From assembly GCF_003046175.1 (NCBI RefSeq), contig NZ_PZZM01000001.1, forward strand, positions 5,349,001-5,413,000: 64,000 nucleotides of DNA. Reading direction: 5' to 3'. The translations under genes and the position numbers were made by a program. Numbering within the stretch: position 1 is the first letter of the stretch; each line of letters starts with the position of its first letter. The notes beneath the pieces were generated by a model, which saw only the letters and a program-made list of their open reading frames with translations, was not told where the DNA came from and ran no database searches. This stretch comes from Bosea sp. 124. GTDB lineage: Bacteria > Pseudomonadota > Alphaproteobacteria > Rhizobiales > Beijerinckiaceae. This document shows, one piece after another, positions 1 through 64,000 of this stretch.

Positions 1-944
1 GGCGTTCCGGTGATCTCGCTGACGATCGGGATGCGGCGGAAGCGGCTCCAGTTCGTCCATTCGACTCCGAGATGTGCCTGCCACTGGTCGTTGATGACCT
101 GCGACACGCCGAAGACGACCGAGTCCGGCAGGTTGAGGTTGGCCTTGATCGGCGCTACGCCGGCAACGGTCGAGATTGTGCCCTCGAGCGTCTGCCGGAT
201 CGAGGAGCGATAGGCGATACCGATCGTCGTCCCCTGCAGCGGCGTCAGCGTCGCACCGACGCGGAAGCCGTAATCGACCGAGTCGCCCTTGAGGATCTGG
301 TTGGGAGCGCCCGGACCGATCGCCGTCGCGAGCGTGGCGCCGGTCGCGTTCTTCAGATTGGTGCTCAGATACTGGATCTGGAAGGCGGCGCCGATCGAGA
401 GCCAGTCATTGACCTTGTAGCCGACCGTCGGCGAGACGTTGACCGTGCGCAGCGTCGCCGAGCGGCCATAGACTTGGCCGGCATAGACCTGATTCTCGGG
501 CTTCGAGCGCAGGCCGAAGGGCGCGCCCGTCGTCATGCCGACCCAGAACCGATCGGTGAGCTGCCAGGCCGAGTAGGAAGCCGGGATGAAGGCACCGTCA
601 CCACCGATGTTGCCGCCGCCGTTCTGGATCGGGCTGGCGGGCCCCAACGGCGAGCCGAGCCTGGTCGTCGAAGTCGGCTCATAGGAGCCGTTGGCGTTGA
701 GATAGGTGAAGTTCCACTGGCTGTTGCGGCCGGGGAACATCGTGATCGTCGCGGGGTTCCAGGCCATCGAGCCCATTCCGATGCCGCCCGCGGCCGCGCC
801 GGCATAGGCCATGCCCAGACCCTCGGCGCTCTGGCCGCTGCGGACGGCGAAGGAACTCGCCGACGCTGCGCCGGCGGCAAGAAGAGCCGCCGCGGAAACC
901 GTGGCCGCAGCTGCCTTGCGAACGATGCCCTTCATGAAATCCAT
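1..944 (-). CDS. OmpP1/FadL-family outer membrane transport protein (partial)
   Basis: The reading frame runs off the left edge, so only the N-terminal ~314 residues are present; family members usually exceed 400. It starts with a signal peptide (basic KGIVRKAA, then an Ala-rich core ending near AGAASA) followed by SSFAVRSGQSAEGLGMAYAG and then GSMAWNPAT, typical of the FadL plug/hatch region. Later segments alternate aromatic and polar residues as in beta-strands. FadL-type barrels take up long-chain fatty acids or other hydrophobic compounds across the outer membrane; the substrate here is not determinable. Two in-frame ATGs lie at 944 and 935; 944 is preferred because a GAGA-type purine stretch precedes it. 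Confidence 0.85.
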   Translation of the reverse strand, partial: MDFMKGIVRKAAAATVSAAALLAAGAASASSFAVRSGQSAEGLGMAYAGAAAGGIGMGSMAWNPATITMFPGRNSQWNFTYLNANGSYEPTSTTRLGSPLGPASPIQNGGGNIGGDGAFIPASYSAWQLTDRFWVGMTTGAPFGLRSKPENQVYAGQVYGRSATLRTVNVSPTVGYKVNDWLSIGAAFQIQYLSTNLKNATGATLATAIGPGAPNQILKGDSVDYGFRVGATLTPLQGTTIGIAYRSSIRQTLEGTISTVAGVAPIKANLNLPDSVVFGVSQVINDQWQAHLGVEWTNWSRFRRIPIVSEITGT

Positions 945-1364
945 CCCGTCTCTTGTTTCTTAGGGGCCAGGCTGCCCCGCTCGATCGCGAGCATGGCGTG
1001 AGCCGTTTGCCGCCGCAATGCTCGCCTTGAATGCCCAAAATCAGCTCAGCCTGTGCATGTTTCCGTTACGGAATGCTAAAAAAGTCCGCCGAGATCGGCG
1101 ATTTTGCACGACGCCGAACGGCCTTCTTTCTGAAAGCGATCGTTTATATACGAACTATCGCCGTTTTCCGGAGGCGTGGCTCGAAACCGGGCAGAGGCGC
1201 ACACTTCGCCGGCATACCGCTTTCGGAACACACGTTGCATTCTCGCAACAACAGGAACGACTGCAGCATGCAGCGGACCCATGCGTGTGAACGGGCTTGT
1301 CTTTGGCCGCGCCATCCGGTCAGGATCGCGCCCCAATTAGATCGTTTGAAACGGGGGAAACGAC
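945..1364. other. Divergent intergenic region with a palindrome
   Basis: About 420 bases separate the FadL-type gene (leftward) from the FAA-hydrolase gene (rightward), so promoters of both must lie here. It is AT-richer than its flanks around 1070-1160. The one clear symmetric element is GTTGC-attctc-GCAAC at 1234-1249, about 115 bases before the hydrolase start and a plausible regulator site. No convincing coding sequence is seen. Confidence 0.5.
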
Positions 1365-2213
1365 GTGAAACTGCTACGCTACGGTGCGCTCGGCCAGGAA
1401 AAGCCCGGCCTCCTCGATGCCAAGGGCGCTCTGCGGGACCTTTCGGGCTCCATCCCGGACCTCGCCGGCAAGACCCTGACCTCGTCCTCGCTGGCGAAGA
1501 TCAAGGCACTCGACCCCGAAACGCTGCCGCTGGTTTCGGGCTCGCCGCGGATCGGCGCCTGCGTCGGCGATGTGCGCAACTTCATCGCGGTCGGCCTCAA
1601 CTTCGCCGACCATGCGGCCGAGACCGGCGCCGCGATTCCGGCGGAGCCGATCCTCTTCAACAAGGCGCCGAACTGCATCGTCGGGCCCAATGACGACGTC
1701 ATCATCCCGAAGAACTCTAAGAAGACCGACTGGGAGGTCGAGCTCGCGATCGTCATCGGCGATGGCGGCTCCTATATCCCGGAAGACAAGGCTCTTGCCG
1801 CGATCGCCGGCTTCTGCGTCTGCAACGACGTCTCGGAGCGCGAGTTCCAGACCGAGCGCGGCGGCCAGTGGGCCAAGGGCAAGGGCTGCCCGACCTTCGG
1901 TCCGCTCGGCCCCTGGCTGGTGACGCCCGACGAGGTCAAGGACATCCAGAACCTCGCCATGTGGCTCGAAGTCGATGGCGAGCGCGTCCAGAACGGCTCG
2001 ACCAAGACGATGATCTTCGGCGCCGCCTATCTCGTCCATTATATCAGCCAGTTCATGCGGCTGGACCCGGGCGACGTCATCACCACCGGCACGCCTCCCG
2101 GCGTCGGCCTCGGCTTCAAGCCGCCGCGCTTCCTGAAGGGCGGCGAGGTCGTCAAGCTCGGCATCGAAGGGCTCGGCACGCAGCAGCAGAACTTCCTGGC
2201 CTATCAGGGCTGA
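1365..2213 (+). CDS. Fumarylacetoacetate hydrolase family protein
   Basis: A 282-residue FAH-fold protein of the size of 2-hydroxyhepta-2,4-diene-1,7-dioate isomerase, acylpyruvase and ureidoglycolate lyase homologues. The metal-binding pattern is visible: WEVELAIVIG supplies an E-x-E pair around residues 126-128, and NDVSERE carries the partner acidic residue. GLNFADHAAE and the C-terminal TGTPPGVGLGFKPP are family hallmarks. Members cleave C-C bonds or hydrate/isomerise small oxo-acids with Mg2+/Mn2+; the substrate is not decided by sequence. The start is GTG, with a GGGGGAAA ribosome binding site 4-11 bases upstream. It is monocistronic and followed by a strong hairpin terminator. Confidence 0.9.
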   Translation: MKLLRYGALGQEKPGLLDAKGALRDLSGSIPDLAGKTLTSSSLAKIKALDPETLPLVSGSPRIGACVGDVRNFIAVGLNFADHAAETGAAIPAEPILFNKAPNCIVGPNDDVIIPKNSKKTDWEVELAIVIGDGGSYIPEDKALAAIAGFCVCNDVSEREFQTERGGQWAKGKGCPTFGPLGPWLVTPDEVKDIQNLAMWLEVDGERVQNGSTKTMIFGAAYLVHYISQFMRLDPGDVITTGTPPGVGLGFKPPRFLKGGEVVKLGIEGLGTQQQNFLAYQG

Positions 2214-2235
2214 GGATCATTCCGGTCTGAAACGG

Positions 2236-2266
2236 AAAAGGGCCGCGCGAGCGGCCCTTTTCTTGT
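2236..2266 (+). terminator. Rho-independent terminator after FAH-family gene
   Basis: An 11-bp perfect stem (aaaagggccgc / gcggccctttt) with a GCGA loop is followed by a T-rich stretch. Because the stem is flanked by A/T runs on both sides it could also stop argC transcription arriving from the right. Confidence 0.85.
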
Positions 2267-2310
2267 TTGTGGATCGAAGCTCTCCCCCAATGGAAGACGG
2301 GAAAAGCGCG

Positions 2311-3246
2311 TCACTTCTCCGGAAGGCCCAGCATCAGGCGGATGTTCTGGACGGCCGCGCCCGAAGCGCCCTTGCCGAGATTGTCGAGCTTCGCGACCAG
2401 CACCGCCTGGCGCAGATTGTCGTCGCCGAAGACGCGCAGCTCCAGCCTGTTGGTGTCGTTCAGCGATTCGGGCTCGAGCTTGCCACCGGCCTGGGCCGCG
2501 GGCACGACGCCGACATAGGTCGAGCCGGCATAATGCTCGGCCAGCGCATCCTCGAGATCGGCGGCCTTGGGCTTGCCCGGCAGCATGTCGAGATGCAGCG
2601 GGATCGAGACCAGCATGCCCTGCCGGAAATTCCCGACCGATGGAACGAAGATCGGCCGCCGCGTGAGCCGCGCATATTCCTGCAGTTCGGGCAGGTGCTT
2701 GTGTTTCAGCCCGAGGCCGTAAAGCTCGAAGGCCGGCGCCGCGCCCGCCTCATGGGCCTCGATCATGCTCTTGCCGCCGCCGGAATAGCCCGAGACCGCA
2801 TTGATCGTGACCGGATGGTCCTGCGCCATCAGCCCGGCATCGACCAGCGGCCGCAGCAGGGCAATGGCGCCCGTCGGATAGCAGCCGGGGTTGGAAACCC
2901 GGTTGGCATTGGCGATCCTGGCCGCATGGCCGTGCTCGAGCTCGGCGAAGCCATAGACCCAGCCCGGCGCGACGCGATGGGCGGTCGCGGCATCGACGAT
3001 CTTGGGCGACGCGCTGCCCAGCTCGTCGGCGAGTGCGACCGATTCCTTCGCTGCATCGTCCGGCAGGCAGAGCACGACGAGATCGACCTCCGCCATCATC
3101 GCCTTGCGGGCGCCCGGGTCCTTGCGCAGCTCGGTGGCGATGCTCTTGACCACCACCTCGGGCACGGCCGCCAGCCGGTCGCGGATGCCGAGGCCGGTGG
3201 TGCCGGCCTCGCCGTCGATGAAGATGGATTTCAGGTTCTGGCTCAT
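2311..3246 (-). CDS. argC: N-acetyl-gamma-glutamyl-phosphate reductase (short type)
   Basis: This enzyme catalyses NADPH-dependent reduction of N-acetylglutamyl-5-phosphate to the semialdehyde in arginine biosynthesis, in the cytoplasm. The 311-residue length and sequence match the short (type 2) ArgC form. Visible are the nucleotide-binding loop GEAGTTGLGIRDRL near the N-terminus, the catalytic cysteine in SNPGCYPTGA and the conserved NAVSGYSGGGKSM and PSVGNFRQGM segments. The frame extends 14 codons upstream, but the ATG at 3246 gives the canonical MSQNLKS-FIDGEAGTTG start. An arginine-rich leader peptide and a terminator lie just upstream, suggesting control by transcription attenuation. 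Confidence 0.93.
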   Translation of the reverse strand: MSQNLKSIFIDGEAGTTGLGIRDRLAAVPEVVVKSIATELRKDPGARKAMMAEVDLVVLCLPDDAAKESVALADELGSASPKIVDAATAHRVAPGWVYGFAELEHGHAARIANANRVSNPGCYPTGAIALLRPLVDAGLMAQDHPVTINAVSGYSGGGKSMIEAHEAGAAPAFELYGLGLKHKHLPELQEYARLTRRPIFVPSVGNFRQGMLVSIPLHLDMLPGKPKAADLEDALAEHYAGSTYVGVVPAAQAGGKLEPESLNDTNRLELRVFGDDNLRQAVLVAKLDNLGKGASGAAVQNIRLMLGLPEK

Positions 3247-3314
3247 CTGGACCCCCGATGGGTGCGAAAGCGAGGTGCTCGACTGCAAAAAAGTGCTTGG
3301 CCGGCTTCAGGCAT

Positions 3315-3339
3315 AAAAAAACCGCGCTCGGGGCGCGGT
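3315..3339 (-). terminator. Attenuator-type terminator in the argC leader
   Basis: On the minus strand ACCGCGC, a 5-base loop and GCGCGGT form a 7-bp stem followed by at least six T residues: a textbook intrinsic terminator 69 bases before the argC start codon and 28 bases after a small arginine-rich ORF. The 5-prime arm lies in CGACCGCG (3334-3341), which is repeated exactly inside the leader ORF (3372-3379), so the 3-prime arm could pair with either copy. That is the arrangement expected of a terminator/antiterminator switch. Confidence 0.75.
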
Positions 3340-3367
3340 CGCGGACGGTCTGGCCAAAGGCCGAGCG

Positions 3368-3427
3368 TCATCGCGGTCGCGCAGGGGCGGCCGTGACGGT
3401 GCGACGTCGGGACAAGTTCGTGATCAT
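3368..3427 (-). CDS. Putative arginine-rich leader peptide of argC
   Basis: A 19-codon ORF, MITNLSRRRTVTAAPARPR, contains five Arg codons, three of them consecutive (CGA CGT CGC), and ends at TGA just before the argC terminator hairpin. Leader peptides of attenuated amino-acid operons are short, rich in the regulated amino acid and placed upstream of an intrinsic terminator; all three hold here. If arginyl-tRNA is scarce, a ribosome stalled at codons 7-9 would leave 3372-3379 free to trap the 3-prime arm of the terminator. No strong Shine-Dalgarno sequence is seen, which is the main weakness. The function is inferred from layout. Confidence 0.55.
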   Translation of the reverse strand: MITNLSRRRTVTAAPARPR

Positions 3428-3534
3428 GGCGCTGGATATGATGGAGGGACGGCTCGCTGTCAATCATACGATCTCCCCGCGCCTCGATTTGATAGGCGCG
3501 GGAATCGGTTGGCGGGTTTAGCTCGCGAACTGAT

Positions 3535-4491
3535 TCAACCGGCTTTCTTCAGCGCCAGCGCCTGGATGTAATGCTGGACCAGCGCCGACCCCGCGATTGC
3601 GGTCGCGTCGGCATGGTCATAGGGCGGCGAGACCTCGACCACGTCCATGCCGCGGAAATCGAGATCGCGGATGCCCCAGACCATGCGCAGCGCCTGAGCC
3701 GAGGTGAAGCCGCCGGCGACCGGCGTCCCCGTCCCCGGAGCGAAAGCGGGGTCGATCGCATCGATGTCGAAGGTCAGATAGGCCGGCCCGGTGCCGACCC
3801 GCTCGCGGATGCGCGCAATCGTCCCGGCCACGCCGAGCTCATGGGCCGCATAGGCGTCGAGCACTTCGAGCCCGCAATCGCGCGGGGCGACCGTGCGCAG
3901 GCCGATCTGGATCGAGCGGTCGGTGTCGATCAACCCCTCGCGTACGGCCTCCAGCACGAAAGAGCCGTGGCTGATCGCGCCGACGCCGTCGTCCCAGGTG
4001 TCCTGATGGGCGTCGAACTGGACCAGCGCCAGCCGGCCATGGCGGGCGACATGGGCGCGCAGCAGCGGCAGGGTGATGAAATGGTCGCCGCCCAGCGTGA
4101 CGAGATGCGCACCCGAGGCGAGGATGCCGGCGGCCTCCTGCTCGATCGCACGGGCGCAGCCTTGCAGATCGCCGCGCGGCAGCAGGCAGTCGCCATAGTC
4201 GACAGCCGCGAGATGCAAGAAGGGATCGATGCGCGAGGGATATTGCGCATCGCCATCGAAGATCACGCTGGCGCGACGCAGCGCCTGCGGCCCGAAACGC
4301 GTGCCCGGACGGTTCGAGACGGCGAGGTCGAAGGGCACGCCCCAGATCACGAGATCGCAGCCCGAGACGTCCTTGGAATAGCGGCGACGCATGAAGGACA
4401 GCGCCCCGGCATAGGTCGGGTCCTGGGCCGGCCCTCGCCTGTCGCCGGTGAAGGCGTGGTCGATCGGCGGCGTATCGGCGGGCTCGGTCAT
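3535..4491 (-). CDS. speB: Agmatinase/arginase (ureohydrolase) family protein
   Basis: A 318-residue member of the binuclear Mn2+ ureohydrolase family, which hydrolyses guanidino groups to urea. The three metal-binding signatures are visible: LGGDHF, FDAHQDT and DIDAIDPAFAPGTGTP, in the normal order. The N-terminal GVPFDLAVSNRPGTRFGP segment is typical of agmatinases rather than arginases, so agmatine to putrescine is the leading guess, but related enzymes act on guanidinobutyrate, guanidinopropionate or guanidine. It lies upstream of the argC leader, in the same direction and with a 107-base gap; the argC terminator hairpin would also stop read-through. Confidence 0.85.
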   Translation of the reverse strand: MTEPADTPPIDHAFTGDRRGPAQDPTYAGALSFMRRRYSKDVSGCDLVIWGVPFDLAVSNRPGTRFGPQALRRASVIFDGDAQYPSRIDPFLHLAAVDYGDCLLPRGDLQGCARAIEQEAAGILASGAHLVTLGGDHFITLPLLRAHVARHGRLALVQFDAHQDTWDDGVGAISHGSFVLEAVREGLIDTDRSIQIGLRTVAPRDCGLEVLDAYAAHELGVAGTIARIRERVGTGPAYLTFDIDAIDPAFAPGTGTPVAGGFTSAQALRMVWGIRDLDFRGMDVVEVSPPYDHADATAIAGSALVQHYIQALALKKAG

Positions 4492-4524
4492 GTCAGCAAT
4501 CCGGAAAGGCAGTTTTTTCGGGAG

Positions 4525-4806
4525 TCAGCGGCGAGGTCCGGCGAGCCAGACATAAAGGCACCAGGGCAGGATCAGGGCGAGGCCGGAGAGCACCAACCGC
4601 AGCGTCGTCCAGGCGACCGGGTGCTGCAGTGCGCGGCCGTCAAGCTCGGGCACGCCATGGATCAGCCCGAGCGCGAAGGCCGGCGCGAGAAAGATCACCA
4701 GAGCGTTGCCGATGCGGCGGCGGCGCGGCAGGTCATGGCGTGCGAGCGCGATGAGGGCCGGCGCGGCGATCATGCCGAAGGCGATGAGGATCAGAAGGAC
4801 GCGCAT
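4525..4806 (-). CDS. Small membrane protein of unknown function
   Basis: A 93-residue hydrophobic protein with about three predicted membrane segments (residues 2-20, roughly 33-52 and 68-88) and a short basic loop, RHDLPRRRRIGN, between the first two. The ATG at 4806 is chosen because GGAG lies 7-10 bases upstream; the frame continues 18 codons further without a site. It follows the agmatinase gene's promoter side, in the same direction, with 33 bases between. I do not recognise a family. Confidence 0.6.
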   Translation of the reverse strand: MRVLLILIAFGMIAAPALIALARHDLPRRRRIGNALVIFLAPAFALGLIHGVPELDGRALQHPVAWTTLRLVLSGLALILPWCLYVWLAGPRR

Positions 4807-4873
4807 GGGACTCCAGCCGGCGGGGTCGGCTGGGGATGTAGCACGAAGTGGCAGTAGCACCAGCCGTTGCAGA

Positions 4874-5038
4874 GCGCGGGGAACCGCTCTCCTGTAAGGA
4901 GCGGGGTAGGGGTGAGGTGTCGGCCGCTCGACCAGCAGGGCTTGGGCTTCCAGGAAGCAGCGGTGAAGTCGCGGCCCAAGCGCCCAACGGCCGACCCCTC
5001 ACCCTGCCCTCTGCCTACGGGAGAGGGTTCCCCGCGCC
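4874..5038. repeat. Paired palindromic intergenic repeat, copy 1
   Basis: The element begins GCGCGGGGAACC and ends GGTTCCCCGCGCC. It holds two different small hairpins facing each other: ctctcctgtaaggag near the left end and an inverted form of ctctcccggagggagag near the right. The same two modules, in reverse order and orientation, form 9169-9323. It abuts the stop codon of the SDR gene. It looks like a REP/BIME-type doublet. Confidence 0.7.
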
Positions 5039-5794
5039 CTATCTCCCCCCGCCAACGCGCAGGATCGCGCCCGTCACATAGGACGCGGCATCGGACAGCA
5101 GGAAGAGCACCGTCTCGGCGATCTCGTCGGCGGTCGCGGCGCGCTGGAGCGGGACCAGCGGCGCGATGCGGGCGACACGGCCGGCATCGCCGGTCGAGGC
5201 GCCGTGGATCTCGGTCTCGGTGATGCCCGGCGCCACGGCATTGACGCGGATTTCCGGCGCGAGCTCCTTGGACAGGCCAATGGTAAGGCTGTCGATCGCG
5301 CCCTTCGAGGCGGCATACCAGACATATTCGCCGGCGCCACCAACCGACGCCGCGACCGAGGAGATGTTGACGATCGCCCTGCCCTTCGCGCCGGTGCTGG
5401 CGCGCAGCGCGCGAGCCGCCTCGCGGGCGACCAGAATCGCGCCGGTGACATTCACGTCGATGCAGGTGCGGATCACGGCGGCATCGGCTTCGGCGAGCGG
5501 GCTCGACTTGCCGGTGATGCCGGCATTGTTGACGACGTGGGTCAAGGGCCCGAGCGCCGCCCTGGCCTCGGCGAAGACGCGGACGATGTCGGCCTCCGCC
5601 GCCATGTCGCCCGGCAGGGCCACGGCCTTCGCGCCAGCCGCCTCGCAGGCTGCGACGACGGAAGCCGCCGCACCCGCCGCGCTCTGATAGTTGACCGCGA
5701 CGTCATAGCCGCGCTGCGCGGCCATGATGGAGATCGCGGCGCCTATGCCGCGGCTGCCGCCGGTGACGAGGAGGACGGGGCGGGTCATGGTCAT
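5039..5794 (-). CDS. SDR family oxidoreductase
   Basis: A 251-residue classical short-chain dehydrogenase/reductase. The NAD(P)-binding TGGSRGIG motif is at residues ~10-17, NNAG occurs in HVVNNAGITGKS, and the catalytic YxxxK pair is in WYAASKGAID. The C-terminal YVTGAILRVGGGR matches the usual ending of the family. Such enzymes oxidise or reduce alcohol/carbonyl groups on diverse substrates; the specific substrate is unknown. An in-frame extension of 58 codons lacks family similarity and is arginine/serine rich, so the ATG at 5794, with AGGAAAG upstream, is taken as the start. Confidence 0.88.
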   Translation of the reverse strand: MTMTRPVLLVTGGSRGIGAAISIMAAQRGYDVAVNYQSAAGAAASVVAACEAAGAKAVALPGDMAAEADIVRVFAEARAALGPLTHVVNNAGITGKSSPLAEADAAVIRTCIDVNVTGAILVAREAARALRASTGAKGRAIVNISSVAASVGGAGEYVWYAASKGAIDSLTIGLSKELAPEIRVNAVAPGITETEIHGASTGDAGRVARIAPLVPLQRAATADEIAETVLFLLSDAASYVTGAILRVGGGR

Positions 5795-5846
5795 CGTGTC
5801 TTTCCTGCGGCTGCGCTCGCAATGACGGCGCGGACAGACAATACGA

Positions 5847-5874
5847 AAAGGGCGGCTCTTGCGAGCCGCCCTTT
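5847..5874 (-). terminator. Rho-independent terminator after rpsI
   Basis: A 12-bp perfect stem (aaagggcggctc / gagccgcccttt) with a four-base loop lies 26 bases past the rpsI stop codon and is followed on the minus strand by a short T run. Confidence 0.8.
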
Positions 5875-5900
5875 CCACATACCGGGTGATCGAAAAACGA

Positions 5901-6380
5901 TCAGCGCTTCGAGAACTGGAAGCTGCGGCGGGCCTTGGCCTTGCCGAACTTCTTACGCTCGACGACACGCGAGTCGCGGGTCAGGAAGCCACCCTTCTTG
6001 AGCGGGCTGCGAAGCTCCGGCTCGTAGAAGGTCAGCGCCTTGGAGATGCCGTGGCGCACCGCGCCGGCCTGGCCGGAGAGGCCGCCGCCCTTGACCGTGA
6101 CGACGACGTCGTACTGGGTCAGGCGCTCGACCAGGATCAGCGGCTGCTGGAGGACCATGCGCAGCACGGGGCGCGCAAAGTAGACCTCCTGGTCACGGGT
6201 GTTGACCGTGATCTTGCCGGTGCCGGGCTTGATCCAGACGCGGGCGATGGCGTTCTTGCGCTTGCCGGTGGCATAGGCGCGACCCTGCGCATCGACCTTC
6301 TTGACGTGGACGGGAGCGTCCGGCTGCGCGGTCTTGGCGACCTGGCCGAGCTGCTCGAGAGACTGAAGAACCTCGGCCAT
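5901..6380 (-). CDS. rpsI: 30S ribosomal protein S9
   Basis: A 159-residue S9 with the conserved [13 protein letters not shown] entry, [19 protein letters not shown] and the basic C-terminal tail ending [11 protein letters not shown], whose last residues reach the ribosomal P site. A ~30-residue N-terminal extension before ATGKRKN is usual in alphaproteobacteria. The ATG at 6380 lies one base beyond the rplM stop, so the two are translationally linked. A longer in-frame extension on this strand is an artefact of high GC. Confidence 0.97.
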
Positions 6381-6381
6381 A

Positions 6382-6843
6382 TCAGACCCTCGCATTCTTG
6401 CTGTTGAGCGCGGCGACGTCGAGCGCCTCCGGCGACTGGGCTGCGTGGGGGTGCTCGGCGCCCTTGTAGACGCGCAGGTTGCCGAGGATCTGGCGGAAGA
6501 GCGGGCCGCGGGGCAGCATGCGCTCGACAGCCTTCTCGACGATGCGCTCCGGGAAGCGACCCTCGAGAATGAACTTGGCGGAGCGCTCCTTGATGCCGCC
6601 GGCATAGCCGGTGTGGTGATAGTAGACCTTCTGGTCGCGCTTGCGGCCGGTCAGGACGACCTTGTCGGCATTGATGACGATGATGTTGTCGCCGCAGTCG
6701 ACATGGGGGGTGTAGGCCGCCTTGTGCTTGCCACGCAGACGCAACGCCACAACTGCGGCGAGACGGCCGACGACGAGCCCGGAGGCGTCGATCACAACCC
6801 ACTTCTTTTCGACATCGGCGGGCTTGAGCGAGATGGTCTTCAT
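6382..6843 (-). CDS. rplM: 50S ribosomal protein L13
   Basis: A 153-residue L13, starting [20 protein letters not shown], with the conserved [15 protein letters not shown] stretch, [10 protein letters not shown] and [20 protein letters not shown] segments of the family. It binds 23S rRNA early in 50S assembly. It is the first gene of the classic rplM-rpsI operon. AAGGG precedes the ATG at 6843. The ~190 bases upstream (to 7033) should hold the promoter and 5-prime leader. Confidence 0.97.
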
Positions 6844-7033
6844 CGCGGGCACCCTTCGGAGCGTTGAGAAAAAAGGACAAGCCACCTTGAGACCGGCGGC
6901 GGTGTGGGGCGGTGGATAGTCGCGCGCCCAGCTTCTGTCAATCGCTGAATTCATCGTGTTTTTCGGAAAAACGCATAAATCCGAATGCGATAGAAGAAAC
7001 GGTATCCAAATACCGCAAACTCCGGTCGCTGGT

Positions 7034-7783
7034 TCAGCCGGCGTGTCGCAGGGCCTGCACGACGATCAGCGATCCGCCCAGCAGCACGACGCCGTCGAGA
7101 ATCCAGGCATGGGCCGCCAGCGACAGGCCGCCCGTCAGCCGCCTGGCGAGAAAGGCGCCGGGAATGGCGCACAGCCCGATCACGCCGGCCATGATCCAGG
7201 CCGGCCAGGGCAACGCGCCCTGCCAGAGGAACACGGCCGATTTGACGATACCGACCGGCAGCGAGATCGCGGCATCGGTCGCGATCACCGCCATGCCGGA
7301 CAGCCCGGCCGCGAGCAGCATCGAGATCAGGAAGATGCCGGACCCCGAGGTGCCGCCGACGAGCAGGCCGTAGCCGCCGCTGGCGAGAGCGAGGCCGGCA
7401 TCGCCGAGATGGCCGTGCCGCCGCGCCATCAGGCGCCGCGCCGGCACGAGCACGATCAGGACGGCGCCGATCAGCAGCATGGCGCCCGGGCCCGACAGCA
7501 GGGTGTAGCCATAAGCGCCCAGCGCGGAAAACGGCAAGGCGAACAGCGAGACGATGCCGGCCCGGCGCCAGTCGAGATGGTCGCGAAAGGCGACGAGCCG
7601 GCTGCCATTGGTGACGAGCGCCGAAAGGCCGATCACCGGCACGACCGCCTCGGCCCCGATGAGCGGAATCAGGACGGGCGGCAGAAGCAGGCCGGTGCCA
7701 TAGCCGGCGACCCCGCCGACGACAGACGCCAGAAGCGAGGCCAGGCCGACCAGCGCATATTGCAGCAGCGTCACCTCGGCCAT
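7034..7783 (-). CDS. TauE/SafE-family sulfite exporter-like membrane protein
   Basis: A 249-residue integral membrane protein with about eight hydrophobic segments. The repeated family feature is visible: [19 protein letters not shown] near residues 22-40 and [16 protein letters not shown] near 135-150. TauE/SafE (DUF81) proteins are thought to move sulfite, sulfoacetate or other small anions; the substrate here is unknown. It is the second gene of a possible two-gene unit with the thioesterase gene (14-base gap). Confidence 0.85.
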
Positions 7784-7797
7784 GCGAGCCCGCCCCG

Positions 7798-8226
7798 CTA
7801 GCGCTCGGCGGGAATCGAATAGGTGCCCGTCGCGTGGCCGACCATCTCGCTCTCACCCTGAGAGAACAGCGAGACCTCACCTACGGCGAGCCGCTTGCCG
7901 AGCTTGAGCAGCCTCGCCTCTCCGATCAGCGCCGCCTTGCCCGGTTTGCGCAAGAAATTGAAGTTCAGGCTCGTGGTCACGGCGAGCGCGACAGGACCAA
8001 TCTGGCCGAGGATCGCGGCATAGAGCGCGAGATCGGCCAGCGCCATCATGGTCGGGCCCGAGATCGTGCCGCCGGGCCGCAGATGCTTCTCGTGATAGTC
8101 GCAGCGCATGCGGGCCGTCATCGGCCCGACCTCCTCGACGAAATAGGTGCGCCCGCCGATGTGAAGCTGCGGGAAGACCTCGTCGAGATAGGCCTCGAGG
8201 TCGGAAGCGGTCATGCGGTTGGTCAT
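7798..8226 (-). CDS. PaaI-family (hotdog) acyl-CoA thioesterase
   Basis: A 142-residue single-domain hotdog protein. The family pattern is clear: HLRPGGTISGPTMMALADLA (helix-facing acidic residue in the ALAD segment) and LNFNFLRKPGKAALIGEARL, ending with a beta-strand GHATGTYSIP. PaaI-like enzymes hydrolyse acyl- or aryl-CoA thioesters. The ATG at 8226 is favoured; an alternative ATG lies 4 codons downstream (8214), and the frame extends 32 unrelated codons upstream. It is divergent from the enoyl-CoA hydratase-like gene, consistent with CoA-ester metabolism. Confidence 0.85.
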   Translation of the reverse strand: MTNRMTASDLEAYLDEVFPQLHIGGRTYFVEEVGPMTARMRCDYHEKHLRPGGTISGPTMMALADLALYAAILGQIGPVALAVTTSLNFNFLRKPGKAALIGEARLLKLGKRLAVGEVSLFSQGESEMVGHATGTYSIPAER

Positions 8227-8333
8227 GTCGGGCAGTCCGGCGCAGCCTGAGAAGCGGAGATGCCCCTTGCAGCATGGGGGAGCCCGGCGGACAATACGCC
8301 AAAATGCAAAGGGAAACGCCAAAGGTCTCCGCC

Positions 8334-9146
8334 ATGAACGCCCATCACAGACCCGATGCCGCCCCCGCGCTGCGGCGCGAGGATGCAGACGGCATCGCCA
8401 CGCTGACGCTCGACAGGCCGCAATCGCGCAACCCGCTGAGCGAGGCGATGCTGGCTGCGCTCGCAGACGCCCTGACCGCGATCGGCACCGACCGCACGGT
8501 CAAGGCGGTCGTGCTGGCGGCGGAAGGCCCGGTCTTCTGCGCCGGCCACGACCTCAAGGAGATGAGCGCGCACCGCGCCGATCCCGATAGGGGCCGCGCC
8601 TATTTCGCGGACATATTGGGGCGCTGCTCGGCAATGATGCAGCAGATCACCGCCCTGCCCCAGCCGGTGATCGCCGCCGTCGAGGGCACGGCGACAGCGG
8701 CCGGCTGCCAGCTCGTCGCGAGTTGCGATCTCGCTGTCGCCGGCGAGGCCGCCCGCTTCTGCACACCCGGCGTCCATATCGGCCTGTTCTGCTCGACGCC
8801 GATGGTGGCGCTGACACGCAACCTCGCCGCCAAGCACGCGCTGGAGATGCTGCTGCTGGGTGAGATGGTGCCGGCCACGGAAGCCGCGCGGATGGGGCTG
8901 GTCAACCGTGTCGCGCCAGCAGGCGGCGCACTGGCCGAGGCGCAGCGGCTCGCCGCCGTGATCGCCTCGAAATCGCCGGCGACGATCAAGGTCGGCAAGC
9001 GCGCCTTCTACGAGCAGCGTGAGATGGGCCTCAAGGCGGCTTACGACCATGCCAGCGCGGTGATGGTCGAGAACATGCTGGCGCGCGATGCGGAGGAAGG
9101 CATCGGCGCCTTTGTCGAGAAGCGCGCGCCGGTGTGGGAGAGCTAA
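8334..9146 (+). CDS. Enoyl-CoA hydratase/isomerase family protein (ECHDC3-like)
   Basis: A 270-residue crotonase-fold protein. CAGHDLKEM gives the first oxyanion-hole segment and GTATAAGCQLVASCDLAVA the second. FCSTPMVALTRNL and ALEMLLLGEMVPATEAARMGLVNRV resemble the ECHDC3 subgroup. The usual glutamate pair of true enoyl-CoA hydratases is not evident, so hydratase activity is uncertain; ECHDC3-like members have ill-defined roles. The ATG at 8334 with AAAGG upstream is chosen over in-frame starts at 8304 and 8274. Confidence 0.87.
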   Translation: MNAHHRPDAAPALRREDADGIATLTLDRPQSRNPLSEAMLAALADALTAIGTDRTVKAVVLAAEGPVFCAGHDLKEMSAHRADPDRGRAYFADILGRCSAMMQQITALPQPVIAAVEGTATAAGCQLVASCDLAVAGEAARFCTPGVHIGLFCSTPMVALTRNLAAKHALEMLLLGEMVPATEAARMGLVNRVAPAGGALAEAQRLAAVIASKSPATIKVGKRAFYEQREMGLKAAYDHASAVMVENMLARDAEEGIGAFVEKRAPVWES

Positions 9147-9168
9147 AACAGCAACTGCGAAAAGGATA

Positions 9169-9323
9169 CGCGGGGAACCCTCTCCCGGAGGGAGAGGGCA
9201 GGGTGAGGGGTCGGCCCTTGGACCCGTGACGCGATAGCCCAACCGCCGCCGATATCCAGCCACCGATATCTGGCCTACACCTCACCCCTGCCCGTCTCCT
9301 TACAGGAGAGGGGTTCCCCGCGC
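9169..9323. repeat. Paired palindromic intergenic repeat, copy 2 (inverted)
   Basis: The element starts CGCGGGGAACCCTCTCCC and ends GGGGTTCCCCGCGC. It is the reverse complement arrangement of 4874-5038: the ctctcccggagggagag module comes first and the tctccttacaggaga module last. The spacer between modules is similar in length but diverged in sequence. It lies between two same-direction genes. Confidence 0.7.
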
Positions 9324-9352
9324 CCCTACGCCGTTTGAACTGAGCTTTTTCT

Positions 9353-9883
9353 ATGACCCACGATGCCTACCCCGACAGCCAGATCCGCGAGATCCTCAAA
9401 AGCGTGAAGCGCATCGCGCTCGTCGGCGCCTCCGCCAGCGAGGCCCGGCCGAGCTGGATCGTGACGAAATATCTGATCGACCGTGGATACGACGTCATCC
9501 CCGTCAATCCCGGCCTCGCCGGCCAGACCCTGCTCGGGAAGACGGTCTACGCTTCGTTGAAGGAGATTCCGGGCGCGATCGACATGGTCGAGATATTCCG
9601 CAATTCGGAAGCGGCAGGGCCGATCACCGACGAGGCGCTGACACTCGATCCGCTGCCGAAGGTCATCTGGATGCAGCTTTCGGTGCGCAATGACGAGGCT
9701 GCCGCGCGGGCCGAGGCAAAGGGCATCACGGTCATTATGAACCGCTGCCCCAAGATCGAGTATGGCCGATTTTCCGGCGAAATCGGCTGGCAGGGCATCA
9801 ATTCGCGGCTGCTGTCGTCGAAGAAGCCGGTCCTGGCCGGCAAGGGCTTCCAGAAGCTGACGATCCACCGGCCGGGGACGTAG
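9353..9883 (+). CDS. CoA-binding domain protein (YccU-like)
   Basis: A 176-residue single Rossmann-type CoA_binding domain. KRIALVGASASEARPSWIVT is the nucleotide-binding entry; YDVIPVNPG, VEIFRNSEAA and KVIWMQLSVRNDEAA are typical of the family, and a C-terminal VIMNRCPKIEY motif is well conserved. Homologues bind CoA but have no firmly assigned reaction. The Shine-Dalgarno site is weak. It is followed after 56 bases by the FAD monooxygenase gene, with no clear functional link. Confidence 0.88.
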   Translation: MTHDAYPDSQIREILKSVKRIALVGASASEARPSWIVTKYLIDRGYDVIPVNPGLAGQTLLGKTVYASLKEIPGAIDMVEIFRNSEAAGPITDEALTLDPLPKVIWMQLSVRNDEAAARAEAKGITVIMNRCPKIEYGRFSGEIGWQGINSRLLSSKKPVLAGKGFQKLTIHRPGT

Positions 9884-9939
9884 AGAAAAGCGTCATGGCC
9901 GGGCCCGCCCGGACCATGACGCGCAGCGGGGGCAAGGCG

Positions 9940-11172
9940 ATGCGCGACCTCACCACCACCTGCTGTATCGCCGGAGGCGGCCCCGCCGGGATGATGCTCG
10001 GCTTCCTGCTGGCGCGGGCGGGCGTCGACGTGATCGTGCTGGAGAAGCATGCCGACTTCCTGCGCGATTTTCGCGGCGACACCATCCATCCCTCGACCCT
10101 GCAACTGATGCACGAGCTCGGCCTGCTCGAGGATTTCCTGAAGCTGCCGCACTCCGCCCTGTCGAACATCGCGATGCGGTTCGGGACCGAGACGATCCAG
10201 TTCGCGGATTTCTCGCATCTGCCGGTCGCTGCTCCTTTCGTCGCGATGATGCCGCAATGGGATTTTCTCGATTTCCTGGCCGATCGCGGGCGCGAGCAGC
10301 CACGCTTCACATTGATGATGAGCGCCAAGGCCGAAGCGCTGATCGACGAGGCTGGCAAGATCACCGGCCTCACCGGCCAGGATGGTTCCGGCCCATTCTC
10401 GATCAGGGCGGACCTCGTCGTCGCCGCCGATGGACGCCGTTCCGACATCCGGGCAGCATCGGGATTGAAGAGCATCGATATCGGCGCGCCGATGGACGTG
10501 CTCTGGTTCAGGCTGGCGCGAGAGCCCGGCGACCCCGACCAGACCGGCGGTCAGGTCGCGAACGGGCGGCTTCTGGTGACGCTGGACCGTGGCGATTACT
10601 GGCAGAGCGCCTTCGTTATTCCGAAGGGCAGGTTCGAGGCCATGCGCGCGGCGGGGCTGCCCGCTTTCCGCGAGAGCATCGCGAAGCTTGCTCCCTGGTT
10701 CGCCGACCGCATGCAAGCGATCCAGGACTGGGACCAGATTAAGCTCCTGACCGTCACCGTCGACCGGCTCGAACAGTGGTGGCGACCCGGCCTGCTCTGC
10801 ATCGGCGACGCGGCGCATGCGATGTCGCCGATCGGCGGCGTCGGGGTCAATCTCGCGGTTCAGGATGCGGTCGCGGCGGCCAATCGCCTCGCCGCTCCGC
10901 TCCGCGAGAAGCGCCTCGGCGATGCCGATCTCGCAGCCGTGCAGGAGCGCCGCGAATTCCCGGCCAAAGCCACGCAACGCATCCAGGTAATTGCGCAGAA
11001 CCGCATCATCTCGCCGCTGCTGGCCCGCACCGAGAGCGATGCGCCGCTCGGGCCGCCCTTCCTGGTGCGGCTGTTCGACTGGCTGCCGCTGCTGCGGCGC
11101 ATCCCGGCGCGGCTCGTCGGCATGGGCGTCCGGCCCGAGCATATCGGGCCCGACCTCGCACCCCGCCCCTGA
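9940..11172 (+). CDS. FAD-dependent oxidoreductase (PHBH/UbiH-type monooxygenase)
   Basis: A 410-residue group A flavoprotein monooxygenase-like enzyme. Residues ~8-35 hold the Rossmann GGGPAGMMLG motif, VVAADGRRSDIR is the DG motif for FAD and NAD(P)H, and GDAAHAMSPIGGVGVNLAV is the C-terminal GD motif. FRGDTIHPSTLQLM is characteristic of the family. Such enzymes hydroxylate aromatic or quinone-like substrates; no partner gene reveals the substrate. The ATG at 9940 places the Rossmann motif near the start; 9916 and 9895 are alternatives. Confidence 0.87.
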   Translation: MRDLTTTCCIAGGGPAGMMLGFLLARAGVDVIVLEKHADFLRDFRGDTIHPSTLQLMHELGLLEDFLKLPHSALSNIAMRFGTETIQFADFSHLPVAAPFVAMMPQWDFLDFLADRGREQPRFTLMMSAKAEALIDEAGKITGLTGQDGSGPFSIRADLVVAADGRRSDIRAASGLKSIDIGAPMDVLWFRLAREPGDPDQTGGQVANGRLLVTLDRGDYWQSAFVIPKGRFEAMRAAGLPAFRESIAKLAPWFADRMQAIQDWDQIKLLTVTVDRLEQWWRPGLLCIGDAAHAMSPIGGVGVNLAVQDAVAAANRLAAPLREKRLGDADLAAVQERREFPAKATQRIQVIAQNRIISPLLARTESDAPLGPPFLVRLFDWLPLLRRIPARLVGMGVRPEHIGPDLAPRP

Positions 11173-11188
11173 ATTGACGCCCTCCGGA

Positions 11189-11208
11189 GCGTTCGTTAAA
11201 ACGAACGC
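11189..11208. promoter_or_regulatory. Perfect 20-bp palindrome upstream of the sulfhydrylase gene
   Basis: GCGTTCGTTAAAACGAACGC is a perfect 20-base inverted repeat 37 bases before the O-acetylhomoserine sulfhydrylase start and 17 bases after the monooxygenase stop. It could be an operator for a dimeric regulator or a terminator stem (no T run follows, arguing against the latter). Confidence 0.5.
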
Positions 11209-11244
11209 AATGTCTCGCATTCAGAAGATCGCAGGGAGTACGCC

Positions 11245-12522
11245 ATGACCGACCGCGCACCGGGGTTCCACACGCTCGCCATTCATGCGGGTGCCGCACC
11301 CGATGCGGCGACGGGCGCGCGCGCCACGCCGATCTACCAGACGACCAGCTTCGTCTTCGACGATGTCGACCATGCGGCCTCGCTCTTCGGGCTGCAGGCC
11401 TTCGGCAATATCTACACCCGCATCGGCAACCCGACCAACGCGGTGCTGGAAGAGCGCGTCGCGGCTCTGGAGGGCGGCACCGCGGCACTCGCCGTCGCAT
11501 CGGGCCATGCGGCCGAGTTCCTGTGCTTCCACGCGCTGATGCAGCCGGGCGACGAGTTCGTTGCGGCGCGCAAGCTCTATGGCGGCTCGATCAACCAGTT
11601 CAATCATTCCTACAAGAACTTCGGCTGGAACGTGATCTGGGCCGATTCCGACGATCTGGACGCTTTTGCCGCTGCCGTCACACCCAAGACCAAGGCGATC
11701 TTCATCGAGTCCATCGCCAATCCGGGCGGCGTGATCGTCGACATCGCCGGCATCTCGGCGATCGCGAAGAAGCACAACATCCCGCTCATCGTCGACAACA
11801 CGATGGCGACACCCTACCTGATCCGCCCCTTCGAGCACGGTGCCGACATCATCGTGCATTCGCTGACCAAGTTCCTGGGCGGCCACGGCAATTCGATCGG
11901 CGGCATCATCGTCGATGGCGGCTCGTTCAACTGGGTCGGCGACGAGCGCTACCCGATGCTGTCGAAGCCCCGGCCGGAATATAACGGCATGGTGCTCGGC
12001 GAGACCTTCGGCAATTTCGCCTTCGCCATCGCCTGCCGCGTGCTCGGCCTGCGCGACATGGGCCCGGCGCTGTCGCCCTTCAACGCCTTCATGATCCTGA
12101 CCGGCATCGAGACCCTGCCTTTGCGCATGCAGCGGCATTGCGAGAGCGCGCTCGCGGTCGCGACGCATCTTTCGAAGCATCCGGCGGTGGAGTGGGTCAG
12201 CTATCCCGGCCTGCCCGGCGACACCTATCATGATCTCGCCAAGCGCTATTCGCCCAAGGGCGCCGGCGCGGTCTTCACCTTCGGGCTGAAGGGCGGCTAT
12301 GACGCCGGCGTCAAGCTCGTCACCGAGCTCAAGCTGTTCTCGCATCTCGCCAATATCGGCGACACGCGCTCGCTGGTGATCCACCCGGCCTCGACCACCC
12401 ATCGCCAGCTCACCGACGAACAGAAGACGGCGTCCGGCGCCGGCCCGCAGGTGATTCGCCTGTCGATCGGGCTGGAGGATGTGCAGGACCTGATCGACGA
12501 TCTGGATCAGGCGCTGGCCTGA
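11245..12522 (+). CDS. metY: O-acetylhomoserine sulfhydrylase (aminocarboxypropyltransferase)
   Basis: A 425-residue PLP enzyme of the Cys/Met metabolism gamma family. The N-terminal [20 protein letters not shown] and TPIYQTTSF, the [20 protein letters not shown] stretch, and the PLP-binding lysine in [16 protein letters not shown] support the OAH sulfhydrylase branch (longer than cystathionine lyases). It makes homocysteine from O-acetylhomoserine and sulfide. GGGAG precedes the ATG. A perfect palindrome lies just upstream; no SAM riboswitch was seen there. Confidence 0.92.
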
Positions 12523-12534
12523 GCGGCACCTATC

Positions 12535-12623
12535 TCATGGTCGCCCTTGTCCCGACCATCCACGTCTTCGCCGGTCGAGCGTCGTGTTCAAGACGTGGAT
12601 GCTCGGGACAAGCCCGAGCATGA
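12535..12623. repeat. Palindromic intergenic repeat (gtcgggacaagcccgac type), copy 1
   Basis: An ~89-base element starting TCATGGTCG and ending GCCCGAGCATGA, with ACGTCTT/AAGACGT arms inside. A related copy of equal length lies at 14114-14202. It fills the gap between the convergent metY and ctaA genes. Confidence 0.7.
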
Positions 12624-12632
12624 CGAGGTGGG

Positions 12633-13700
12633 TCAGGCGTGGTGCATGCCGCGCATCCGCACGCCATGCACCACGCCCATCGCCAGCACCATGAAGGCCA
12701 GCGCCTGATGCGCGAGGCCGGCCCAGAGCGGCACGACCAGCAAAAGCGTGACGATGCCCAGCGCGGCCTGCGCCAGCGTCAGCCCGGCAATCGCCGTAGC
12801 GCGTCTCGCGCCGCCTGAGCCCGGAGCGCTGCGGCGCAGGGAAAGCGCGTGCCAGAGCGCCAACGCCAGCAAGAGATAGGCGCCGAGGCGGTGGTTGAAC
12901 TGCACCAGCACGGCATTATCGACGAAATTCTCCCAGAACGGCGTCTGGACGAACAGGGCCGCAGGCGGCGGCACCAGCGCACCGTCCATCAGCGGCCAGG
13001 TGTTGTAGGTCAGCCCGGCCTTCGAGCCGGCGACGAGACCGCCGAGCGCGATCTGAACGAAGATCAGCAGCAGCAATGCCAACGCCCATCCGCGCCCCCT
13101 CGCCTGCTCGCTGCGCCGCGCCGGCGTCAGCCAGGTCGCGAAAGCGACGACCGAAGCGAAGAACAGCGCCGCAAAGCTCAGATGCAGCGTCAGCTTGACC
13201 GGCGCGACCGCGACCATGCCGGGCTCCAGTCCCGAGGCCACCATGATCCATCCGATCGTGCCCTGCAGGCCGAGCAGCAGCCCCATGCCGAACAGGACCA
13301 GCACCTGCCGCCAAGGCAGCAGGCGGCGGGCCGCGACGACCAGGAAGCCCGCGAGATAGACCAGGCCGATGAAGCGGCCGAGCTGGCGATGGCCCCATTC
13401 CCACCAATAGATGAACTGGAATTCGCCGAGGCTCATGCCCTCGTTCAGGAGCCGGTATTGCGGGCTCTCGCGGTATTTCCCGAACTCGCTCGCCCAGGCC
13501 TCGGCCGAGAGCGGCGGCAGCGCGCCGGTGATCGGCTTCCATTCGGTGATGGAGAGGCCGGAACCCGTCAGCCGCGTCGCGCCACCGACGACGACCATGA
13601 CGAAGACGAGAGCCGCCACGATCCAGAGCCAGCGGCGGATGCCGGCGTGGCTCGCGCCGCGCGCCGTCTCGGAAACGGGTCTATCGAGGGCTATGGTCAC
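12633..13700 (-). CDS. ctaA: Heme A synthase (COX15/CtaA)
   Basis: A 355-residue membrane enzyme with about eight transmembrane helices that oxidises heme O to heme A for cytochrome oxidase. Diagnostic pieces are GGATRLTGSGLSITEWKPI after helix 1, WWEWGHRQLGR (heme-ligand His), HLSFAALFF, FNHRLGAYLL and GLAHQALAF, giving the expected histidines in paired halves. The start is GTG at 13700. It is divergent from the DUF2842 gene. Confidence 0.95.
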   Translation of the reverse strand: MTIALDRPVSETARGASHAGIRRWLWIVAALVFVMVVVGGATRLTGSGLSITEWKPITGALPPLSAEAWASEFGKYRESPQYRLLNEGMSLGEFQFIYWWEWGHRQLGRFIGLVYLAGFLVVAARRLLPWRQVLVLFGMGLLLGLQGTIGWIMVASGLEPGMVAVAPVKLTLHLSFAALFFASVVAFATWLTPARRSEQARGRGWALALLLLIFVQIALGGLVAGSKAGLTYNTWPLMDGALVPPPAALFVQTPFWENFVDNAVLVQFNHRLGAYLLLALALWHALSLRRSAPGSGGARRATAIAGLTLAQAALGIVTLLLVVPLWAGLAHQALAFMVLAMGVVHGVRMRGMHHA

Positions 13701-13829
13701 GGGTGCGGGGCCTTGCGTCGCATCGGGCGCGCTTCACAAGCGCGGTCGCAGGTGACAGATAGTCCGCGCGCCGGGGCGAAGACAACGCCCGCATTGCCGC
13801 AGGCCGGCTGGCGCGGGATCATTGTTGCC

Positions 13830-13874
13830 GCATCGGCTGCACCGAAAACCGCATTCCACTTTTCGGGCCGATGC
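13830..13874. repeat. 45-bp inverted-ended repeat (cgcattccacttttc family), copy 1
   Basis: The element starts GCATCGGC, ends GCCGATGC and has aaaaccgcattccactttt in the middle. Two more 45-base copies occur at 32690-32734 and 50056-50100, each shortly upstream of or between genes. This copy lies 17 bases before the DUF2842 start, so it may be part of its 5-prime region. Confidence 0.7.
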
Positions 13875-13891
13875 TATGGAGAGACCGCAGG

Positions 13892-14101
13892 ATGAGGCAG
13901 ACCCACCGCAAGCTGATCGGCACCGTCGCGATCCTGGTCTTCGTCTGCGTCTATGCGCTTGTCGCGATGGCGCTGGCACAGGGCCGGATCACCGAGGCGC
14001 CGAAGCTCGTGCAGACCATCGCCTATGTCGTACTTGGCCTCGCCTGGGTCCTGCCGCTGCTGCCGCTGATCCGGTGGATGGAGCGGAAGGACGGGGTCTG
14101 A
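13892..14101 (+). CDS. DUF2842 domain-containing small membrane protein
   Basis: A 69-residue protein with two membrane helices (about residues 9-28 and 40-58) and a C-terminal basic IRWMERKDGV. The RKLIGTVAILVFVCVYALVA start matches the alphaproteobacterial DUF2842 family, whose function is unknown. The ATG at 13892 has GCAGG immediately upstream and gives the canonical N-terminus; an in-frame TTG lies 7 codons earlier. It is divergent from ctaA. Confidence 0.8.
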   Translation: MRQTHRKLIGTVAILVFVCVYALVAMALAQGRITEAPKLVQTIAYVVLGLAWVLPLLPLIRWMERKDGV

Positions 14102-14113
14102 CGGGCTCGGTCG

Positions 14114-14202
14114 TCATGCTCGCCCTTGTGGCGAGCACCGACGTCTTGAACACAGGTCTCGACCAGCGAAGTCGTGGATGGTCGGGACAAGCCCGACCAT
14201 GA
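14114..14202. repeat. Palindromic intergenic repeat (gtcgggacaagcccgac type), copy 2
   Basis: An 89-base element, TCATGCTCG to GCCCGACCATGA, related to 12535-12623. The outer arms have swapped their sequence types (GCTCGCC left, GGTCGGGACAAGCCCGACC right), as if the two ends recombine or evolve by exchange. Confidence 0.65.
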
Positions 14203-14221
14203 CGGCATGCGCCGCCGCCCA

Positions 14222-15274
14222 CTACCCCACACTCAGCCGCCGCCCCCGGTTCCACAGCAGGAACGGCAGCCCCGACAACAGCGCGCGAACGGCCGCCTCG
14301 CTCTGGTGCAAGCCATTGAGCGAAACGCGCGGCAGCGCGTGCGGATGCGCGGCGTGCCCCGCGAAGAGGTGCCCCGGCCGCGTTGTGACTGCGCTGGCGA
14401 AGCCGGCCTCCCGCACCAATGCGAACTCGCGCGGCCCGGCCGAGGTGGGGTCGCCGACCGGATAGGCGAAATGCCGGACGGGGATGCCGAGCTCCGCTTC
14501 CAGCCGCGCCTTGCCCTCGACGATCTCCCGACGCGCAAAGGCCGCATCATGCTTCGCCAGCATCGGGTGGCTCAGCGTATGGGCGCCAATGGTTACACCG
14601 GGCGCACCGGCCAACGCGCGCAACGTCTCCCAGGGCAGACATTCGCGCTCGACCAGCGCGGCGGCATCGATCCCGGCCTGGGCTGCAAGATCGGAAATCG
14701 CTGCCAGCAGAATCGCTTCCGGCTGCTTGCGCAGGCGCCAGTAGAGCCTGTCGAAGGCCTGCTGCTTCTCGGCGTCGCTGCCGGCGCGGGCGCTGAAGGG
14801 GCCGTCCGGCAAGGCCAGCGCCACGGCCGGGAGGACCCGGATCGCCTCCTCCAGTTCCAGCCACCAGAGCCTGGCCGTGCGGTCGGCGAACCCGGTCGTG
14901 ACGAAGAGCGTCCACGGCGCGCCGTGCTTCGCCAGCACGGGCCAGGCCTGTTCGACATTGTCGCTATAGCCGTCGTCGAAGGTCAGTGCGACGAAGAAGC
15001 GGCCCTTACGCGGAGCGGACAGGCGGACGAGAGCCTCGTCGAGGGAGACCAGATCGTAGCCCTCGGCGCGGATCAGCCGGAGCGTCATGTCGAGGAAGCC
15101 CGGCGTGATCTCCAGCAGGCCGTTCGGGCGAAAGCCGCCCTCGCCGCGAGGCCGGACATGGTGCAGCGTCAGGATGGCACCGGCGCCCTGTGCCAGCCCC
15201 CTGCCCCAGCGGTCGGCAAGCGTCGCCGCGATCGCTCCGAAGACGGCGGAGAAGGCTGTGTGACGCAGGTTCAT
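14222..15274 (-). CDS. Polysaccharide deacetylase family protein
   Basis: A 350-residue NodB-homology (carbohydrate esterase 4) protein. The catalytic/metal motif 1 is FVALTFDDGYSDN (general base Asp and metal Asp), motif 2 is IGAHTLSHPMLAKH (HxxxH metal ligands) and later FAYPVGDPTS matches motif 3. CE4 enzymes remove acetyl groups from glycans. At the edge of an exopolysaccharide locus it probably modifies that polymer. The ATG at 15274 (MNLRHTAFS) is chosen; a 44-codon upstream extension lacks family similarity. Confidence 0.87.
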   Translation of the reverse strand: MNLRHTAFSAVFGAIAATLADRWGRGLAQGAGAILTLHHVRPRGEGGFRPNGLLEITPGFLDMTLRLIRAEGYDLVSLDEALVRLSAPRKGRFFVALTFDDGYSDNVEQAWPVLAKHGAPWTLFVTTGFADRTARLWWLELEEAIRVLPAVALALPDGPFSARAGSDAEKQQAFDRLYWRLRKQPEAILLAAISDLAAQAGIDAAALVERECLPWETLRALAGAPGVTIGAHTLSHPMLAKHDAAFARREIVEGKARLEAELGIPVRHFAYPVGDPTSAGPREFALVREAGFASAVTTRPGHLFAGHAAHPHALPRVSLNGLHQSEAAVRALLSGLPFLLWNRGRRLSVG

Positions 15275-15408
15275 CTGTCCGTTCCGCGGCAACCGCTCGC
15301 TAACGCTGTTCGCCGATGCCGGCGTCGAGGCAGCGCGATCTTGCCCAGTCCGTTCACAATAGCGGGTTAAGGAGGCGGCACTGTCCAAATCCCGAGGCCC
15401 GGCCATCC

Positions 15409-16686
15409 ATGTCCAGTCTTGCCGAGTCCAGTCTTGCCAAGTCCAATCTAGCCGAGTCCAGCAGTGCCGAGCGCGCGTCGGCCCCGCGCCTGACGGAAAG
15501 CCGCGGCGCCTCCGGCGCGCAAGCCTGGCACAGCGTCACGGTCAGCCGCGAGATCGCCGCCGTCGAGGCTGACTGGCACGCGATCGAGGCGCGGGCGCTG
15601 GTGACGCCCTATCAGGCCTATGGCTGGGTCCGCGCCTTCGTCGAGACGGTCGGCGCAGCCGATGGCATGGACTTCCGCCATGTCGTCGTCCGGGATGCAG
15701 CAAGCGAGCCGCTGGCGATCCTGCCGCTGGTCATCACGCGCCGCAACGGCATCCGCTTCGCCGAATTCATCGGCGGCAAGCACGCCAATTACCATATGGG
15801 GCTCTATGCGCCCGCCTTCGCCGCCGCGCTCGACGCCGGAGCGGCGCGCCTGCTGCTCTCCGAGATCAGCGCCGCGATCGGCAGGCTCGACGCCTTCATC
15901 TTCGTCAACCAGCCGACGCAGTGGCAGGGCCTCGCCAATCCGCTCGCGGCGCTCGCCGCCGGACCGAGTCCGAGCGGAGCATACAAGCTCGCCCTCGTCA
16001 GCGGCGATTGCGACGGCACGCTGCGGCGCTCGATGAGCAGCCACGCCCACAAAAAGCTGAAGAACAAGCGCAACCGCTTCACCGGCTTCGGACCTTCCGC
16101 GCTGGTCAGGGCGCACAGCCCCGCCGAGATCGCGCGGGTCATCGATGCCTTCCTGCTGCAGAAAGCCGCCCGTTTCCGGATGATGGGTCTGCCCGATCCC
16201 TTCGCTTCACCGGCCGTCCGCGCCTTCATCGAACGTGCCGCACAGCCGGACGGGGACCGCCCCGCGGTGCTTGAACTGTATTCGCTCGACCTCGCCGGCC
16301 ATTCGGTCGCGACCTATGTCGGCGCCGTGCAGGCGACGCGATTCTCCGGCATGGCGACCTCCTTCGACATGGAAAGCGAGGCCGCCAGGACCAGCCCCGG
16401 CGAGATCCTGCTGGTCGACCTGATCAAGCTGAAATGCCGCGAGGGGATCACCGTGTTCGATCTCGGCGTCGGCGAGGCGCGCTACAAGACCACGATCTGC
16501 GACGAGCGCGACGAACTGGTCGACAGCTTTCTGCCGCTGACCGCAAAGGGACATGCCTTCACCGGCATCGCCCGCGCCAAGCGCTGGGCCAAGCGCCGGA
16601 TCAAGGCTTCGCCGGCCGCCCTGAAGCTGGCGCATCGCGTCTCTGGCTGGCTGAACCGGGGCCGCGCGCGAACGGTCGAGGATTAG
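15409..16686 (+). CDS. GNAT/CelD-family acetyltransferase (BcsL-like)
   Basis: A 425-residue cytoplasmic protein with the CelD/FemAB-like acyltransferase layout: EADWHAIEARALVTPYQAYGW near residue 60 and, in the C-terminal half, LDLAGHSVATYVGAVQ and FDLGVGEARYKTTICDE, as found in polysaccharide-linked GNAT proteins (cellulose biosynthesis CelD). It likely acylates an EPS intermediate. Its first 20 residues are four pentapeptide repeats (SLAES, SLAKS, NLAES, SSAER) encoded by a 15-base tandem repeat at 15411-15470. The ATG at 15409 is assumed; an earlier in-frame ATG is at 15316. Confidence 0.82.
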   Translation: MSSLAESSLAKSNLAESSSAERASAPRLTESRGASGAQAWHSVTVSREIAAVEADWHAIEARALVTPYQAYGWVRAFVETVGAADGMDFRHVVVRDAASEPLAILPLVITRRNGIRFAEFIGGKHANYHMGLYAPAFAAALDAGAARLLLSEISAAIGRLDAFIFVNQPTQWQGLANPLAALAAGPSPSGAYKLALVSGDCDGTLRRSMSSHAHKKLKNKRNRFTGFGPSALVRAHSPAEIARVIDAFLLQKAARFRMMGLPDPFASPAVRAFIERAAQPDGDRPAVLELYSLDLAGHSVATYVGAVQATRFSGMATSFDMESEAARTSPGEILLVDLIKLKCREGITVFDLGVGEARYKTTICDERDELVDSFLPLTAKGHAFTGIARAKRWAKRRIKASPAALKLAHRVSGWLNRGRARTVED

Positions 16687-16766
16687 CGCAGGCCGCGTCT
16701 CGAGAGGCCTCACATCCTTGGAGGCGCCAGCCTGCGGCGCTCCTCGGGACAAGAGCTCGGATACGC

Positions 16767-18941
16767 TCAGACCGGCGCGGGGTCGCGCTCGCGCAGGCCG
16801 CGCAGCACCGTGCCTTCCGGCGCATCCAGCATCAGCGTCACCGGGACCTTGGCCAGATCGGCCAGGCGATAGGCCGCCTCGACGGCGTGGCCGTTGCCGA
16901 ACTGGCCGGCCATGACGAGCCCGCCCTGGGCGCAACCGGCCAGTGGGGCCAGCACCGACGCCTCGTCATTCGAGGCGGCGGCGACCAGAACCCAGTCATA
17001 GGTCTCGCAGAGCGCGTCCAGCGCGACCTCGACGAGATCGGAGGCGGCGAGCACGGCTGCCCGGCCGGCCCGGCCGGGGCCGATGCGGTGCAGCCGCGAG
17101 CCTTGCTCGCGCGTGATGATGTCGGAGAACAGCGCCTCGCCGGCGAGCAGTTCCGAGAAGCCGGGCTGGCTGCGGCCCTCATCGGCAGCGAGGTCGACGA
17201 TGATGCAGCGGCAACGTTGCGACAGCAGTTCGGCCAGGTCGTGCGGCGTGGTCGCGCCCTCGCCGGCGCCATCCAGCACGAGCACCATCGGCGCCATGCC
17301 GCGCGCGGGCTCCTCGATGCGCTCGGCCAGATCGGCCAGCGTTTGTTCGGGATGGGCGAGATCGAGCGTGATCTGGCCGAGGCGGCCGCCATGCGTCAAC
17401 AGGCCGGCCACGCGCTCGCGGCGCGGATCGACCTGGTTCTCCTCGGTCCTTGCGGCTCCGCCGCCGACCCAGCCCGGCGCCCGGCGGGGCTGGGGCATGG
17501 GCGCATCACGGCGACCGTTGAGCAGCTCGCGCGACACCACCGTCGCCAGCGAGGCGAGAAAGGTCGCCAGCGTCGCCACCAGCACCGTCGGCAGCTTCTT
17601 CGGGAAGGAGGGCTCGGTCGGCTCGACGGCGCGCGAGATCACGCGGGCGTCGGCAGGGGTCGCGTTCTGGGTATCGCGGGCTACGGCCTCGCGGTAACGC
17701 AGCATGTATTGCTCGAGCTGCTCGCGCAGCGTGCGCGCCTCGCGCTCCAGCGCCCGCAACTGCACCTCGCTGTCATTGCCGGAGGAGACGTTCTTCTTCT
17801 GGCCGTCGAGTGCGGCCGTGAAGCTCTCGACGCGCTGTCCGGCGATCCTGGCCTCGTTCTCCAGCGTCCGCACCGTGCGCTCGGCGGCGGCGCGAAGCTG
17901 CCCTTCGAGATCGGCGAGCTGGGCGTTGAGCTCCTTGATCCGGGGATGCTCCGAGAGAAGATTGCGCGATTCGAGCGCGATCTGGGCGCGCAGATTGACG
18001 CGCTGCTCGATCAGCCGGCGGACCAGTTCGTTGTTGGCGACGTCGGGGATCTCGAAGGTGCGGCCCTGCTTGATCGCGTCGCGGATCAGGCCTGCCTTGG
18101 CCTGCGCCTCGGCCTGCTGGCTGCGGGCCGCGGAGAGCTGCGTCGACAGGTCGCCAAGCTGCTGGGCGTTGATCGTGGTGTTGTTGGCGCCGACCAGCAG
18201 GCCGTTGCGCGAGCGGAAATCCTCGACCTTGGCCTCGGCCTCGGCGAGGCGCTTGCGCAGCGGCTCGATGGTGGTCGAGAGCCATGAGGAGGCGCTGCGG
18301 GCGGTGTCCTGCTTGGCGGCTTCCTGCAGCTCGAGATAGGCGTTGGCGATGATGTTGGCGCCCTTGGCGGCGAGTTCCGGGTCCTGCGAGGTGAACTCGA
18401 CTGCGACAATGCGCGAGCGCCCGACCGGATAGACCAGCAGCCGGTCGAAATACTTCTCCAGCACCCGGTCTTCGGGCGAGCGGTCAGCCGGATGACCGCC
18501 GAGGCCGACCAGGACACCGATCTTGCGCAGTGCGTTCAGGGCGCCGGCGCCGGAATCGAATTCGGCATTGCCGACGAGTCCCATGCGCTTGATCGCCTCG
18601 CGGGCGAGGTCGCGCGACATGATGATCTGAACCTGGCTCTGCACGGCCTCGGCGTCGAACTGGCCCGTACTGTCAGGCAAGGCCTGCCCCGGCAGCGCGA
18701 AGAATCCGCCGCGGTTCTCGAGCAGGATGCGGGCCTCGCCGGTATATCGCGGCGAGACGAGATTGACGGCTACGAAGGAGAGACCGAAGACCGCCAGCGT
18801 CGGCCCGATGATCCAGGCCTTGCGCCGCTTGATCGCGACCCAGAGCGCGGAGAGGTCGAGCATGTCGCCGCGGCCGTCACCGTCGCGCACGGGCTGCTCG
18901 CGGACCTGCTCCCTGACGTGGCTCTCGGTGTGAGCGGTCAT
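16767..18941 (-). CDS. GumC/Wzz-type chain-length protein with degenerate tyrosine-kinase domain
   Basis: A 724-residue protein. A first TM helix sits at residues ~38-62 and a Wzz domain follows with long coiled coil (about 180-420). A second TM helix at ~455-480 precedes a cytoplasmic CpsD/BY-kinase-like C-terminus. In bona fide BY-kinases the C-terminal domain has a Walker A P-loop with Lys; here the corresponding segment reads LDGAGEGATTPHDLAELL, with no Lys and only partial similarity, and there is no C-terminal Tyr cluster. It probably sets polymer length without autophosphorylation. It is divergent from the Wza-like gene. ATG 18941 is preferred over GTG 18956. Confidence 0.85.
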   Translation of the reverse strand: MTAHTESHVREQVREQPVRDGDGRGDMLDLSALWVAIKRRKAWIIGPTLAVFGLSFVAVNLVSPRYTGEARILLENRGGFFALPGQALPDSTGQFDAEAVQSQVQIIMSRDLAREAIKRMGLVGNAEFDSGAGALNALRKIGVLVGLGGHPADRSPEDRVLEKYFDRLLVYPVGRSRIVAVEFTSQDPELAAKGANIIANAYLELQEAAKQDTARSASSWLSTTIEPLRKRLAEAEAKVEDFRSRNGLLVGANNTTINAQQLGDLSTQLSAARSQQAEAQAKAGLIRDAIKQGRTFEIPDVANNELVRRLIEQRVNLRAQIALESRNLLSEHPRIKELNAQLADLEGQLRAAAERTVRTLENEARIAGQRVESFTAALDGQKKNVSSGNDSEVQLRALEREARTLREQLEQYMLRYREAVARDTQNATPADARVISRAVEPTEPSFPKKLPTVLVATLATFLASLATVVSRELLNGRRDAPMPQPRRAPGWVGGGAARTEENQVDPRRERVAGLLTHGGRLGQITLDLAHPEQTLADLAERIEEPARGMAPMVLVLDGAGEGATTPHDLAELLSQRCRCIIVDLAADEGRSQPGFSELLAGEALFSDIITREQGSRLHRIGPGRAGRAAVLAASDLVEVALDALCETYDWVLVAAASNDEASVLAPLAGCAQGGLVMAGQFGNGHAVEAAYRLADLAKVPVTLMLDAPEGTVLRGLRERDPAPV

Positions 18942-19133
18942 GACCCATCCATTCACGCAAAACTCTCGCGCCCTGGACAGGACGCAGCGTCAATGAAAGC
19001 GCAGTAAGGTTAGTGCAGGGTTAAGAACGCGGCGAAGCGCCGTGCCGATCCGGGCCGAACCCGTCCTCCTGAAGCCTTTGTTAACCATATCGCGCCCATG
19101 CTCCGGCAGGGTTCCGCATGGGTATCGCTTGTG

Positions 19134-19706
19134 ATGAGTCGACGTCTCGCCTCTCTCGCCTTGGCCGTCGCCATGAGTGCTGCCTTGACGGCGGGCGCAT
19201 GCGCGCCGCGCTATGCGCCGTCCGACTACGCGCTCGCGCAGCCGGCCGGGCCCTACCGCCTCGCGAGCGGCGACCGCCTGCGCGTCATCGTCTTCGGCCA
19301 GGACAATCTCTCGAACATCTATGCCGTGGATGGCTCGGGCAAAATCGCGATGCCGCTAATCGGTTCGGTCGAAGCGCAGGGACGCACGACACTGCAACTG
19401 GAGAAGGCGATCGAAGCCAAGCTGCGCGGCGGCTTCCTGCGCGAGCCAAAGGTCTCGGTCGAGGTCGACACCTACCGCCCCTTCTTCGTGCTCGGCGAAG
19501 TGACGAATTCCGGCCAGTTCCCTTACGTCCACGGCATGACCGTGCAGACGGCGGTGGCCATCGCCGGCGGCTTCACGCCGCGCGGCCAGCGCGCCTATGC
19601 CGAGGTGACGCGGCAGGTCGAGGACCAGCTCGTGACCGCGAGCGTGCCGATCACCTATGCGGTGCAGCCCGGGGACACGATCGTCATCAAGGAACGCTGG
19701 TTCTAG
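19134..19706 (+). CDS. Polysaccharide export lipoprotein (Wza/GumB-like)
   Basis: A 190-residue Poly_export/SLBB protein. MSRRLASLALAVAMSAALTAGAC is a signal sequence with a degenerate lipobox (AGAC) followed by PRYAPSDYALA. YRLASGDRLRVIVFGQDNLSN and AMPLIGSVEAQGRTTLQLE form the export domain, and FVLGEVTNSGQFPYVHGMTV plus VQPGDTIVIKERWF the SLBB part. It should form the outer-membrane exit pore for the exopolysaccharide made by this locus. The start could also be the ATG at 19098; neither has a strong ribosome site. Confidence 0.87.
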   Translation: MSRRLASLALAVAMSAALTAGACAPRYAPSDYALAQPAGPYRLASGDRLRVIVFGQDNLSNIYAVDGSGKIAMPLIGSVEAQGRTTLQLEKAIEAKLRGGFLREPKVSVEVDTYRPFFVLGEVTNSGQFPYVHGMTVQTAVAIAGGFTPRGQRAYAEVTRQVEDQLVTASVPITYAVQPGDTIVIKERWF

Positions 19707-19807
19707 CGCATTTTTCGATCCAGACGGATCGCTCGAATACTCCCGTCTTTTGTCTCAACGCGTTTTCTTTACGCGAGCCGGTACCGCCTTCGCCCGAAAA
19801 CGCTCCA
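19704..19807. repeat. ~100-bp intergenic repeat-like element
   Basis: The segment runs from TAGCGCATTTTTCGATCC to CGAAAACGCTCCA, with cgcgttttctttacgcg palindromic in its second half. From memory, very similar intergenic elements recur across Hyphomicrobiales genomes; only one copy is present in this window, so repeat status is not shown by the sequence itself. It lies between the export-protein gene and the glycosyltransferase. Confidence 0.4.
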
Positions 19808-19827
19808 AGCCCGTCCGGAGACCCCTG

Positions 19828-20991
19828 ATGACGGACGCCTCGCTGCCGCGGCTGCGGATCCTGCACGTTTTCCGGGCGCCGCTCGGCGGGCTGTTCCGGC
19901 ATGTGCTCGACCTCGCGCGCGGCCAGGCGGAGCGCGGCCACGATGTCGGCATCTTCTGCGATGCCACGACCGGCGGCAGCCGAGCCGACGATGTCTTCGC
20001 CGAACTCTCCGACAAGCTGACACTCGGCATCACGCGCGTGCCGATGTCGCGCTATCCCAGCCTTACCGACGCCAGGGCCCAGATGAGCACGATCGCGCTG
20101 CGCTCGCGGCTCGCGCCCGACGTCGTCCACTGCCACGGCTCGAAGGGCGGGCTCTATGGCCGGCTTCCGGCGATCGCCAACCCCTGGCGGCGTTACATCA
20201 CCGCCTACACCCCCCATGGCGGGAGCTTCAATTACAAGCCCGGCGGAACCGAGCACAAGATCTACATGACGGTGGAGCGGCTGCTCGAAGGCGCCACCGA
20301 CATGTTCCTGTTCGAGAGCCGCTTCATCGTCGGACGCTTCGAGGCCCATATCGGCCATCTGCCACGCACCGACCATCGCATCGTGCTGAACGGCATTTCG
20401 GACCCGGAATTCGAGCCGATCGACCACACCGACGCGACGTTCGACTTGGTCTATCTCGGCGAATTGCGCTCGGCGAAAGGCATCGACACGCTGATCGATG
20501 CGCTCAGCCTGCTCAAGAGCCGTGACGCGTTGACGCCGCGCATCCTGATCGTCGGGTCCGGCCCCGACGAGGCGGCACTGCGGGCGCTGACCGTATCGCG
20601 CGGCATCGCCGATCAATGCGTCTTCGAACCACCGGGCCCGATCCGGCGGGCGCTGTCGCGTGCTCATGTGATGGTGGTGCCGTCGCGGGCGGAATCGCTG
20701 CCCTATGTCATCCTGGAAGCCGCGGCCGCGGCTCAGCCGCTGGTCTCGACCAATGTCGGCGGCATCAACGAGATCTACGGGCCACGCCACAGGGACCGGC
20801 TGATCCCGACCAACGACCCGGCCGTGCTCGCCGACGCGATTCGCAGGATACTGGCGACGCCGGACGCCGAACGGCGCGCCGAAGCGGCCGATCTCGCCCA
20901 GCATGTGCGGCAGCACTTCCGGCTGGATTCGATGATCGACGGCGTGCTCACGGCCTATCGCGACGCCCTTGCCAGGCGGGCCCGAGGCTGA
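19828..20991 (+). CDS. Glycosyltransferase family 4 protein
   Basis: A 387-residue GT-B fold enzyme. The N-terminal domain starts LRILHVFRAPLGGLFRHVLD, with HCHGSKGGLYGRL after ~90 residues. The C-terminal domain has DLVYLGELRSAKGIDTLIDA, ILIVGSGPDEAALR and the donor-binding VPSRAESLPYVILEAAAAA segment followed by VSTNVGGINEIYG. It transfers a sugar from a nucleotide donor to the lipid-linked EPS repeat unit; donor and linkage are not predictable. GGAG lies 8 bases before the ATG at 19828. Confidence 0.9.
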   Translation: MTDASLPRLRILHVFRAPLGGLFRHVLDLARGQAERGHDVGIFCDATTGGSRADDVFAELSDKLTLGITRVPMSRYPSLTDARAQMSTIALRSRLAPDVVHCHGSKGGLYGRLPAIANPWRRYITAYTPHGGSFNYKPGGTEHKIYMTVERLLEGATDMFLFESRFIVGRFEAHIGHLPRTDHRIVLNGISDPEFEPIDHTDATFDLVYLGELRSAKGIDTLIDALSLLKSRDALTPRILIVGSGPDEAALRALTVSRGIADQCVFEPPGPIRRALSRAHVMVVPSRAESLPYVILEAAAAAQPLVSTNVGGINEIYGPRHRDRLIPTNDPAVLADAIRRILATPDAERRAEAADLAQHVRQHFRLDSMIDGVLTAYRDALARRARG

Positions 20992-21004
20992 GCGGCCGCT
21001 GAAC

Positions 21005-21343
21005 CTACAGCAGCTTGAGCGCGACGACGCCCGCGAGGACCGGCCCGATGCCGGCCCAGCCCGTCGGCCTGATGCGCTGGCCGAAGGCGAGCGCGCCGAC
21101 GATCGCGGTGACGACCAGCCCCGCTCCGCCCCAGACGGCATAGGCGACGGAGAGATCCATGCCGCGGATCGCCTGGGCGAGCGCGGCGAAGGCGCCCGTC
21201 ACCAGCACGATCCCGAGCAGGCCGCGGAGTCGGTGGCGCAGGCCGTCGGAAAGCTTGAGCAGGCAGGAACCCGCAACCTCGAGCACAACCGCCAGGGCGA
21301 GCCAGGCGATGGCGAAGCTCTGCGGTATCAGGGGGGCGATCAT
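21005..21343 (-). CDS. SMR-family efflux protein, subunit B
   Basis: A 112-residue protein with four membrane helices of the small multidrug resistance family. The functional Glu of helix 1 is in VVLEVAGSCLLK, and VAYAVWGGAGLV is the helix 3 signature. It overlaps the upstream SMR gene by 4 bases (ATGA), a pattern typical of heterodimeric SMR pairs such as MdtIJ. Substrates could be polyamines, quaternary ammonium or similar cations. Confidence 0.88.
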   Translation of the reverse strand: MIAPLIPQSFAIAWLALAVVLEVAGSCLLKLSDGLRHRLRGLLGIVLVTGAFAALAQAIRGMDLSVAYAVWGGAGLVVTAIVGALAFGQRIRPTGWAGIGPVLAGVVALKLL

Positions 21344-21696
21344 GCCGACCTCCCCTTCGGCTCGTCGGCGGGAGCCTCGCCGACACCGCGTTCAAGCAGC
21401 AGGATGCCGGCCAGGATCGCGGCGAGCGCGAGCAGGCGCCCGGCACTGAGATGCTCGCCGAAGAGCAGATGGCCGGCGGCGGCGATCCCGACGATGCCGA
21501 GCCCCTCCCAGACGGCATAGGCGACGGCGAGCGGAATGACGCGGAGCGCGATGCTGAGCAAGGCGAAGGACAGGCCGATCAGGCCAAGCGGCAGAAGCGC
21601 CACCAGCCAGGGCGCCGAGACGACCGACTTCAGCGCAGCCGCCGCGACGATCTCGACGGCGATGGCCGCGAGCAGGAAGAACCAATGGGTAGACAT
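21340..21696 (-). CDS. SMR-family efflux protein, subunit A
   Basis: A 118-residue four-helix SMR protein, MSTHWFFLLAAIAVEIVAAA, with Glu in helix 1 and VAYAVWEGLGIVG in helix 3; its C-terminus is a short polar tail (GEAPADEPKGRSA). It is the first gene of the pair and overlaps the next by ATGA. The ATG at 21696 is preferred to one three codons upstream. The pair interrupts the exopolysaccharide gene cluster on the opposite strand and probably has an unrelated role. Confidence 0.87.
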   Translation of the reverse strand: MSTHWFFLLAAIAVEIVAAAALKSVVSAPWLVALLPLGLIGLSFALLSIALRVIPLAVAYAVWEGLGIVGIAAAGHLLFGEHLSAGRLLALAAILAGILLLERGVGEAPADEPKGRSA

Positions 21697-21892
21697 GTTG
21701 CACACGGGCGAAGCCGGCGCTGGGCGTCACGGGTGAGACGCTGAGGCAGCCAGGCAAGAGTTGGAGTTTGAATCAGGTCCGGATCAAGAAAGGCTTTCGG
21801 CGGGCACCCCGCGAAAGCTGCACAGCGCCGGCCTGCCGATCCAGAAAGGATCGCAGGCATGATCGCGCAGAAATGTGCTTCTCAGACACTCA

Positions 21893-22204
21893 TCACGCTG
21901 ACATATAGCCTCGACATTGCTTTTCGTCAACCTGAAACGACTTCCGGATGATTTTCGACGCGAGAATTCGAGTAAATTCGTGCCCGCCAAGCTCCAGCCA
22001 ATACATTGATCGTCCGAGGAAAAACGCACCTTTCAACAGAACCTGACCGAGACCTTCGGCGCCCCCCATTTCGGGACGCGATCCGGCCTCGGGAATGACG
22101 GCCCGGGACGGGGCTGGCGGTTGCGCTGCCAGGAGAGTGCGTGCCGAAACAGCGACCGGTCCGGTTAAGCCTTCCGTGAGCATTTTCCGGTAGGTCAGCA
22201 GCAT
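21893..22204 (-). CDS. Hypothetical protein
   Basis: A 103-codon frame in the otherwise unexplained ~570-base gap between the SMR pair and the priming transferase. It has no recognised domain, no clear signal or membrane segment, and a mixed third-position composition unlike most genes here. The base composition around 21880-22030 is AT-richer than the flanks. It may be a small unknown protein, or part of a non-coding region carrying the promoter of the downstream rightward gene. Confidence 0.25.
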   Translation of the reverse strand: MLLTYRKMLTEGLTGPVAVSARTLLAAQPPAPSRAVIPEAGSRPEMGGAEGLGQVLLKGAFFLGRSMYWLELGGHEFTRILASKIIRKSFQVDEKQCRGYMSA

Positions 22205-22266
22205 GATCGGCAGGCCGACGAAGGCAACGCGCCCGCCATGCCGACAGCGACCAGGGATTTGACGTC

Positions 22267-23823
22267 ATGGGTGCCTTCGATGTCCGCGATCTGCTCAAGG
22301 CGGACGCCGCCGGCTCGGTAACATCCGGCAGGGTCAGGCCCGCGAACACGAGCGACGGCACGCGCGTCTTCCATCCGCTGGCCGAGCAGATCGCCGCCAT
22401 GCCGGTCAAGCCGACGCTGTCGCCCGTGATGATCGAGGGGCTGGTGCGCCTGCTCGACGTTCTGGCCGTGACCGGCGCCGGCGCGCTGGTCTACTGGCTC
22501 TATGCCGCCGGCAATGTCGACAACAGCCTGCCCTACCAGATCACGATCCCGGCCATGGCGATCGGTGCGCTCGCCATCTTCCAGGCGCTGCATCTTTATC
22601 ATGTCGGGGCGCTGCGGAATTTCATCGCCATGGCGGTCAGGCTCGCCAGCGGCTGGAGCCTGCTCTTCCTGATCACGCTCGCCGCCTTCTTCTTCCTCAA
22701 GGCCGGCGACCAGGTCTCCCGCGTCTGGCTGCTCGGCTTCTATGGCGCGGGCGCCGCCGCCCTGCTCGGCGAGCGCCTGCTGGTCACGCTCGGCGTGCGG
22801 CATCTGACGCGCAGCGGACGGCTGGAACGACGCACCGCGATCGTCGGTGGCGGCGAGGCCGGCGAGGCCCTGATCCGCGCGCTGGAAGCGCAGCGCGACA
22901 CCGGCCTGCGCATCTGCGGCATCTTCGACGATCGCAATGACGACCGCTCGCCCGACCTCGTCGCCGGCTACCCGAAGCTCGGCACGATCGACGATCTGGT
23001 CGAGTTCGCCCGGCGCACCAAGCTCGACCTCGTGATCTTCACCCTGCCGATCTCGGCCGAGACGCGGCTGCTTGGGATGCTGCGCAAACTCTGGGTGCTG
23101 CCGATCGACATCCGCCTCTCGGCGCATATGTCGAAGCTGCGCTTCCGGCCGCGCTCCTATTCCTATTTCGGCGCGGTGCCGGTGCTCGACGTCTTCGACC
23201 GGCCAATCGCCGATTGGGACATCGTGGTCAAATGGCTGTTCGACAAGATCGCCGGCACGCTGGCGCTGATCGCGCTCTCGCCGGTGATGCTGGCGACGGC
23301 GATCGCGATCAAGCTCGATTCGAAAGGCCCCATCCTGTTCCGGCAGAAGCGCTACGGCTTCAACAACGAGCTGATCGAGGTGCTGAAGTTCCGCTCGCTC
23401 TACCATGAGATGACCGACCACAAGGCAGCGCGGCAGGTCACGAAGGATGATCCGCGCGTCACCCGCGTCGGCCGCTTCATCCGCAAAACTTCGATCGACG
23501 AGCTGCCGCAACTGCTCAACGTCGTGCTGCGGGGCAATCTCTCGCTGGTCGGCCCGCGCCCGCATGCGATCCACGCCACCGCCTCGAACCGCGCCTATGA
23601 GCAGGTCGTCGACGGCTATTTCGCGCGCCACAAGGTCAAGCCCGGCATCACCGGCTGGGCGCAGGTCAATGGCTGGCGCGGCGAGACCGACACCGAGGAC
23701 AAGATCCAGCGCCGCGTCGAGCACGACCTCTACTACATCGAGAACTGGTCGGTGCTGCTCGACCTCTACATTCTCGTGAAGACGCCGCTGTCGCTGCTGA
23801 CCAAGACCGAGAACGCCTATTGA
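22267..23823 (+). CDS. Undecaprenyl-phosphate sugar phosphotransferase (WcaJ/ExoY-type)
   Basis: A 518-residue polyisoprenyl-phosphate hexose-1-phosphate transferase. About five membrane helices (residues ~55-200) precede a CoA-binding-like Rossmann region starting [18 protein letters not shown]. The C-terminal catalytic domain has [67 protein letters not shown] and [11 protein letters not shown], all diagnostic. It starts EPS repeat-unit assembly by transferring glucose- or galactose-1-phosphate to undecaprenyl phosphate. Its stop overlaps the start of the polymerase gene. Confidence 0.92.
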
Positions 23824-25082
23824 GCGCGTTCGCCGACAGCGCCGGGCAGGAGCCGCGCCGCCGCGGCAGCCTGCGCATCTCCCATGCCTCGCTCAAGCGC
23901 GGTGTGCTCTGGCTGCTGACGGCGTCGAGCGGGCTCGCGCTGATCGAACCCTCGCCCTATGAGCTGGTCTTCCTGCTCGCCGTCCTCGTCTTCGCCCTGA
24001 CCGGCATCCGCTTCTCGCAGAAGCTGCTGCCGATGGCGCTGCTGCTGCTGCTCTATAACATCGGCGGCACCTTCTCGCTGATCCCCTGGATGGACGACGC
24101 GGCTGCGGTGCGCTTCACCGCGGTCTCGGTCTATCTGATGGTGACCGCGATCTTCCTCGCCGCGATCATGGCCGACGATGCGCTCGGCCGGCTCGAAACG
24201 CTGCGCAGGGGCTATCTCTTCGCGGCCTGGGGCGCGGGGTTCGCCGGCGTTCTCGGCTATTTCGATATCGCCGGGCTCAGCTCGATCTTCTCGCTCTACG
24301 GGCGCGCGTCAGGCACCTTCAAGGACCCAAACGTGCTCGGGCCCTTCCTCGTCCTGCCGATCGTCTACACGCTGCAGCATATCCTGACCGGCCGGCTCGG
24401 CCTGACCCGCGGCCTTCTGGTGATGAGCGTGCCGCTGGCGGCCCTGTTCCTGACCTTCTCGCGCGGCGCCTGGGGCAATCTCGTCGCCGCGGCGCTGATG
24501 ATGATCGCGCTGACCTTCCTGACAGCGCCGAACGCCGCGGGGCGGGCCCGCATCGTCGCGCTGACGCTGACGGCGCTGGGCCTCGTCACCGTCGCGCTGC
24601 TGGTCGCGCTCTCCTTCGAGAGCATCCGCAGCGTCTTCGAGGTACGCGCCAGCCTCGACCAGAGCTACGACCAGGGCGTCACCGGCCGCTTCGGCAACCA
24701 GCTCCGCTCGATCCCGCTGCTGCTGGACGAGCCCAACGGCTTCGGCCCGCTGCGCTTCCGCTGGCTGTTCCCGGAGGACCCGCACAACGTCTACATCAAC
24801 GCCTTCGCCTCCTATGGCTGGCTCGGCGGCATCTCATGGCTCGCCCTGATGGCGGCGACCTGTCTCGTCGGCTGGCGGCTGGTGTTCCAGCGCTCGCCCC
24901 GGCAGAGCCATGCGATCGTACTGTGGTCGGTGCTGTTCGTCACGATCCTGCAGGGCCTGCAGATCGACACCGACCACTGGCGCCACATGTACCTGATGCT
25001 CGGCCTGATCTGGGGGCTGGCGGCGCTGCCTGTGACGCCGGCGACGATGCCAGCCATGCCCTCTCCAACCCGCGCCGCTTGA
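23820..25082 (+). CDS. O-antigen ligase/polymerase (Wzy-like) membrane protein
   Basis: A 420-residue protein with roughly ten to twelve hydrophobic segments and a large periplasmic loop. GRASGTFKDPNVLGPFLVLP and FSRGAWGNLVAAALMM, followed by PHNVYINAFASYGWLGGI, match the Wzy_C/O-antigen ligase family. With the priming transferase, GT4, GumC and Wza-like proteins it completes a Wzx/Wzy-type export set (no Wzx flippase is seen here). It appears to start at TTG overlapping the previous stop codon (TTGA), implying translational coupling. Confidence 0.85.
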   Translation: MSAFADSAGQEPRRRGSLRISHASLKRGVLWLLTASSGLALIEPSPYELVFLLAVLVFALTGIRFSQKLLPMALLLLLYNIGGTFSLIPWMDDAAAVRFTAVSVYLMVTAIFLAAIMADDALGRLETLRRGYLFAAWGAGFAGVLGYFDIAGLSSIFSLYGRASGTFKDPNVLGPFLVLPIVYTLQHILTGRLGLTRGLLVMSVPLAALFLTFSRGAWGNLVAAALMMIALTFLTAPNAAGRARIVALTLTALGLVTVALLVALSFESIRSVFEVRASLDQSYDQGVTGRFGNQLRSIPLLLDEPNGFGPLRFRWLFPEDPHNVYINAFASYGWLGGISWLALMAATCLVGWRLVFQRSPRQSHAIVLWSVLFVTILQGLQIDTDHWRHMYLMLGLIWGLAALPVTPATMPAMPSPTRAA

Positions 25083-25135
25083 GGCAGGGTCGGATTTTAT
25101 GCTACCTATTGCCTCCTGGACAGGAGCGCAACGCG

Positions 25136-25426
25136 ATGCAGACCGCCGAGAAGATCAGCATCACCATGACGCCGGAGATGATGGTGGAGGTGCGCGCCAG
25201 CGTCGCGGCGGGGGAATATGCCTCGACCAGCGAGGTGCTGCGCGATGCCGTTCGCGTCTGGCAGCGCCTGCGCGCCGAGCAGGCCGAGCGGCTGGCGTCG
25301 ATTCGCGCCCGTGCGGAACGCGCTGTCGGAGACCTGCGTCCGAGCCTGACCGGACAGGAGATCAAGGACCGCCTCTCCTCCCTTCACGCCGAAACCGTGA
25401 AGGCGCATCGGAATGAAGCGGTATAG
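25136..25426 (+). CDS. parD: ParD-family antitoxin
   Basis: A 96-residue type II antitoxin. Residues ~5-50 form a ribbon-helix-helix domain (EKISITMTPEMMVEVRASVA then GEYASTSEVLRDAVRVWQRL), which binds its own promoter; the charged C-terminus should wrap the toxin. AGGAG lies upstream of the ATG. It overlaps the ParE gene by 14 bases. Confidence 0.88.
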   Translation: MQTAEKISITMTPEMMVEVRASVAAGEYASTSEVLRDAVRVWQRLRAEQAERLASIRARAERAVGDLRPSLTGQEIKDRLSSLHAETVKAHRNEAV

Positions 25427-25739
25427 CGTCGCCTACCGCGAAGAGGCTGCGAGCGATCTGGCCGCTATCTATCGCTGGGTCTATGAGGCGAGCCTCGACC
25501 CGATCACTGCCGAGCGATTCCTGCAGCGCATCCTGACGCTGTGCGAGAAAATCGGCGGCATGCCCCATGGCGGCAGGCCTCGCGACGATCTGCTCGCCGG
25601 CCTGCGGACATTTCCGTTCGAGAAGCGCGTCGTCATCGCCTATCGCATCGAGGGCGAGACTGTCGAGATCACCAATGTCTTCCATGGCGGCCGCGATTAT
25701 GACGCGCTCTACCGCGCGGAGGACGATTCCGAACGCTGA
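25413..25739 (+). CDS. parE: RelE/ParE-family toxin
   Basis: A 108-residue ParE-fold protein: YSVAYREEAASDLAAIYRWV, CEKIGGMPHGGRPRDDLL, TFPFEKRVVIAYRIEGETVEI and FHGGRDYDALY cover the full domain without interruption, so the module is apparently intact. ParE toxins poison DNA gyrase; RelE relatives cleave mRNA, and sequence alone does not decide. It overlaps the antitoxin gene. Confidence 0.87.
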   Translation: MKRYSVAYREEAASDLAAIYRWVYEASLDPITAERFLQRILTLCEKIGGMPHGGRPRDDLLAGLRTFPFEKRVVIAYRIEGETVEITNVFHGGRDYDALYRAEDDSER

Positions 25740-25802
25740 GCATGCCGCCGCATCCCTCTTCGGCGAGCGCGATCGGAACCGGGCCCAACGCCCGACGGGT
25801 GC

Positions 25803-26621
25803 TCAGCCCCGGTCCTTGCGCACGACGACATAGGCGTAGGTCGTCACGAAATCCCAGCCGACCTTCGCCGAGAGCGCGTTGAAGCCGTGATCGAGCTGCT
25901 TCAGGCCGGGGACGCGGTCGAAATAGCCATGGCCCCAGAAGCGCTGGATGTGCAGGTCGGTGAAGCCGGCACGGTTGAGCATCGGCGCGAGCTGCTTGCG
26001 GCTGCCACGGCACCAGTCGTAGAGCGCCGGGAATTTTGGGTCGCCGCCGCCGTCGCGCCTTGCCGGGAACATCGCATGCACGACGGCGCGCGAGACGCTC
26101 TCCGGGAGCACGTGGTTGAGGGCGAAGGCCGGAGCCCACAGCGTCGGAAAGAAGGCGAGCGCGACACCGCCCGGCGACAGCAAAGCGTGGATGTTGGTCC
26201 AGGCGCGCTCCACATCGGCGACATGCTCGAAGACCATGCGCGAGACCATGAGATCGTAGCCACCGCGCGCGATGTCCGGCTCGGAGAGGTCACCCGCAAT
26301 GTCGAAGCGCGCGGTCCGGAGGCCGGCCGGCGTCAGCGCCAGTTCGCCGGGATCGATGTCGTTGACGATGAGATCGATGCCGCGACGCTTCGCCTGCTCG
26401 GCCGTGAAAAGCGGGTCACGCCCGCCGCCGATCTCGCAGACCCGGCGCAGGCCGAACTGCCGCGTCAGGCGCAGGATGGTCTCTTCGTAGTGGTCCCACG
26501 CCCATTGCGAGTGCCAGTCGGGTGCGAGCTCACGGAAGAAGGCCTCGAACGAGCCCGGGGGGTTCGCCAGGGCGCGCATCGAGGGGCGCGCCGGGGTCGC
26601 CGTGACTGTCGCCAATGACAT
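25803..26621 (-). CDS. Class I SAM-dependent methyltransferase
   Basis: A 272-residue protein with the Methyltransf_11-like order: SAM-binding motif I as VCEIGGGRDPLFT, an acidic motif II near NDIDPGEL, and SRMVFEHVADVERAW plus LLSPGGVALAFFPTLWAP for motifs III-IV. The acceptor is unknown; it could modify a sugar or lipid, as it sits just past the EPS locus. GGAGAAG precedes ATG 26621. A longer frame running through the tRNA-Pro antisense strand is not real. Confidence 0.85.
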   Translation of the reverse strand: MSLATVTATPARPSMRALANPPGSFEAFFRELAPDWHSQWAWDHYEETILRLTRQFGLRRVCEIGGGRDPLFTAEQAKRRGIDLIVNDIDPGELALTPAGLRTARFDIAGDLSEPDIARGGYDLMVSRMVFEHVADVERAWTNIHALLSPGGVALAFFPTLWAPAFALNHVLPESVSRAVVHAMFPARRDGGGDPKFPALYDWCRGSRKQLAPMLNRAGFTDLHIQRFWGHGYFDRVPGLKQLDHGFNALSAKVGWDFVTTYAYVVVRKDRG

Positions 26622-26827
26622 GGTCTTCTCCGCCTGCGTAACCTCCCGTCCCACGAAAACCATGCCGGCATCGCCTCGGCACCGCAATCGGAGAATTAAT
26701 CGACGGTTAATGCGGAGGGAGCCGGACTGTGCCGCGTCGGCGCAGATCACGATAACCGGCGATCGACGTGAATCAGACGCGCAAGCACGTTGCATCCGCG
26801 CCGCCCCCCCACTATAAGCCGAGCCGT

Positions 26828-26905
26828 CGGAGCGTAGCGCAGCCCGGTTAGCGCACTTGTCTGGGGGACAAGGGGTCGGAGGTTCGAATCCTCTCGCTCC
26901 GACCA
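26828..26905 (+). tRNA. tRNA-Pro(GGG)
   Basis: A full cloverleaf can be drawn. The acceptor stem is CGGAGCG/CGCTCCG, the anticodon arm CTTGT-CTGGGGG-ACAAG gives anticodon GGG, and the T-arm is GGAGG-TTCGAAT-CCTCT. The discriminator base A is followed by an encoded CCA at the 3-prime end. It marks the left border of the accessory region. Confidence 0.95.
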
Positions 26906-27149
26906 TAAATCCCAAGAAAATCAAACTGTTAAGAGCGCTCTCGCGACAAGGTCAGCTGCGAGACAGGGAACAAAACGGGCACAATCCGCCCCTATCGGGA
27001 CAGAAAATTCCGACAAACGTTCTGCGGCCGTTCGAGAATCTCATGAGGGCCGATGAACGCCCGCCGGATCGTCGAGCCCGCGGTATCTGGATTTGCCGCG
27101 GCGGCGCGGTGGGCGCTCAGGTTCGGCGCCTCTGGCTCCGACAGTTCGG

Positions 27150-27997
27150 CTAGGCCGGCCCCTTTCGCTCCAACGCCTCTTGTCGCCTGAGAAGATCGTC
27201 GAGGCGTTCTTGTTGCTCGGCGAGCCTTGCCGAAATCCTCTCTTCCGTGGCAGCGCCGGAGGCACCAGTCGCCTGCTCGGTCAGATTCTCGATGTTTCGC
27301 CGGAGCAGCGCGATAAGCTCTTCGAGATTGTCGATGTCAGCCATTGTCGGGGACCCGTCCTTCTTGCCGCCACGCACCACGATCTGAAGCGCGCCATCAG
27401 GTAATGGACGCTGAAGTCCCCCTGCCTGTTCCAAGGGGGCTGTCATCCAGACCTCGCATTCCTCGGGCGCCGTCAGGATGACAGGAATCGCTTTCGGATG
27501 AATAGCCTTGACCTCGGCGTTCGGGTCTGTGGTCCGGAAGGCATAGAGATCAGCTTCAACCTCACCGTCTTTCAGCTTGTGCACGCTCTTCCACTGCAGC
27601 GTCCAAATTCCGACGAAGAAGGCCATCGGCCTTCCCTCGCCGAAGGCGAATCAGATGTCGCCGCCCTCGGCCTTGTTGAACTCGCTGAAGCTGGTGAACG
27701 GCACCGGGCAGCGATGCTCGAGGCCGAGCCAGCGGCGTCAATGCGGGCTTTTGGTGTTCGGACATTGGTCACGCCCGGATCAGCCTTCTTGCCTTTGAGG
27801 GCAAAGACGGGAGACGGCATGCCCCAACGCTTTATTGCGAGCGCAGGACCACCCTTTTCGGTTCGGATCATCGGCGCCTTCATAGTCCGGGAAGATGCCC
27901 GGCTGCGGCGCAATCTGGGCCATCACGTCGAAGGTCGCGAAAGGCGACTGATCGCGTCGACGTTCCGGGTGTGGCCGTAGATGGGGTGATTGCGATT
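27150..27997 (-). pseudogene. SRAP (SOS response-associated peptidase, YedK-like) pseudogene
   Basis: Pieces of a SRAP/YedK protein occur in order but different frames: an N-terminal HPIYGHTRNVDAI, then PQPGIFPDYE, PMIRTEKGGPALAIKRWGMP, DPGVTNVR, RRWLGLEHRCPVPFTSFSEF and IHPKAIPVILTAPEECEVW. Lesions are visible. The expected Met-Cys-Asn start reads Asn-Arg-Asn (27989-27997), so both initiator and catalytic Cys2 are lost. Single-base shifts occur near 27885 and 27757, and two expected Trp codons are TGA (GDI*FAFGEG and PH*RRWLG). The C-terminal open stretch (27150-27344) adds a ~64-residue heptad-like helix that could be a separate small protein. Confidence 0.8.
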
Positions 27998-28061
27998 GCC
28001 GCCAGCCGGTGCAGCCTGCAGTTCGAAGCCGCCATCCCGGCGGCTCACGGGGAGCCACATC

Positions 28062-29108
28062 ATGTAGCATTTCGTGGGACTGGATGTGTCGCTGGCCGAG
28101 ACCGCCATCTGCATCGTGGATCAAGATGGGATCATCGTTACAGAGGGTAAAAGCCCGTCCGATCCGGAGGCCATTTCAACCTGGCTAAGCGATGCAGGCA
28201 TTGAGATCGACCGGATCGGGCTTGAGATCGGCGGGTTGTCTCGCTGGTTGTGCATTGAGTAAAAGGCTGGCGGCTGGCCCGCGTTCTGCATTGACCCTCG
28301 CCGCCTGCGAGGCGTCACGAAGACGATGCCGGTGAAGACAGATCGCAACGATGCGCGCGCGATTGCCCAGGTTATGCGTGTCGGCTGGTTCAACATCGTC
28401 CACATCAAAAGCACTCAGTCGCAGGAGCTGCGCATGCTCCTGGCCAATCGCAAAGCGCTCCTCACCAAGCAGATCGATATCGAGAACGAGATCCGTGGGA
28501 CGCTTCGCGTCTTTGGCCTGAAGCTGTCTGGCCGGATCCAGCATGCTGTGTTCGAGCCGCGGGCCTCAGAGCTTCTCGCCGATCACCCGCGACTGGCCGC
28601 CATAGTGCAGCCGATGTTGATTGCCCGCGCCGCTCTTCGCGATCAGTGCGCTGTCCTGCACAGGATGCTGCTGCAACTCATCAGGAAGGATGAAGTCTGC
28701 CGCAGGCTGATGACGGTTCCGGGCGTGGGAGCACTGACGGCCATCACCTTCGTCACCACTGTCGACGATCCGGCTCGTTTTGAACGGTCGCGGGATGTCG
28801 GTCCACACCTCGGCCTGACACCGCGCAAGTATGCTTCCGGCGAGGTCGATCGCAACGGGGCAATCTCTAAATGCGGTGACGGCCTGTGTCGCTCCACGCT
28901 GTCTCAGGCCTCGCTGCCGCTATTGACCCGCACCAAGCGCTGGTCCTCGTTGAAGGCTTGGGGCATGTCGGTGGCCAAGCGAAGGGGACTGCGTCGCGCG
29001 GTCGTCGCGGTCGCTCGCAAGCTCGCCATCATCATGCATCGGATTTGGACTGACGGGGCCGAGTTCCGTTGGTTCCGCGAGGAGGCCACAGCCTGGACGA
29101 TGAGGTAG
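28062..29108 (+). pseudogene. IS110-family transposase pseudogene
   Basis: One frame encodes a near-full IS110 transposase: the DEDD N-terminal start HFVGLDVSLAETAICIV, MPVKTDRNDARAIAQVMRVG, and the Transposase_20 part VCRRLMTVPGVGALTAITFV with LGLTPRKYASGEVDRNG. It is broken by a TAG immediately after the ATG (28065-28067) and a TAA at 28260-28262. The conserved block after KCGDG is also degenerate. GGGGAG before the ATG marks the original start. No flanking repeats are expected for IS110 and none are seen. Confidence 0.85.
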
Positions 29109-29318
29109 ACGAGCTCCGCCGCGTCGGCGGACGGGCGTCCGCGAGGACAAGGTCGAGGTGACTGCGCTGCAACCTTTGTGCACTTAGCCCGCGTTTCTGT
29201 AGATAGCAGCCCCCCGATCATCGGACCACATTCCTGAGGCGGCCAAAGCGCCGACCTCGCAGACAAGAGCGAGCCTCGCGGTCACCATTGGGGAGTTAAC
29301 GCCCGGTTCTCGGAACTA

Positions 29319-30150
29319 GGCTCAGGACTCATTGATCAGAGCCAGAAGATGACGGCTGCGGCGATGCAGATTGCCGAGAAGAAAGTGTGGGCGCATCGAT
29401 CGTAGCGGGTTGCGATGCGGCGCCAGTCCTTGAGCTTGGCGAAGAGGTTCTCGACCTTGTGGCGCTGGCGGTAGAGCGCCTTGTCATAAGGGTACGGGGT
29501 TTTCCGGCTTCGGCTCGAGGGGATGCAGGGCGCGATGCCCTTGGCGGCGAGCGCCTGGCGGAACGGCGTGCTGTCGTAGCCACGATCGGCGATGAGGGTT
29601 TTGGCTGGCGGCAGGGCGGCGAGCACGAGGCTTGCGCCCTTGTGGTCGCTCATCTGGCCTTCCGACAGGAGCATGATGATTGGGCGGCCGCTCTCGTCGC
29701 AGACAGTGTGGAGCTTGGAGTTCAGCCCGCCCTTGGTCCGCCCGATACGACGGGGAACAGCCCCTTTTTGAGCAGGCTCGCCGCCGTGCGATGGGCCTTG
29801 AGATGCGTCGCGTCGATCATGATGCGCTCCGGCTTGGGTCCCTCGCCGGCGAGCCCGGCGAAGATCCGGTCGAAGACGCCGAGCCGGCTCCAGCGGATGA
29901 AGCGGTTGTAGAGCGTCTTGTGGGGACCGTAGCCCTTGGGCGCGTCCTTCCACTGCAGGCCGCTGCGGATGATGTAGACGATCCCGCTCACCACGCGCCG
30001 ATCATCGACCCGTGGCACGCCATGCGAGAGCGGAAAATGCGGCGATATCCGCGTCATCTGCCGCTCGCTCAGCAAAAACAAATCATTCATCACAGCGTCC
30101 TCCCAGACACCGTGAATCACAGATCAAACGAATTTAATAGGTCCTGAGCC
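29319..30150 (-). mobile_element. IS5-superfamily insertion sequence (IS427-like)
   Basis: An ~832-base element bounded by 10-bp perfect terminal inverted repeats (GGCTCAGGAC at 29319-29328 and its complement at 30141-30150). The repeats are flanked on both sides by TA within CTAG, a plausible target duplication. It contains one two-frame transposase gene on the minus strand filling nearly the whole element, and both ends are complete, so it may still be active. Confidence 0.85.
29336..30090 (-). CDS. IS5-family transposase made by -1 frameshift
   Basis: The first frame (29722-30090) encodes the N-terminal part: MNDLFLLSERQMTRISPHF, the DDRRVVSGIVYIIRSGLQWKD region and the first DDE Asp in MIDATHLKAHRTA. 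The second frame (ending 29336) carries KGGLNSKLHTVCDESGRP, the second Asp in LIADRGYDS and the Glu in YRQRHKVENLFAKLKDWRRI. The frames overlap around AAAAAGGGG (29761-29769), a typical slippery site, and a -1 shift there joins them. GGGAGG precedes the ATG at 30090. No other disruption is seen. Confidence 0.85.
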
Positions 30151-30331
30151 TAGGCGAATGGAACTTCACGACCCGTTTTCCCACCCGTTGCGCTACGGCG
30201 CCCCCCTGCCGCAGGTAGGTGGCCTAAGGCGGTTTTTGGCATCTAACTTCGCGCCGGCGAGCAAGCTCAGGCGCACCGGCCAAGCCTGCTCACGTCAGCT
30301 CCGCCACATGTAGAGAACAGTGGTCTCGGGG

Positions 30332-30418
30332 TTAGAGCAGATAGATGCCGAGGCCAACGACGATAACGACGACGGTCACCCACGGGGATGCGTCGAGGGA
30401 CAGACGCTTGCCGTTCAC
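30332..30418 (-). CDS. Possible 28-residue membrane peptide
   Basis: A GTG-started frame whose first base pairs overlap the TGA of the upstream ORF (GTGA), encoding NGKRLSLDASPW then a hydrophobic helix VTVVVIVVGLGIYLL at the very C-terminus. The stop/start overlap suggests coupling. The predicted product would be a tail-anchored single-pass peptide. No family is recognised and the ribosome site is poorly spaced. Confidence 0.3.
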   Translation of the reverse strand: MNGKRLSLDASPWVTVVVIVVGLGIYLL

Positions 30419-30699
30419 GCTCCAAGCCGGGCGTTGATCGCGCGAAGCCGCTGGATATCCGAGCAAATGAAGGCCACCTCGGCCGATCCGCGCACAGCCG
30501 TGAGCGAGCGCGATCGGCAGGGATGATCACCACCACCATTCAGCATCACGTCGAGACGGAGCGTCGGAAGCGAACTCAGGAACTCGATCTCACAATCGTG
30601 CCGGTAGCGCTCCGAGCATTTGGAGATAATCGCCCCGGTTAATTTAGATCTTACAAAGGCGGAGTCAGAGAATTCAGTCATCTTCACAAATTTGAACAT
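30415..30699 (-). CDS. Hypothetical protein in the accessory region
   Basis: A 94-residue protein, MFKFVKMTEFSDSAFVRSKL onward, with no recognised domain. GGAGAA sits 6-11 bases before the ATG, supporting real translation. It is mixed alpha/beta in composition with several Cys residues and a basic C-terminus. It overlaps the tiny membrane peptide frame by 4 bases. It lies between an IS5 element and an atypical methyltransferase, so it is probably part of transferred DNA. Confidence 0.42.
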   Translation of the reverse strand: MFKFVKMTEFSDSAFVRSKLTGAIISKCSERYRHDCEIEFLSSLPTLRLDVMLNGGGDHPCRSRSLTAVRGSAEVAFICSDIQRLRAINARLGA

Positions 30700-31170
30700 T
30701 TGGGTTCTCCAAACAGACAACCCTTCACAACCTTTGATTGTTCCTTCGATTTGTTGGATGTCGCAACGACAGACCAGGTGGTAATCGCGTTCATCGCCCG
30801 CTCGGGTCTGTGACGCGCCGTTTGACCTGCCGGCCCTGGGGAGAATGCGCGGTCCGACTTCCGCTTTCCACCCTCTTGAAGACCTTCGGACCGACCGCTA
30901 AAGGGCGATTTTCAACGCGCTTGGCAGAACGGTTTGCGCTAGCAACCGCAATCAGACAAGAGATTGCACATCGTGTCACGTTACCCCGCTGCCATATCTC
31001 GGGTTTCGTATGCTGAATGTGCGCCGAAGGGGAAGCCTGCGGCTGCTGCCCGCCAGAACCTTACGTTGCGGCAACCAAAGATAAAGTAATTGACGCTGCG
31101 TCAGCCAAGGGGAATGCAATTGCATGTCCCGCATAAAGTGTTACCGTCGGGCGAATCCTAGCGGAGCAAG
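30700..31170. other. Intergenic region with no supported gene
   Basis: About 470 bases upstream of the AT-rich methyltransferase. No frame has family similarity or a good ribosome site. Composition drifts from GC-rich to AT-richer toward 31170. It should hold the promoter of the methyltransferase gene and, on the other strand, of the 94-residue ORF. Confidence 0.4.
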
Positions 31171-32049
31171 ATGTCGGTGAACGTTAAAACTTTAGTACAA
31201 GCCGTCGTTCCGCGCCCCATCATCAATCGAGGAAAGTTGGTAAAGTCGTCGACCGCGATAAGGAAAGCAAAATTTGCTTTAGAGAACGCTTCTCATGAAC
31301 CAAAATGGTTGCAGATTTCCCAATTAGAAGATCTAAGATCTGAATATCCTGTATCATATTTTTGGGACGACACTAATATTCGAGGTCCAGAGACCGAACG
31401 CGTACAACCTTTGCTTAAAAAATTCGGGTTACAGCCAAAGAAACTTATAGAGATTGGTGGAGGCCCGGGCTATGAGGCATGGGCGATGGCAAATGCTGGC
31501 CATCAAGTGACATGTGTCGATCTTTTTGACGAATTAGATCCTTTGGCGGCTTCGGCAGGGGTAACAAGCGTTATCGGAGATGCTTCGAATACGGGCTTAC
31601 CCTCTAATTCGTTTGACGGTTATTGGTCTTTCAACAGCTTCGAGCATTTGCATGACCCGGACGCTGCCCTTAAAGAGGCCTGGCGTCTGGTTAAGAATGG
31701 CGGCTTGGTTCATATCAATTTCGCTCCGATATACAATTCCCCTCTGGGCTTGCACGCTCACTATGAAATCGGTGTTCCATATTGCCAACATCTTTGGAAT
31801 ACGGACGATCTGGCAAAATTTGTGAGCGCTAAAGATCTTTGGAATCTGAATGGTATGTCTTTATACGACTACCGTTATCTTTGGAGTAATAATTCGAATA
31901 TTTTCAAGACGCTTAGCCTATCCGAAGAAAAGGATTACCACGGACTTGAATTGATATCGAGATTTCCGAGCTGCTTCGCTCACAAGAGCCGTGACTTGGA
32001 TTATTTCACGACTTCGAAATTGGTTATTACTCTCCGTGTTTCGAAATAG
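31171..32049 (+). CDS. SAM-dependent methyltransferase with atypical base composition
   Basis: A 292-residue class I methyltransferase. Motif I is KKLIEIGGGPGYEAWAMANA near residue 90, followed by VTCVDLFDELD, SFDGYWSFNSFEHLHDPDAA and EAWRLVKNGGLVHINFAPIY. The C-terminal half (YNSPLGLHAHYEIGVPYCQH) suggests a sugar- or surface-polymer-directed enzyme but the acceptor is unknown. Codons ending in A/T are frequent, in strong contrast to neighbouring genes, so the gene is probably a recent horizontal acquisition. Confidence 0.85.
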   Translation: MSVNVKTLVQAVVPRPIINRGKLVKSSTAIRKAKFALENASHEPKWLQISQLEDLRSEYPVSYFWDDTNIRGPETERVQPLLKKFGLQPKKLIEIGGGPGYEAWAMANAGHQVTCVDLFDELDPLAASAGVTSVIGDASNTGLPSNSFDGYWSFNSFEHLHDPDAALKEAWRLVKNGGLVHINFAPIYNSPLGLHAHYEIGVPYCQHLWNTDDLAKFVSAKDLWNLNGMSLYDYRYLWSNNSNIFKTLSLSEEKDYHGLELISRFPSCFAHKSRDLDYFTTSKLVITLRVSK

Positions 32050-32124
32050 ATTAGGCCCAGCGGCGGAACCGCACCCGTAATCCCTCTATCAGAGCTCTGC
32101 AGTTCCTTAGCTTTGATGGGGTGA

Positions 32125-32477
32125 TTATTCGTCATTGCCCACACGCCGCCGCTCGACCGGCACCGACCCGGCCGCGAGCATGTCCGCCTTGCCGCCATCG
32201 ATCAAGGTCAGGCCGGTCAGGGATGGCGGCAGGTCGAGTGGACGACCGGAGTTGAGATCGGGGAGATGGCGGCGCAGCGTATGCCGCATTTTGCGGCTTT
32301 CGTGCCGAGTTCAACGGATCCCGAGGGCATCCCCCGACGACGATGCACAGCAGGCCGCCGATCAGCACGCCCGGCCCCGTATTTGCGCGCCGATACCGTC
32401 AGCCGTGCATCACCGCTGCGCTCGCAGACATGGCAGCGAAAGCGCACAGCGACATAGGGATAATCGCTTAGCGGCAT
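32125..32477 (-). pseudogene. Frameshifted small Cys-containing protein of unknown function
   Basis: Three successive frames together spell a ~118-residue protein. The N-terminal part is MPLSDYPYVAVRFRCHVCER (a CxxC knuckle), the middle GVLIGGLLCIVVGGCPRDP, and the end HLPDLNSGRPLDLPPSLTGL then TLIDGGKADMLAAG to a TAA at 32125. Two indels, near 32370 and 32270, break the frame. From memory, intact homologues of this unnamed family are common in Bosea/Bradyrhizobium-type genomes. The pattern is consistent with decay after transfer or at the island border. Confidence 0.65.
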
Positions 32478-32689
32478 GTTTTCGTTCAGCCGCGGTGGCC
32501 CGGCTGGTGACATGATCCCGGCTCTCGGGCGGCGATTATATACTTGACGCAAAATCAAATGATTGAGGCATACCGGTTCTCGGGTGGCAGAGAACCGGTC
32601 GGCGTTGTTATGGGCGCAAGCCGCTTCGGTCGCTGTCGAGGCGCCGCGGAGGTTCAGCCAGCATGCGCCCGCGGGTGCAGCGCCCTGCA

Positions 32690-32734
32690 GCATCGGCTTT
32701 CTCGAAACCGCATTCCACTTTTCAGGCCGCTGCG
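32690..32734. repeat. 45-bp inverted-ended repeat, copy 2
   Basis: The element runs from GCATCGGC to GCCGCTGCGC with cgaaaccgcattccactttt inside, matching 13830-13874 with a few changes at the right end. It sits two bases past the stop codon of the permease gene, where it may serve as a 3-prime hairpin. Confidence 0.65.
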
Positions 32735-32736
32735 CC

Positions 32737-33552
32737 TCAACTCTCCGGTTTGCCCCACAACTGCGAGACCCCCAGAAGCAGCGAGGTGATCACGATCATG
32801 ATCGTCGAGATCGCCGCGATGGTCGGGTCGATCTGGTCACGCAAAGCCATGAACATCGCGCGCGTCAGCGTCGAGTTGTCGCCGCCGGAGACGAAGAGCG
32901 AGACCACGACCTCGTCGAAGGAGGTCAGGAAGGAGAGCAGAGCCGAGGTGACGATGGAGAAGCCGATCTGCGGCATCGTCACCTGCAGGAAGGCCTGGGT
33001 ACGCGTCGCACCAAGGCTGCGGGCGACGCGCTCCTGGTCGAGATCGAAGCTCTTCAGGGCCGAGCCGACGATCATCATCACGATCGGGACGGCCAGGATC
33101 GTATGCGCCAGCACGATGCCGATGAAGGAGTTGACCATCTTCAACTGCACGAAAGCATAAAACAGCGCGATGCCGACGAGGATGACCGGGACGATGGTCG
33201 GGGTCAGCAACGCCAGGATCGCAACGCCTGCGAAGCGCAGCCGCGAGACATGCAGCCCATAGGCGGCGAGCGTCCCGACCGGCGTCGCCAGCAAGGCCGT
33301 GCAGAGGCCGGCCTTAAGCGAGGTCATGGTGGCGGCCATCCAGCTTCCCGAGGAAAAATAGGCCTCGTACCAGCGCAACGACCATTGCCGCGGCGGAAAC
33401 TCCAAATATTGCGAGTGCGAGAACGACATCGGGATCACGATCAGCGTCGGCAAGGCGAGAAACGCCAGAACCAGCACGCCGAGGCCGTAAAGCCAGAGCC
33501 GCGACCTGTGCGTGATCTGCGTGTCGCTGGCGGGACGATCGAGCCAGCTCAT
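32737..33552 (-). CDS. ABC transporter permease (PotC-like)
   Basis: A 271-residue inner-membrane permease with six predicted helices of the polyamine/opine-type family. The EAA loop is visible as EERVARSLGATRTQAFLQVTMPQI (first twenty residues EERVARSLGATRTQAFLQVT), where it docks the ATPase. The N-terminal SRLWLYGLGVLVLAFLALP helix and MSFSHSQYLEFPPRQWSLRW loop are typical of PotC/YdcV homologues. It is the last of four co-directional transporter genes, 2 bases after the other permease. Confidence 0.9.
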   Translation of the reverse strand: MSWLDRPASDTQITHRSRLWLYGLGVLVLAFLALPTLIVIPMSFSHSQYLEFPPRQWSLRWYEAYFSSGSWMAATMTSLKAGLCTALLATPVGTLAAYGLHVSRLRFAGVAILALLTPTIVPVILVGIALFYAFVQLKMVNSFIGIVLAHTILAVPIVMMIVGSALKSFDLDQERVARSLGATRTQAFLQVTMPQIGFSIVTSALLSFLTSFDEVVVSLFVSGGDNSTLTRAMFMALRDQIDPTIAAISTIMIVITSLLLGVSQLWGKPES

Positions 33553-33554
33553 GC

Positions 33555-34469
33555 TCAGTGGCCTCCCCCGAACAGGCCCGCACCGCGAGACAGCCGCGCC
33601 GCCAGCACCAGCACGACGAGCGTGATCACCAGAAGGACGACGCCAAGCGCGCTTGCCGCGCCCCAGTTGAAGAACAGCTCTATGTCGTTGGCGATGCGGT
33701 TCGAGACCATCGTCACCTTGCCGCCACCGAGCATGGCCGGCGTCACATAGAAGCCGAGGCAGAGCACGAAGACGAGGGCGGAGCCGGCGGCGAGCCCTGG
33801 CAGCGACAGCGGAAAGAACACGGTCCAGAAGCCATGGGCCGGGGTCGAGCCGAGGCTCGAGGCGGCGCGCAGCAGGTCACGATCAATCGCCCGCATCGTG
33901 CCGTAGAGCGGCAGGACGAGGAAGGGCAGCATGATATGGACCATGCCGACCAGCGTGCCGCCGACATTGTGGACGAGTTGCAGCGGTTCACTCCAGAGGC
34001 CGAGCTGGATGCCCCAGGTGTTGATCAGCCCACTGCGCTGCAGCAGCACGAGCCAGGCATAGGTGCGCACCAGGAGCGAGGTCCAGAACGGCAGCAGGAC
34101 CGCGATCATGCAGAGATTGGCGGCACGGCGCGGCAGTTGCGACAGGAAATAGGCGAGCGGATAGCCGAGCAGGATGCAGATCGCCGTGGTCAGCAGGCTG
34201 ATCTCGAAGGTGGTGCGGAAGGTCCGGCCATAGGAGGGCTCGGCCAGCATGCGCCGGTAGTGCTCCAGGCTCGGCGCGCCGGCATCGTCGAAGAAGGACA
34301 GGCCGAACAGCCAGCCGACCGGCAACAGGACCATGACGGTGACGAGCAGGAGGGCCGGCGCCGCCAGCGCAGCCAGTCCCAGCCGCTCGCGCCAGTGGTC
34401 GCGGCGCAGCGCGGCGGCGTGGAAATCTCCGCCATCCTCCGCGGCGATGCCGAGGCCCGGCGCACTCAC
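33555..34469 (-). CDS. ABC transporter permease (PotB-like)
   Basis: A 304-residue PotB/YdcU-type permease with six helices and a ~40-residue N-terminal cytoplasmic extension. LPFWTSLLVRTYAWLVLLQR and the EAA-loop region DLLRAASSLGSTPAHGFWTV are diagnostic. GTG is the start and it overlaps the ATPase gene stop by four bases (GTGA), as is usual in this operon. It forms the heteromeric channel with the PotC-like protein. Confidence 0.9.
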   Translation of the reverse strand: MSAPGLGIAAEDGGDFHAAALRRDHWRERLGLAALAAPALLLVTVMVLLPVGWLFGLSFFDDAGAPSLEHYRRMLAEPSYGRTFRTTFEISLLTTAICILLGYPLAYFLSQLPRRAANLCMIAVLLPFWTSLLVRTYAWLVLLQRSGLINTWGIQLGLWSEPLQLVHNVGGTLVGMVHIMLPFLVLPLYGTMRAIDRDLLRAASSLGSTPAHGFWTVFFPLSLPGLAAGSALVFVLCLGFYVTPAMLGGGKVTMVSNRIANDIELFFNWGAASALGVVLLVITLVVLVLAARLSRGAGLFGGGH

Positions 34470-35614
34470 GCCGGCACCCTCCCCTCGTCGACGAGCAGGA
34501 CCGTGTCGCTGACCGCGATGCCGACCGTGATCGCGGAGCCGGCGGCCGGCGGCGGGGCATCGTCGCCGCGCGTGGCCATGCGGAGGCTGACCGGGCTGCC
34601 ATCGGCAAGCACAAGCTGCAGCAGCAGCGTCTCGCCCTGATAGATCGCGTTCTGGACCTTGCCTTCGAACCGATTCATCGCCTCGCTCTCGCTGCCGTCG
34701 AGGATGCGCAGCCGTTCCGGCCGCAGCATCATCACGCAGCGACCTCGGGCGACCGGGACATTCGGCGCCCGAATGTCGGAGCCGGCGGCGTGACAGATGC
34801 CATCGACGACCTCCACCTCCAGAAAGGAGGACTCGCCGATGAACTCCGCGACGAAGCGGCTGCCGGGCTGGTCGTAGATCGCGCGCGGCGTGTCGATCCG
34901 GGCGATCCTGCCGCGATCGAGCACGGCGATGCGGTCCGACATCGTCAGGGCCTCGCGCTGGTCGTGCGTGACATAGACGGTGGTGGTGCCGAGCCTGTCA
35001 TGGAGCTGGCGCAGCTCGATCTGCATGCGCTCGCGAAGCTGCTTGTCGAGCGCCGAGAGCGGCTCGTCCATCAGGATGATGCGCGGCTCAAAGACGATGG
35101 CCCGGGCCAGCGCGACGCGCTGGCGCTGGCCGCCGGAAAGCTGGGTGATGCTGCGGCCGCCATAGCCGCCGAGCTGGAACATCTCCAGGGCGGCCTCGAC
35201 GCGCCTTGCGATCTCGGGCGCCGGCACCCGCCGCAGCCGCAGCGGAAAGCCGACATTGCGCGCGACATCCATGTGCGGAAACAGCGCATAGTTCTGGAAG
35301 ACCATGCCGATCTCGCGCTTGTGCGGCGAGAGCCGGACGACCTCGCGCTCGCCGATGCGGATGCTGCCCTTGTCGGGCCGCAGGAAACCGGCGATCGCCA
35401 TCAGCAGCGTCGTCTTGCCGGAGCCGGACGGGCCGAGCAGGGTCAGGAATTCGCCGGGCCTGACGTCGAGATCGACATCGTCGAGCACCGAAACCGCGCC
35501 ATAAGCCTTGCTCAGGCGCCGGACGGCGATGGGCAGGGCGTTGCCCATCGCAGGAGCGGAGGGAGCCGCGGCCGTCGGCGCCGCCAACTCCCCGGGGTTG
35601 GCCGCCTGCCTCAT
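34466..35614 (-). CDS. ABC transporter ATP-binding protein (PotA-like)
   Basis: A 382-residue ATPase with Walker A GPSGSGKTTLL, Q-loop MVFQNYALFPHMDV, signature LSGGQRQRVALARA, Walker B ILMDEPLSALD and the H-loop VTHDQREAL. A C-terminal ~120-residue TOBE regulatory domain follows (REGR.. GKVQNAIYQGETLLLQL). It energises the PotBC-like permeases. The ATG at 35614 overlaps the binding-protein gene stop (ATGA); an Ala/Pro-rich ~25-residue N-terminus precedes the catalytic core. Confidence 0.92.
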   Translation of the reverse strand: MRQAANPGELAAPTAAAPSAPAMGNALPIAVRRLSKAYGAVSVLDDVDLDVRPGEFLTLLGPSGSGKTTLLMAIAGFLRPDKGSIRIGEREVVRLSPHKREIGMVFQNYALFPHMDVARNVGFPLRLRRVPAPEIARRVEAALEMFQLGGYGGRSITQLSGGQRQRVALARAIVFEPRIILMDEPLSALDKQLRERMQIELRQLHDRLGTTTVYVTHDQREALTMSDRIAVLDRGRIARIDTPRAIYDQPGSRFVAEFIGESSFLEVEVVDGICHAAGSDIRAPNVPVARGRCVMMLRPERLRILDGSESEAMNRFEGKVQNAIYQGETLLLQLVLADGSPVSLRMATRGDDAPPPAAGSAITVGIAVSDTVLLVDEGRVPA

Positions 35615-36666
35615 TCCGTCAGCATGTTCTGGTAGGCCGCCGAGGCCTGGGCCTCGAACTTGGTGTACCAGTCGAGATCGATCGGCAGTTGCTTGGCGGC
35701 GTTGTCGGGGTGGGACGGCAAGGTCTTGGCATAGGCCGCCTCGATCAGGCCGAGCTCGTAGGCCTTCTTGTTGGTCGGGCCGTAGGTGATGTATTTGGTG
35801 AATTCGGCCTGGTATTCCGGCTTGCTGATCTCGGCGAGGAACTTCATCGCCAGGTCCTTGTTGGGCGCGCCCTTGGCAATACCGTAGCAGTCATAGTCGA
35901 GCAGCGCCTGGTTGAAGGTGTAGGCGACCTTGGCGCCATCCTTGGCGGCGACATCGAAGCGGCCGTTCCATCCGGTGATCATGTCGACCTCGCCATCCTT
36001 CATGAGCTGGGCGTGCTGGGCACCGGACGCCCACCAGACCGCGACATGAGGCTTCAGCTCGCGGATTTTCTTGATTGCGCGCTCGATGCCGCCGGGCTGC
36101 GACAGGACCTCGTAGACCTTCTCCGGCGGCACGCCATCGGCCATCAATGCCGGCTCGAGCGAGCCGGCGACGCCCTTGCGGTAGGAGCGCTTGCCCGGAA
36201 ACTTCTTCACGTCCCAGAAATCGGCCCAGCTCTGCGGACCGTTCTGGCCGTAGGTCTTGGTGTTCCAGGCGAGCACCGTCGAGAACACGTCGCCGCCAAC
36301 GCAGTAATCCTGCGCGGTACCGGGGATGAAATTCGAGGTGTCGATGACCTTGTAGTCGAGCTTTTCGAGAATTCCCTCGGAGCCGGCGCGGGCCGCGCTG
36401 CCGGAGCCACTGGCGACTATGTCCCAAGTCACGGCGCCAGCCTTCACCTTCAGGCGCAGATCGGCGATGCCGCTATAGGTCTCCTCCTTGAGCTTGATGC
36501 CGAGCTTCTTGGCGGCGGGCACGAACAGGGCCTTGCTCTGCGCCTCCTGGTAGGAGCCGCCGAAGGAAACGACGGTGAGCTCCTGCGCGAAGGCGGGCAT
36601 CGCGCCGGCCAAGCTCAGGAGAAGGGCGAGAGTCGATCGCGACGGCAGGATCGGCTGGCACAGCAT
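35611..36666 (-). CDS. Extracellular solute-binding protein (PotD/PotF-like)
   Basis: A 351-residue periplasmic receptor with a signal peptide (to AFAQE near residue 28), then LTVVSFGGSYQEAQSKALFV, as in polyamine and opine-like binding proteins. YKVIDTSNFIPGTAQDYCVG and MITGWNGRFDVAAKDGAKV mark the two lobes. The ligand is not predictable but polyamine-like or small amine/amino-acid-like compounds are usual. It is first in the transporter operon; AGGAG lies 7 bases before the ATG, and a three-part operator lies about 100-145 bases upstream. Confidence 0.9.
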   Translation of the reverse strand: MLCQPILPSRSTLALLLSLAGAMPAFAQELTVVSFGGSYQEAQSKALFVPAAKKLGIKLKEETYSGIADLRLKVKAGAVTWDIVASGSGSAARAGSEGILEKLDYKVIDTSNFIPGTAQDYCVGGDVFSTVLAWNTKTYGQNGPQSWADFWDVKKFPGKRSYRKGVAGSLEPALMADGVPPEKVYEVLSQPGGIERAIKKIRELKPHVAVWWASGAQHAQLMKDGEVDMITGWNGRFDVAAKDGAKVAYTFNQALLDYDCYGIAKGAPNKDLAMKFLAEISKPEYQAEFTKYITYGPTNKKAYELGLIEAAYAKTLPSHPDNAAKQLPIDLDWYTKFEAQASAAYQNMLTE

Positions 36667-36763
36667 GTCATGTCTCCTGATCTGAACCACACATGTCCAT
36701 CGGCGGTCGCAAGGCCGCCAAAGCGCCCCGTCCCACCTCTGTCAGCGTAGAGAATTTGTGGAA

Positions 36764-36810
36764 ATTGGACTGCCCATAAGGTCCATTCTGAGAATTGGGG
36801 GAGTCCAATC
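36764..36810 (-). promoter_or_regulatory. Three-part MocR-type operator, transporter operon promoter
   Basis: Read on the plus strand: ATTGGAC at 36764, GTCCATTCTGA at 36781 and GTCCAATC at 36803. The outer pieces form an inverted repeat (ATTGGAC/GTCCAAT) with a third half-site between. The same pieces, with the same offsets (0, 17, 39), occur at 40812-40858. It lies upstream of the solute-binding protein gene. Confidence 0.7.
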
Positions 36811-36816
36811 GACTAC

Positions 36817-38115
36817 TCAGCGGGCGAGCCGGTCGCGCCAGCGGTAAAACAGCACCGAAGGCGCGAGGAACCATGGATTGCCGCTGTAGAAAGGCCTCGT
36901 CTGGAAAGGCAGGCCATCGAAAGCGGTCGCCCCTTCCGGCAGGCCGAGCACCTGCTGGCCGAGGCGCATGCCGAGATAGCTCGCCATGCCGACGCCCGAG
37001 CCGCAGTAGCCCATCGCATAGTGGATGCCGTCATGGCGGCCGATGTGCGCCAGTTCGTCGAAGGTATAGGCGACGAAGCCGCACCAGGAATGACTGATCC
37101 GCGTCGTCGCCAGCTCCGGGAAGATCGCGCTCAGATCGGCATGGAGCTTCGGCCCGCTGCGACGCGGATCGGTTTCGCTGAGCGAGACCCGTCCGCCGAA
37201 CAGGATGCGCCGCCGGTCCGGCGAGGCGCGGTAGTAGTAGACGACCTTGCGCGTGTCGCTGACGATGCGGTTGCGCGGCATCAGGCGGTCCATCAGCGCG
37301 GGATCGAGCGGCTCGGTCGCGATCATGTAGCTGCCGATCGGAATGACGCGACGGCGCAGCCAGCCGGTCAGCGGCCCGGTATAGCCATTGGTGGCGACGA
37401 CGACGTCGCGCGCCTGGATCGTGCCACGCGGCGTCTCGACCACGAAGCCCTGTCCCGAGCGCGTGATCGCGGTCGCCGGGCAGAACGGCACGAGTTCGGC
37501 GCCGGCGACCATGACACGTTCGAGCAGGCCCTGATGATAGCGCGCCGGATCGAGGGAGGCATGCTCGGCATAGAGCGCGCCGCCATGATAAAGGTCCGAA
37601 CCGATCTCGTCGCGCTGTTCGGCGCGCGGCACGACATGGCAGGCGACAGCGAGGCCCTTAGGCTGGTTGTCGACCTGCCGCGCCAATTCCTCGTATTGTC
37701 CGGGGGAATGGGCGGCGTGGAAGCGCCCGGCCACGCGGAAATCGCAGTCCAGCCCCTCATCGCGGATGAACGCGCCGATCCATTTCAGCGAGCGGCGCCC
37801 CTCCTGCAGGATCGCGACCGCCCTCGCCTCGCCATGGCGCCGGGTCAGCTCCGCAAGCCCCGGCTTGATGCTGGTCGAGATCTGGCCGCCATTGCGCGTG
37901 CTGCAGCCGAAGCCCGCGGCTTCCGCATCGAGCACCACCGTGCTGCGCCCGCTCCGCGCGATCTGGAGTGCCGCATGCAGGCCGGTATAGCCGGAGCCGA
38001 CGATCACGACATCGGCCTGCTTTGGAGGCTCCGATGGCGCCAGCTCGGGCCGCGGAACCCCGTCCCACCAATAGGGCGCCGCCTTGAAATCGGCGGTGAA
38101 CAGCTCGCTCGACAT
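36817..38115 (-). CDS. FAD-dependent amine/amino-acid oxidase (DAO, PuuB-like)
   Basis: A 432-residue DAO-family flavoenzyme. ADVVIVGSGYTGLHAALQIA is the Rossmann FAD motif at residues ~34-53, GFGCSTRNGGQIS follows as in PuuB/OrdL-type enzymes, and the C-terminal IGRHDGIHYAMGYCGSGVGM completes the FAD site. It probably oxidises a secondary or primary amine, giving an aldehyde for the adjacent dehydrogenase. The substrate is unassigned. It follows the aldehyde dehydrogenase gene by 23 bases. Confidence 0.87.
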   Translation of the reverse strand: MSSELFTADFKAAPYWWDGVPRPELAPSEPPKQADVVIVGSGYTGLHAALQIARSGRSTVVLDAEAAGFGCSTRNGGQISTSIKPGLAELTRRHGEARAVAILQEGRRSLKWIGAFIRDEGLDCDFRVAGRFHAAHSPGQYEELARQVDNQPKGLAVACHVVPRAEQRDEIGSDLYHGGALYAEHASLDPARYHQGLLERVMVAGAELVPFCPATAITRSGQGFVVETPRGTIQARDVVVATNGYTGPLTGWLRRRVIPIGSYMIATEPLDPALMDRLMPRNRIVSDTRKVVYYYRASPDRRRILFGGRVSLSETDPRRSGPKLHADLSAIFPELATTRISHSWCGFVAYTFDELAHIGRHDGIHYAMGYCGSGVGMASYLGMRLGQQVLGLPEGATAFDGLPFQTRPFYSGNPWFLAPSVLFYRWRDRLAR

Positions 38116-38138
38116 TCCGTCTCGTCCCCCCGGCCGGC

Positions 38139-39632
38139 TCAGAGCCGCGCCACCACACTCTTGAGCTTGCAGTAGCTGCGCAAGCCCGCCATGCCCTTGG
38201 CCCGCCCGAAACCCGATTTGCGGTTACCGCCGAACGGCATGGCGACGCCCCCGGCAAAGAACTCGTTGATGTAGACCTGCCCCGCATCGACGGCCCGGGC
38301 GAAGCGCCAGGCCTGGGCATGGTCGCGGGTGTAGATGCCGGCCACCAGCGCATAGGAGGTCGCATTCGCCGCCGCGATCGCCTCCTCCAGCCCCGACACG
38401 ATCTGAACGGTCAGGACCGGGCCGAAAATCTCCTCCTGCACCAGCGGGTCGTCCAGGCCCCGCGCCAGGACGATGGTCGGACGGTAGAACCAGCCGCCGC
38501 CGCAGTCCTCCGGCCGAACGGTGCTGCCGCCGGTCAGGATGCGGTTGCCGGCGGCTCGTGCCCGCTCGACATGCGACTCGATGCGCGCGAGCTGCTGCAC
38601 TGAGTTGATCGGCCCGATCGCGGCATCGCCCAGACCATGGCCCAGCGTCATCGCCTCGACGCGCGCGACCAGACGGCCAAGCACGTTCTCCGCGATCGCC
38701 TTCTCCACGATCAGCCGCGAGCCGGCCGAGCAGATCTGGCCGGCATTCTCGTAGATCGCGCCGATCACGCCCTCGATGGCCGTCTCGATCTCGCAATCGG
38801 CCATGAGCACCACTGGCGATTTGCCGCCGAGTTCGAGCTGCAACCGTGTCGCATGCTCGGCCGCCGCCCGCATCACGCGCTGGCCGGTGGCGACCGAGCC
38901 GGTGAAGGTGATGTGGTCGATGCCGGGATGAGCGACGAGCGCCGCGCCGGCCTCGGCGCCGGTTCCCGCGACAACGTTGAGCACGCCATCGGGCAGGCCG
39001 GCCTCGTGCAGCAATTCGGCCAGCATCAGCGTGGTGAAGGGCGTCTGCTCGGCCGGCTTGACGACCAGCGTGCAGCCGGCGGCGAGTGCCGGCGCAATGC
39101 CGCGTGCGGCCGTCGACAGCGGATAGTTCCAGGGCACGATCTGCGCGACGACGCCGACCGGCTCCTCGATCGTCACGCCGAGATAGTCCGGCCCGAGCGG
39201 CACGCTGTCGCCCTGCAGCTTGTCGGCCGCACCGGCGTAATAGGCGAAGGTGCGGACCACGCCGCCGACATCACCCTCGGATTCGGCCAGAAGCTTGCCG
39301 GAATCGAGCGTCTCGACCACGGCGAAGCGCGCTGCCCGCTCGCACAGCAGTTGGCTCGCCCGCATCAGGATCTCGCCCCGCGCGGCAGGCGTCATGCGCG
39401 ACCATGGGCCCGAAAGCGCAGCCCGGGCGGCCGCCACCGCCGTTGCCACGTCCTCGGCGCCGCCCGCCGCGACGCTGGCGAAGGGAGCACCGCGACCGGG
39501 GTCGGAGCTCTCCATTTCCCGCCCCGACACGGAGGCTACGATCCGCCCGTCGATGAAATGCCCGCGCGGCAGGCCCGCGACGGTGCCGGTGCTCCGCGCT
39601 TCCTCGATCAGTTCCGACCGGTCGAACGTCAC
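38139..39632 (-). CDS. Aldehyde dehydrogenase family protein
   Basis: A 497-residue NAD(P)-dependent [13 protein letters not shown] and [11 protein letters not shown] bind cofactor, [11 protein letters not shown] is the G-motif, the general base is the Glu in LELGGKSPV (about residue 267) and the nucleophile is the Cys in [11 protein letters not shown] (about residue 301). Both catalytic residues are present. It would oxidise the aldehyde made by the neighbouring amine oxidase. The start is GTG at 39632, overlapping the stop of the enolase-superfamily gene (GTGA). Confidence 0.9.
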
Positions 39633-40735
39633 GCCGAAACCTCGGTGACGCAATACTCCGCCCGCTCGAGCCAGGACGGCTCGATCTCGACGCCCCAGCC
39701 GGGCTCGGAGGGAATCGCGACCATGCCGTCCTTCGCCCTGGGCGGGTTGCGCAGCAGCCCCTGCTCCCACGGGTAGTAGTCCGGCCCCTCGATCGAGAAC
39801 TCGACATAGGGTCCCGCATTGGCGAGCGCGCCCATGACGTGGAGGGTGAAGACCGTCACCATCGACTGGTTGGCCGAATGCGGCGTCACCGGGAGGCCTG
39901 CTTCAGCTGCCCAGCGCGCCACGGTCAGCATCCGCCCGACGCCGCCGATATAGCAGAGGTCCGGCTGCACGACATCGACATCGTGCCCGTCGATCATCGA
40001 CCGCCAGACGGCGAGGTCGCAATCCTGCTCGCCGCCTGTGACATCGAGATCGAGCGCCTCGCGGACCTCGCGGGTCCAGGCATGCTCCCAATAGGGGCAA
40101 GGCTCCTCGAAATGTACGACGCCATGGTCCTGCAGCATGCGGCCGACCGCGATCGCCTTCGCCGGCGAATAGCCGCTATTGGCATCGACCAGCAGGGTCG
40201 CGCCAGGCCCCAGCGCCGCGCGCACCAGCGGCACGATCGCGTCGGTGCGGCCCGGCCATTCATCCTGATCGCGGCCGCATTCACGCCCGACCCGAAACTT
40301 GAAGGCGCTAAAGCCATGCGCGTCGCGCAACCGGACGAGACGCTCGGCCTCGGCCTCGGGGGTAATCTCGCCGCGCTTCATGCTGGAGGCGTAGACGGGG
40401 AAAGGCCTCGGCGTGCCGCCGAGCAGTTCGCAGACGCTCTTGCGCTCCTTGCGCCCGCGCCAATCCCACAGCGCGGTGTCGAGCCCGGTCAAAGCGCGGC
40501 AAAGATAGGAGCCCGGAAACTTGTGCTCGCGCTCGCCGATCGTCGCGACGAGTTCGTCGATCGCTAGGGCATCCTCTCCGACCGCCCAGCGCGCGACCTG
40601 CCGGTGAAAGACAGCCGCCGTGATGTCGGCGTTATAGGGCGAGAACTGGCCCCAGCCCTGGCTGCCATCCTCGCAGGTCGCACGGACAAAACCGACATCC
40701 TGCGTCGTGAAGCTTTCGAGCCGGGTGATCCTCAT
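39629..40735 (-). CDS. Enolase-superfamily enzyme (mandelate racemase/muconate lactonizing type)
   Basis: A 368-residue MR/MLE enzyme. The lid domain is followed by the barrel: [13 protein letters not shown] (catalytic KxR-type segment on strand 2), metal ligands in [20 protein letters not shown] and [12 protein letters not shown], then a His in [12 protein letters not shown]. Reactions in this family begin with proton abstraction alpha to a carboxylate: racemisation, dehydration or cycloisomerisation. Substrate unknown. It is the first gene of a unit with the ALDH and amine oxidase genes and is divergent from the mocR gene. Confidence 0.87.
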
Positions 40736-40811
40736 GGCAGCCGCCGTCAACTCCGTCACTGCGGCCAGGCGCGATTGCGAGGTCTCAGGATGAGGCCGAG
40801 AGGGGGCTTGA

Positions 40812-40858
40812 ATTGGTCTGAACCCAAGGTCCATTCTGACGAAAGCAGCAGTCCAATC
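40812..40858 (+). promoter_or_regulatory. Three-part MocR-type operator between the enolase-superfamily and mocR genes
   Basis: ATTGGTC at 40812, GTCCATTCTGA at 40829 and GTCCAATC at 40851, with exactly the same spacing as at 36764-36810. It lies 32 bases before the regulator start and 77 bases before the divergent enolase-family start, so it can control both directions, including autoregulation. Confidence 0.75.
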
Positions 40859-40889
40859 TTGGGATGGCGCTCGCTTGCTGGAGGATGGC

Positions 40890-42374
40890 ATGGTCAAGCG
40901 TGAGGAAGGCGTCCTGCTTCAGTCGATCGTGCTGGACCGCGACGGGCCGCACGGTCTCAGCGTCCAGATCTGCGTCGGCCTGCGCGAGCTGATCCTGAGC
41001 GGCGCGCTCAAGGTCGGCGAGCGTCTGCCGGCGACGCGCACGCTGGCGCAGGAGTTCGGCGTCGCCCGCACCACCATCGTCGAGAGCTTTGAGCGACTGG
41101 CCGCCGAGGGGCTCGTTGAGACCCGCGTCGGCGCTGGCACCTATGTCAGCCGGGCTCTGGCGAGCGAACGACCGGCGCCGGCCGCAGCGGCGGTGGCCGT
41201 GCCGACGGCCAAGGTGCGGCTGGCGCAGGCGATGGACTCGGCCTCCAAGCTGTTCGGCGCGCGCCTGCCGCACCAGCCGCGCGCCTTCACCACGGCGATG
41301 CCGGCCTTCGACGCCTTCCCGATGGCGCAGTGGGCCAAGCTGTCGGGCCGGCACTGGCGGAAGGCCCGCTATCAGGTTCTCGGCTATCCCGACCCGCATG
41401 GCGAAGCCGTGCTGCGACAGGCGATCGCCGCGCATCTGCGACTCAACCGCGGCATTGCCTGCGAATGGCAGCAGATCTTCATCGTGGCCGGCGCCCAACA
41501 GGCCTTCCAGCTTCTCGCTGCGACGCTGATCAATCCGGGCGACAAGGTCTGGTTCGAGAATCCGGGTGCGATCGGCGCCCGCAACAGCCTGATCCTGTCG
41601 GGGGCCGACATCGTGCCGGTGCCGGTCGACGAAGCCGGCCTCGTTGTCGAGGAGGGATTGCGCCGCGCGCCCGATTTCAAGCTCGCCTTCGTCACGCCGG
41701 CCCATCAGCAACCGCTCGGCGCCAAAATGAGCCTGGAGCGGCGCCTCGCTTTGCTGGAAGCGGCGCAGGCGAGCTCCGCCTGGATCATCGAGGATGATTG
41801 GGACGGCGAGTTCTGCTTCCAGGGCGCACCGATGGCGACGCTGACCAGCATCGACCTGACCGGACGGGTGATCTATGTCGGCACCTTCTCGAAGACGCTG
41901 TTTCCGTCGCTCCGGCTCGGCTTTCTTGTCGCTCCGCCGCAGCTCGCCGAGCAGATCGGCATCTGCCTCGACGCCTATTCGCCGGGCGTGCCGACGGCCC
42001 TGCAGGGCATCGTCGCGGACTTCATCGTCGAGGGCCATTTCGCCACCCATGTCCGGCGCATGCGCAAGCTCTACCAGGAACGCCATCAGGCATTGATCGG
42101 GGCTGCAGGCACGCATCTCGCCGGCGATCTCACGGTCGTGCCGACCCATACCGGGATGCACACCATCGCCTTCCTGCGCGACGGCCTCGACGCCGTGGCG
42201 GTGACGCAGGCGGCAGCACGGCGCGGCATCACCGTCGCGCCGATCAGCCGCTTCGGCCTCGAGCCGGTCGAGCGCGACGGGCTCGTCCTCGGCTTCAGCG
42301 GCTTCACCCCGGCGCAGATCCAGGCCGGCGTACTGGGCTTGCGGCAGGCGATCGACGATCTCGCGGCAGGCTGA
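40890..42374 (+). CDS. MocR-family (GntR/aminotransferase fusion) transcriptional regulator
   Basis: A 494-residue regulator. The N-terminal ~75 residues are a winged HTH of the GntR type ([20 protein letters not shown]), joined by an Ala/Pro linker to a class I aminotransferase-like domain. That domain has [30 protein letters not shown] [10 protein letters not shown] and the PLP lysine in [15 protein letters not shown]. MocR proteins sense PLP or PLP-adducts of amines and bind direct/inverted repeats. GGAGGA precedes ATG 40890; TTG at 40875 is unlikely. It likely controls the flanking genes in both directions. Confidence 0.92.
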
Positions 42375-42385
42375 GAAACTCGCGA

Positions 42386-42433
42386 ATTGGACTGGCTATT
42401 TGGGCGGAATGGCTCTTAGCGACAAGCCCAATC
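42386..42433 (+). promoter_or_regulatory. Weaker third copy of the MocR-type operator before the GMC gene
   Basis: ATTGGAC at 42386 and GCCCAATC at 42426 keep the outer inverted arms, with GCGGAATGGCT between (similar to the complement of GTCCATTCTGA). The outer spacing is one base longer than in the other two copies. It lies about 55-100 bases before the GMC start. Confidence 0.5.
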
Positions 42434-42485
42434 CACCGTAGAGCCGTTGCAACGTGGAACGCCGGAAGCCGGCAGGGAGCCCGCC

Positions 42486-44096
42486 TTGGAGGAATGGGAC
42501 GTCATCGTCATCGGCGCGGGTTCGGCCGGCTGCGCGCTGGCCGGGCGCCTCGCCATGTCGGGACGCGATCGCATCCTCGTGCTGGAGGCCGGTCCGCGCG
42601 ACCTCAACCCCTGGCTGCATCTGCCGATCGGCTACGGCAAGACCTTCTATCACCCGCGCCTGAACTGGATGTACCGGACGGAAAGCCAGCCGGGCCTCGC
42701 CGGGCGCGAGATCTACCAGCCGCGCGGCAAGGTCGTGGGCGGATCGAGCGCAATCAACGCCATGGTCTATATGCGCGGCCAGGCCGAGGATTTCGACGGC
42801 TGGGAGCGCATGGGCAACCCCGGCTGGGGCTGGCGCGACGTGCTCGCCACCTATCGGCGCATGGAGGACCACGCTCTCGGCTCGTCCACCTGGCATGGCG
42901 CGGGCGGCCCGCTGCATGTCGAGGATGTCTCGCAGGCGGTGCATCCCCTCACCCCGCTCTTCGTCAAGGCGGCGCAGGAAGCGGGCCTGCCCTTCAATCC
43001 CGACCTTAACGGCGAAACCTGCGAGGGCGCCGGCATCTACCAGATCACCACGCGCGGCGGCCTGCGCGAGTCCGCCGCGCGGGCCTATCTGCACCCGGCG
43101 CGCAAGAGCGGGCGCGTCAAGGTCGAAACCGGCGTGCTGGCCTCGCGCATCCTGTTCGACGGGCGCCGCGCCGTCGCTGTCGAAGGCTGGCGCGACGGCC
43201 GGCCGGTCAGCTACCGCACGGCCGGCGAGATCGTGGTCGCGGGCGGCGCGATCAATTCTCCGCAACTCCTGCAGCTTTCCGGCATCGGTTCGCCTGAGCT
43301 TCTGGCGCGGCACGGCATCGCGACCGTGCAGGCGTTGCCGGCGGTCGGCGCGCATCTTCAGGACCATCTCTGCTACGACCATGTCTATCGTTCGCGGCAG
43401 CCGAGCCTGAACGACGAGCTTTTGTCCTGGCCCGGACGGATCGGCATGGCGCTGAGCTATGTGTTGCACCGGCGCGGCCCGCTCTCGCTCAGCGTCAACC
43501 AGGGCGGCGGCTATTTGCGCACGCGTCCCGAACTCGACCGCCCCGACATGCAGCTCTATTTCTCCCCGCTGAGCTATGAGCGCGCCCTGCCCGGCGTGCG
43601 AGCCCTGATGAGACCGGACCCTTTCTCCGGCTTCAGCACCAGCGTATCGCCGTGCCGGCCGCACAGCCGCGGCCATGTCGCGATCCGCTCTGCCGATCCC
43701 CGGACCGCACCAGAGATCGCGCCGAACTACCTTTCCGATCCGCGCGACGTGCATGACATCCTCAGCGGGGCGCGCTTCCTGCGGCGGTTGGCGGAAACGC
43801 CGACCTTTGCGGCGCTGATCGAGAGCGAAATCAAGCCGGGCCCGCACTGCCTCGACGACGCCACGCTGCTCGAATCCATCCGGCAGCAGGCCTATTCGGT
43901 CTTCCACCCCTGCGGCACCTGCCGCATGGGGCCGGATGCTGCCGATTCCGTGGTCGATGCCAGGCTGAAGGTGCATGGCATCGAAGGCCTGCGCGTCGCG
44001 GATGCCTCGGTCTTCCCGACGATCCCCTCGGGCAACACCAATGCGCCCGCCATGATGGTGGGTGAGCGGGCGGCCGACCTCATGCTCACGGACTGA
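42486..44096 (+). CDS. GMC-family FAD oxidoreductase
   Basis: A 536-residue choline dehydrogenase/glucose oxidase-like flavoprotein. WDVIVIGAGSAGCALAGRLA is the N-terminal Rossmann motif, GGSSAINAMVYMRGQAEDFD is GMC signature 1, GAINSPQLLQLSGIGSPELL is signature 2, and the C-terminal SVFHPCGTCRMG and NTNAPAMMVGERAADL complete the catalytic His/Asn region. It oxidises an alcohol group. The TTG start at 42486 with GGGAG upstream is preferred over TTG 42447. RidA follows after 88 bases. Confidence 0.88.
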   Translation: MEEWDVIVIGAGSAGCALAGRLAMSGRDRILVLEAGPRDLNPWLHLPIGYGKTFYHPRLNWMYRTESQPGLAGREIYQPRGKVVGGSSAINAMVYMRGQAEDFDGWERMGNPGWGWRDVLATYRRMEDHALGSSTWHGAGGPLHVEDVSQAVHPLTPLFVKAAQEAGLPFNPDLNGETCEGAGIYQITTRGGLRESAARAYLHPARKSGRVKVETGVLASRILFDGRRAVAVEGWRDGRPVSYRTAGEIVVAGGAINSPQLLQLSGIGSPELLARHGIATVQALPAVGAHLQDHLCYDHVYRSRQPSLNDELLSWPGRIGMALSYVLHRRGPLSLSVNQGGGYLRTRPELDRPDMQLYFSPLSYERALPGVRALMRPDPFSGFSTSVSPCRPHSRGHVAIRSADPRTAPEIAPNYLSDPRDVHDILSGARFLRRLAETPTFAALIESEIKPGPHCLDDATLLESIRQQAYSVFHPCGTCRMGPDAADSVVDARLKVHGIEGLRVADASVFPTIPSGNTNAPAMMVGERAADLMLTD

Positions 44097-44184
44097 GCGC
44101 CGCACATTGCCATCGGCGTGCCGATCGCAGAGACAGGCCCGGGACTTTCACCAAAGCCCCTTAGCAACCCCTCGAGGAGAGACC

Positions 44185-44529
44185 ATGATCACGCGCCACG
44201 AAGTGACCGGACGACTGAGCAAGGTGCTCGTCGCCAACGGTTTCGCCTTCCTCTCGGGCCTGACCGCCAAGGACCGCAGCGGCGGCGTCAAGGAGCAGAC
44301 CGCCGACATCCTCGCGCAAATCGACGGCTATCTGAAGCTCGCCGGCACGGACAAGACCCGCATCGCCGTCGCCAATATCTGGCTCAAGGACATCTCGACC
44401 TTCGCAGAGATGAACGCCGCCTGGGAAGCCTGGGTCGACCAGACGCAACCGCCCGCGCGCGCCACGGTCGAGTCGCGTCTGGCCGCCGAGGACATCCTGG
44501 TCGAGATCCAGGTCCAGGCGCTCGTCTGA
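44185..44529 (+). CDS. RidA family protein
   Basis: A 114-residue YjgF/YER057c/UK114 protein: ADILAQIDGYLKLAGTDKTR, VANIWLKDISTFAEMNAAWE and PPARATVESRLAAEDILVEI. The Arg that binds the imine/enamine carboxylate is in the ARATVES stretch. RidA proteins hydrolyse reactive 2-aminoacrylate and similar enamines, which fits a pathway with amine oxidation upstream. GAGGAGA precedes the ATG. Confidence 0.9.
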   Translation: MITRHEVTGRLSKVLVANGFAFLSGLTAKDRSGGVKEQTADILAQIDGYLKLAGTDKTRIAVANIWLKDISTFAEMNAAWEAWVDQTQPPARATVESRLAAEDILVEIQVQALV

Positions 44530-44642
44530 GCCCGGGTCCATCCCTTGCCGGTCGGCGGGCGTCGCGATGACGCACAGCCGGCCGGCCCAGGCGCCTGAGC
44601 GTCGGCTGGCAGCCGTCGCTCCTGCCCCGCCTCGCAGCGACG

Positions 44643-45122
44643 CTAGCGCGGGCAGCGGTCCCAGAAGCCGGTGGTGCGATTGGGCGAGGTGTAGAACCAG
44701 CAATAGCCCGCATGCGGCGGATTTCCGGCGAACGAAACCGCTGCGGCGCCCGCAATGAAGCCGAGCGCCGCGCCGGCCGCAATCGCCCCGCCCGGATGCC
44801 AGGTCCGGCGCGGATGAACCACCACGACGCGGTTCGAACGATGGTGCCGAACATGCGCGGGCGGACGATGGCGCACATGCGCCGGCGGCCGGTGGGCATG
44901 GCTGCGCTGGCCGCCGCGGACCGCATGGCCGCCGCGATTCGGACGATGCGACTGGTGCACGCGCGACCGCTGCCCGCCACGAACATTCGCAGCGGAGCCG
45001 CTGCGTGCGTTCGACGCCCGCGACTGCGCCTCGGCCGGCGCAACCAGCGCGAAGGGCGGCAAGAGGCCCGCCAGCAGCGCCAGAAGCATGACGAGCGATT
45101 TGAGTTTCAGGTTTCGACGCAT
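44643..45122 (-). CDS. Secreted His/Arg-rich protein of unknown function
   Basis: A 159-residue protein with a signal peptide (MRRNLKLKSLVMLLALLAGL to APAEAQ). A basic His/Arg/Ser-rich middle includes the near-tandem HRPPAHVRHRPPAHVRHH, and the C-terminus has a short hydrophobic AGAALGFIAGAAAVSF and a Cys-containing GYCWFYTSPNRTTGFWDRCP. The C-terminal pattern, GYCWFYTSP...GFWDRC, recalls envelope-associated small proteins in this order, but I cannot assign a function. GGAG lies 7 bases before the ATG at 45122. Confidence 0.7.
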   Translation of the reverse strand: MRRNLKLKSLVMLLALLAGLLPPFALVAPAEAQSRASNARSGSAANVRGGQRSRVHQSHRPNRGGHAVRGGQRSHAHRPPAHVRHRPPAHVRHHRSNRVVVVHPRRTWHPGGAIAAGAALGFIAGAAAVSFAGNPPHAGYCWFYTSPNRTTGFWDRCPR

Positions 45123-45358
45123 GGCTGCACTCCCGTCCGGCCGCCGACCAGCACGGCCGACGACAATGAACCTCGTCGCGCCAACAGAACACAATGGCGG
45201 CGCGATCGCAAAAGCCGCCTGCCCTGCCGCAACCGGGAGCCCGCCCCGGGCCTTCCCGGTCCGCCAAGTTGTCCACAGGGTGGCCAACTCTCCCGCTTGC
45301 CGTCACCCGCCTTATGACCCAACGTCATCTTGTCGCGTTGCCGGGAGTCATCGTCTTC

Positions 45359-45475
45359 ATGCGTGCCCTGTCGCGTCGCCTCGACATGCGAGTCTCCGGC
45401 CAATGGGCCGTGCTGTTGCGAGCTCTGGCGGTTCTCCTGATCGCCATGGCGATCATCCTGCCGCTGGTCGACTGA
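45359..45475 (+). CDS. Small single-pass membrane protein
   Basis: A 38-residue frame, MRALSRRLDMRVSGQWAVLL, with a C-terminal membrane helix (VLLRALAVLLIAMAIILPL) and a basic N-terminus. GGGAG lies about 11 bases upstream. It could also start at an ATG further up (45314) without a site. No homologue is recalled. Confidence 0.35.
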   Translation: MRALSRRLDMRVSGQWAVLLRALAVLLIAMAIILPLVD

Positions 45476-45578
45476 GCGCGCCGGCCGGTCCCAATCGGGA
45501 TCGCGCGATGCGGCTCGTATCTCGACGCTTTCGCGGGTAAGCTCCGGTCTCAGAGCGTGTGACAGAAGGAATGCAGCG

Positions 45579-45809
45579 ATGGCAGCGGAAAACCGAGGAA
45601 CACGCGCCTGGCACGATGTGAACAACGTCCAGGAAGCGCCCCGCGAGAAGCAGAAGTCGAGCGGCCGCATCGCCGCCGAGGAGGCCGCGGCCCGCAAGAA
45701 GATCGAAGCGCTGAAGGCTTTGCGCCTGGCCAAGCAGGCTGCAGAGCCCCCTGCCCCGCCGGCACCCGCCAAGACGACGAAACGCAAGGCCGTCGCAGCG
45801 GCAACCTAG
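45579..45809 (+). CDS. Small basic Ala/Lys-rich protein
   Basis: A 76-residue, highly charged protein with no signal or membrane part. The middle EEAAARKKIEALKALRLAKQ is a probable helix/coiled coil and the C-terminus is a Pro/Ala/Lys tail, PAPAKTTKRKAVAAAT. AAGGA lies upstream of the ATG. Comparable basic proteins are common hypotheticals in this group; no function can be claimed. Confidence 0.55.
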   Translation: MAAENRGTRAWHDVNNVQEAPREKQKSSGRIAAEEAAARKKIEALKALRLAKQAAEPPAPPAPAKTTKRKAVAAAT

Positions 45810-45869
45810 AGCTCACCATCGGACCCGGGCGCGCGCAAGTATTGCGCTGCCGGGTGACGGCGGACGCCG

Positions 45870-46490
45870 TCACCTCATTGCGAGCCAGCCTTCAAGCAGG
45901 CCGATATCGGCCTGCGACAGGCCGTGGCCGGCCGGCAGAACCCGGTGATCGACGCTGGCGCCGCTGCCGGACAAGGTCCGAGCCAGCTGCTCGACATCCT
46001 GCGTCGGAACGATCGGATCCATCGCGCCGGAGAGGATCAGCACGGGCTTGCCTGCCAAGTCCGCCTGCGGCGGCTCGACGAAAGGCGACATCGCCCGCAG
46101 CAATGCCGCGCCGGCCAGAACCTCCGGACGGAGCAGCAGCAGGCTCGCCGCAATATTGGCCCCGTTCGAGAAGCCGACTGCGACCGGCGCGGCAAGACGA
46201 TAGCGCTCCCGCGCCTGTTCGACGAAATCCGCCAGTTCATGCGTCCTGCGCCGCAGGTCGTCCTCGTCGAAGACGCCCTCCGAGAGACGACGGAAGAAGC
46301 GCGGCATCGGGCCTTCCAGCACCCGACCGCGCGGCGAGAGCAGGCTGGCACCGGGCGCGACCATACGGCCGAGGCCGAGCAGGTCGTGCTCGTCGCCGCC
46401 GGTGCCGTGCAGCAGGAGCAGCGGCGGACGGCCCGTATCGGAACCGGGCTCGTAGACGTGAATGAAATCGGTGGTCGCGATGGCGTCCAT
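45870..46490 (-). CDS. Alpha/beta hydrolase (MhqD-like carboxylesterase)
   Basis: A 206-residue esterase/phospholipase family hydrolase. LLLLHGTGGDEHDL is the oxyanion strand loop, the nucleophile elbow is VGFSNGANIAASLL (GxSxG), the acid is in LILSGAMDPIVPT and the His in LPAGHGLSQADI. This matches the MhqD/YcfC branch found beside ring-cleaving dioxygenases in quinone-stress operons. It is followed upstream in the operon by the dioxygenase gene (68-base gap). AGGAG precedes ATG 46490. Confidence 0.85.
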   Translation of the reverse strand: MDAIATTDFIHVYEPGSDTGRPPLLLLHGTGGDEHDLLGLGRMVAPGASLLSPRGRVLEGPMPRFFRRLSEGVFDEDDLRRRTHELADFVEQARERYRLAAPVAVGFSNGANIAASLLLLRPEVLAGAALLRAMSPFVEPPQADLAGKPVLILSGAMDPIVPTQDVEQLARTLSGSGASVDHRVLPAGHGLSQADIGLLEGWLAMR

Positions 46491-46558
46491 CGGAGTTCTC
46501 CTTCGCAATGAGGGGCGCGACCGCCCTGCCCGATCCGAAGACAGGCAGGGCGGCGAGA

Positions 46559-47491
46559 TCAGGCGAGTGCGGGCAGGATGGCCTCGATCCGGGCCCGCTG
46601 TGCCTCCAGCCCGGCCGGGAGCTTCAGCGCCTGGCCGAGGCTTTCAGCAGGCTCGTCGACGGCAAAGCCCGGAACATCGGTCGCGATCTCGAAGAGCACG
46701 CGGCCGGGCTCACGGAAGTAGACGGAGCGGAAATAGTTCCGGTCCCTCTGCTCCGTGGCGCGGATGCCGTGGTTCTCCGCGAGCCGGCGCACCATCTCGG
46801 TCTGGGCCGCGTCATCAGCGGCACGGAAGGCGATATGATGGACCGAACCCGCCCCCTGGCGCGCCGGCAGGAAGCCACCGGCGACGCGCAGATCGACGAT
46901 GTTGCCGAGCGGCGCGCCCTCCGCGTGGTAGCGGATGAGCGTGTCCTCGCGGCCGATTTCCCGGAAGCCGAAGACGTCGCTCAGGATCGCACCCGTCGCA
47001 GCCGCATCCTCCAGCAGCAGACTAACGCTGTGGAAGCCGCGGATCGCATGCTCCGCCGGAACCCCGCTGCCGGCCCAGGCGGGCTCGGCCTCGATGCCGG
47101 GGACACCGACCAGGGCAAGGCGCATCCCGTCCGGATCGCGGAAGGCGAGGATCGTCTCGCCGAAGCGCTTCACCGGAGCGTCATGCGGCACGCCAAGTTC
47201 GACGAGCCGATGCGCCCAGTAGCCGATCGCTCCCGCCGGAACCCGGAACACCGTCTCCTGAGTCTCGCCGACACCGAGGCGGCCGGGCGCGGCATGCTCC
47301 CAGGGGAAGAAGGTCAGGATCGTGCCCGGCGCGGCGGCGGCATCGCCATAATACAGATGCCAGGTGCCGGGATCGTCGAAATTGACGGTCTTCTTGACCA
47401 AGCGCAGGCCGAGCACGCGGTCGTAGAAGTCGAGATTGCGGCGCGCCGGACCGGCAATCGCCGTGACATGATGGATGCCGTTGATCTGCAT
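46559..47491 (-). CDS. VOC-family ring-cleaving dioxygenase (MhqO-like)
   Basis: A 310-residue protein with two vicinal-oxygen-chelate modules: HHVTAIAGPARRNLDFYDRV and FHSVSLLLEDAAATGAILSD begin the repeats. Metal ligands are expected at IHHVT, the HHIAF His and the RVLFEIATD Glu. MhqO homologues cleave hydroquinone-type rings. It is the first gene of a leftward unit with the MhqD-like hydrolase and is divergent from doxX. The ATG at 47491 is preferred; the frame continues upstream without similarity. Confidence 0.87.
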   Translation of the reverse strand: MQINGIHHVTAIAGPARRNLDFYDRVLGLRLVKKTVNFDDPGTWHLYYGDAAAAPGTILTFFPWEHAAPGRLGVGETQETVFRVPAGAIGYWAHRLVELGVPHDAPVKRFGETILAFRDPDGMRLALVGVPGIEAEPAWAGSGVPAEHAIRGFHSVSLLLEDAAATGAILSDVFGFREIGREDTLIRYHAEGAPLGNIVDLRVAGGFLPARQGAGSVHHIAFRAADDAAQTEMVRRLAENHGIRATEQRDRNYFRSVYFREPGRVLFEIATDVPGFAVDEPAESLGQALKLPAGLEAQRARIEAILPALA

Positions 47492-47584
47492 GACTGAGGT
47501 CCTTCCGACGCTGTGATGCAGGGGCGTGTCGCCCCGTTGACGAGGAAGATCGGGCCGGCAAAGCCAAAGCGCCAGAGGCCAATC

Positions 47585-47600
47585 ATTGCATTGGCGCAAT
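47585..47600. promoter_or_regulatory. Candidate LysR-type regulator box
   Basis: ATTGC-attggc-GCAAT is a perfect 16-base interrupted palindrome of the T-N11-A type in the divergent promoter between the dioxygenase gene (start 47491) and doxX (start 47695). A LysR regulator gene follows doxX, so it is the natural candidate binder. Confidence 0.5.
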
Positions 47601-47694
47601 CTTACTATTGGCATCTCACCATTTGCATTGCGTCGCCGTCGGGGCGATCTCTGGTGCCGAGACCACCCCGGTCCCGTTTCTGGAGACTGCCGTC

Positions 47695-48120
47695 ATGATC
47701 GACAATCGCCTCGCCCCCTATGGTGCCCTCGCCCTGCGCGTCGCGCTCGGCTCGATGTTCATCGCCCATGGCTATCTCAAGCTCGTGATCTTCACCCCGG
47801 CGGGCTTCGCCGGCTTTCTCGGCCAGGTCGGCCTGCCTGCCTTTCTCGCCTGGCCGATCATTCTGGCCGAGCTTCTCGGCGGCCTCGCCATCCTGACCGG
47901 CTTCTATGGCCGCTATGTCTCGGTGCTGCTGCTGCCCGTTCTGCTTGGCGCCCTGATGGTCCATGCCCCGAACGGCTGGGTCTTCAATGCCCCCAATGGC
48001 GGCTGGGAATATCCGGCCTTCCTGGCGCTGGCGGCGCTGGCGCATGGCCTGATCGGCGACGGCGCACTCGCCCTGAAGTCCGTCCGTCTGCCTGCGTTCG
48101 GCGCCCCCGCCACCGCCTGA
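47695..48120 (+). CDS. DoxX-family membrane protein
   Basis: A 141-residue protein with four helices. LALRVALGSMFIAHGYLKLV and ILAELLGGLAILTGFYGR match DoxX/SURF4-type proteins; the C-terminal GWEYPAFLALAALAHGLIGD is also typical. Known relatives (such as MhqP) accompany aromatic or quinone detoxification; biochemical roles are poorly defined. GGAG is upstream of the ATG at 47695. It is followed by the LysR gene. Confidence 0.85.
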   Translation: MIDNRLAPYGALALRVALGSMFIAHGYLKLVIFTPAGFAGFLGQVGLPAFLAWPIILAELLGGLAILTGFYGRYVSVLLLPVLLGALMVHAPNGWVFNAPNGGWEYPAFLALAALAHGLIGDGALALKSVRLPAFGAPATA

Positions 48121-48204
48121 CCGGCCGCCATGCCGGCTGCCTCTTCGCCGTCATCAGGGCCTGCGGGCCTTGATGGCGGCGAAGCCTTGTCGGAGAGTGC
48201 CCGC

Positions 48205-49167
48205 ATGACCACGCCGATGAAGACGCTCGCCTGGGACGATTTCCGCCTGATCAAGGCGATCGCCGACCGACGGGCACTGCCGGCGGCGGCAACCTCCCTC
48301 GGACTGAACCATTCCACCGTCTTCCGCCGCCTCGGCCAGATCGAGGAGGCGCTCGGCGTCAAGCTGTTCGAGCGCCACCGCAGCGGCTATGTCGCGACGC
48401 CCGCCGGCGACGAGATGGCGCAGCTCGCCGAGCGGGTCGACGGCGACATCACCGCCTTTGCCCGCAAGCTCGCCGGACAGGAGATCAAGCCCGCCGGCGA
48501 ATTGCGCGTCACCACCAACGACACGCTGCTGGTCGACCTGCTGACGCCGGTCTTCGCCGCCTTCCTGGCGCAATGCCCCGACATCCGCCTGGACGTGCTG
48601 CTGAGCAACCAGGCGCTGAACCTGTCCAGGCGCGATGCCGATGTCGCGATCCGGGCGACCGACAATCCACCGGAGACTCTCGTCGGCAGGAAGGCGGCCC
48701 GCATCGCCTGGGCGCTCTATGGCCGGGCCGCCGATTTCGCGGATGCCGGCGTGGTCGATATCGAGAGCCTGTGGGAGCACAACTGGGTCTCGCTCGGCGA
48801 GCAGTTCACCGCGCTCAAGGCGGTGCGCTATCTCGGCCAGCATGTCGCGCCGGAGCGCATCGTCTACAAGGTCAACACCGTGCTGGGCCTCGCCGAGGCG
48901 GTCGAGGCCGGGATCGGCATCGGTTTTCTGCCCTGCTTCATCGCCGACACCAAGCCGGGCCTGACCCGGCTCGCGGCGCCCGACCCCGGCTTCTCGGCCG
49001 ATCTCTGGCTATTGACGCATCCCGATCTGCGACATTCGCCGCGCGTGCGCCTTTTTCTCGACTTCATGGCCGTGGAACTGGGGCGGATGAAACCGCTGAT
49101 CGAAGGTGCGCTGGCGATCTCGCCGCGCTTGTCTCCCGCAGTCGAACCGCCCGGCGCCGCCTCATGA
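48205..49167 (+). CDS. LysR-family transcriptional regulator
   Basis: A 320-residue LTTR. The N-terminal HTH runs through DDFRLIKAIADRRALPAAAT and GLNHSTVFRRLGQIEEALGVKLF, where the usual serine of the LTTR helix pair is followed by a variant VFRRL. The C-terminal PBP-like sensor has RDADVAIRATDNPPETLVGR and GLAEAVEAGIGIGFLPCFIA. It likely responds to the substrate of the flanking dioxygenase/DoxX genes. GGAGAG precedes ATG 48205. Its stop overlaps the next small gene. Confidence 0.9.
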   Translation: MTTPMKTLAWDDFRLIKAIADRRALPAAATSLGLNHSTVFRRLGQIEEALGVKLFERHRSGYVATPAGDEMAQLAERVDGDITAFARKLAGQEIKPAGELRVTTNDTLLVDLLTPVFAAFLAQCPDIRLDVLLSNQALNLSRRDADVAIRATDNPPETLVGRKAARIAWALYGRAADFADAGVVDIESLWEHNWVSLGEQFTALKAVRYLGQHVAPERIVYKVNTVLGLAEAVEAGIGIGFLPCFIADTKPGLTRLAAPDPGFSADLWLLTHPDLRHSPRVRLFLDFMAVELGRMKPLIEGALAISPRLSPAVEPPGAAS

Positions 49168-49307
49168 GCGGCGAGCTGGGTTTGCTGCCCTGGCTGTTGC
49201 TGATCTCGATTCCGCCCGGCCTCGTGCTGGCGGGCTATTGGGCGCGCGGGCGCTTCAGCGACAAGCCGCCGAAGGTCCCGCCGGGCGATCCCGGCAACCC
49301 GACCTGA
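49164..49307 (+). CDS. Small membrane protein (47 aa)
   Basis: The ATG overlaps the LysR stop (ATGA), implying coupling. The product has one helix, LLPWLLLISIPPGLVLAGYW, and a short polar tail, RFSDKPPKVPPGDPGNPT. Unknown function; possibly a membrane-anchored accessory of the preceding genes. Confidence 0.55.
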   Translation: MSGELGLLPWLLLISIPPGLVLAGYWARGRFSDKPPKVPPGDPGNPT

Positions 49308-49315
49308 ACGACGAA

Positions 49316-49343
49316 CGCCCGCGACGGCAAGCCGTCGCGGGCG
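49316..49343. terminator. Hairpin between convergent genes
   Basis: A 13-bp perfect stem CGCCCGCGACGGC/GCCGTCGCGGGCG with a two-base AA spacer lies between the 47-residue gene and the ferritin-like gene. No T run follows, so it may be a bidirectional terminator or a repeat. Confidence 0.5.
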
Positions 49344-49365
49344 TCGCGATACGATCACAGCGCGG

Positions 49366-49869
49366 TCAGGCGGCCTTGCGGTTGATGCCCGATTCCGCAA
49401 GCTTCGAGAGCTTGTCGTCAGCGGCATATTCCTCATCGAGGTTCTGCTGCAGCAGGGCTGCGCAGTCGGCGCGTCCGAGCTGCTTCGCCCAGGCCGCCAG
49501 CGTGCCGTAGCGGGTGATCTCATAATGCTCGACCGCCTGGGCCGCGGCGATGATCGCGGCGTCCAGAACCTGCTTGTCGGCGACCTCGCCGGCAACCTCG
49601 TCGGCTTCCTTGAGGATGCCGTCGATCGCCGGACAGTTGACCGCCTTTACCTCGGCGCCGTGCTGCTTGAAGACCTGTTCGAGCCGCTTGATGTGGCCCT
49701 CGGTCTCGGCGCGATGCGCCTCCAGCCCCTGCCTGAGCTTGGCGTCGGTCGCCTTCTCGATCATTTTCGGCAAGGCTTTGTAAATCTGCTTCTCCGCGTA
49801 ATAGACGTCCTGGAGTTGATGGACGAAGAGATCGTCCATCGTCTTGATATCCTTGGAAAAAAGTCCCAT
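49366..49869 (-). CDS. Ferritin-like DUF892 (YciF-type) protein
   Basis: A 167-residue four-helix protein: MGLFSKDIKTMDDLFVHQLQ, the diiron-type DVYYAEKQI start, HRAETEGHIKRLEQVFKQHG, AIIAAAQAVEHYEITRYGTL and QNLDEEYAADDKL. These carry the ExxH-type ligands expected for ferritin-like stress proteins (YciE/YciF). Often linked to oxidative or membrane stress. AGGAG precedes ATG 49869. It faces the 47-residue gene convergently. Confidence 0.87.
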   Translation of the reverse strand: MGLFSKDIKTMDDLFVHQLQDVYYAEKQIYKALPKMIEKATDAKLRQGLEAHRAETEGHIKRLEQVFKQHGAEVKAVNCPAIDGILKEADEVAGEVADKQVLDAAIIAAAQAVEHYEITRYGTLAAWAKQLGRADCAALLQQNLDEEYAADDKLSKLAESGINRKAA

Positions 49870-50055
49870 GTCGTTCTCCTGTCGCGTGTCGCGTGGTGAG
49901 ACAGGCCGGCATGCCCCGAGGCGATGCGCTTCCCCTCTGGAGCGAACGTCCGCCGCCGGGATGGGTTCCACATTCCTGCTCCGCTTCTGCCTCGGGCCAA
50001 ACCCAGCCTCGCTGCTTCGGTCGCAACGCGGCTCGCCCGGCGGGTCTTCATTTTT

Positions 50056-50100
50056 GCATCGTCTCATGCCGAAACCGGCATCCCCTTTTCGGACCTATGC
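50056..50100. repeat. 45-bp inverted-ended repeat, copy 3
   Basis: GCATCG at the left and a diverged ACCTATGC at the right enclose ccgaaaccggcatccccttt, the most diverged of three 45-base copies (see 13830 and 32690). It ends 15 bases before the 56-residue membrane protein gene. Confidence 0.5.
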
Positions 50101-50115
50101 TGTAGGCTCGGCGAT

Positions 50116-50286
50116 ATGGAGATGCTCGTCCCCCTCTTGATCGGCCTGACCCTGATCTGGCTGATCGGCCGCGGCACGCCGTGGAACGCCAAGCTGATCA
50201 CGCTGGCTGTGACGCTCGCGGTGATCGTGCTCATCGTGATGCTGGAGCGGAACGGGTACTGGCCCGAGGGCTGGCAGCGGCGCTGA
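50116..50286 (+). CDS. Small two-helix membrane protein (56 aa)
   Basis: MEMLVPLLIGLTLIWLIGRG and LAVTLAVIVLIVML are two hydrophobic helices separated by PWNAKLIT, ending in ERNGYWPEGWQRR. The frame is open upstream but only this ATG gives a coherent protein. No family is recognised. Confidence 0.6.
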   Translation: MEMLVPLLIGLTLIWLIGRGTPWNAKLITLAVTLAVIVLIVMLERNGYWPEGWQRR

Positions 50287-50296
50287 GCCTGCCAGC

Positions 50297-50611
50297 TCAG
50301 GCGACCAGCTTGAGCCCGACGATGCCGGCGACGATCAGGCCGATACAGCCCAGCCGCAGCACCGTGGCCGGCTCTCCGAGCACAAGCATGCCCAGCGCAG
50401 CGGTGCCGACCGTGCCGATCCCGGTCCAGACCGCGTAGGCGGTCCCCACAGGCAGGGTTTTGAGGGCGAGGCCGAGCAGTCCGATGCTCACCGCCATGCT
50501 GGCAAGCGTCAGGACGGTCGGTACCAGCCTGGTGAAGCCCTGCGTGTATTTCAGGCCGATCGCCCAGCCGACCTCGAATAGTCCGGCGACGAACAGATAG
50601 AGCCAGGCCAT
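50297..50611 (-). CDS. gdx: SMR-family guanidinium exporter (SugE/Gdx)
   Basis: A 104-residue four-helix SMR protein of the SugE/Gdx type. The essential helix-1 Glu is in [20 protein letters not shown] (W and K after it favour Gdx over EmrE), and [18 protein letters not shown] is the Gdx signature in helix 3. Gdx proteins export guanidinium in exchange for protons. GAGGAG precedes ATG 50611. A two-hairpin mini-ykkC-like structure lies upstream, in line with guanidine control. Confidence 0.88.
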
Positions 50612-50632
50612 GGCGGCGCTCCTCGTGAAAGG

Positions 50633-50685
50633 GGCGAGGTCGTCCACGCCTGAAAGGGAAGCGGCATTGCGCCGAGGTCGTCCTC
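50633..50685 (-). ncRNA. Guanidine-II (mini-ykkC) riboswitch upstream of sugE/gdx
   Basis: On the minus strand two short hairpins with ACGA loops occur. Hairpin 1 (50674-50685) is GAGG-ACGA-CCTC, a perfect stem. Hairpin 2 (50633-50650) is GGCGTGG-ACGA-CCTCGCC, with one T-T mismatch. They are separated by 23 bases. Tandem small hairpins with ACGR loops are the mini-ykkC hallmark, and the class controls sugE/gdx genes. The second hairpin lies just 22-39 bases before the start codon near the GAGGAG ribosome site, suggesting translational control. Confidence 0.75.
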
Positions 50686-50809
50686 TGTCCCGCTTCTACA
50701 GCAAGTCGCTCGCGCTCGGAAACACATCGTCATTCCAAGTGGAGCGGGTATCCCAAGTGACGCTGGAGACCGCCAGCGGAGCAGCGGCCTTCCCGAAATC
50801 TCCGCTCCC

Positions 50810-51289
50810 TCAGGCGCTTTCGGCCGGAGGCTGCAACGCGCGGTCGAGGATGCGCTTGCACTCGCCGAGCTCGGCCATGACGGCGGTCAGCAGCGTGATG
50901 TCATCGAGACCCGGCGGCACCGGCTGTCGCGACGGGGCGGAGGGCCGCGGTGCGGACTCGGCTGCGGAACGGGACGGCGCCCCTCCGGCCTCACCCGGCG
51001 GCGAGCCGACCGGCGCACCCCGGCCAATCGCCTGGACATGGCGCGGCCCCTGCTCCTTGAGGATGCGCTGGAGCCCCTTGATCGTATAGCCCTCGCCGTA
51101 GAGCAGCCGGCGGATGCCCTTCAGCAGGGCGACGTCGTCGGGCCGGTAATAGCGCCGGCCGCCGCCGCGCTTGAGCGGCTTGATCTGGGAGAAGCGCGTT
51201 TCCCAGAAACGCAGGACATGCTGAGGAATATCGAGGTCTTCGGCGACCTCGCTGATGGTCCGGAAGGCATCTGCGCTCTTGGTGTCCAT
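50810..51289 (-). CDS. MerR-family transcriptional regulator
   Basis: A 159-residue protein with an N-terminal Mer[44 protein letters not shown] and [20 protein letters not shown]. The remainder is Pro/Ser-rich then a C-terminal helix, [18 protein letters not shown]. This is the conserved alphaproteobacterial MerR gene that sits after ihfA; its effector is unknown. ATG 51289 is preferred over GTG 51328. Confidence 0.87.
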
Positions 51290-51338
51290 GTCGGCCTCGG
51301 TATCGCCGTTGTGGAACGCCCCGCTCACTTATCTCGGC

Positions 51339-51653
51339 TCACTCGTCTTCGCCCTCACCCAACTGTCCGTTGATGCGGGCCTTCATCACGTTCGAGGGTT
51401 TGAACACCATCACGCGACGCGGCTCGATCGGGACCTCGACCCCCGTCTTGGGATTACGCCCGATTCGCTCGCCCTTGTCGCGCACGACGAAGGACCCGAA
51501 CGAAGACAGCTTGACGTTCTCGCCGCGGGCAACCGCATCGCAAATCTCGTCGAGCACAGCCTCGACGAGCTTCGATGACTCGGTCCGCGAAAGGCCGATC
51601 TTCTGATACACGGCCTCGCACAGATCGGCCCGCGTAACCGTTTGCCCCGACAT
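51339..51653 (-). CDS. ihfA: Integration host factor subunit alpha
   Basis: A 104-residue DNABII protein: [40 protein letters not shown] and the DNA-bending arm [20 protein letters not shown] with the tip Pro. It should pair with IHF-beta from elsewhere to bend DNA. GGAGG precedes ATG 51653. It lies in the conserved plsX-fabH-ihfA-merR order. Confidence 0.96.
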
Positions 51654-51841
51654 CCATATCCTCCAAGGCGTTATCCGGCCGGTGGGGTCGCCACCTGCTC
51701 TTCGCCATTACGGACGGCGGACGCTAGGCGGAGCCGCAGCCCGGGTCAATGCTCCAACGGGCGCCAATGCGCCCGCCATCAAAAAATTGCGCGAAAAGGC
51801 AGAAAAACCAGAACATTCGATGGAATTTCCGCCCTTGCAGC

Positions 51842-52819
51842 TCACCAACGGATCAGCGCCGAGCCCCAGGTGAAGCCGCCGCCCATCGCCTCGATCAGGA
51901 CGAGCTGACCACGCTTGATGCGGCCATCGCGATGCGCCTCGGCGAGTGCCAGCGGGATCGAAGCGGCCGAGGTGTTGCCATGCTTGTCGACGGTGACCAC
52001 GACGCGCTCATGGCCGATGCCGAGCTTGTCGGCGGTGGCGTCGATGATGCGGCGATTGGCCTGGTGCGGCACGAACCAGTCGATGTCGGCACCGCTCAGC
52101 CCGGTCTCGTCGAAGGTGTGCCGCACTGTCTCGGCGAGCTTGACGACCGCATGCCGGAAGACCTCCTTGCCCTCCATGCGCAGGAACCCGACCGTCTTGG
52201 TCGAGCCCGGCCCGCCATCGACATAGAGCTTGTCCTTGTAGCGCCCATCCGAGCGGATATGCGTCGTCAGGACGCCGCGATCGGCCAGCGTGCCGTCACC
52301 CGGCGCCGCCTTCATGACCACAGCGCCCGCGCCATCGCCGAAGAGGACGCAGGTGGTGCGGTCCTCCCAGTCGAGAATACGCGAGAAGGTCTCGGCGCCG
52401 ATGACGATGGCGGTTTTCGCCGCGCCCGTGCTCAGGAACTTGTCGGCGGTGGCGAGCGCGAAGACGAAGCCCGAGCAGACCGCCTGGAGATCGAAGGCGA
52501 CGCCGCCCTCGATGCCGAGCGCCGCCTGGATCTGTGTCGCGGTCGCGGGAAAGGTGTGGTCCGGCGTCGCCGTCGCCACGATGATCATGTCGATCTCGCT
52601 GGCGTCCATGCCGGCGTCGGCCAGCGCGGCCTGCGCCGCCTTCAGCCCGAGCGCCGAGGTGGTTTCGTCATCGGCCGCGACATGGCGCTGGCGGATGCCG
52701 GTGCGCTGGACGATCCACTCGTCGGTGGTGTCGACACGCTGGGCCAGTTCCGCATTGGTGACGATGCGCGCCGGCAGATAGGAACCGCAGCCGACGATCT
52801 GAGAACGCAGAATAGACAA
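51842..52819 (-). CDS. fabH: Beta-ketoacyl-ACP synthase III
   Basis: A 325-residue KAS III. The catalytic Cys is in [14 protein letters not shown], the His in [12 protein letters not shown] and the Asn in [14 protein letters not shown]. It condenses acyl-CoA with malonyl-ACP to start fatty acid synthesis. It follows plsX by 12 bases, the usual arrangement. Confidence 0.97.
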
Positions 52820-52831
52820 AGACGCGCTTCC

Positions 52832-53905
52832 CTATTGGACGGCGGCTGCCTGCGCAGCCGCTTCCTGCTGTGCAGACGCCTCCTGCCGCGCCGACGCCGC
52901 AACCATCTCGCGCACCTTCGCCATCAGGTTCTCGCGCGCCATCTCGTAACCAAGCTCGGTCGCGCTGGCGAAGCCTTCGGCATCCGTGCCGCCATGGCTC
53001 TTGATGACGATGCCCTCGAGGCCGAGGAATACGCCGCCATTGACCTTGCGCGGATCCATCTTGTCCTTCAGCGCCGCGAAGGCGCCGCGCGCGAACAGGT
53101 AACCGATCTTGGCCATCAGCGAACGGCTCATCGCAGCCTTCAGATAGGAACTGATCTGGCGAGCGGTACCCTCTGCGGTCTTCAGGGCGATGTTTCCGGT
53201 GAAGCCCTCGGTCACGACGACATCGACCGTGCCCTTGCCGAGGTCGTCGCCCTCGACGAAGCCGTGATAGCTCAGATGCGGCAGGTTGCTCTCGCGCAGG
53301 ATGCGCCCCGCCTCCTTCACCGCCTCGACGCCCTTGATCTCCTCGACGCCGACATTGAGCAGGCCGACGGTCGGACGATCCAGATCGAACACCACCCTCG
53401 CCATGGCCGCGCCCATCACGGCGAGATCGACGAGATGGCGGGCGTCGGCGCCGATGGTCGCGCCGACATCGAGCACGATGCTCTCGCCGCGCACCGTCGG
53501 CCACAGGCAGGCGATCGCCGGACGATCGACCTCGGGCATCGACTTCAGGCAGAACTTGGACATCGCCATCAGCGCGCCGGTGTTGCCAGCCGAGACGGTC
53601 ACGTCGGCCTCGCCGGTCTTGGTCGCGTCGATCGCCCGCCACATCGAGGATTTGTAGCGGCCATAACGCAAGGCCTGGCTCGGCTTGTCGTCCATCTTCA
53701 CCGAGACCTCGGTGTGGTGGAAGGTCGTCACCGCCTTGAGCTTCGGGTGCTGCTCGAGAAGCGGCAGAACCTGGCCCTCATCCCCGAAGATCACGAAGCG
53801 GGCATCGGGGCGGCGCTCCAGCGTCAGCGCGGCGCCAGGGATGACGATGGCAGGACCGTGGTCCCCGCCCATCGCATCGAGCGCGATTGTAACCGAACGT
53901 GTCAT
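52832..53905 (-). CDS. plsX: Phosphate acyltransferase PlsX
   Basis: A 357-residue PlsX, making acyl-phosphate from acyl-ACP for phospholipid synthesis. [20 protein letters not shown] at the start, [18 protein letters not shown] and [20 protein letters not shown] are family hallmarks. The C-terminal ~25 residues are Ala/Gln-rich ([17 protein letters not shown]), an extension beyond the core fold. Confidence 0.96.
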
Positions 53906-54020
53906 GGAGTGATGGTTGATCCCAGGAGCGGCCGACCTTCATTCCGGGGCGGCTCGATGCGGGCGGGACAATAGCGACTTGGGCGTGCGCCGCAAGCCAC
54001 GTTGAGACCGCCGAGGCGCG

Positions 54021-54578
54021 TCATTCGCTGCGCTTGAGCCGCGCCAGAGCCGCGAAAGGCGATTCAGGGGGCTGTTCCGGAGCGGGCTCGGCGAAAGCGG
54101 CGCCGGGCTTGCGGGGATAAGGCTCGAGCGCCAGCGCGAGAAATTCCAGCGTCACCGCGCCGAGATCGATCACGCCGTCGAGGATCGGCTCGGGCGGATC
54201 GTCCTCGTTAAGCCGGACTTCTACATCGATCTCGCCGCCATCCGCGTCGGCGCTCTTGCGCCGCGGATTCTCGGGCATCTCGGGCGCGAAATCGAGCTTC
54301 AGCGGCACAGAGAGCGAGACCGGGAAGGCATCGAGCGTGACGATGCAGGTCTGGTGCAGCGCCGCCTTGATCTCACCCTCCAGTTTGACCCGCTCGCCGC
54401 TGCGCGAAAGCAGATAGCGCGCCTCCAGCGCTTCCACCGACGGCAGATCGAGCATGCGGGCAATGCCGGCAAGCTCGGCCGCCTCGGCATGGACGGCGAT
54501 TCTGGAGCCGCGCAGCTTGATCTCGTCGACCCGGACGGGCCGATGCAGCGGCAGGGCAGCGGCGGACTCAGGCGCCAT
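54021..54578 (-). CDS. DUF177 (YceD-like) protein
   Basis: A 185-residue protein: LHRPVRVDEIKLRGSRIAVH, HQTCIVTLDAFPVSLSVPLK and ILDGVIDLGAVTLEFLALAL, ending RKPGAAF. DUF177 family members are linked to 23S rRNA/ribosomal protein gene expression in some bacteria. It overlaps the bc1 chaperone gene by 11 bases and precedes plsX. ATG 54578 gives the standard start; a longer frame upstream is an artefact. Confidence 0.88.
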   Translation of the reverse strand: MAPESAAALPLHRPVRVDEIKLRGSRIAVHAEAAELAGIARMLDLPSVEALEARYLLSRSGERVKLEGEIKAALHQTCIVTLDAFPVSLSVPLKLDFAPEMPENPRRKSADADGGEIDVEVRLNEDDPPEPILDGVIDLGAVTLEFLALALEPYPRKPGAAFAEPAPEQPPESPFAALARLKRSE

Positions 54579-55122
54579 GGCTGGCCTCCATCCCGGCCGG
54601 GGCCGGAAACAACGGACCGTCTCGCAGGATGGTATCAAGGTCGAGCCCGGCGAGATGCGCCTGCGCGCCGCGAGCATAGGCGGCGAGCATCGCCGCCCCC
54701 TTGCCCGAGGTCTGCTCCGGGCTGGCATTGCGGCGCAGCGCATCGACGAGATCGTCGGCGCCTTGCGTCTCCAGCGCCGTCTCATAGGCGCGGATGCGGC
54801 CATAGAACATCTGGCCGATCTTCTTCATGCGCTTGGGAACGGCGATGTCGCTGATGCCGGCATTGCGGAAGCCGAGTTCGAGATAGGCGAAGCAGGCATC
54901 GACGAGTTCCTGGGCGAGATCGCCGGCCGGGGACGGCAGTTCGCGCAGGCGCCGCAGGACGAGGAAGACATGCAGCGTCAGCGATTCGAAGCGGCCCTCG
55001 AAACTGTCCGGGATGCCGCCGTCGAGATACAGCGCAGGCTGGCGTGACGCCTCGGCGATACGCGCAAACAGCGCATCGACCGGGGCCTGCCTGTCCTCGC
55101 GCTTGCCGAACAAACCGAACAT
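54568..55122 (-). CDS. Ubiquinol-cytochrome c chaperone family protein (CBP3-like)
   Basis: A 184-residue protein with the Ubiq_cyt_C_chap domain: RQPALYLDGGIPDSFEGRFE, LTLHVFLVLRRLRELP and NAGISDIAVPKRMKKIGQMF then YGRIRAYETAL. The mitochondrial homologue helps cytochrome b assembly in complex III. ATG 55122 with GGAG upstream is chosen. It is divergent from bamE with a 141-base gap. Confidence 0.88.
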   Translation of the reverse strand: MFGLFGKREDRQAPVDALFARIAEASRQPALYLDGGIPDSFEGRFESLTLHVFLVLRRLRELPSPAGDLAQELVDACFAYLELGFRNAGISDIAVPKRMKKIGQMFYGRIRAYETALETQGADDLVDALRRNASPEQTSGKGAAMLAAYARGAQAHLAGLDLDTILRDGPLFPAPAGMEASHGA

Positions 55123-55263
55123 GATACTCGCATCTCCGGCCGGCGGCTCGGAGAACGTCCTTGCCTTGCCAAAGCCATCCTCGGGCGTTACGCCAACCTC
55201 CACCCGTTTGACAAGCGGCTTGGGCTTTGGCCCATTGCCGCAGCGCCACTGGATGCTGTCCGA

Positions 55264-55758
55264 ATGATCGCCTTTTCTCGCCGTACAGCCTTCCTCGGTG
55301 CCCTCGCGACGACGTCTCTGGCCCTTGCGGGCTGCGGCCCCAATGCAGGCGGCTTCAAGCTCGCCTCCTCGTCCGGCATGAACGAGGAGTTCAACCGCGG
55401 CTTCGTCGCCGACGATGCGCTGATTGCGCAGGTGAAAGTCGGGATGGACGTGCAGCAGGTGCTGTCGATCCTCGGCACGCCCTCCACCACCTCCACCGTG
55501 GGCAACCGGACCTTCTACTATATCAGCCAGACGGTGAGCCGGCGCTTCCAGTTCCAGGACCTCAGCGTCATCGACCAGAAGGTGCTGGTGATCTATTTCA
55601 ACAAGGGGTTCAAGGTCGAGCGCATCGCCCATTACGGCCTGCAGGACGGCGTGATCTTCGACTTCATCAGCCGCACCACCGCGACCGGCGGCGAGGAGCA
55701 GAGCTTCCTGCGCAACCTCTTCCGCGGCGTGACGAAGTTCAGCCCGTTCGGCTCGTAG
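55264..55758 (+). CDS. bamE: Outer membrane protein assembly factor BamE
   Basis: A 164-residue lipoprotein: MIAFSRRTAFLGALATTSLA then lipobox LAGC. The SmpA/OmlA fold shows as LIAQVKVGMDVQQVLSILGT, NRTFYYISQTVSRRFQFQDL and VLVIYFNKGFKVERIAHYGL. BamE stabilises the BamA barrel insertion complex. It ends with a strong terminator. Confidence 0.93.
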   Translation: MIAFSRRTAFLGALATTSLALAGCGPNAGGFKLASSSGMNEEFNRGFVADDALIAQVKVGMDVQQVLSILGTPSTTSTVGNRTFYYISQTVSRRFQFQDLSVIDQKVLVIYFNKGFKVERIAHYGLQDGVIFDFISRTTATGGEEQSFLRNLFRGVTKFSPFGS

Positions 55759-55788
55759 CGCAGCGACGGCAGATCCGAAACGACAGGA

Positions 55789-55815
55789 ACCCGCGGCTTG
55801 CGCCGCGGGTTTTTC
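55789..55815 (+). terminator. Rho-independent terminator after bamE
   Basis: A 9-bp perfect stem ACCCGCGGC/GCCGCGGGT with a TTGC loop is followed by four or more T residues. It also faces the oppositely oriented EamA transporter gene. Confidence 0.87.
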
Positions 55816-55834
55816 ATTGGGTCGCGGGTGCGCC

Positions 55835-56761
55835 TCAGCAAGAAGGGCTCCGTTCGCGCACGGGCAGCGTCATCGCCAGCACGCCACCGACAACCAGGAC
55901 CAGCCCGGCCCAGGCCGTCGGTGCCAAAGCCTCCCCGAGAGCGACCATTCCGATCACGACCCCGGTGGGAACGCGCAGATAGGCGACGGATGTCGTCGCG
56001 ACCGACCCCAGCCGCGCGATCAGCCTAAAATAGATCACGAAGGCCAGCGCGGTCGAAAACAGCGACAGCGCAATCAGGGCCTGGACCGAGGCGGCCGAGG
56101 GCGCAAGCGTCCAGGGCCGGTCCAGCATCAGGCTGAGCGGAAGCAGGACGATCGCTCCGCAGACGAGCGAGCCCGCTGCGGGCATGATCGGATCGAGCCC
56201 CTTGAAGTGGCGCCCGAACAGGGCGGCGCCCGCATAGCAAAGGCTGGCCGCAACCAGTGCGAGCTGGGCCGAAAACTGCTCGCCGACGCCCGACATCGCC
56301 TGCACGCCGACGATCAGGACCGTCCCGGCGAGGCCCGCCATGATCCCGACCAGCCTGAGAGGCGGCAGCCGCACGGCCGAGGTCGACAGGCCGGTCAGCA
56401 GGACGACGAAGATCGGGCTGGTCGAACTCAGGATGGTGGCAAGGCCGGCCTCGACGCTGCGCTCGGCCCAGGCGATCAGCGTGAAGGGCACGACGCTGTT
56501 TAGACAGGCCTGGACAAGGAAGAGCCGCCAGGTCGCGAGGTCCCGCGGCAGCCGCAGACCGCGCCAGCGGATCACCATCAGCAGGACCGCCCCCGCCAGC
56601 AGCGTGCGCGCGGCGATGAGGGTCAGGGGCGGGATCGTCTCGACGCCGATCCTGATGAAGGTATAGGAGCCGCCCCAGAGCGTCGCGAGCACGAGCAGCA
56701 AGGCCAGATCGGTCGTGCGCCCCGGCCCGGAGCGGGCGGTGGTAACAGAAGGCGTGGTCAT
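55835..56761 (-). CDS. EamA-family transporter (DMT superfamily)
   Basis: A 308-residue protein with ten predicted helices in two EamA repeats: LVLATLWGGSYTFIRIGVET and LIALSLFSTALAFVIYFRLI start the pattern, with WAERSVEAGLATILSSTSPI as the first repeat end. Substrate unknown (metabolites, amino acids). GGGAGA precedes ATG 56761. Confidence 0.87.
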   Translation of the reverse strand: MTTPSVTTARSGPGRTTDLALLLVLATLWGGSYTFIRIGVETIPPLTLIAARTLLAGAVLLMVIRWRGLRLPRDLATWRLFLVQACLNSVVPFTLIAWAERSVEAGLATILSSTSPIFVVLLTGLSTSAVRLPPLRLVGIMAGLAGTVLIVGVQAMSGVGEQFSAQLALVAASLCYAGAALFGRHFKGLDPIMPAAGSLVCGAIVLLPLSLMLDRPWTLAPSAASVQALIALSLFSTALAFVIYFRLIARLGSVATTSVAYLRVPTGVVIGMVALGEALAPTAWAGLVLVVGGVLAMTLPVRERSPSC

Positions 56762-56944
56762 GATGGTCTCCCTGGTTGGAGACGTCATGCCAGCGCAAGG
56801 GCGGAAAGGCTCGTCGGAACGCTACGGTCGCGGACGTAGCTTCCGGGCTCCGTCAGTCACCGAACAATATGATTCAACGCCTTCACTCAAGCTGTTGAGA
56901 AAAAACGTCTATCACTACATTAAGACTTGAATGTTCGAGATCGC

Positions 56945-57240
56945 TCAGAGGCTTTCCACAATCCGGCCGACATCGCGGGCGGAATGCAGTACACGCAGTA
57001 TTGCGATGGTCGCCGCGCCGACGCGTAGAATATCAGATAGTCCTGATGTGGCGCCCGCCGGACTTGGCGATCGCTGCGCTGCGGCAGAAGCGGGTAGCGT
57101 TCCGGCTGCGAGACGAGCCCCGCACAGAATCGCTCCAGCCCGATGACGAACCGCAATGCCTGCTGCCAGCTGTCGCGCGCGATATAGTCGCCGATTTCCT
57201 GCAGGTCGCGACGCGCCGTCGGGGTGAAGGCAAGTCTCAT
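56945..57240 (-). pseudogene. RelE/ParE-family toxin, frameshifted
   Basis: The first ~73 residues, MRLAFTPTARRDLQEIGDYI to HQDYLIFY, are an intact ParE N-terminus. Then the frame changes: the normal ending (RVGAATIAILRVLHSARDVG) is found only in the neighbouring frame. A single missing base near 57024 (TTCTACGCGTC, expected TTCTACCGCGTC) separates them. The toxin is therefore probably inactive, unless the altered C-terminus retains activity. Confidence 0.8.
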
Positions 57241-57497
57241 CCCGCCTTGCCGGGCTCACGGCCGTAGCGCGAGCGGAGTTCGGCAAAAACCTCGCCGCCA
57301 GACATCAGGCTGCCGGCATCTGCTTCCTCCAGCCCGATCGCCAGTGCGCGATCCAGAGCCAGCAGGCGCATCTCACGTTCCTCAACAAGGCGGACCCCCT
57401 CGCGCAGGACCTCGCTCTTCGAGTTGTATCGGCCCGATGCAACGAGCGTCTCCAGTACCTCTTCAAGACGCTGGCCCAGTTCCGCACTCACAGCCAT
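57237..57497 (-). CDS. ParD-family antitoxin
   Basis: An 86-residue RHH-type antitoxin: MAVSAELGQRLEEVLETLVA, SGRYNSKSEVLREGVRLVEE, then a charged C-terminus ending AELRSRYGREPGKAG. GGAGGT lies upstream. It overlaps the toxin gene by 4 bases and remains open although the toxin is frameshifted. Confidence 0.85.
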   Translation of the reverse strand: MAVSAELGQRLEEVLETLVASGRYNSKSEVLREGVRLVEEREMRLLALDRALAIGLEEADAGSLMSGGEVFAELRSRYGREPGKAG

Positions 57498-57574
57498 GAC
57501 GACCTCCAAGCTCCCGTGCGACCAATATCTATTATTGTCATGACCATCCTGCAACGCTGGCGCCGCAAAGAAGA

Positions 57575-57598
57575 ACCCCGCGGATCGCTCCGCGGGGT
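57575..57598 (-). terminator. Terminator after hppA
   Basis: A 10-bp perfect stem ACCCCGCGGA/TCCGCGGGGT with a TCGC loop lies 29 bases past the hppA stop. On the minus strand TTCTTCTTT follows, giving a T-rich tail. On the other side lies the TA antitoxin promoter region. Confidence 0.75.
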
Positions 57599-57626
57599 CG
57601 CTTCATAGTCGGCTGGGCATCAGGCG

Positions 57627-59783
57627 TCAGGAATGCGCCAGGATCGCCAGCAGCAGCAATGCGATGATGTTGGTGATCTTGATCGCGGGGTTCACGGCGG
57701 GGCCCGCCGTGTCCTTGTAGGGGTCGCCGACAGTGTCGCCCGTCACCGAGGCCTTGTGCGCCTCGGAGCCCTTCAGGTGGCGCACGCCGTCCTTGTCGAC
57801 GAAGCCGTCCTCGAAGGACTTCTTGGCGTTGTCCCAGGCCCCGCCGCCCGAGGTCATCGAGATCGCGACGAAGATGCCGGTGACGATGACGCCCATGAGC
57901 ATGGCGCCCACCGCAGCAAACGCCTGGTTCTTGCCGGCGATGGCATTGATCGCAAAGAAGGTCACGATCGGCGCGAGCACAGGCAGCAGCGAGGGCACGA
58001 TCATCTCCTTGATCGCGGCCTTGGTCAGCAGGTCGACGGCGCGGGCATAGTCCGGCCGCTCCGTGCCGTCCATGATGCCGGGCTTCTCCTTGAACTGGCG
58101 CCGGACCTCCTCGACGACGGAGCCCGCCGCGCGCCCGACAGCCGTCATGCCCATGCCGGCGAAGAGGAAGGGGATCAGGCCACCGAGCAGCAGGCCGACG
58201 ACGACATAGGGGTTGGACAGCGAGAAATCGACCGTGACGCCCTTGAAGTACTGGAACGTGGTCGAGCCCGCCTTGTTGGCCTCGCCGATGAAGAAGTTCA
58301 GATCCGAGGTGTAGGCCGCAAAGAGCACCAGGGCGCCGAGGCCGGCGGAGCCGATCGCATAGCCCTTGGTGATCGCCTTGGTGGTGTTGCCGACGGCGTC
58401 GAGCGCGTCGGTGGAGTGGCGCACCTCCTTGGGCAGGCCCGCCATCTCGGCGATGCCGCCGGCATTGTCCGTGACCGGGCCGAAGGCGTCGAGCGCCACG
58501 ACCACGCCGGCCAGCGCCAGCATCGCGGTGGTGGCGATGGCGATGCCGAACAGGCCGGCGAGGCCATAGGAGACGATGATGCCGGCGATGATCACGATCG
58601 TCGGCAGCGCAGTCGATTCCAGCGAGACCGCGAGGCCCTGAATGACGTTGGTGCCGTGCCCGGTCACCGAGGCCTGCGCGATCGAGACGACCGGGCGCTT
58701 GCCCGTGCCGGTGTAGTATTCGGTGATGACGACGATCAGCAGCGTCACGGCGAGCCCGACGAGCGCGCAGGCGAAGAGCCCGCCCGAGGTGAAGGTGACG
58801 CCCTGCCCCGTGGTGAAGGAGGCCGAGAAGCCGCCGAACATCACGTAATTCACGGCGGCGATGGCGCCGACCGAGAGCACGCCGGCGGCGATGAAGCCCT
58901 TGTAGAGCGCGCCCATGATCGACTGGTTGGCGCCGAGCTTGACGAAGAAGGTGCCGATGATCGAGGTGACGATACAGGCCGCGCCGATCGCCATCGGGTA
59001 GAGCATCATCGTGCCGAGCGTCGCCTGACCGGCGAAAAAGATGGCGGCGAGCACCATGGTCGCGACCAGCGTCACCGCATAGGTCTCGAACAGGTCGGCC
59101 GCCATGCCGGCGCAGTCGCCGACATTATCGCCGACATTGTCGGCGATGGTCGCCGGGTTGCGCGGATCATCCTCGGGGATGCCAGCCTCGACCTTGCCGA
59201 CGAGGTCGGCGCCGACATCAGCGCCCTTGGTGAAGATGCCGCCGCCGAGACGGGCGAAGATCGAGATCAGGGAGGCGCCGAAGCCGAGAGCGACCAGCGA
59301 ATCGATGACGACGCGGCTGGACGGGCTGAAGCCGAGCATGGAGGTCAGGACGCCGTAATAGACGGCGACGCCGAGCAGGGCCAGGCCCGCCACCAGCATG
59401 CCGGTGACCGCGCCGGCCTTGAAGGCGACGTCGAGGCCGTCCCCCAGCGACTGCATGGCGGCCTGGGCGGTGCGGACATTGGCGCGCACCGAGACGTTCA
59501 TGCCGATGAAGCCGGCCAGACCCGAAAGCACCGCGCCGATCAGGAAGCCGATGCCGACCCATTTGCCGAGCAGATAGATCAGCACCACGAAGAGAACCGC
59601 GCCGACGATCGCGATGGTGACGTACTGACGCTTGAGATAAGCCTGCGCGCCTTCAGCCACCGCTGCGGAAATCTCCTGCATGCGCTGATTGCCGGCATCA
59701 CGCTTCATCACGTCCGCATAGGCCCAGACGCCGTAGGCGATCGATAATGCACTGAGTAAGATGATGATGAGCAGAGTGGACAT
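57627..59783 (-). CDS. hppA: Proton-translocating inorganic pyrophosphatase (K+-independent type)
   Basis: A 718-residue H+-PPase with about 16 helices. The substrate-binding acidic motifs are visible: [20 protein letters not shown] and [20 protein letters not shown], with [18 protein letters not shown] further on. [16 protein letters not shown] carries Lys after GNTT where K+-dependent enzymes usually have Ala, so it is predicted to be K+-independent. It uses pyrophosphate to pump protons across the inner membrane. It lies near thiL-nusB-ribH as in other members of the order. Confidence 0.95.
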
Positions 59784-60025
59784 TCGGTTTCCTGACCTTG
59801 AGCTTTCGACCCGCGGGAAGACTTTTTGCTCCCCTTAGACTTCTTGGACGTCGAAGACATGAAACGCCGGGCCCGAAAGCTCGCACCCGCATGCGCCTCG
59901 TCAACGTCGGCCGAATTTGTGCCAAGTTTCCGACAGAATCGCAAATGCCCTGTTTGCGTTTTGGTCCAGTTGGAAGCTTGCTCGGCTCCTGCCATCCGAC
60001 GCGTGCATTGCGCGCCGGAACCGCC

Positions 60026-60823
60026 TCACAAGATCACGTCGCGGTTGACGTTCTTGTAGAGCAGGTAGCAGGCATCGCCGAAGCCGGTCGGATAGAATTG
60101 CTGCGGGCAATAGCCGCCCATCCAGATGAAGTCCTGCGCCCAGATCTCGTGCCAGTCGCGGCCGAGAAAATAGAGCCCCTGCCCTTCGAGCATGTAGAGC
60201 CCGTGCTCCATCACATGGGTCTCGACATCGGGGAAATAGGCGCCCGGCTTGAACCACATCAGGTTCATCTCGAAATCGAAGCGCAGGTCGCCATAGGGCA
60301 GCAGGAACTGGAAGCCGCGCCCCTCCATGCCGGTGTGGTTGGTGACGGGGACGGCATCCCGATGCGAAAGGATGGGGTCTGGCACGGCGAGCCCGGCAGC
60401 GGGTGCATAACGCTTGCGCAGGGCGAGGATGCGGACGGGCTCGGCGCCGTCATTGCGCAGGCTGAAGGCGGTGCCCGGCGGGACATAGGCGAAGCTGCCT
60501 TCCCCGAAGGCCGCCGAGGTCCCGCCCATCGCGAAGGCGGCCTCTCCGGAGAGGCCGTAATAGAAGTGCTGGATGCCGTCCTCGGCGAAAGGTGCGCGCG
60601 TGCCGCCGCCCGGCGCGATCTCCAGCACATATTGCGCAAAGGCGGCACCGAGCACGGGCGCGGCGAGGATGCGCGCGATCGTCTTGTCGAGATGCGGCAG
60701 GCGGCTGACCAGGACGCCTTCCGGCGGCATGAAAGCGTAGTTCGGCGCGACCACGCCGCGGTTATGGCCGATCGCGCCGACGGCGGGCCTGCCGGCGGTC
60801 TGGGGAAGCTGGTGGGGGCGCAT
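60026..60823 (-). CDS. allE: (S)-ureidoglycine aminohydrolase-like bicupin
   Basis: A 265-residue two-cupin protein. The first cupin runs ILAAPVLGAAFAQYVLEIAP, FYYGLSGEAAFAMGG and SFAYVPPGTAFSLRN. The second has WFKPGAYFPDVETHVMEHGL, LEGQGLYFLGRDWHEIWAQD and DFIWMGGYCPQQFYPTGFGD, with metal ligands E-T-H-V-M-E-H. The match to YlbA/UGlyAH of purine (allantoin) breakdown is good. No other ureide genes are nearby. It lies between hppA and an MFS gene with a ~240-base gap to hppA. Confidence 0.87.
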   Translation of the reverse strand: MRPHQLPQTAGRPAVGAIGHNRGVVAPNYAFMPPEGVLVSRLPHLDKTIARILAAPVLGAAFAQYVLEIAPGGGTRAPFAEDGIQHFYYGLSGEAAFAMGGTSAAFGEGSFAYVPPGTAFSLRNDGAEPVRILALRKRYAPAAGLAVPDPILSHRDAVPVTNHTGMEGRGFQFLLPYGDLRFDFEMNLMWFKPGAYFPDVETHVMEHGLYMLEGQGLYFLGRDWHEIWAQDFIWMGGYCPQQFYPTGFGDACYLLYKNVNRDVIL

Positions 60824-60874
60824 CTATCTCTCCTGCCAAGTCGCCGGTTCGAGCAAGGATCGGGCCGGCAAGCG

Positions 60875-62080
60875 TCAAGCCGGAATGGCGCGCTTGCCCG
60901 ATGCCTGCCAGGCGACCAGTGCCAGGGCGACCACCACCGGCGGGAAGACCAGCCAGTTGACGCTGTTCCAGCCGCCGGCATGGAGCAGGCCCCCCGACGA
61001 GAAGGATGCGATGGCGACCGAGCCGAAGACGAGGAAGTCGTTGGCGGCCTGGACCTTCACGCGCTCCTCCGGCCTGTAGCAGTCCGTGACGAGCGCGGTG
61101 GCGCCGATGAAGCCGAAGTTCCAGCCGACGCCGAGCAGAATGAGCGCGAGCCAGAAATGGGCGACGCTGAGGCCCGACAGCCCGACGACCGCCGCGAGAG
61201 CGGTCAGCAGCAGCCCCGCCATCGTGACCCGCGCCTTGCCGAAGCGGGCGATCAGCCGCCCGGTGAAGAAGCTCGGCCCGAACATGGAGAGCACATGCCA
61301 CTGGATGCCGAGCGCGGCGTCGCCGACCGAATGGCCGCAGCCGATCATGGCCAAAGGCGCCGCCGTCATCAGAAAGCTCATCAGCCCATAGGTGACGAGG
61401 CCCGCCGTGACCGAGGCGATGAATTTCGGTTGCCGCATGATCTCGGCCAGCGGACGGCCGCCGGCCGAGGCGAGCTTGGCGACCGGCGGGGCGCGCAACT
61501 GCAGGATCACCAGCATGGCGAGCAGCGCGAGGCAGCCCTGGGCGAGGAAGCTCGCCGCGAAGGGGGCGTCGGGGGTGAGATCGCGCGTCCAGTAGACGGT
61601 CTGCGGCCCGATGATGCCGGCGGCAATGCCGCCGATCATGACCCAGGAGATCGCGCGCGGCCTGAAGCTCTCGGTCGCGGCATCGGCCGCGGCGAAGCGG
61701 TAGCTTTGCACGAAGGCGCCGTAGAGGCCGCATGCGAAGGTGCCGAGGCAGAACAGCCAGAACAGGCGCGCGCTGGTGCCGGCGGCCGCGATGCTGGCGG
61801 CCGTGGCGCCGATCAGCGTGCCAAGCAGATAGCCGTTGCGACGCCCCAGCCGCCGCATCAGCATCGCGGCGGGGATGACGCCGCAGGCGATGCCGAGCTG
61901 CATCAGGCTGACCGGGACAGTGGCGAAGGTCTGGTCCGTGACGAGCTGCGAGCCGACGATGCCGCCCAGCGAGATGACGATCGGGGGGCTCGAACCGCCC
62001 AGTGCCTGGGCGCAGGCGAGAACCACGGAATTGCGCTTGGCTAGCGCATCGCCGTCACCGACCGGAACATGCTGGTTCAT
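60875..62080 (-). CDS. MFS transporter
   Basis: A 401-residue protein with 12 predicted helices. The cytoplasmic loop 2-3 reads MLMRRLGRRNGYLLGTLIGA, similar to the family GxLaDrxGrr motif. The substrate is unknown. The ATG at 62080 starts MNQHVPVGDGDALAKRNSVV, then a first helix. It ends 51 bases before the bicupin gene and may be co-transcribed with it; if so it might import a ureide. Confidence 0.85.
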   Translation of the reverse strand: MNQHVPVGDGDALAKRNSVVLACAQALGGSSPPIVISLGGIVGSQLVTDQTFATVPVSLMQLGIACGVIPAAMLMRRLGRRNGYLLGTLIGATAASIAAAGTSARLFWLFCLGTFACGLYGAFVQSYRFAAADAATESFRPRAISWVMIGGIAAGIIGPQTVYWTRDLTPDAPFAASFLAQGCLALLAMLVILQLRAPPVAKLASAGGRPLAEIMRQPKFIASVTAGLVTYGLMSFLMTAAPLAMIGCGHSVGDAALGIQWHVLSMFGPSFFTGRLIARFGKARVTMAGLLLTALAAVVGLSGLSVAHFWLALILLGVGWNFGFIGATALVTDCYRPEERVKVQAANDFLVFGSVAIASFSSGGLLHAGGWNSVNWLVFPPVVVALALVAWQASGKRAIPA

Positions 62081-62122
62081 GCGTCTGCCGCCCTCGACGA
62101 GGCGACGCTTCGAGGGTCGCCT

Positions 62123-63121
62123 TCAAAAATGAGCGAAAGAGCCCCGCGCGAAGCTGCGCGCCCTGCCCCGTTCGCGATATGTCGCCACGCCGGCCGCATC
62201 GGTCACCCGACCAATCCCGGTCAGCGCGATTCCGGCAGCCTGCGCCGCCGCGACCATAGCAGGATATTCTCCCTCCGAGGCCGTGCAGAGAATTTCGTAG
62301 TCGTCTCCGCCGGTCCAGGCCAGTTCCGCCAGTGCGGGATCGGCCATGATCGCAGCGCGCGCCGGCTCCGAGAGGGGGACGGCGTCGAGGTCGATCTCGG
62401 CGCCGACGCCGGAGGCCTTCAGCAGCTTGGCGAGGTCGCCGACGAGCCCGTCAGAGACGTCCATCGCGGCCGAGGCATGGGTCTGAAGCCCGGCAGCAAG
62501 CGCAAGGCGCGGCTGCGGATGCAGATAGCGATCGGCCAGGAAGGCGCGCTCCGTCTTGCCCAGACGCGCGACCCAGCCCGGCTTGTCGGGACCATGCACC
62601 TTCAGGCCCAATGCGCCGTCGCCGATCGTGCCGGAGACGAGGATCAGATCGCCAGACCTGGCGCCGGAGCGCGGCACCATGCGGCCGGCCGGCACGCTGC
62701 CGAAAGCGGTGATCGAGAGGGTGAGCGGCCCCGGCGTCGCAACGGTGTCGCCGCCGATCAGGGGGCAGCCGCTCCCGGTCGCCATACCGGCGAGGCCGGC
62801 AGCAAAGCCTGACAGCCATGCTTCGTCCCAGCCCTTCGGCAAGGCGAGCGAGAGCACGAAGCCTTCCGGTTTCGCGCCCTTGGCGGCGAGGTCCGACAGA
62901 TTGACCGCCAGCGCCTTGCGGGCGATCGAGCCCGGCGGATCCCCGGGGAAGAAATGCACGCCGGCGACCAGCGCATCTACCGTCACGACGATCTCATAGC
63001 CTCGCGCCGGCCTGAGCAGCCCGGCATCGTCGAGAAGCCCGAGCCCGCCAGGACCGGCGATCGGAGCGAAGTGACGGGCGATCAGTTCGAATTCGCCGGG
63101 GCGTTCCATGTCCGCTGCCAT
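62123..63121 (-). CDS. thiL: Thiamine-phosphate kinase
   Basis: A 332-residue AIR-synthase-like kinase, making thiamine pyrophosphate from thiamine monophosphate. GEFELIARHFAPIAGPGGLG, VVTVDALVAGVHFFPGDPPG, RKALAVNLSDLAAKGAKPEG, LIGGDTVATPGPLTL and MDVSDGLVGDLAKLLKASGV contain the nucleotide/metal residues. Starts at 63133 (GTG), 63121 and 63109 are all possible; none has a strong site. It lies after nusB in the conserved ribH-nusB-thiL order. Confidence 0.92.
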   Translation of the reverse strand: MAADMERPGEFELIARHFAPIAGPGGLGLLDDAGLLRPARGYEIVVTVDALVAGVHFFPGDPPGSIARKALAVNLSDLAAKGAKPEGFVLSLALPKGWDEAWLSGFAAGLAGMATGSGCPLIGGDTVATPGPLTLSITAFGSVPAGRMVPRSGARSGDLILVSGTIGDGALGLKVHGPDKPGWVARLGKTERAFLADRYLHPQPRLALAAGLQTHASAAMDVSDGLVGDLAKLLKASGVGAEIDLDAVPLSEPARAAIMADPALAELAWTGGDDYEILCTASEGEYPAMVAAAQAAGIALTGIGRVTDAAGVATYRERGRARSFARGSFAHF

Positions 63122-63153
63122 TTGAACCGCCACAGATCACCACATGCGCCGCG

Positions 63154-63254
63154 ACATCCCGGACAAGCGGCGAAGCCGCGCCGATCCGGGATCCATCGTC
63201 GAGCGCAGTTCCCTACGATGGATCCCGGAGCTCCGCTTCGCTGCGTCCGGGATG
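63154..63254. repeat. ~100-bp palindromic intergenic repeat
   Basis: Outer arms CATCCCGGAC/GTCCGGGATG and inner arms gatccgggatccatcgt / acgatggatcccgg are inverted, with agcggcgaagccgc hairpins. A related element is common between genes in this group from memory; only one copy is here. It separates nusB from thiL. Confidence 0.6.
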
Positions 63255-63284
63255 ACGGCCGTGTTTCATAACGCCTCTGACCGC

Positions 63285-63752
63285 TCACGCCGCCGGGGCG
63301 TCGAACTCGTCGGAGCGGAAATCGCGGGCGAGCTTGTCGAGAACGGCATTGACCATGCCGATCTCCTCGCCCTCGTAGAAGGCGCGCGCGACCGCGACAT
63401 ATTCGGAGATCACGGCGCGGGCCGGCACATCCTTGCGGAAGCCCAGCTCATAGGCGCCGGCGCGGAAGATGGCGCGGACCACGGCCTCGACCCGCTTCAG
63501 CGGCCAACCCTCGGCCAGCAGATCGTCGACCGCGCGGTCGACCAGGCGCTGCTCGCGCACGACGCCGCCGAGCAGATCCCGAAAGAAGGCGATCTCGGCC
63601 TTGGGAAGCTCGATGTCCTCGACCTCCTTGCCGATCCAGAAGGCCTCGAACTCGGCCATGGCCTCGACCACGCCGCGTCCGCCAATCTCCATCTCGTAAA
63701 GCGCCTGCACGACCGACAGGCGCGCGCCGCGCCGCAATTCGGCCCGGCTCAC
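63285..63752 (-). CDS. nusB: Transcription antitermination factor NusB
   Basis: A 155-residue all-helical protein: [58 protein letters not shown] and [20 protein letters not shown] then [12 protein letters not shown]. It acts with S10 at boxA in rRNA antitermination. GTG at 63752 overlaps the ribH stop (GTGA). Confidence 0.95.
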
Positions 63753-64000
63753 GTCGACTGCTCCCCAAGCGATCGCTTGTAGCGCAGCACCGCCAACGCC
63801 GCTTCCGCAGCGCCACCGCCCTTGTCCATCTCCGAGCGGTTGGCGCGGGCCCAGGCCTGTGCTTCGGTCTCGACGGTGAGGATGCCGTTGCCGAGCGGCA
63901 GCGCAAAAGCGACGGAGAGATCCATCAGGGCGCGCGAGCTTTCGCCGGCGACGATGTCGTAATGGCCGGTCTCGCCGCGGATGACGGTGCCGAGCGCGAT
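63749..64000 (-). CDS. ribH: 6,7-dimethyl-8-ribityllumazine synthase (partial)
   Basis: The C-terminal ~83 residues only; the 5-prime part is beyond the window edge. [20 protein letters not shown], the [20 protein letters not shown] loop and [20 protein letters not shown] are unmistakable. It makes the riboflavin precursor. Its stop overlaps the nusB start. Confidence 0.93.

Follow-up and report, generated by a model that had tools for sequence, protein, structure and literature searches.

A conserved three-box operator predicted to tie a catabolic gene cluster of Bosea sp. 124 to one MocR regulator

A three-part sequence pattern recurs in front of the operons of a catabolic gene cluster in Bosea sp. 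124, which raises the question of whether a single MocR-type regulator, encoded within the cluster, could control all of them through it. The window, a stretch of 64,000 nucleotides, carried the cluster on both strands. The transporter operon on the minus strand was composed of an ABC solute-binding protein (35611..36666, PF13416, with an alternative GTG start at 36690), the first gene facing operator 1, followed by an ABC transporter ATPase (34466..35614, PF00005, with the potA subfamily model above its cut-off) and two permeases, permease 1 (33555..34469) and permease 2 (32737..33552), both of PF00528. A second minus-strand operon faced operator 2 with an enolase-superfamily enzyme of the mandelate racemase type (39629..40735, PF13378/PF02746), and continued with an aldehyde dehydrogenase (ALDH; 38139..39632, PF00171) and an FAD-dependent oxidase of the DAO family (36817..38115, PF01266). 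On the plus strand, mocR (40890..42374) was followed by a GMC oxidoreductase (42486..44096, PF00732/PF05199 on the open reading frame from 42447, its TTG start being uncertain) and a RidA-family protein (open reading frame 44062..44529, PF01042, matched from near 44194). The ATG at 40890 was chosen as the start of mocR because ATGGT(C)AA(A/G) recurs in related upstream regions.

The words ATTGG(A/T)C, GTCCATTCTGA and GTCCAATC, which the earlier note had placed at offsets 0, 17 and 39 from 36764 and from 40812, were found in the sequence at exactly these offsets. The three parts proved to be not distinct elements but one half-site, NWCCANT, in three copies: an inverted box, then after 17 (sometimes 18) bases a direct box, and after a further 22 bases a second direct box, making a triplet of about 47 bases. 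Operator 1 (36764..36810, plus strand; inverted box 36764-36770, direct boxes 36781-36787 and 36803-36809) lies upstream of the minus-strand transporter operon with its inverted box toward the transporter gene, and operator 2 (40812..40858, plus strand; inverted box 40812-40818, direct boxes 40829-40835 and 40851-40857) lies inside the divergent enolase/mocR intergenic region. A third, weaker arrangement had been suspected near 42386. It was a real copy, but on the opposite strand rather than a weak one in the same orientation, and its middle box, AGCCATT at 42408-42414 on the minus strand, had been overlooked. This operator 3 (42385..42432, minus strand; direct boxes 42386-42392 and 42408-42414, inverted box 42426-42432) is upstream of GMC-ridA, and its inverted box stands one base further out than in operators 1 and 2.

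In the genome of 5,470,773 bases, the exact triplet pattern occurred only at operators 1 and 2, and so did the degenerate 47-base pattern at up to three mismatches. The middle word alone reached no significance in the window, where 11.9 matches were expected at up to two mismatches and 8 were counted; the significance sits in the triplet. When 37 sites from other genomes were combined into a sequence-only profile, it gave three matches in the genome at E<=10 among the best 150 of 664 first-look candidates scored, namely operator 1 (E 2.8e-7), operator 2 (E 1.0e-5) and operator 3, which alone is weak genome-wide (E 0.066). In an unfiltered profile search of the window, operator 3 reached E 7.9e-4 and the next match E 1.8. 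A scatter over the genome would speak against a dedicated operator, and none was seen, since the degenerate pattern, and the profile among the candidates scored, returned cluster sites only.

Conservation was followed in 66 loci (L033-L097 and L112) out of 80 kept from 99 relatives found, the 14 loci with identity of at most 44% (L098-L111) being left out. Fifteen loci were close (identity of at least 84%) and 51 were below 84%. The operator was present between enolase and mocR, at the same offsets, in 64 of the 66 loci, and at least two sites were present in 61. Loss of the pattern from orthologous clusters, the other outcome that would count against it, was therefore not what was found. Operator 1 had a counterpart in 14 of the 15 close loci, the fifteenth, a 4.2-kb contig, lacking that stretch, and operator 3 had one in all 15, with the same orientation and the 18-base spacing. 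Two genomes carried the oxidase-transporter module far from mocR, yet with its own operator.

Matrix, control and profile checks were run because the consensus was written after related upstream regions had been inspected. The training loci included close relatives of the genome of the window. When only the 15 close loci went into the matrix, it scored above every local control in 43 of the 49 more distant upstream regions used (of the 51; L063 and L093 were unused), a test not wholly independent since the matrix sites were picked with that consensus. Fifteen column-permuted matrices gave 0 to 6 matches, compared with 201 for the real matrix under the same counting. One could suppose that the repeat is due to chance or to an ancestral duplication without regulatory role, as two of the copies have the longer identical middle word GTCCATTCTGA in common. 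This is extremely unlikely: the boxes are conserved among related sites while the spacers vary, matches scoring at least 15 numbered 161 in real sequence versus 1 in reversed sequence (1.04 Mb), and the sites keep a fixed polarity.

This polarity was tallied over 160 sites, i.e. the 161 matches minus one inside a gene (L097). Of these, 155 face a matched cluster gene at its start, as do 84 of the 85 sites that have a gene end on their far side. In nearly every copy, including that of the module remote from mocR, the inverted box was on the side toward the structural-gene start. Among the five exceptions, L067:4876 and L068:4861 face starts of TauD-type genes 22 and 39 bases away, L060:292 is at a contig edge, and L063:3355 and L079:832 are weak. 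The ABC ATPase was more than 400 bases off (typically 1.2-1.7 kb) for 24 of the 155 sites, which is attributed to a diverged, unmatched binding-protein gene in between, as checked in one example (L076). At L067:7909 and L068:7926 a methyltransferase gene separates the site from the enolase, which is about 1 kb off. Of 67 sites in front of mocR, 64 face the enolase across the divergon, and these do not discriminate polarity. Where the GMC gene was turned, the site was turned too in three of four loci; no site was found at the turned gene of L091 (best score 5.1). At 7922 in both L077 and L079, a mocR-facing site overlaps the main one as its mirror image.

The distance from box 2 to box 3 was 22 bases, about two helical turns, in all 149 sites scoring at least 20, and that from box 1 to box 2 was 17 in 124 and 18 in 25 of them, which are not whole helical turns. 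According to PMC5320631 (Suvorova and Rodionov 2016), distances between MocR boxes amount to one or several helical turns, and the motif seen most often, in 103 regulogs and 245 regulons (32% of the regulons), combines a direct pair of boxes with a single inverted one. The view that a triplet of fixed spacing is unusual for MocR proteins does not hold against these figures. The predicted operator is of the commonest described MocR class and is well conserved among relatives; like MocR three-box operators it is spaced by helical turns, in a generally constant way within the ortholog group. With the class as set out there it shares box number and orientation, helical-turn spacing, the TGG core, a mostly constant spacing with slight variation, and a regulator that diverges from one of its targets; five of the regulogs described there include RidA genes. 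The PdxR proteins of Bacillus clausii and Corynebacterium glutamicum, as portrayed in the same text, likewise combine mixed direct and inverted repeats with one MocR divergent from its target; however, their targets are vitamin B6 genes instead of a transporter and oxidizing enzymes, and PdxR activates in the form without PLP, whereas a ligand-loaded activator is proposed here. PMC4944035 gives half-site words for YczR that are almost identical (GTCCACT / ACTGGAC / GTCCATT), also in three copies, but YczR is of another MocR group, as its NCBIfam model scored 178.6 against a cut-off of 487.4, and has yczE as its target.

Regulator and operator occurred together. Among 61 genomes of the genus, where the best candidates were scored per genome (up to 101 in one search and 25 in the other), the regulator was present in 20 and the sites in the identical 20. 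Within the order, at thresholds of E<=1e-110 for the regulator and E<=0.01 for sites, with the best 3 regulator candidates and the best 15 site candidates scored per genome, sites were present in 21 of the 25 genomes that carry the regulator and in 3 of 372 without it. Several genomes in these co-occurrence counts had also supplied training sites. Of the regulator-bearing genomes lacking a profile match, G028 had two sites by the matrix (37.4 and 35.1), G174 and G222 had degenerate sites only (12.7-13.0), and G120, whose regulator has 42% identity, had no site at E<=0.01 among its best 15 candidates. Of the site-bearing ones with no regulator at that threshold, G403 has a MocR of 40% adjoining the site, G112 has a partial site match and no cluster genes, and G105 has its site beside enolase and ALDH, with no regulator among the best 3 candidates.

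The last case, along with 30 matches to MocR-like or aminotransferase-like proteins in the Bosea genome, might favour another regulator or a general factor as owner of the sites, with mocR in the neighbourhood only by accident. This is very unlikely, as the regulator and the sites share the same 20 congeners, 64 of the 66 loci have a site next to mocR, no further genome site was reported among the best 150 of 664 candidates, and the arrangement of the boxes is the commonest one for MocR proteins. The protein that binds the triplet is thus very probably the MocR of the cluster, and the triplet is, with good probability, its dedicated operator, with one copy before each cluster operon. Near-exclusive location at these genes, conservation in the related loci, constant spacing, co-occurrence in the same 20 genomes and fixed polarity together strongly support one MocR with a dedicated predicted operator for the whole cluster. 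The claim that the triplet ties the transporter operon, the enolase-ALDH-oxidase/mocR divergon and GMC-ridA together was borne out, as a predicted MocR operator, by conservation, location and co-occurrence.

The regulator itself has the MocR/GabR make-up, an N-terminal GntR winged helix joined to an aminotransferase-like domain of fold type I (PF00392 and PF00155 above cut-off), and aligned in full length with GabR of Bacillus subtilis (4n0b, E 6.8e-48), a solved relative that has different target genes. A 14-residue stretch aligned with 'tfsksllpglrisy' of GabR, the motif with the PLP-binding lysine. The best solved match, 7pq9 (E 2.6e-55), is named only as an aminotransferase-family protein. 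The NCBIfam PdxR model was above its cut-off (382.7 bits, cut-off 320), but PdxR was rejected as the functional identity on its targets, because the three genome sites reported were all in the catabolic cluster and none was at genes for vitamin B6 synthesis or salvage. The rhizopine MocR model scored higher (454.5 bits) but below its own cut-off of 650, and was rejected too.

How the operator might work can be pictured after GabR with PLP and GABA. A head-to-tail MocR dimer would occupy the two direct boxes and, loaded with PLP and a substrate-derived amine, would turn the structural operon on; the inverted box, in the core promoter, would serve the off state, and mocR would repress itself at the site shared with the enolase operon. 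We consider this scheme somewhat more probable than not. Outside the close loci, a -10-like TANNNT followed the inverted box at +7 to +10 in 20 of 26 transporter promoters (shuffled maximum 7) and in 21 of 53 enolase promoters (shuffled maximum 8). It was not clearly enriched at distant GMC (4/13, shuffled maximum 4) or MotA-like transporter promoters (1/9), nor was it enriched in the close group that includes the window (0/16 enolase, 2/16 GMC and 1/15 transporter promoters), so for the window the promoter placement of the inverted box is conjectural.

Should the -10-like element be real, the position of the inverted box would be between -35 and -10, as suits a MocR that is purely a repressor, whose boxes cover the -35 and -10 of the structural promoters until an inducer releases it. 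EnuR, a MocR-type repressor of ectoine genes, has predicted operators overlapping the promoter core, according to PMC8739950. Yet the direct pair would lie upstream of that core promoter with a rigid 22-base spacing and a fixed orientation, none of which a plain roadblock would need, and the putative -35 region looks poor by eye, as in activated promoters. Pure repression is the less probable course, at roughly one chance in three, and activation from the direct boxes is preferred. A bolder form of activation, which we put forward tentatively, is a polar switch with the inverted box within the core promoter and the direct pair upstream, in which reaction of the inducer with PLP would make MocR leave the inverted pair, its off state, for the direct pair, its on state. 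If it were true, the polarity, with rigid direct and looser inverted spacing over about 150 copies, would be the evolutionary trace of this movement.

The cluster offers a clean, dedicated predicted regulon of two to three sites per genome and one regulator for an uncharacterised oxidative pathway, which ranges from Bosea to Roseibium and some betaproteobacterial records. About 150 natural operator copies of known polarity make a test set for head-to-tail MocR dimers on mixed boxes. A literature search on MocR-linked catabolism with GMC oxidoreductase, enolase or ABC transporter returned no paper. The target set was not found in the main text parts of PMC5320631, whose supplementary tables may already list it. 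For the FAD oxidase, no solved relative was found at E<=1e-20.

Names from NCBIfam point to a polyamine transporter. The best solved relative of the solute-binding protein was 5l9g (311 bits), named MotA, which is presumably an opine-binding protein; a search for literature on MotA in that role found no paper. The next solved relatives were an unnamed ABC binding protein (4i1d), two GABA-sensor constructs, an agropine permease, and polyamine- and mannopine-binding proteins. An opine- or Amadori-like sugar-amine compound as the nutrient is a guess, rather doubtful at present; a simple reporter could serve to identify what induces the cluster.

The two exact operator copies described in the earlier note, each with its words spaced at offsets 0, 17 and 39, were confirmed at 36764(+), upstream of the transporter operon, and at 40812(+), between the divergent enolase gene and mocR (40890..42374, +). 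A third arrangement, upstream of GMC-ridA, which had been described as weak, was also a real copy, lying on the opposite strand at 42385(-). When the window was scanned with a position matrix trained solely on loci whose regulator is below 84% identity to that of the window, these were the top three positions, with scores of 48.2, 34.7 and 11.6, respectively, and the fourth (4.0) overlapped the second site on the other strand. In the 5.47-Mb genome, the degenerate 47-base pattern with up to 3 mismatches matched at 36764 and 40812 and nowhere else. A sequence-only profile, built from 37 sites of other genomes, found the three sites and no others at E ≤ 10, with the best 150 of 664 first-look candidates scored.

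The three words were one half-site, NWCCANT, which was inverted at offset 0 and direct at 17 and 39, giving the order direct, direct, inverted as viewed from the structural gene. The matrix information was mainly in the boxes and in the AAG preceding the middle box, while the spacers were variable. Among the strong sites the direct-direct spacing was 22 in all 149, and the inverted-to-direct spacing was 17 in 124 and 18 in 25. Two direct boxes with one inverted box form the most frequent MocR motif in the main text of PMC5320631 (103 regulogs, 245 regulons), so this architecture is ordinary, and the idea that a fixed triplet is unusual for MocR proteins was not borne out. The half-site word of YczR is also similar (PMC4944035). 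Relative to that main text, the present analysis adds a description of the regulon in 66 loci, a correction of the third site, and rules of polarity and spacing.

A search of genome contigs for related regulators gave 99 stretches, from which 80 named loci were kept (Bosea, Pseudolabrys, Stella, Roseibium/Labrenzia, Stappia, Acuticoccus, Rubrivivax and others); of these, 66 were analysed, and the 14 set aside were no more than 44% identical. The same pattern did occur in the related clusters: the operator was located between enolase and mocR in 64 of the 66 loci with identical offsets, down to 47% protein identity, the exceptions being L093, where mocR lies at the contig start, and L063, where the site was degenerate. 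When a matrix was trained on the 15 close loci (identity 84% or higher), it found the same position in 49/49 more distant upstream regions and outscored all local control stretches in 43 of them. The flexible matrix scan of the 66 loci (1.04 Mb) gave 161 matches at a score of at least 15 versus 1 in reversed sequence, and 15 column-permuted matrices gave 0-6 matches against 201 for the real matrix under identical counting. At least two sites existed in 61/66 loci. All three were found in 14 close loci out of 15, and the remaining one is a contig of 4.2 kb. Between enolase and mocR, L067 and L068 had an inserted methyltransferase gene, and an operator copy was observed at its start.

In 155 of 160 intergenic matches the inverted box faced the start of a matched cluster gene. 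Polarity is informative where the far side is a gene end, and there the inverted box was toward the cluster gene start in 84/85. Four loci (two Acuticoccus, Vannielia and an Oceanicola MAG) had the GMC gene in the opposite orientation; the turned gene was preceded by a turned site in three (L090, 15.9; L094, 24.3; L096, 17.1), with no site in front of it in L091 (best score 5.1).

Remote copies were also revealed. In G094 and G130, genomes of another genus, the 19.5 kb fetched around mocR contained enolase, ALDH, GMC and a different transporter, and the oxidase was not found there. The oxidase and a close transporter, with a binding protein 86-89% identical to that of the window, were located at another place, which in G130 was on the mocR contig at a distance of about 2.6 Mb, and this module carried an operator of its own, scoring 38.9 and of unchanged polarity. 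A separate transporter operon in G144 (L169) also carried the operator. Five copies with a score of at least 15 were observed in L067:4600-8000 and L068:4700-8000, including a divergent back-to-back pair between an ABC ATPase and a TauD-type dioxygenase; one site faced the TauD-type gene, 22 and 39 bases away, respectively. In two genomes, apparently Roseibium, a copy away from the cluster (L170:3284, L171:3215) adjoined another gene of the enolase superfamily; these two genomes may therefore have a larger regulon.

Operator and regulator occurred together. The genus was represented by 61 genomes, of which 20 had the mocR ortholog (E ≤ 1e-110) and the identical 20 had operator matches (E ≤ 0.1); among 397 genomes of the order, the regulator was in 25, operator matches (E ≤ 0.01) in 24 and both in 21, counted on the best-scoring candidates per genome. 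This test is not fully independent, because some of these genomes also gave training sites; the window's genome gave none, and its close relatives did. At L172 (G105) the operator adjoined enolase and ALDH, but none of the best 3 candidates scored matched the regulator at E ≤ 1e-110, the regulator being diverged, lost or missed. Two clusters with the regulator (L177 in G222, L178 in G174) had operator copies that were all degenerate, with a middle box by eye clearer than the outer boxes; changed specificity is possible.

With its rigid spacing of about two helical turns, the direct pair would fit a head-to-tail dimer, an arrangement described for GabR (PMC5320631). A -10-like TANNNT was observed at +7 to +10 behind the inverted box in 20/26 transporter and 21/53 enolase promoters of the distant loci (at most 7 and 8, respectively, in 300 shuffles). 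It was not clear at distant GMC promoters (4/13, shuffled maximum 4) or distant MotA-like transporter promoters (1/9), and not enriched in the close group including the window (enolase 0/16, GMC 2/16, transporter 1/15). Where this element is real, the inverted box would lie between -35 and -10 with the direct pair upstream. Such a placement and the rigid pair favour a model in which MocR on the direct pair would activate the structural operons, the off state would use the inverted box, and mocR would be autoregulated at the shared enolase/mocR site. This model borrows its switch between the two kinds of box from PdxR, and activation by the ligand-loaded form from GabR, both as PMC5320631 summarises them; the ligand effect in PdxR is opposite in sense. 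It is also possible that MocR is a pure repressor, for which EnuR gives a precedent (PMC8739950).

The genes of the cluster encode an ABC importer, a mandelate-racemase-type enolase, an aldehyde dehydrogenase, an FAD oxidase, a GMC oxidoreductase and RidA. The nearest solved structure to the binding protein of the polyamine-type transporter (window 35611-36666) was 5l9g, named MotA (311 bits), and agropine, polyamine and mannopine binding proteins ranked lower; these relatives hint at an opine-like cargo, and an opine- or Amadori-like nutrient is our guess. Two open frames (window 28326-29953) close to the distal end of this operon were transposase-like by eye.
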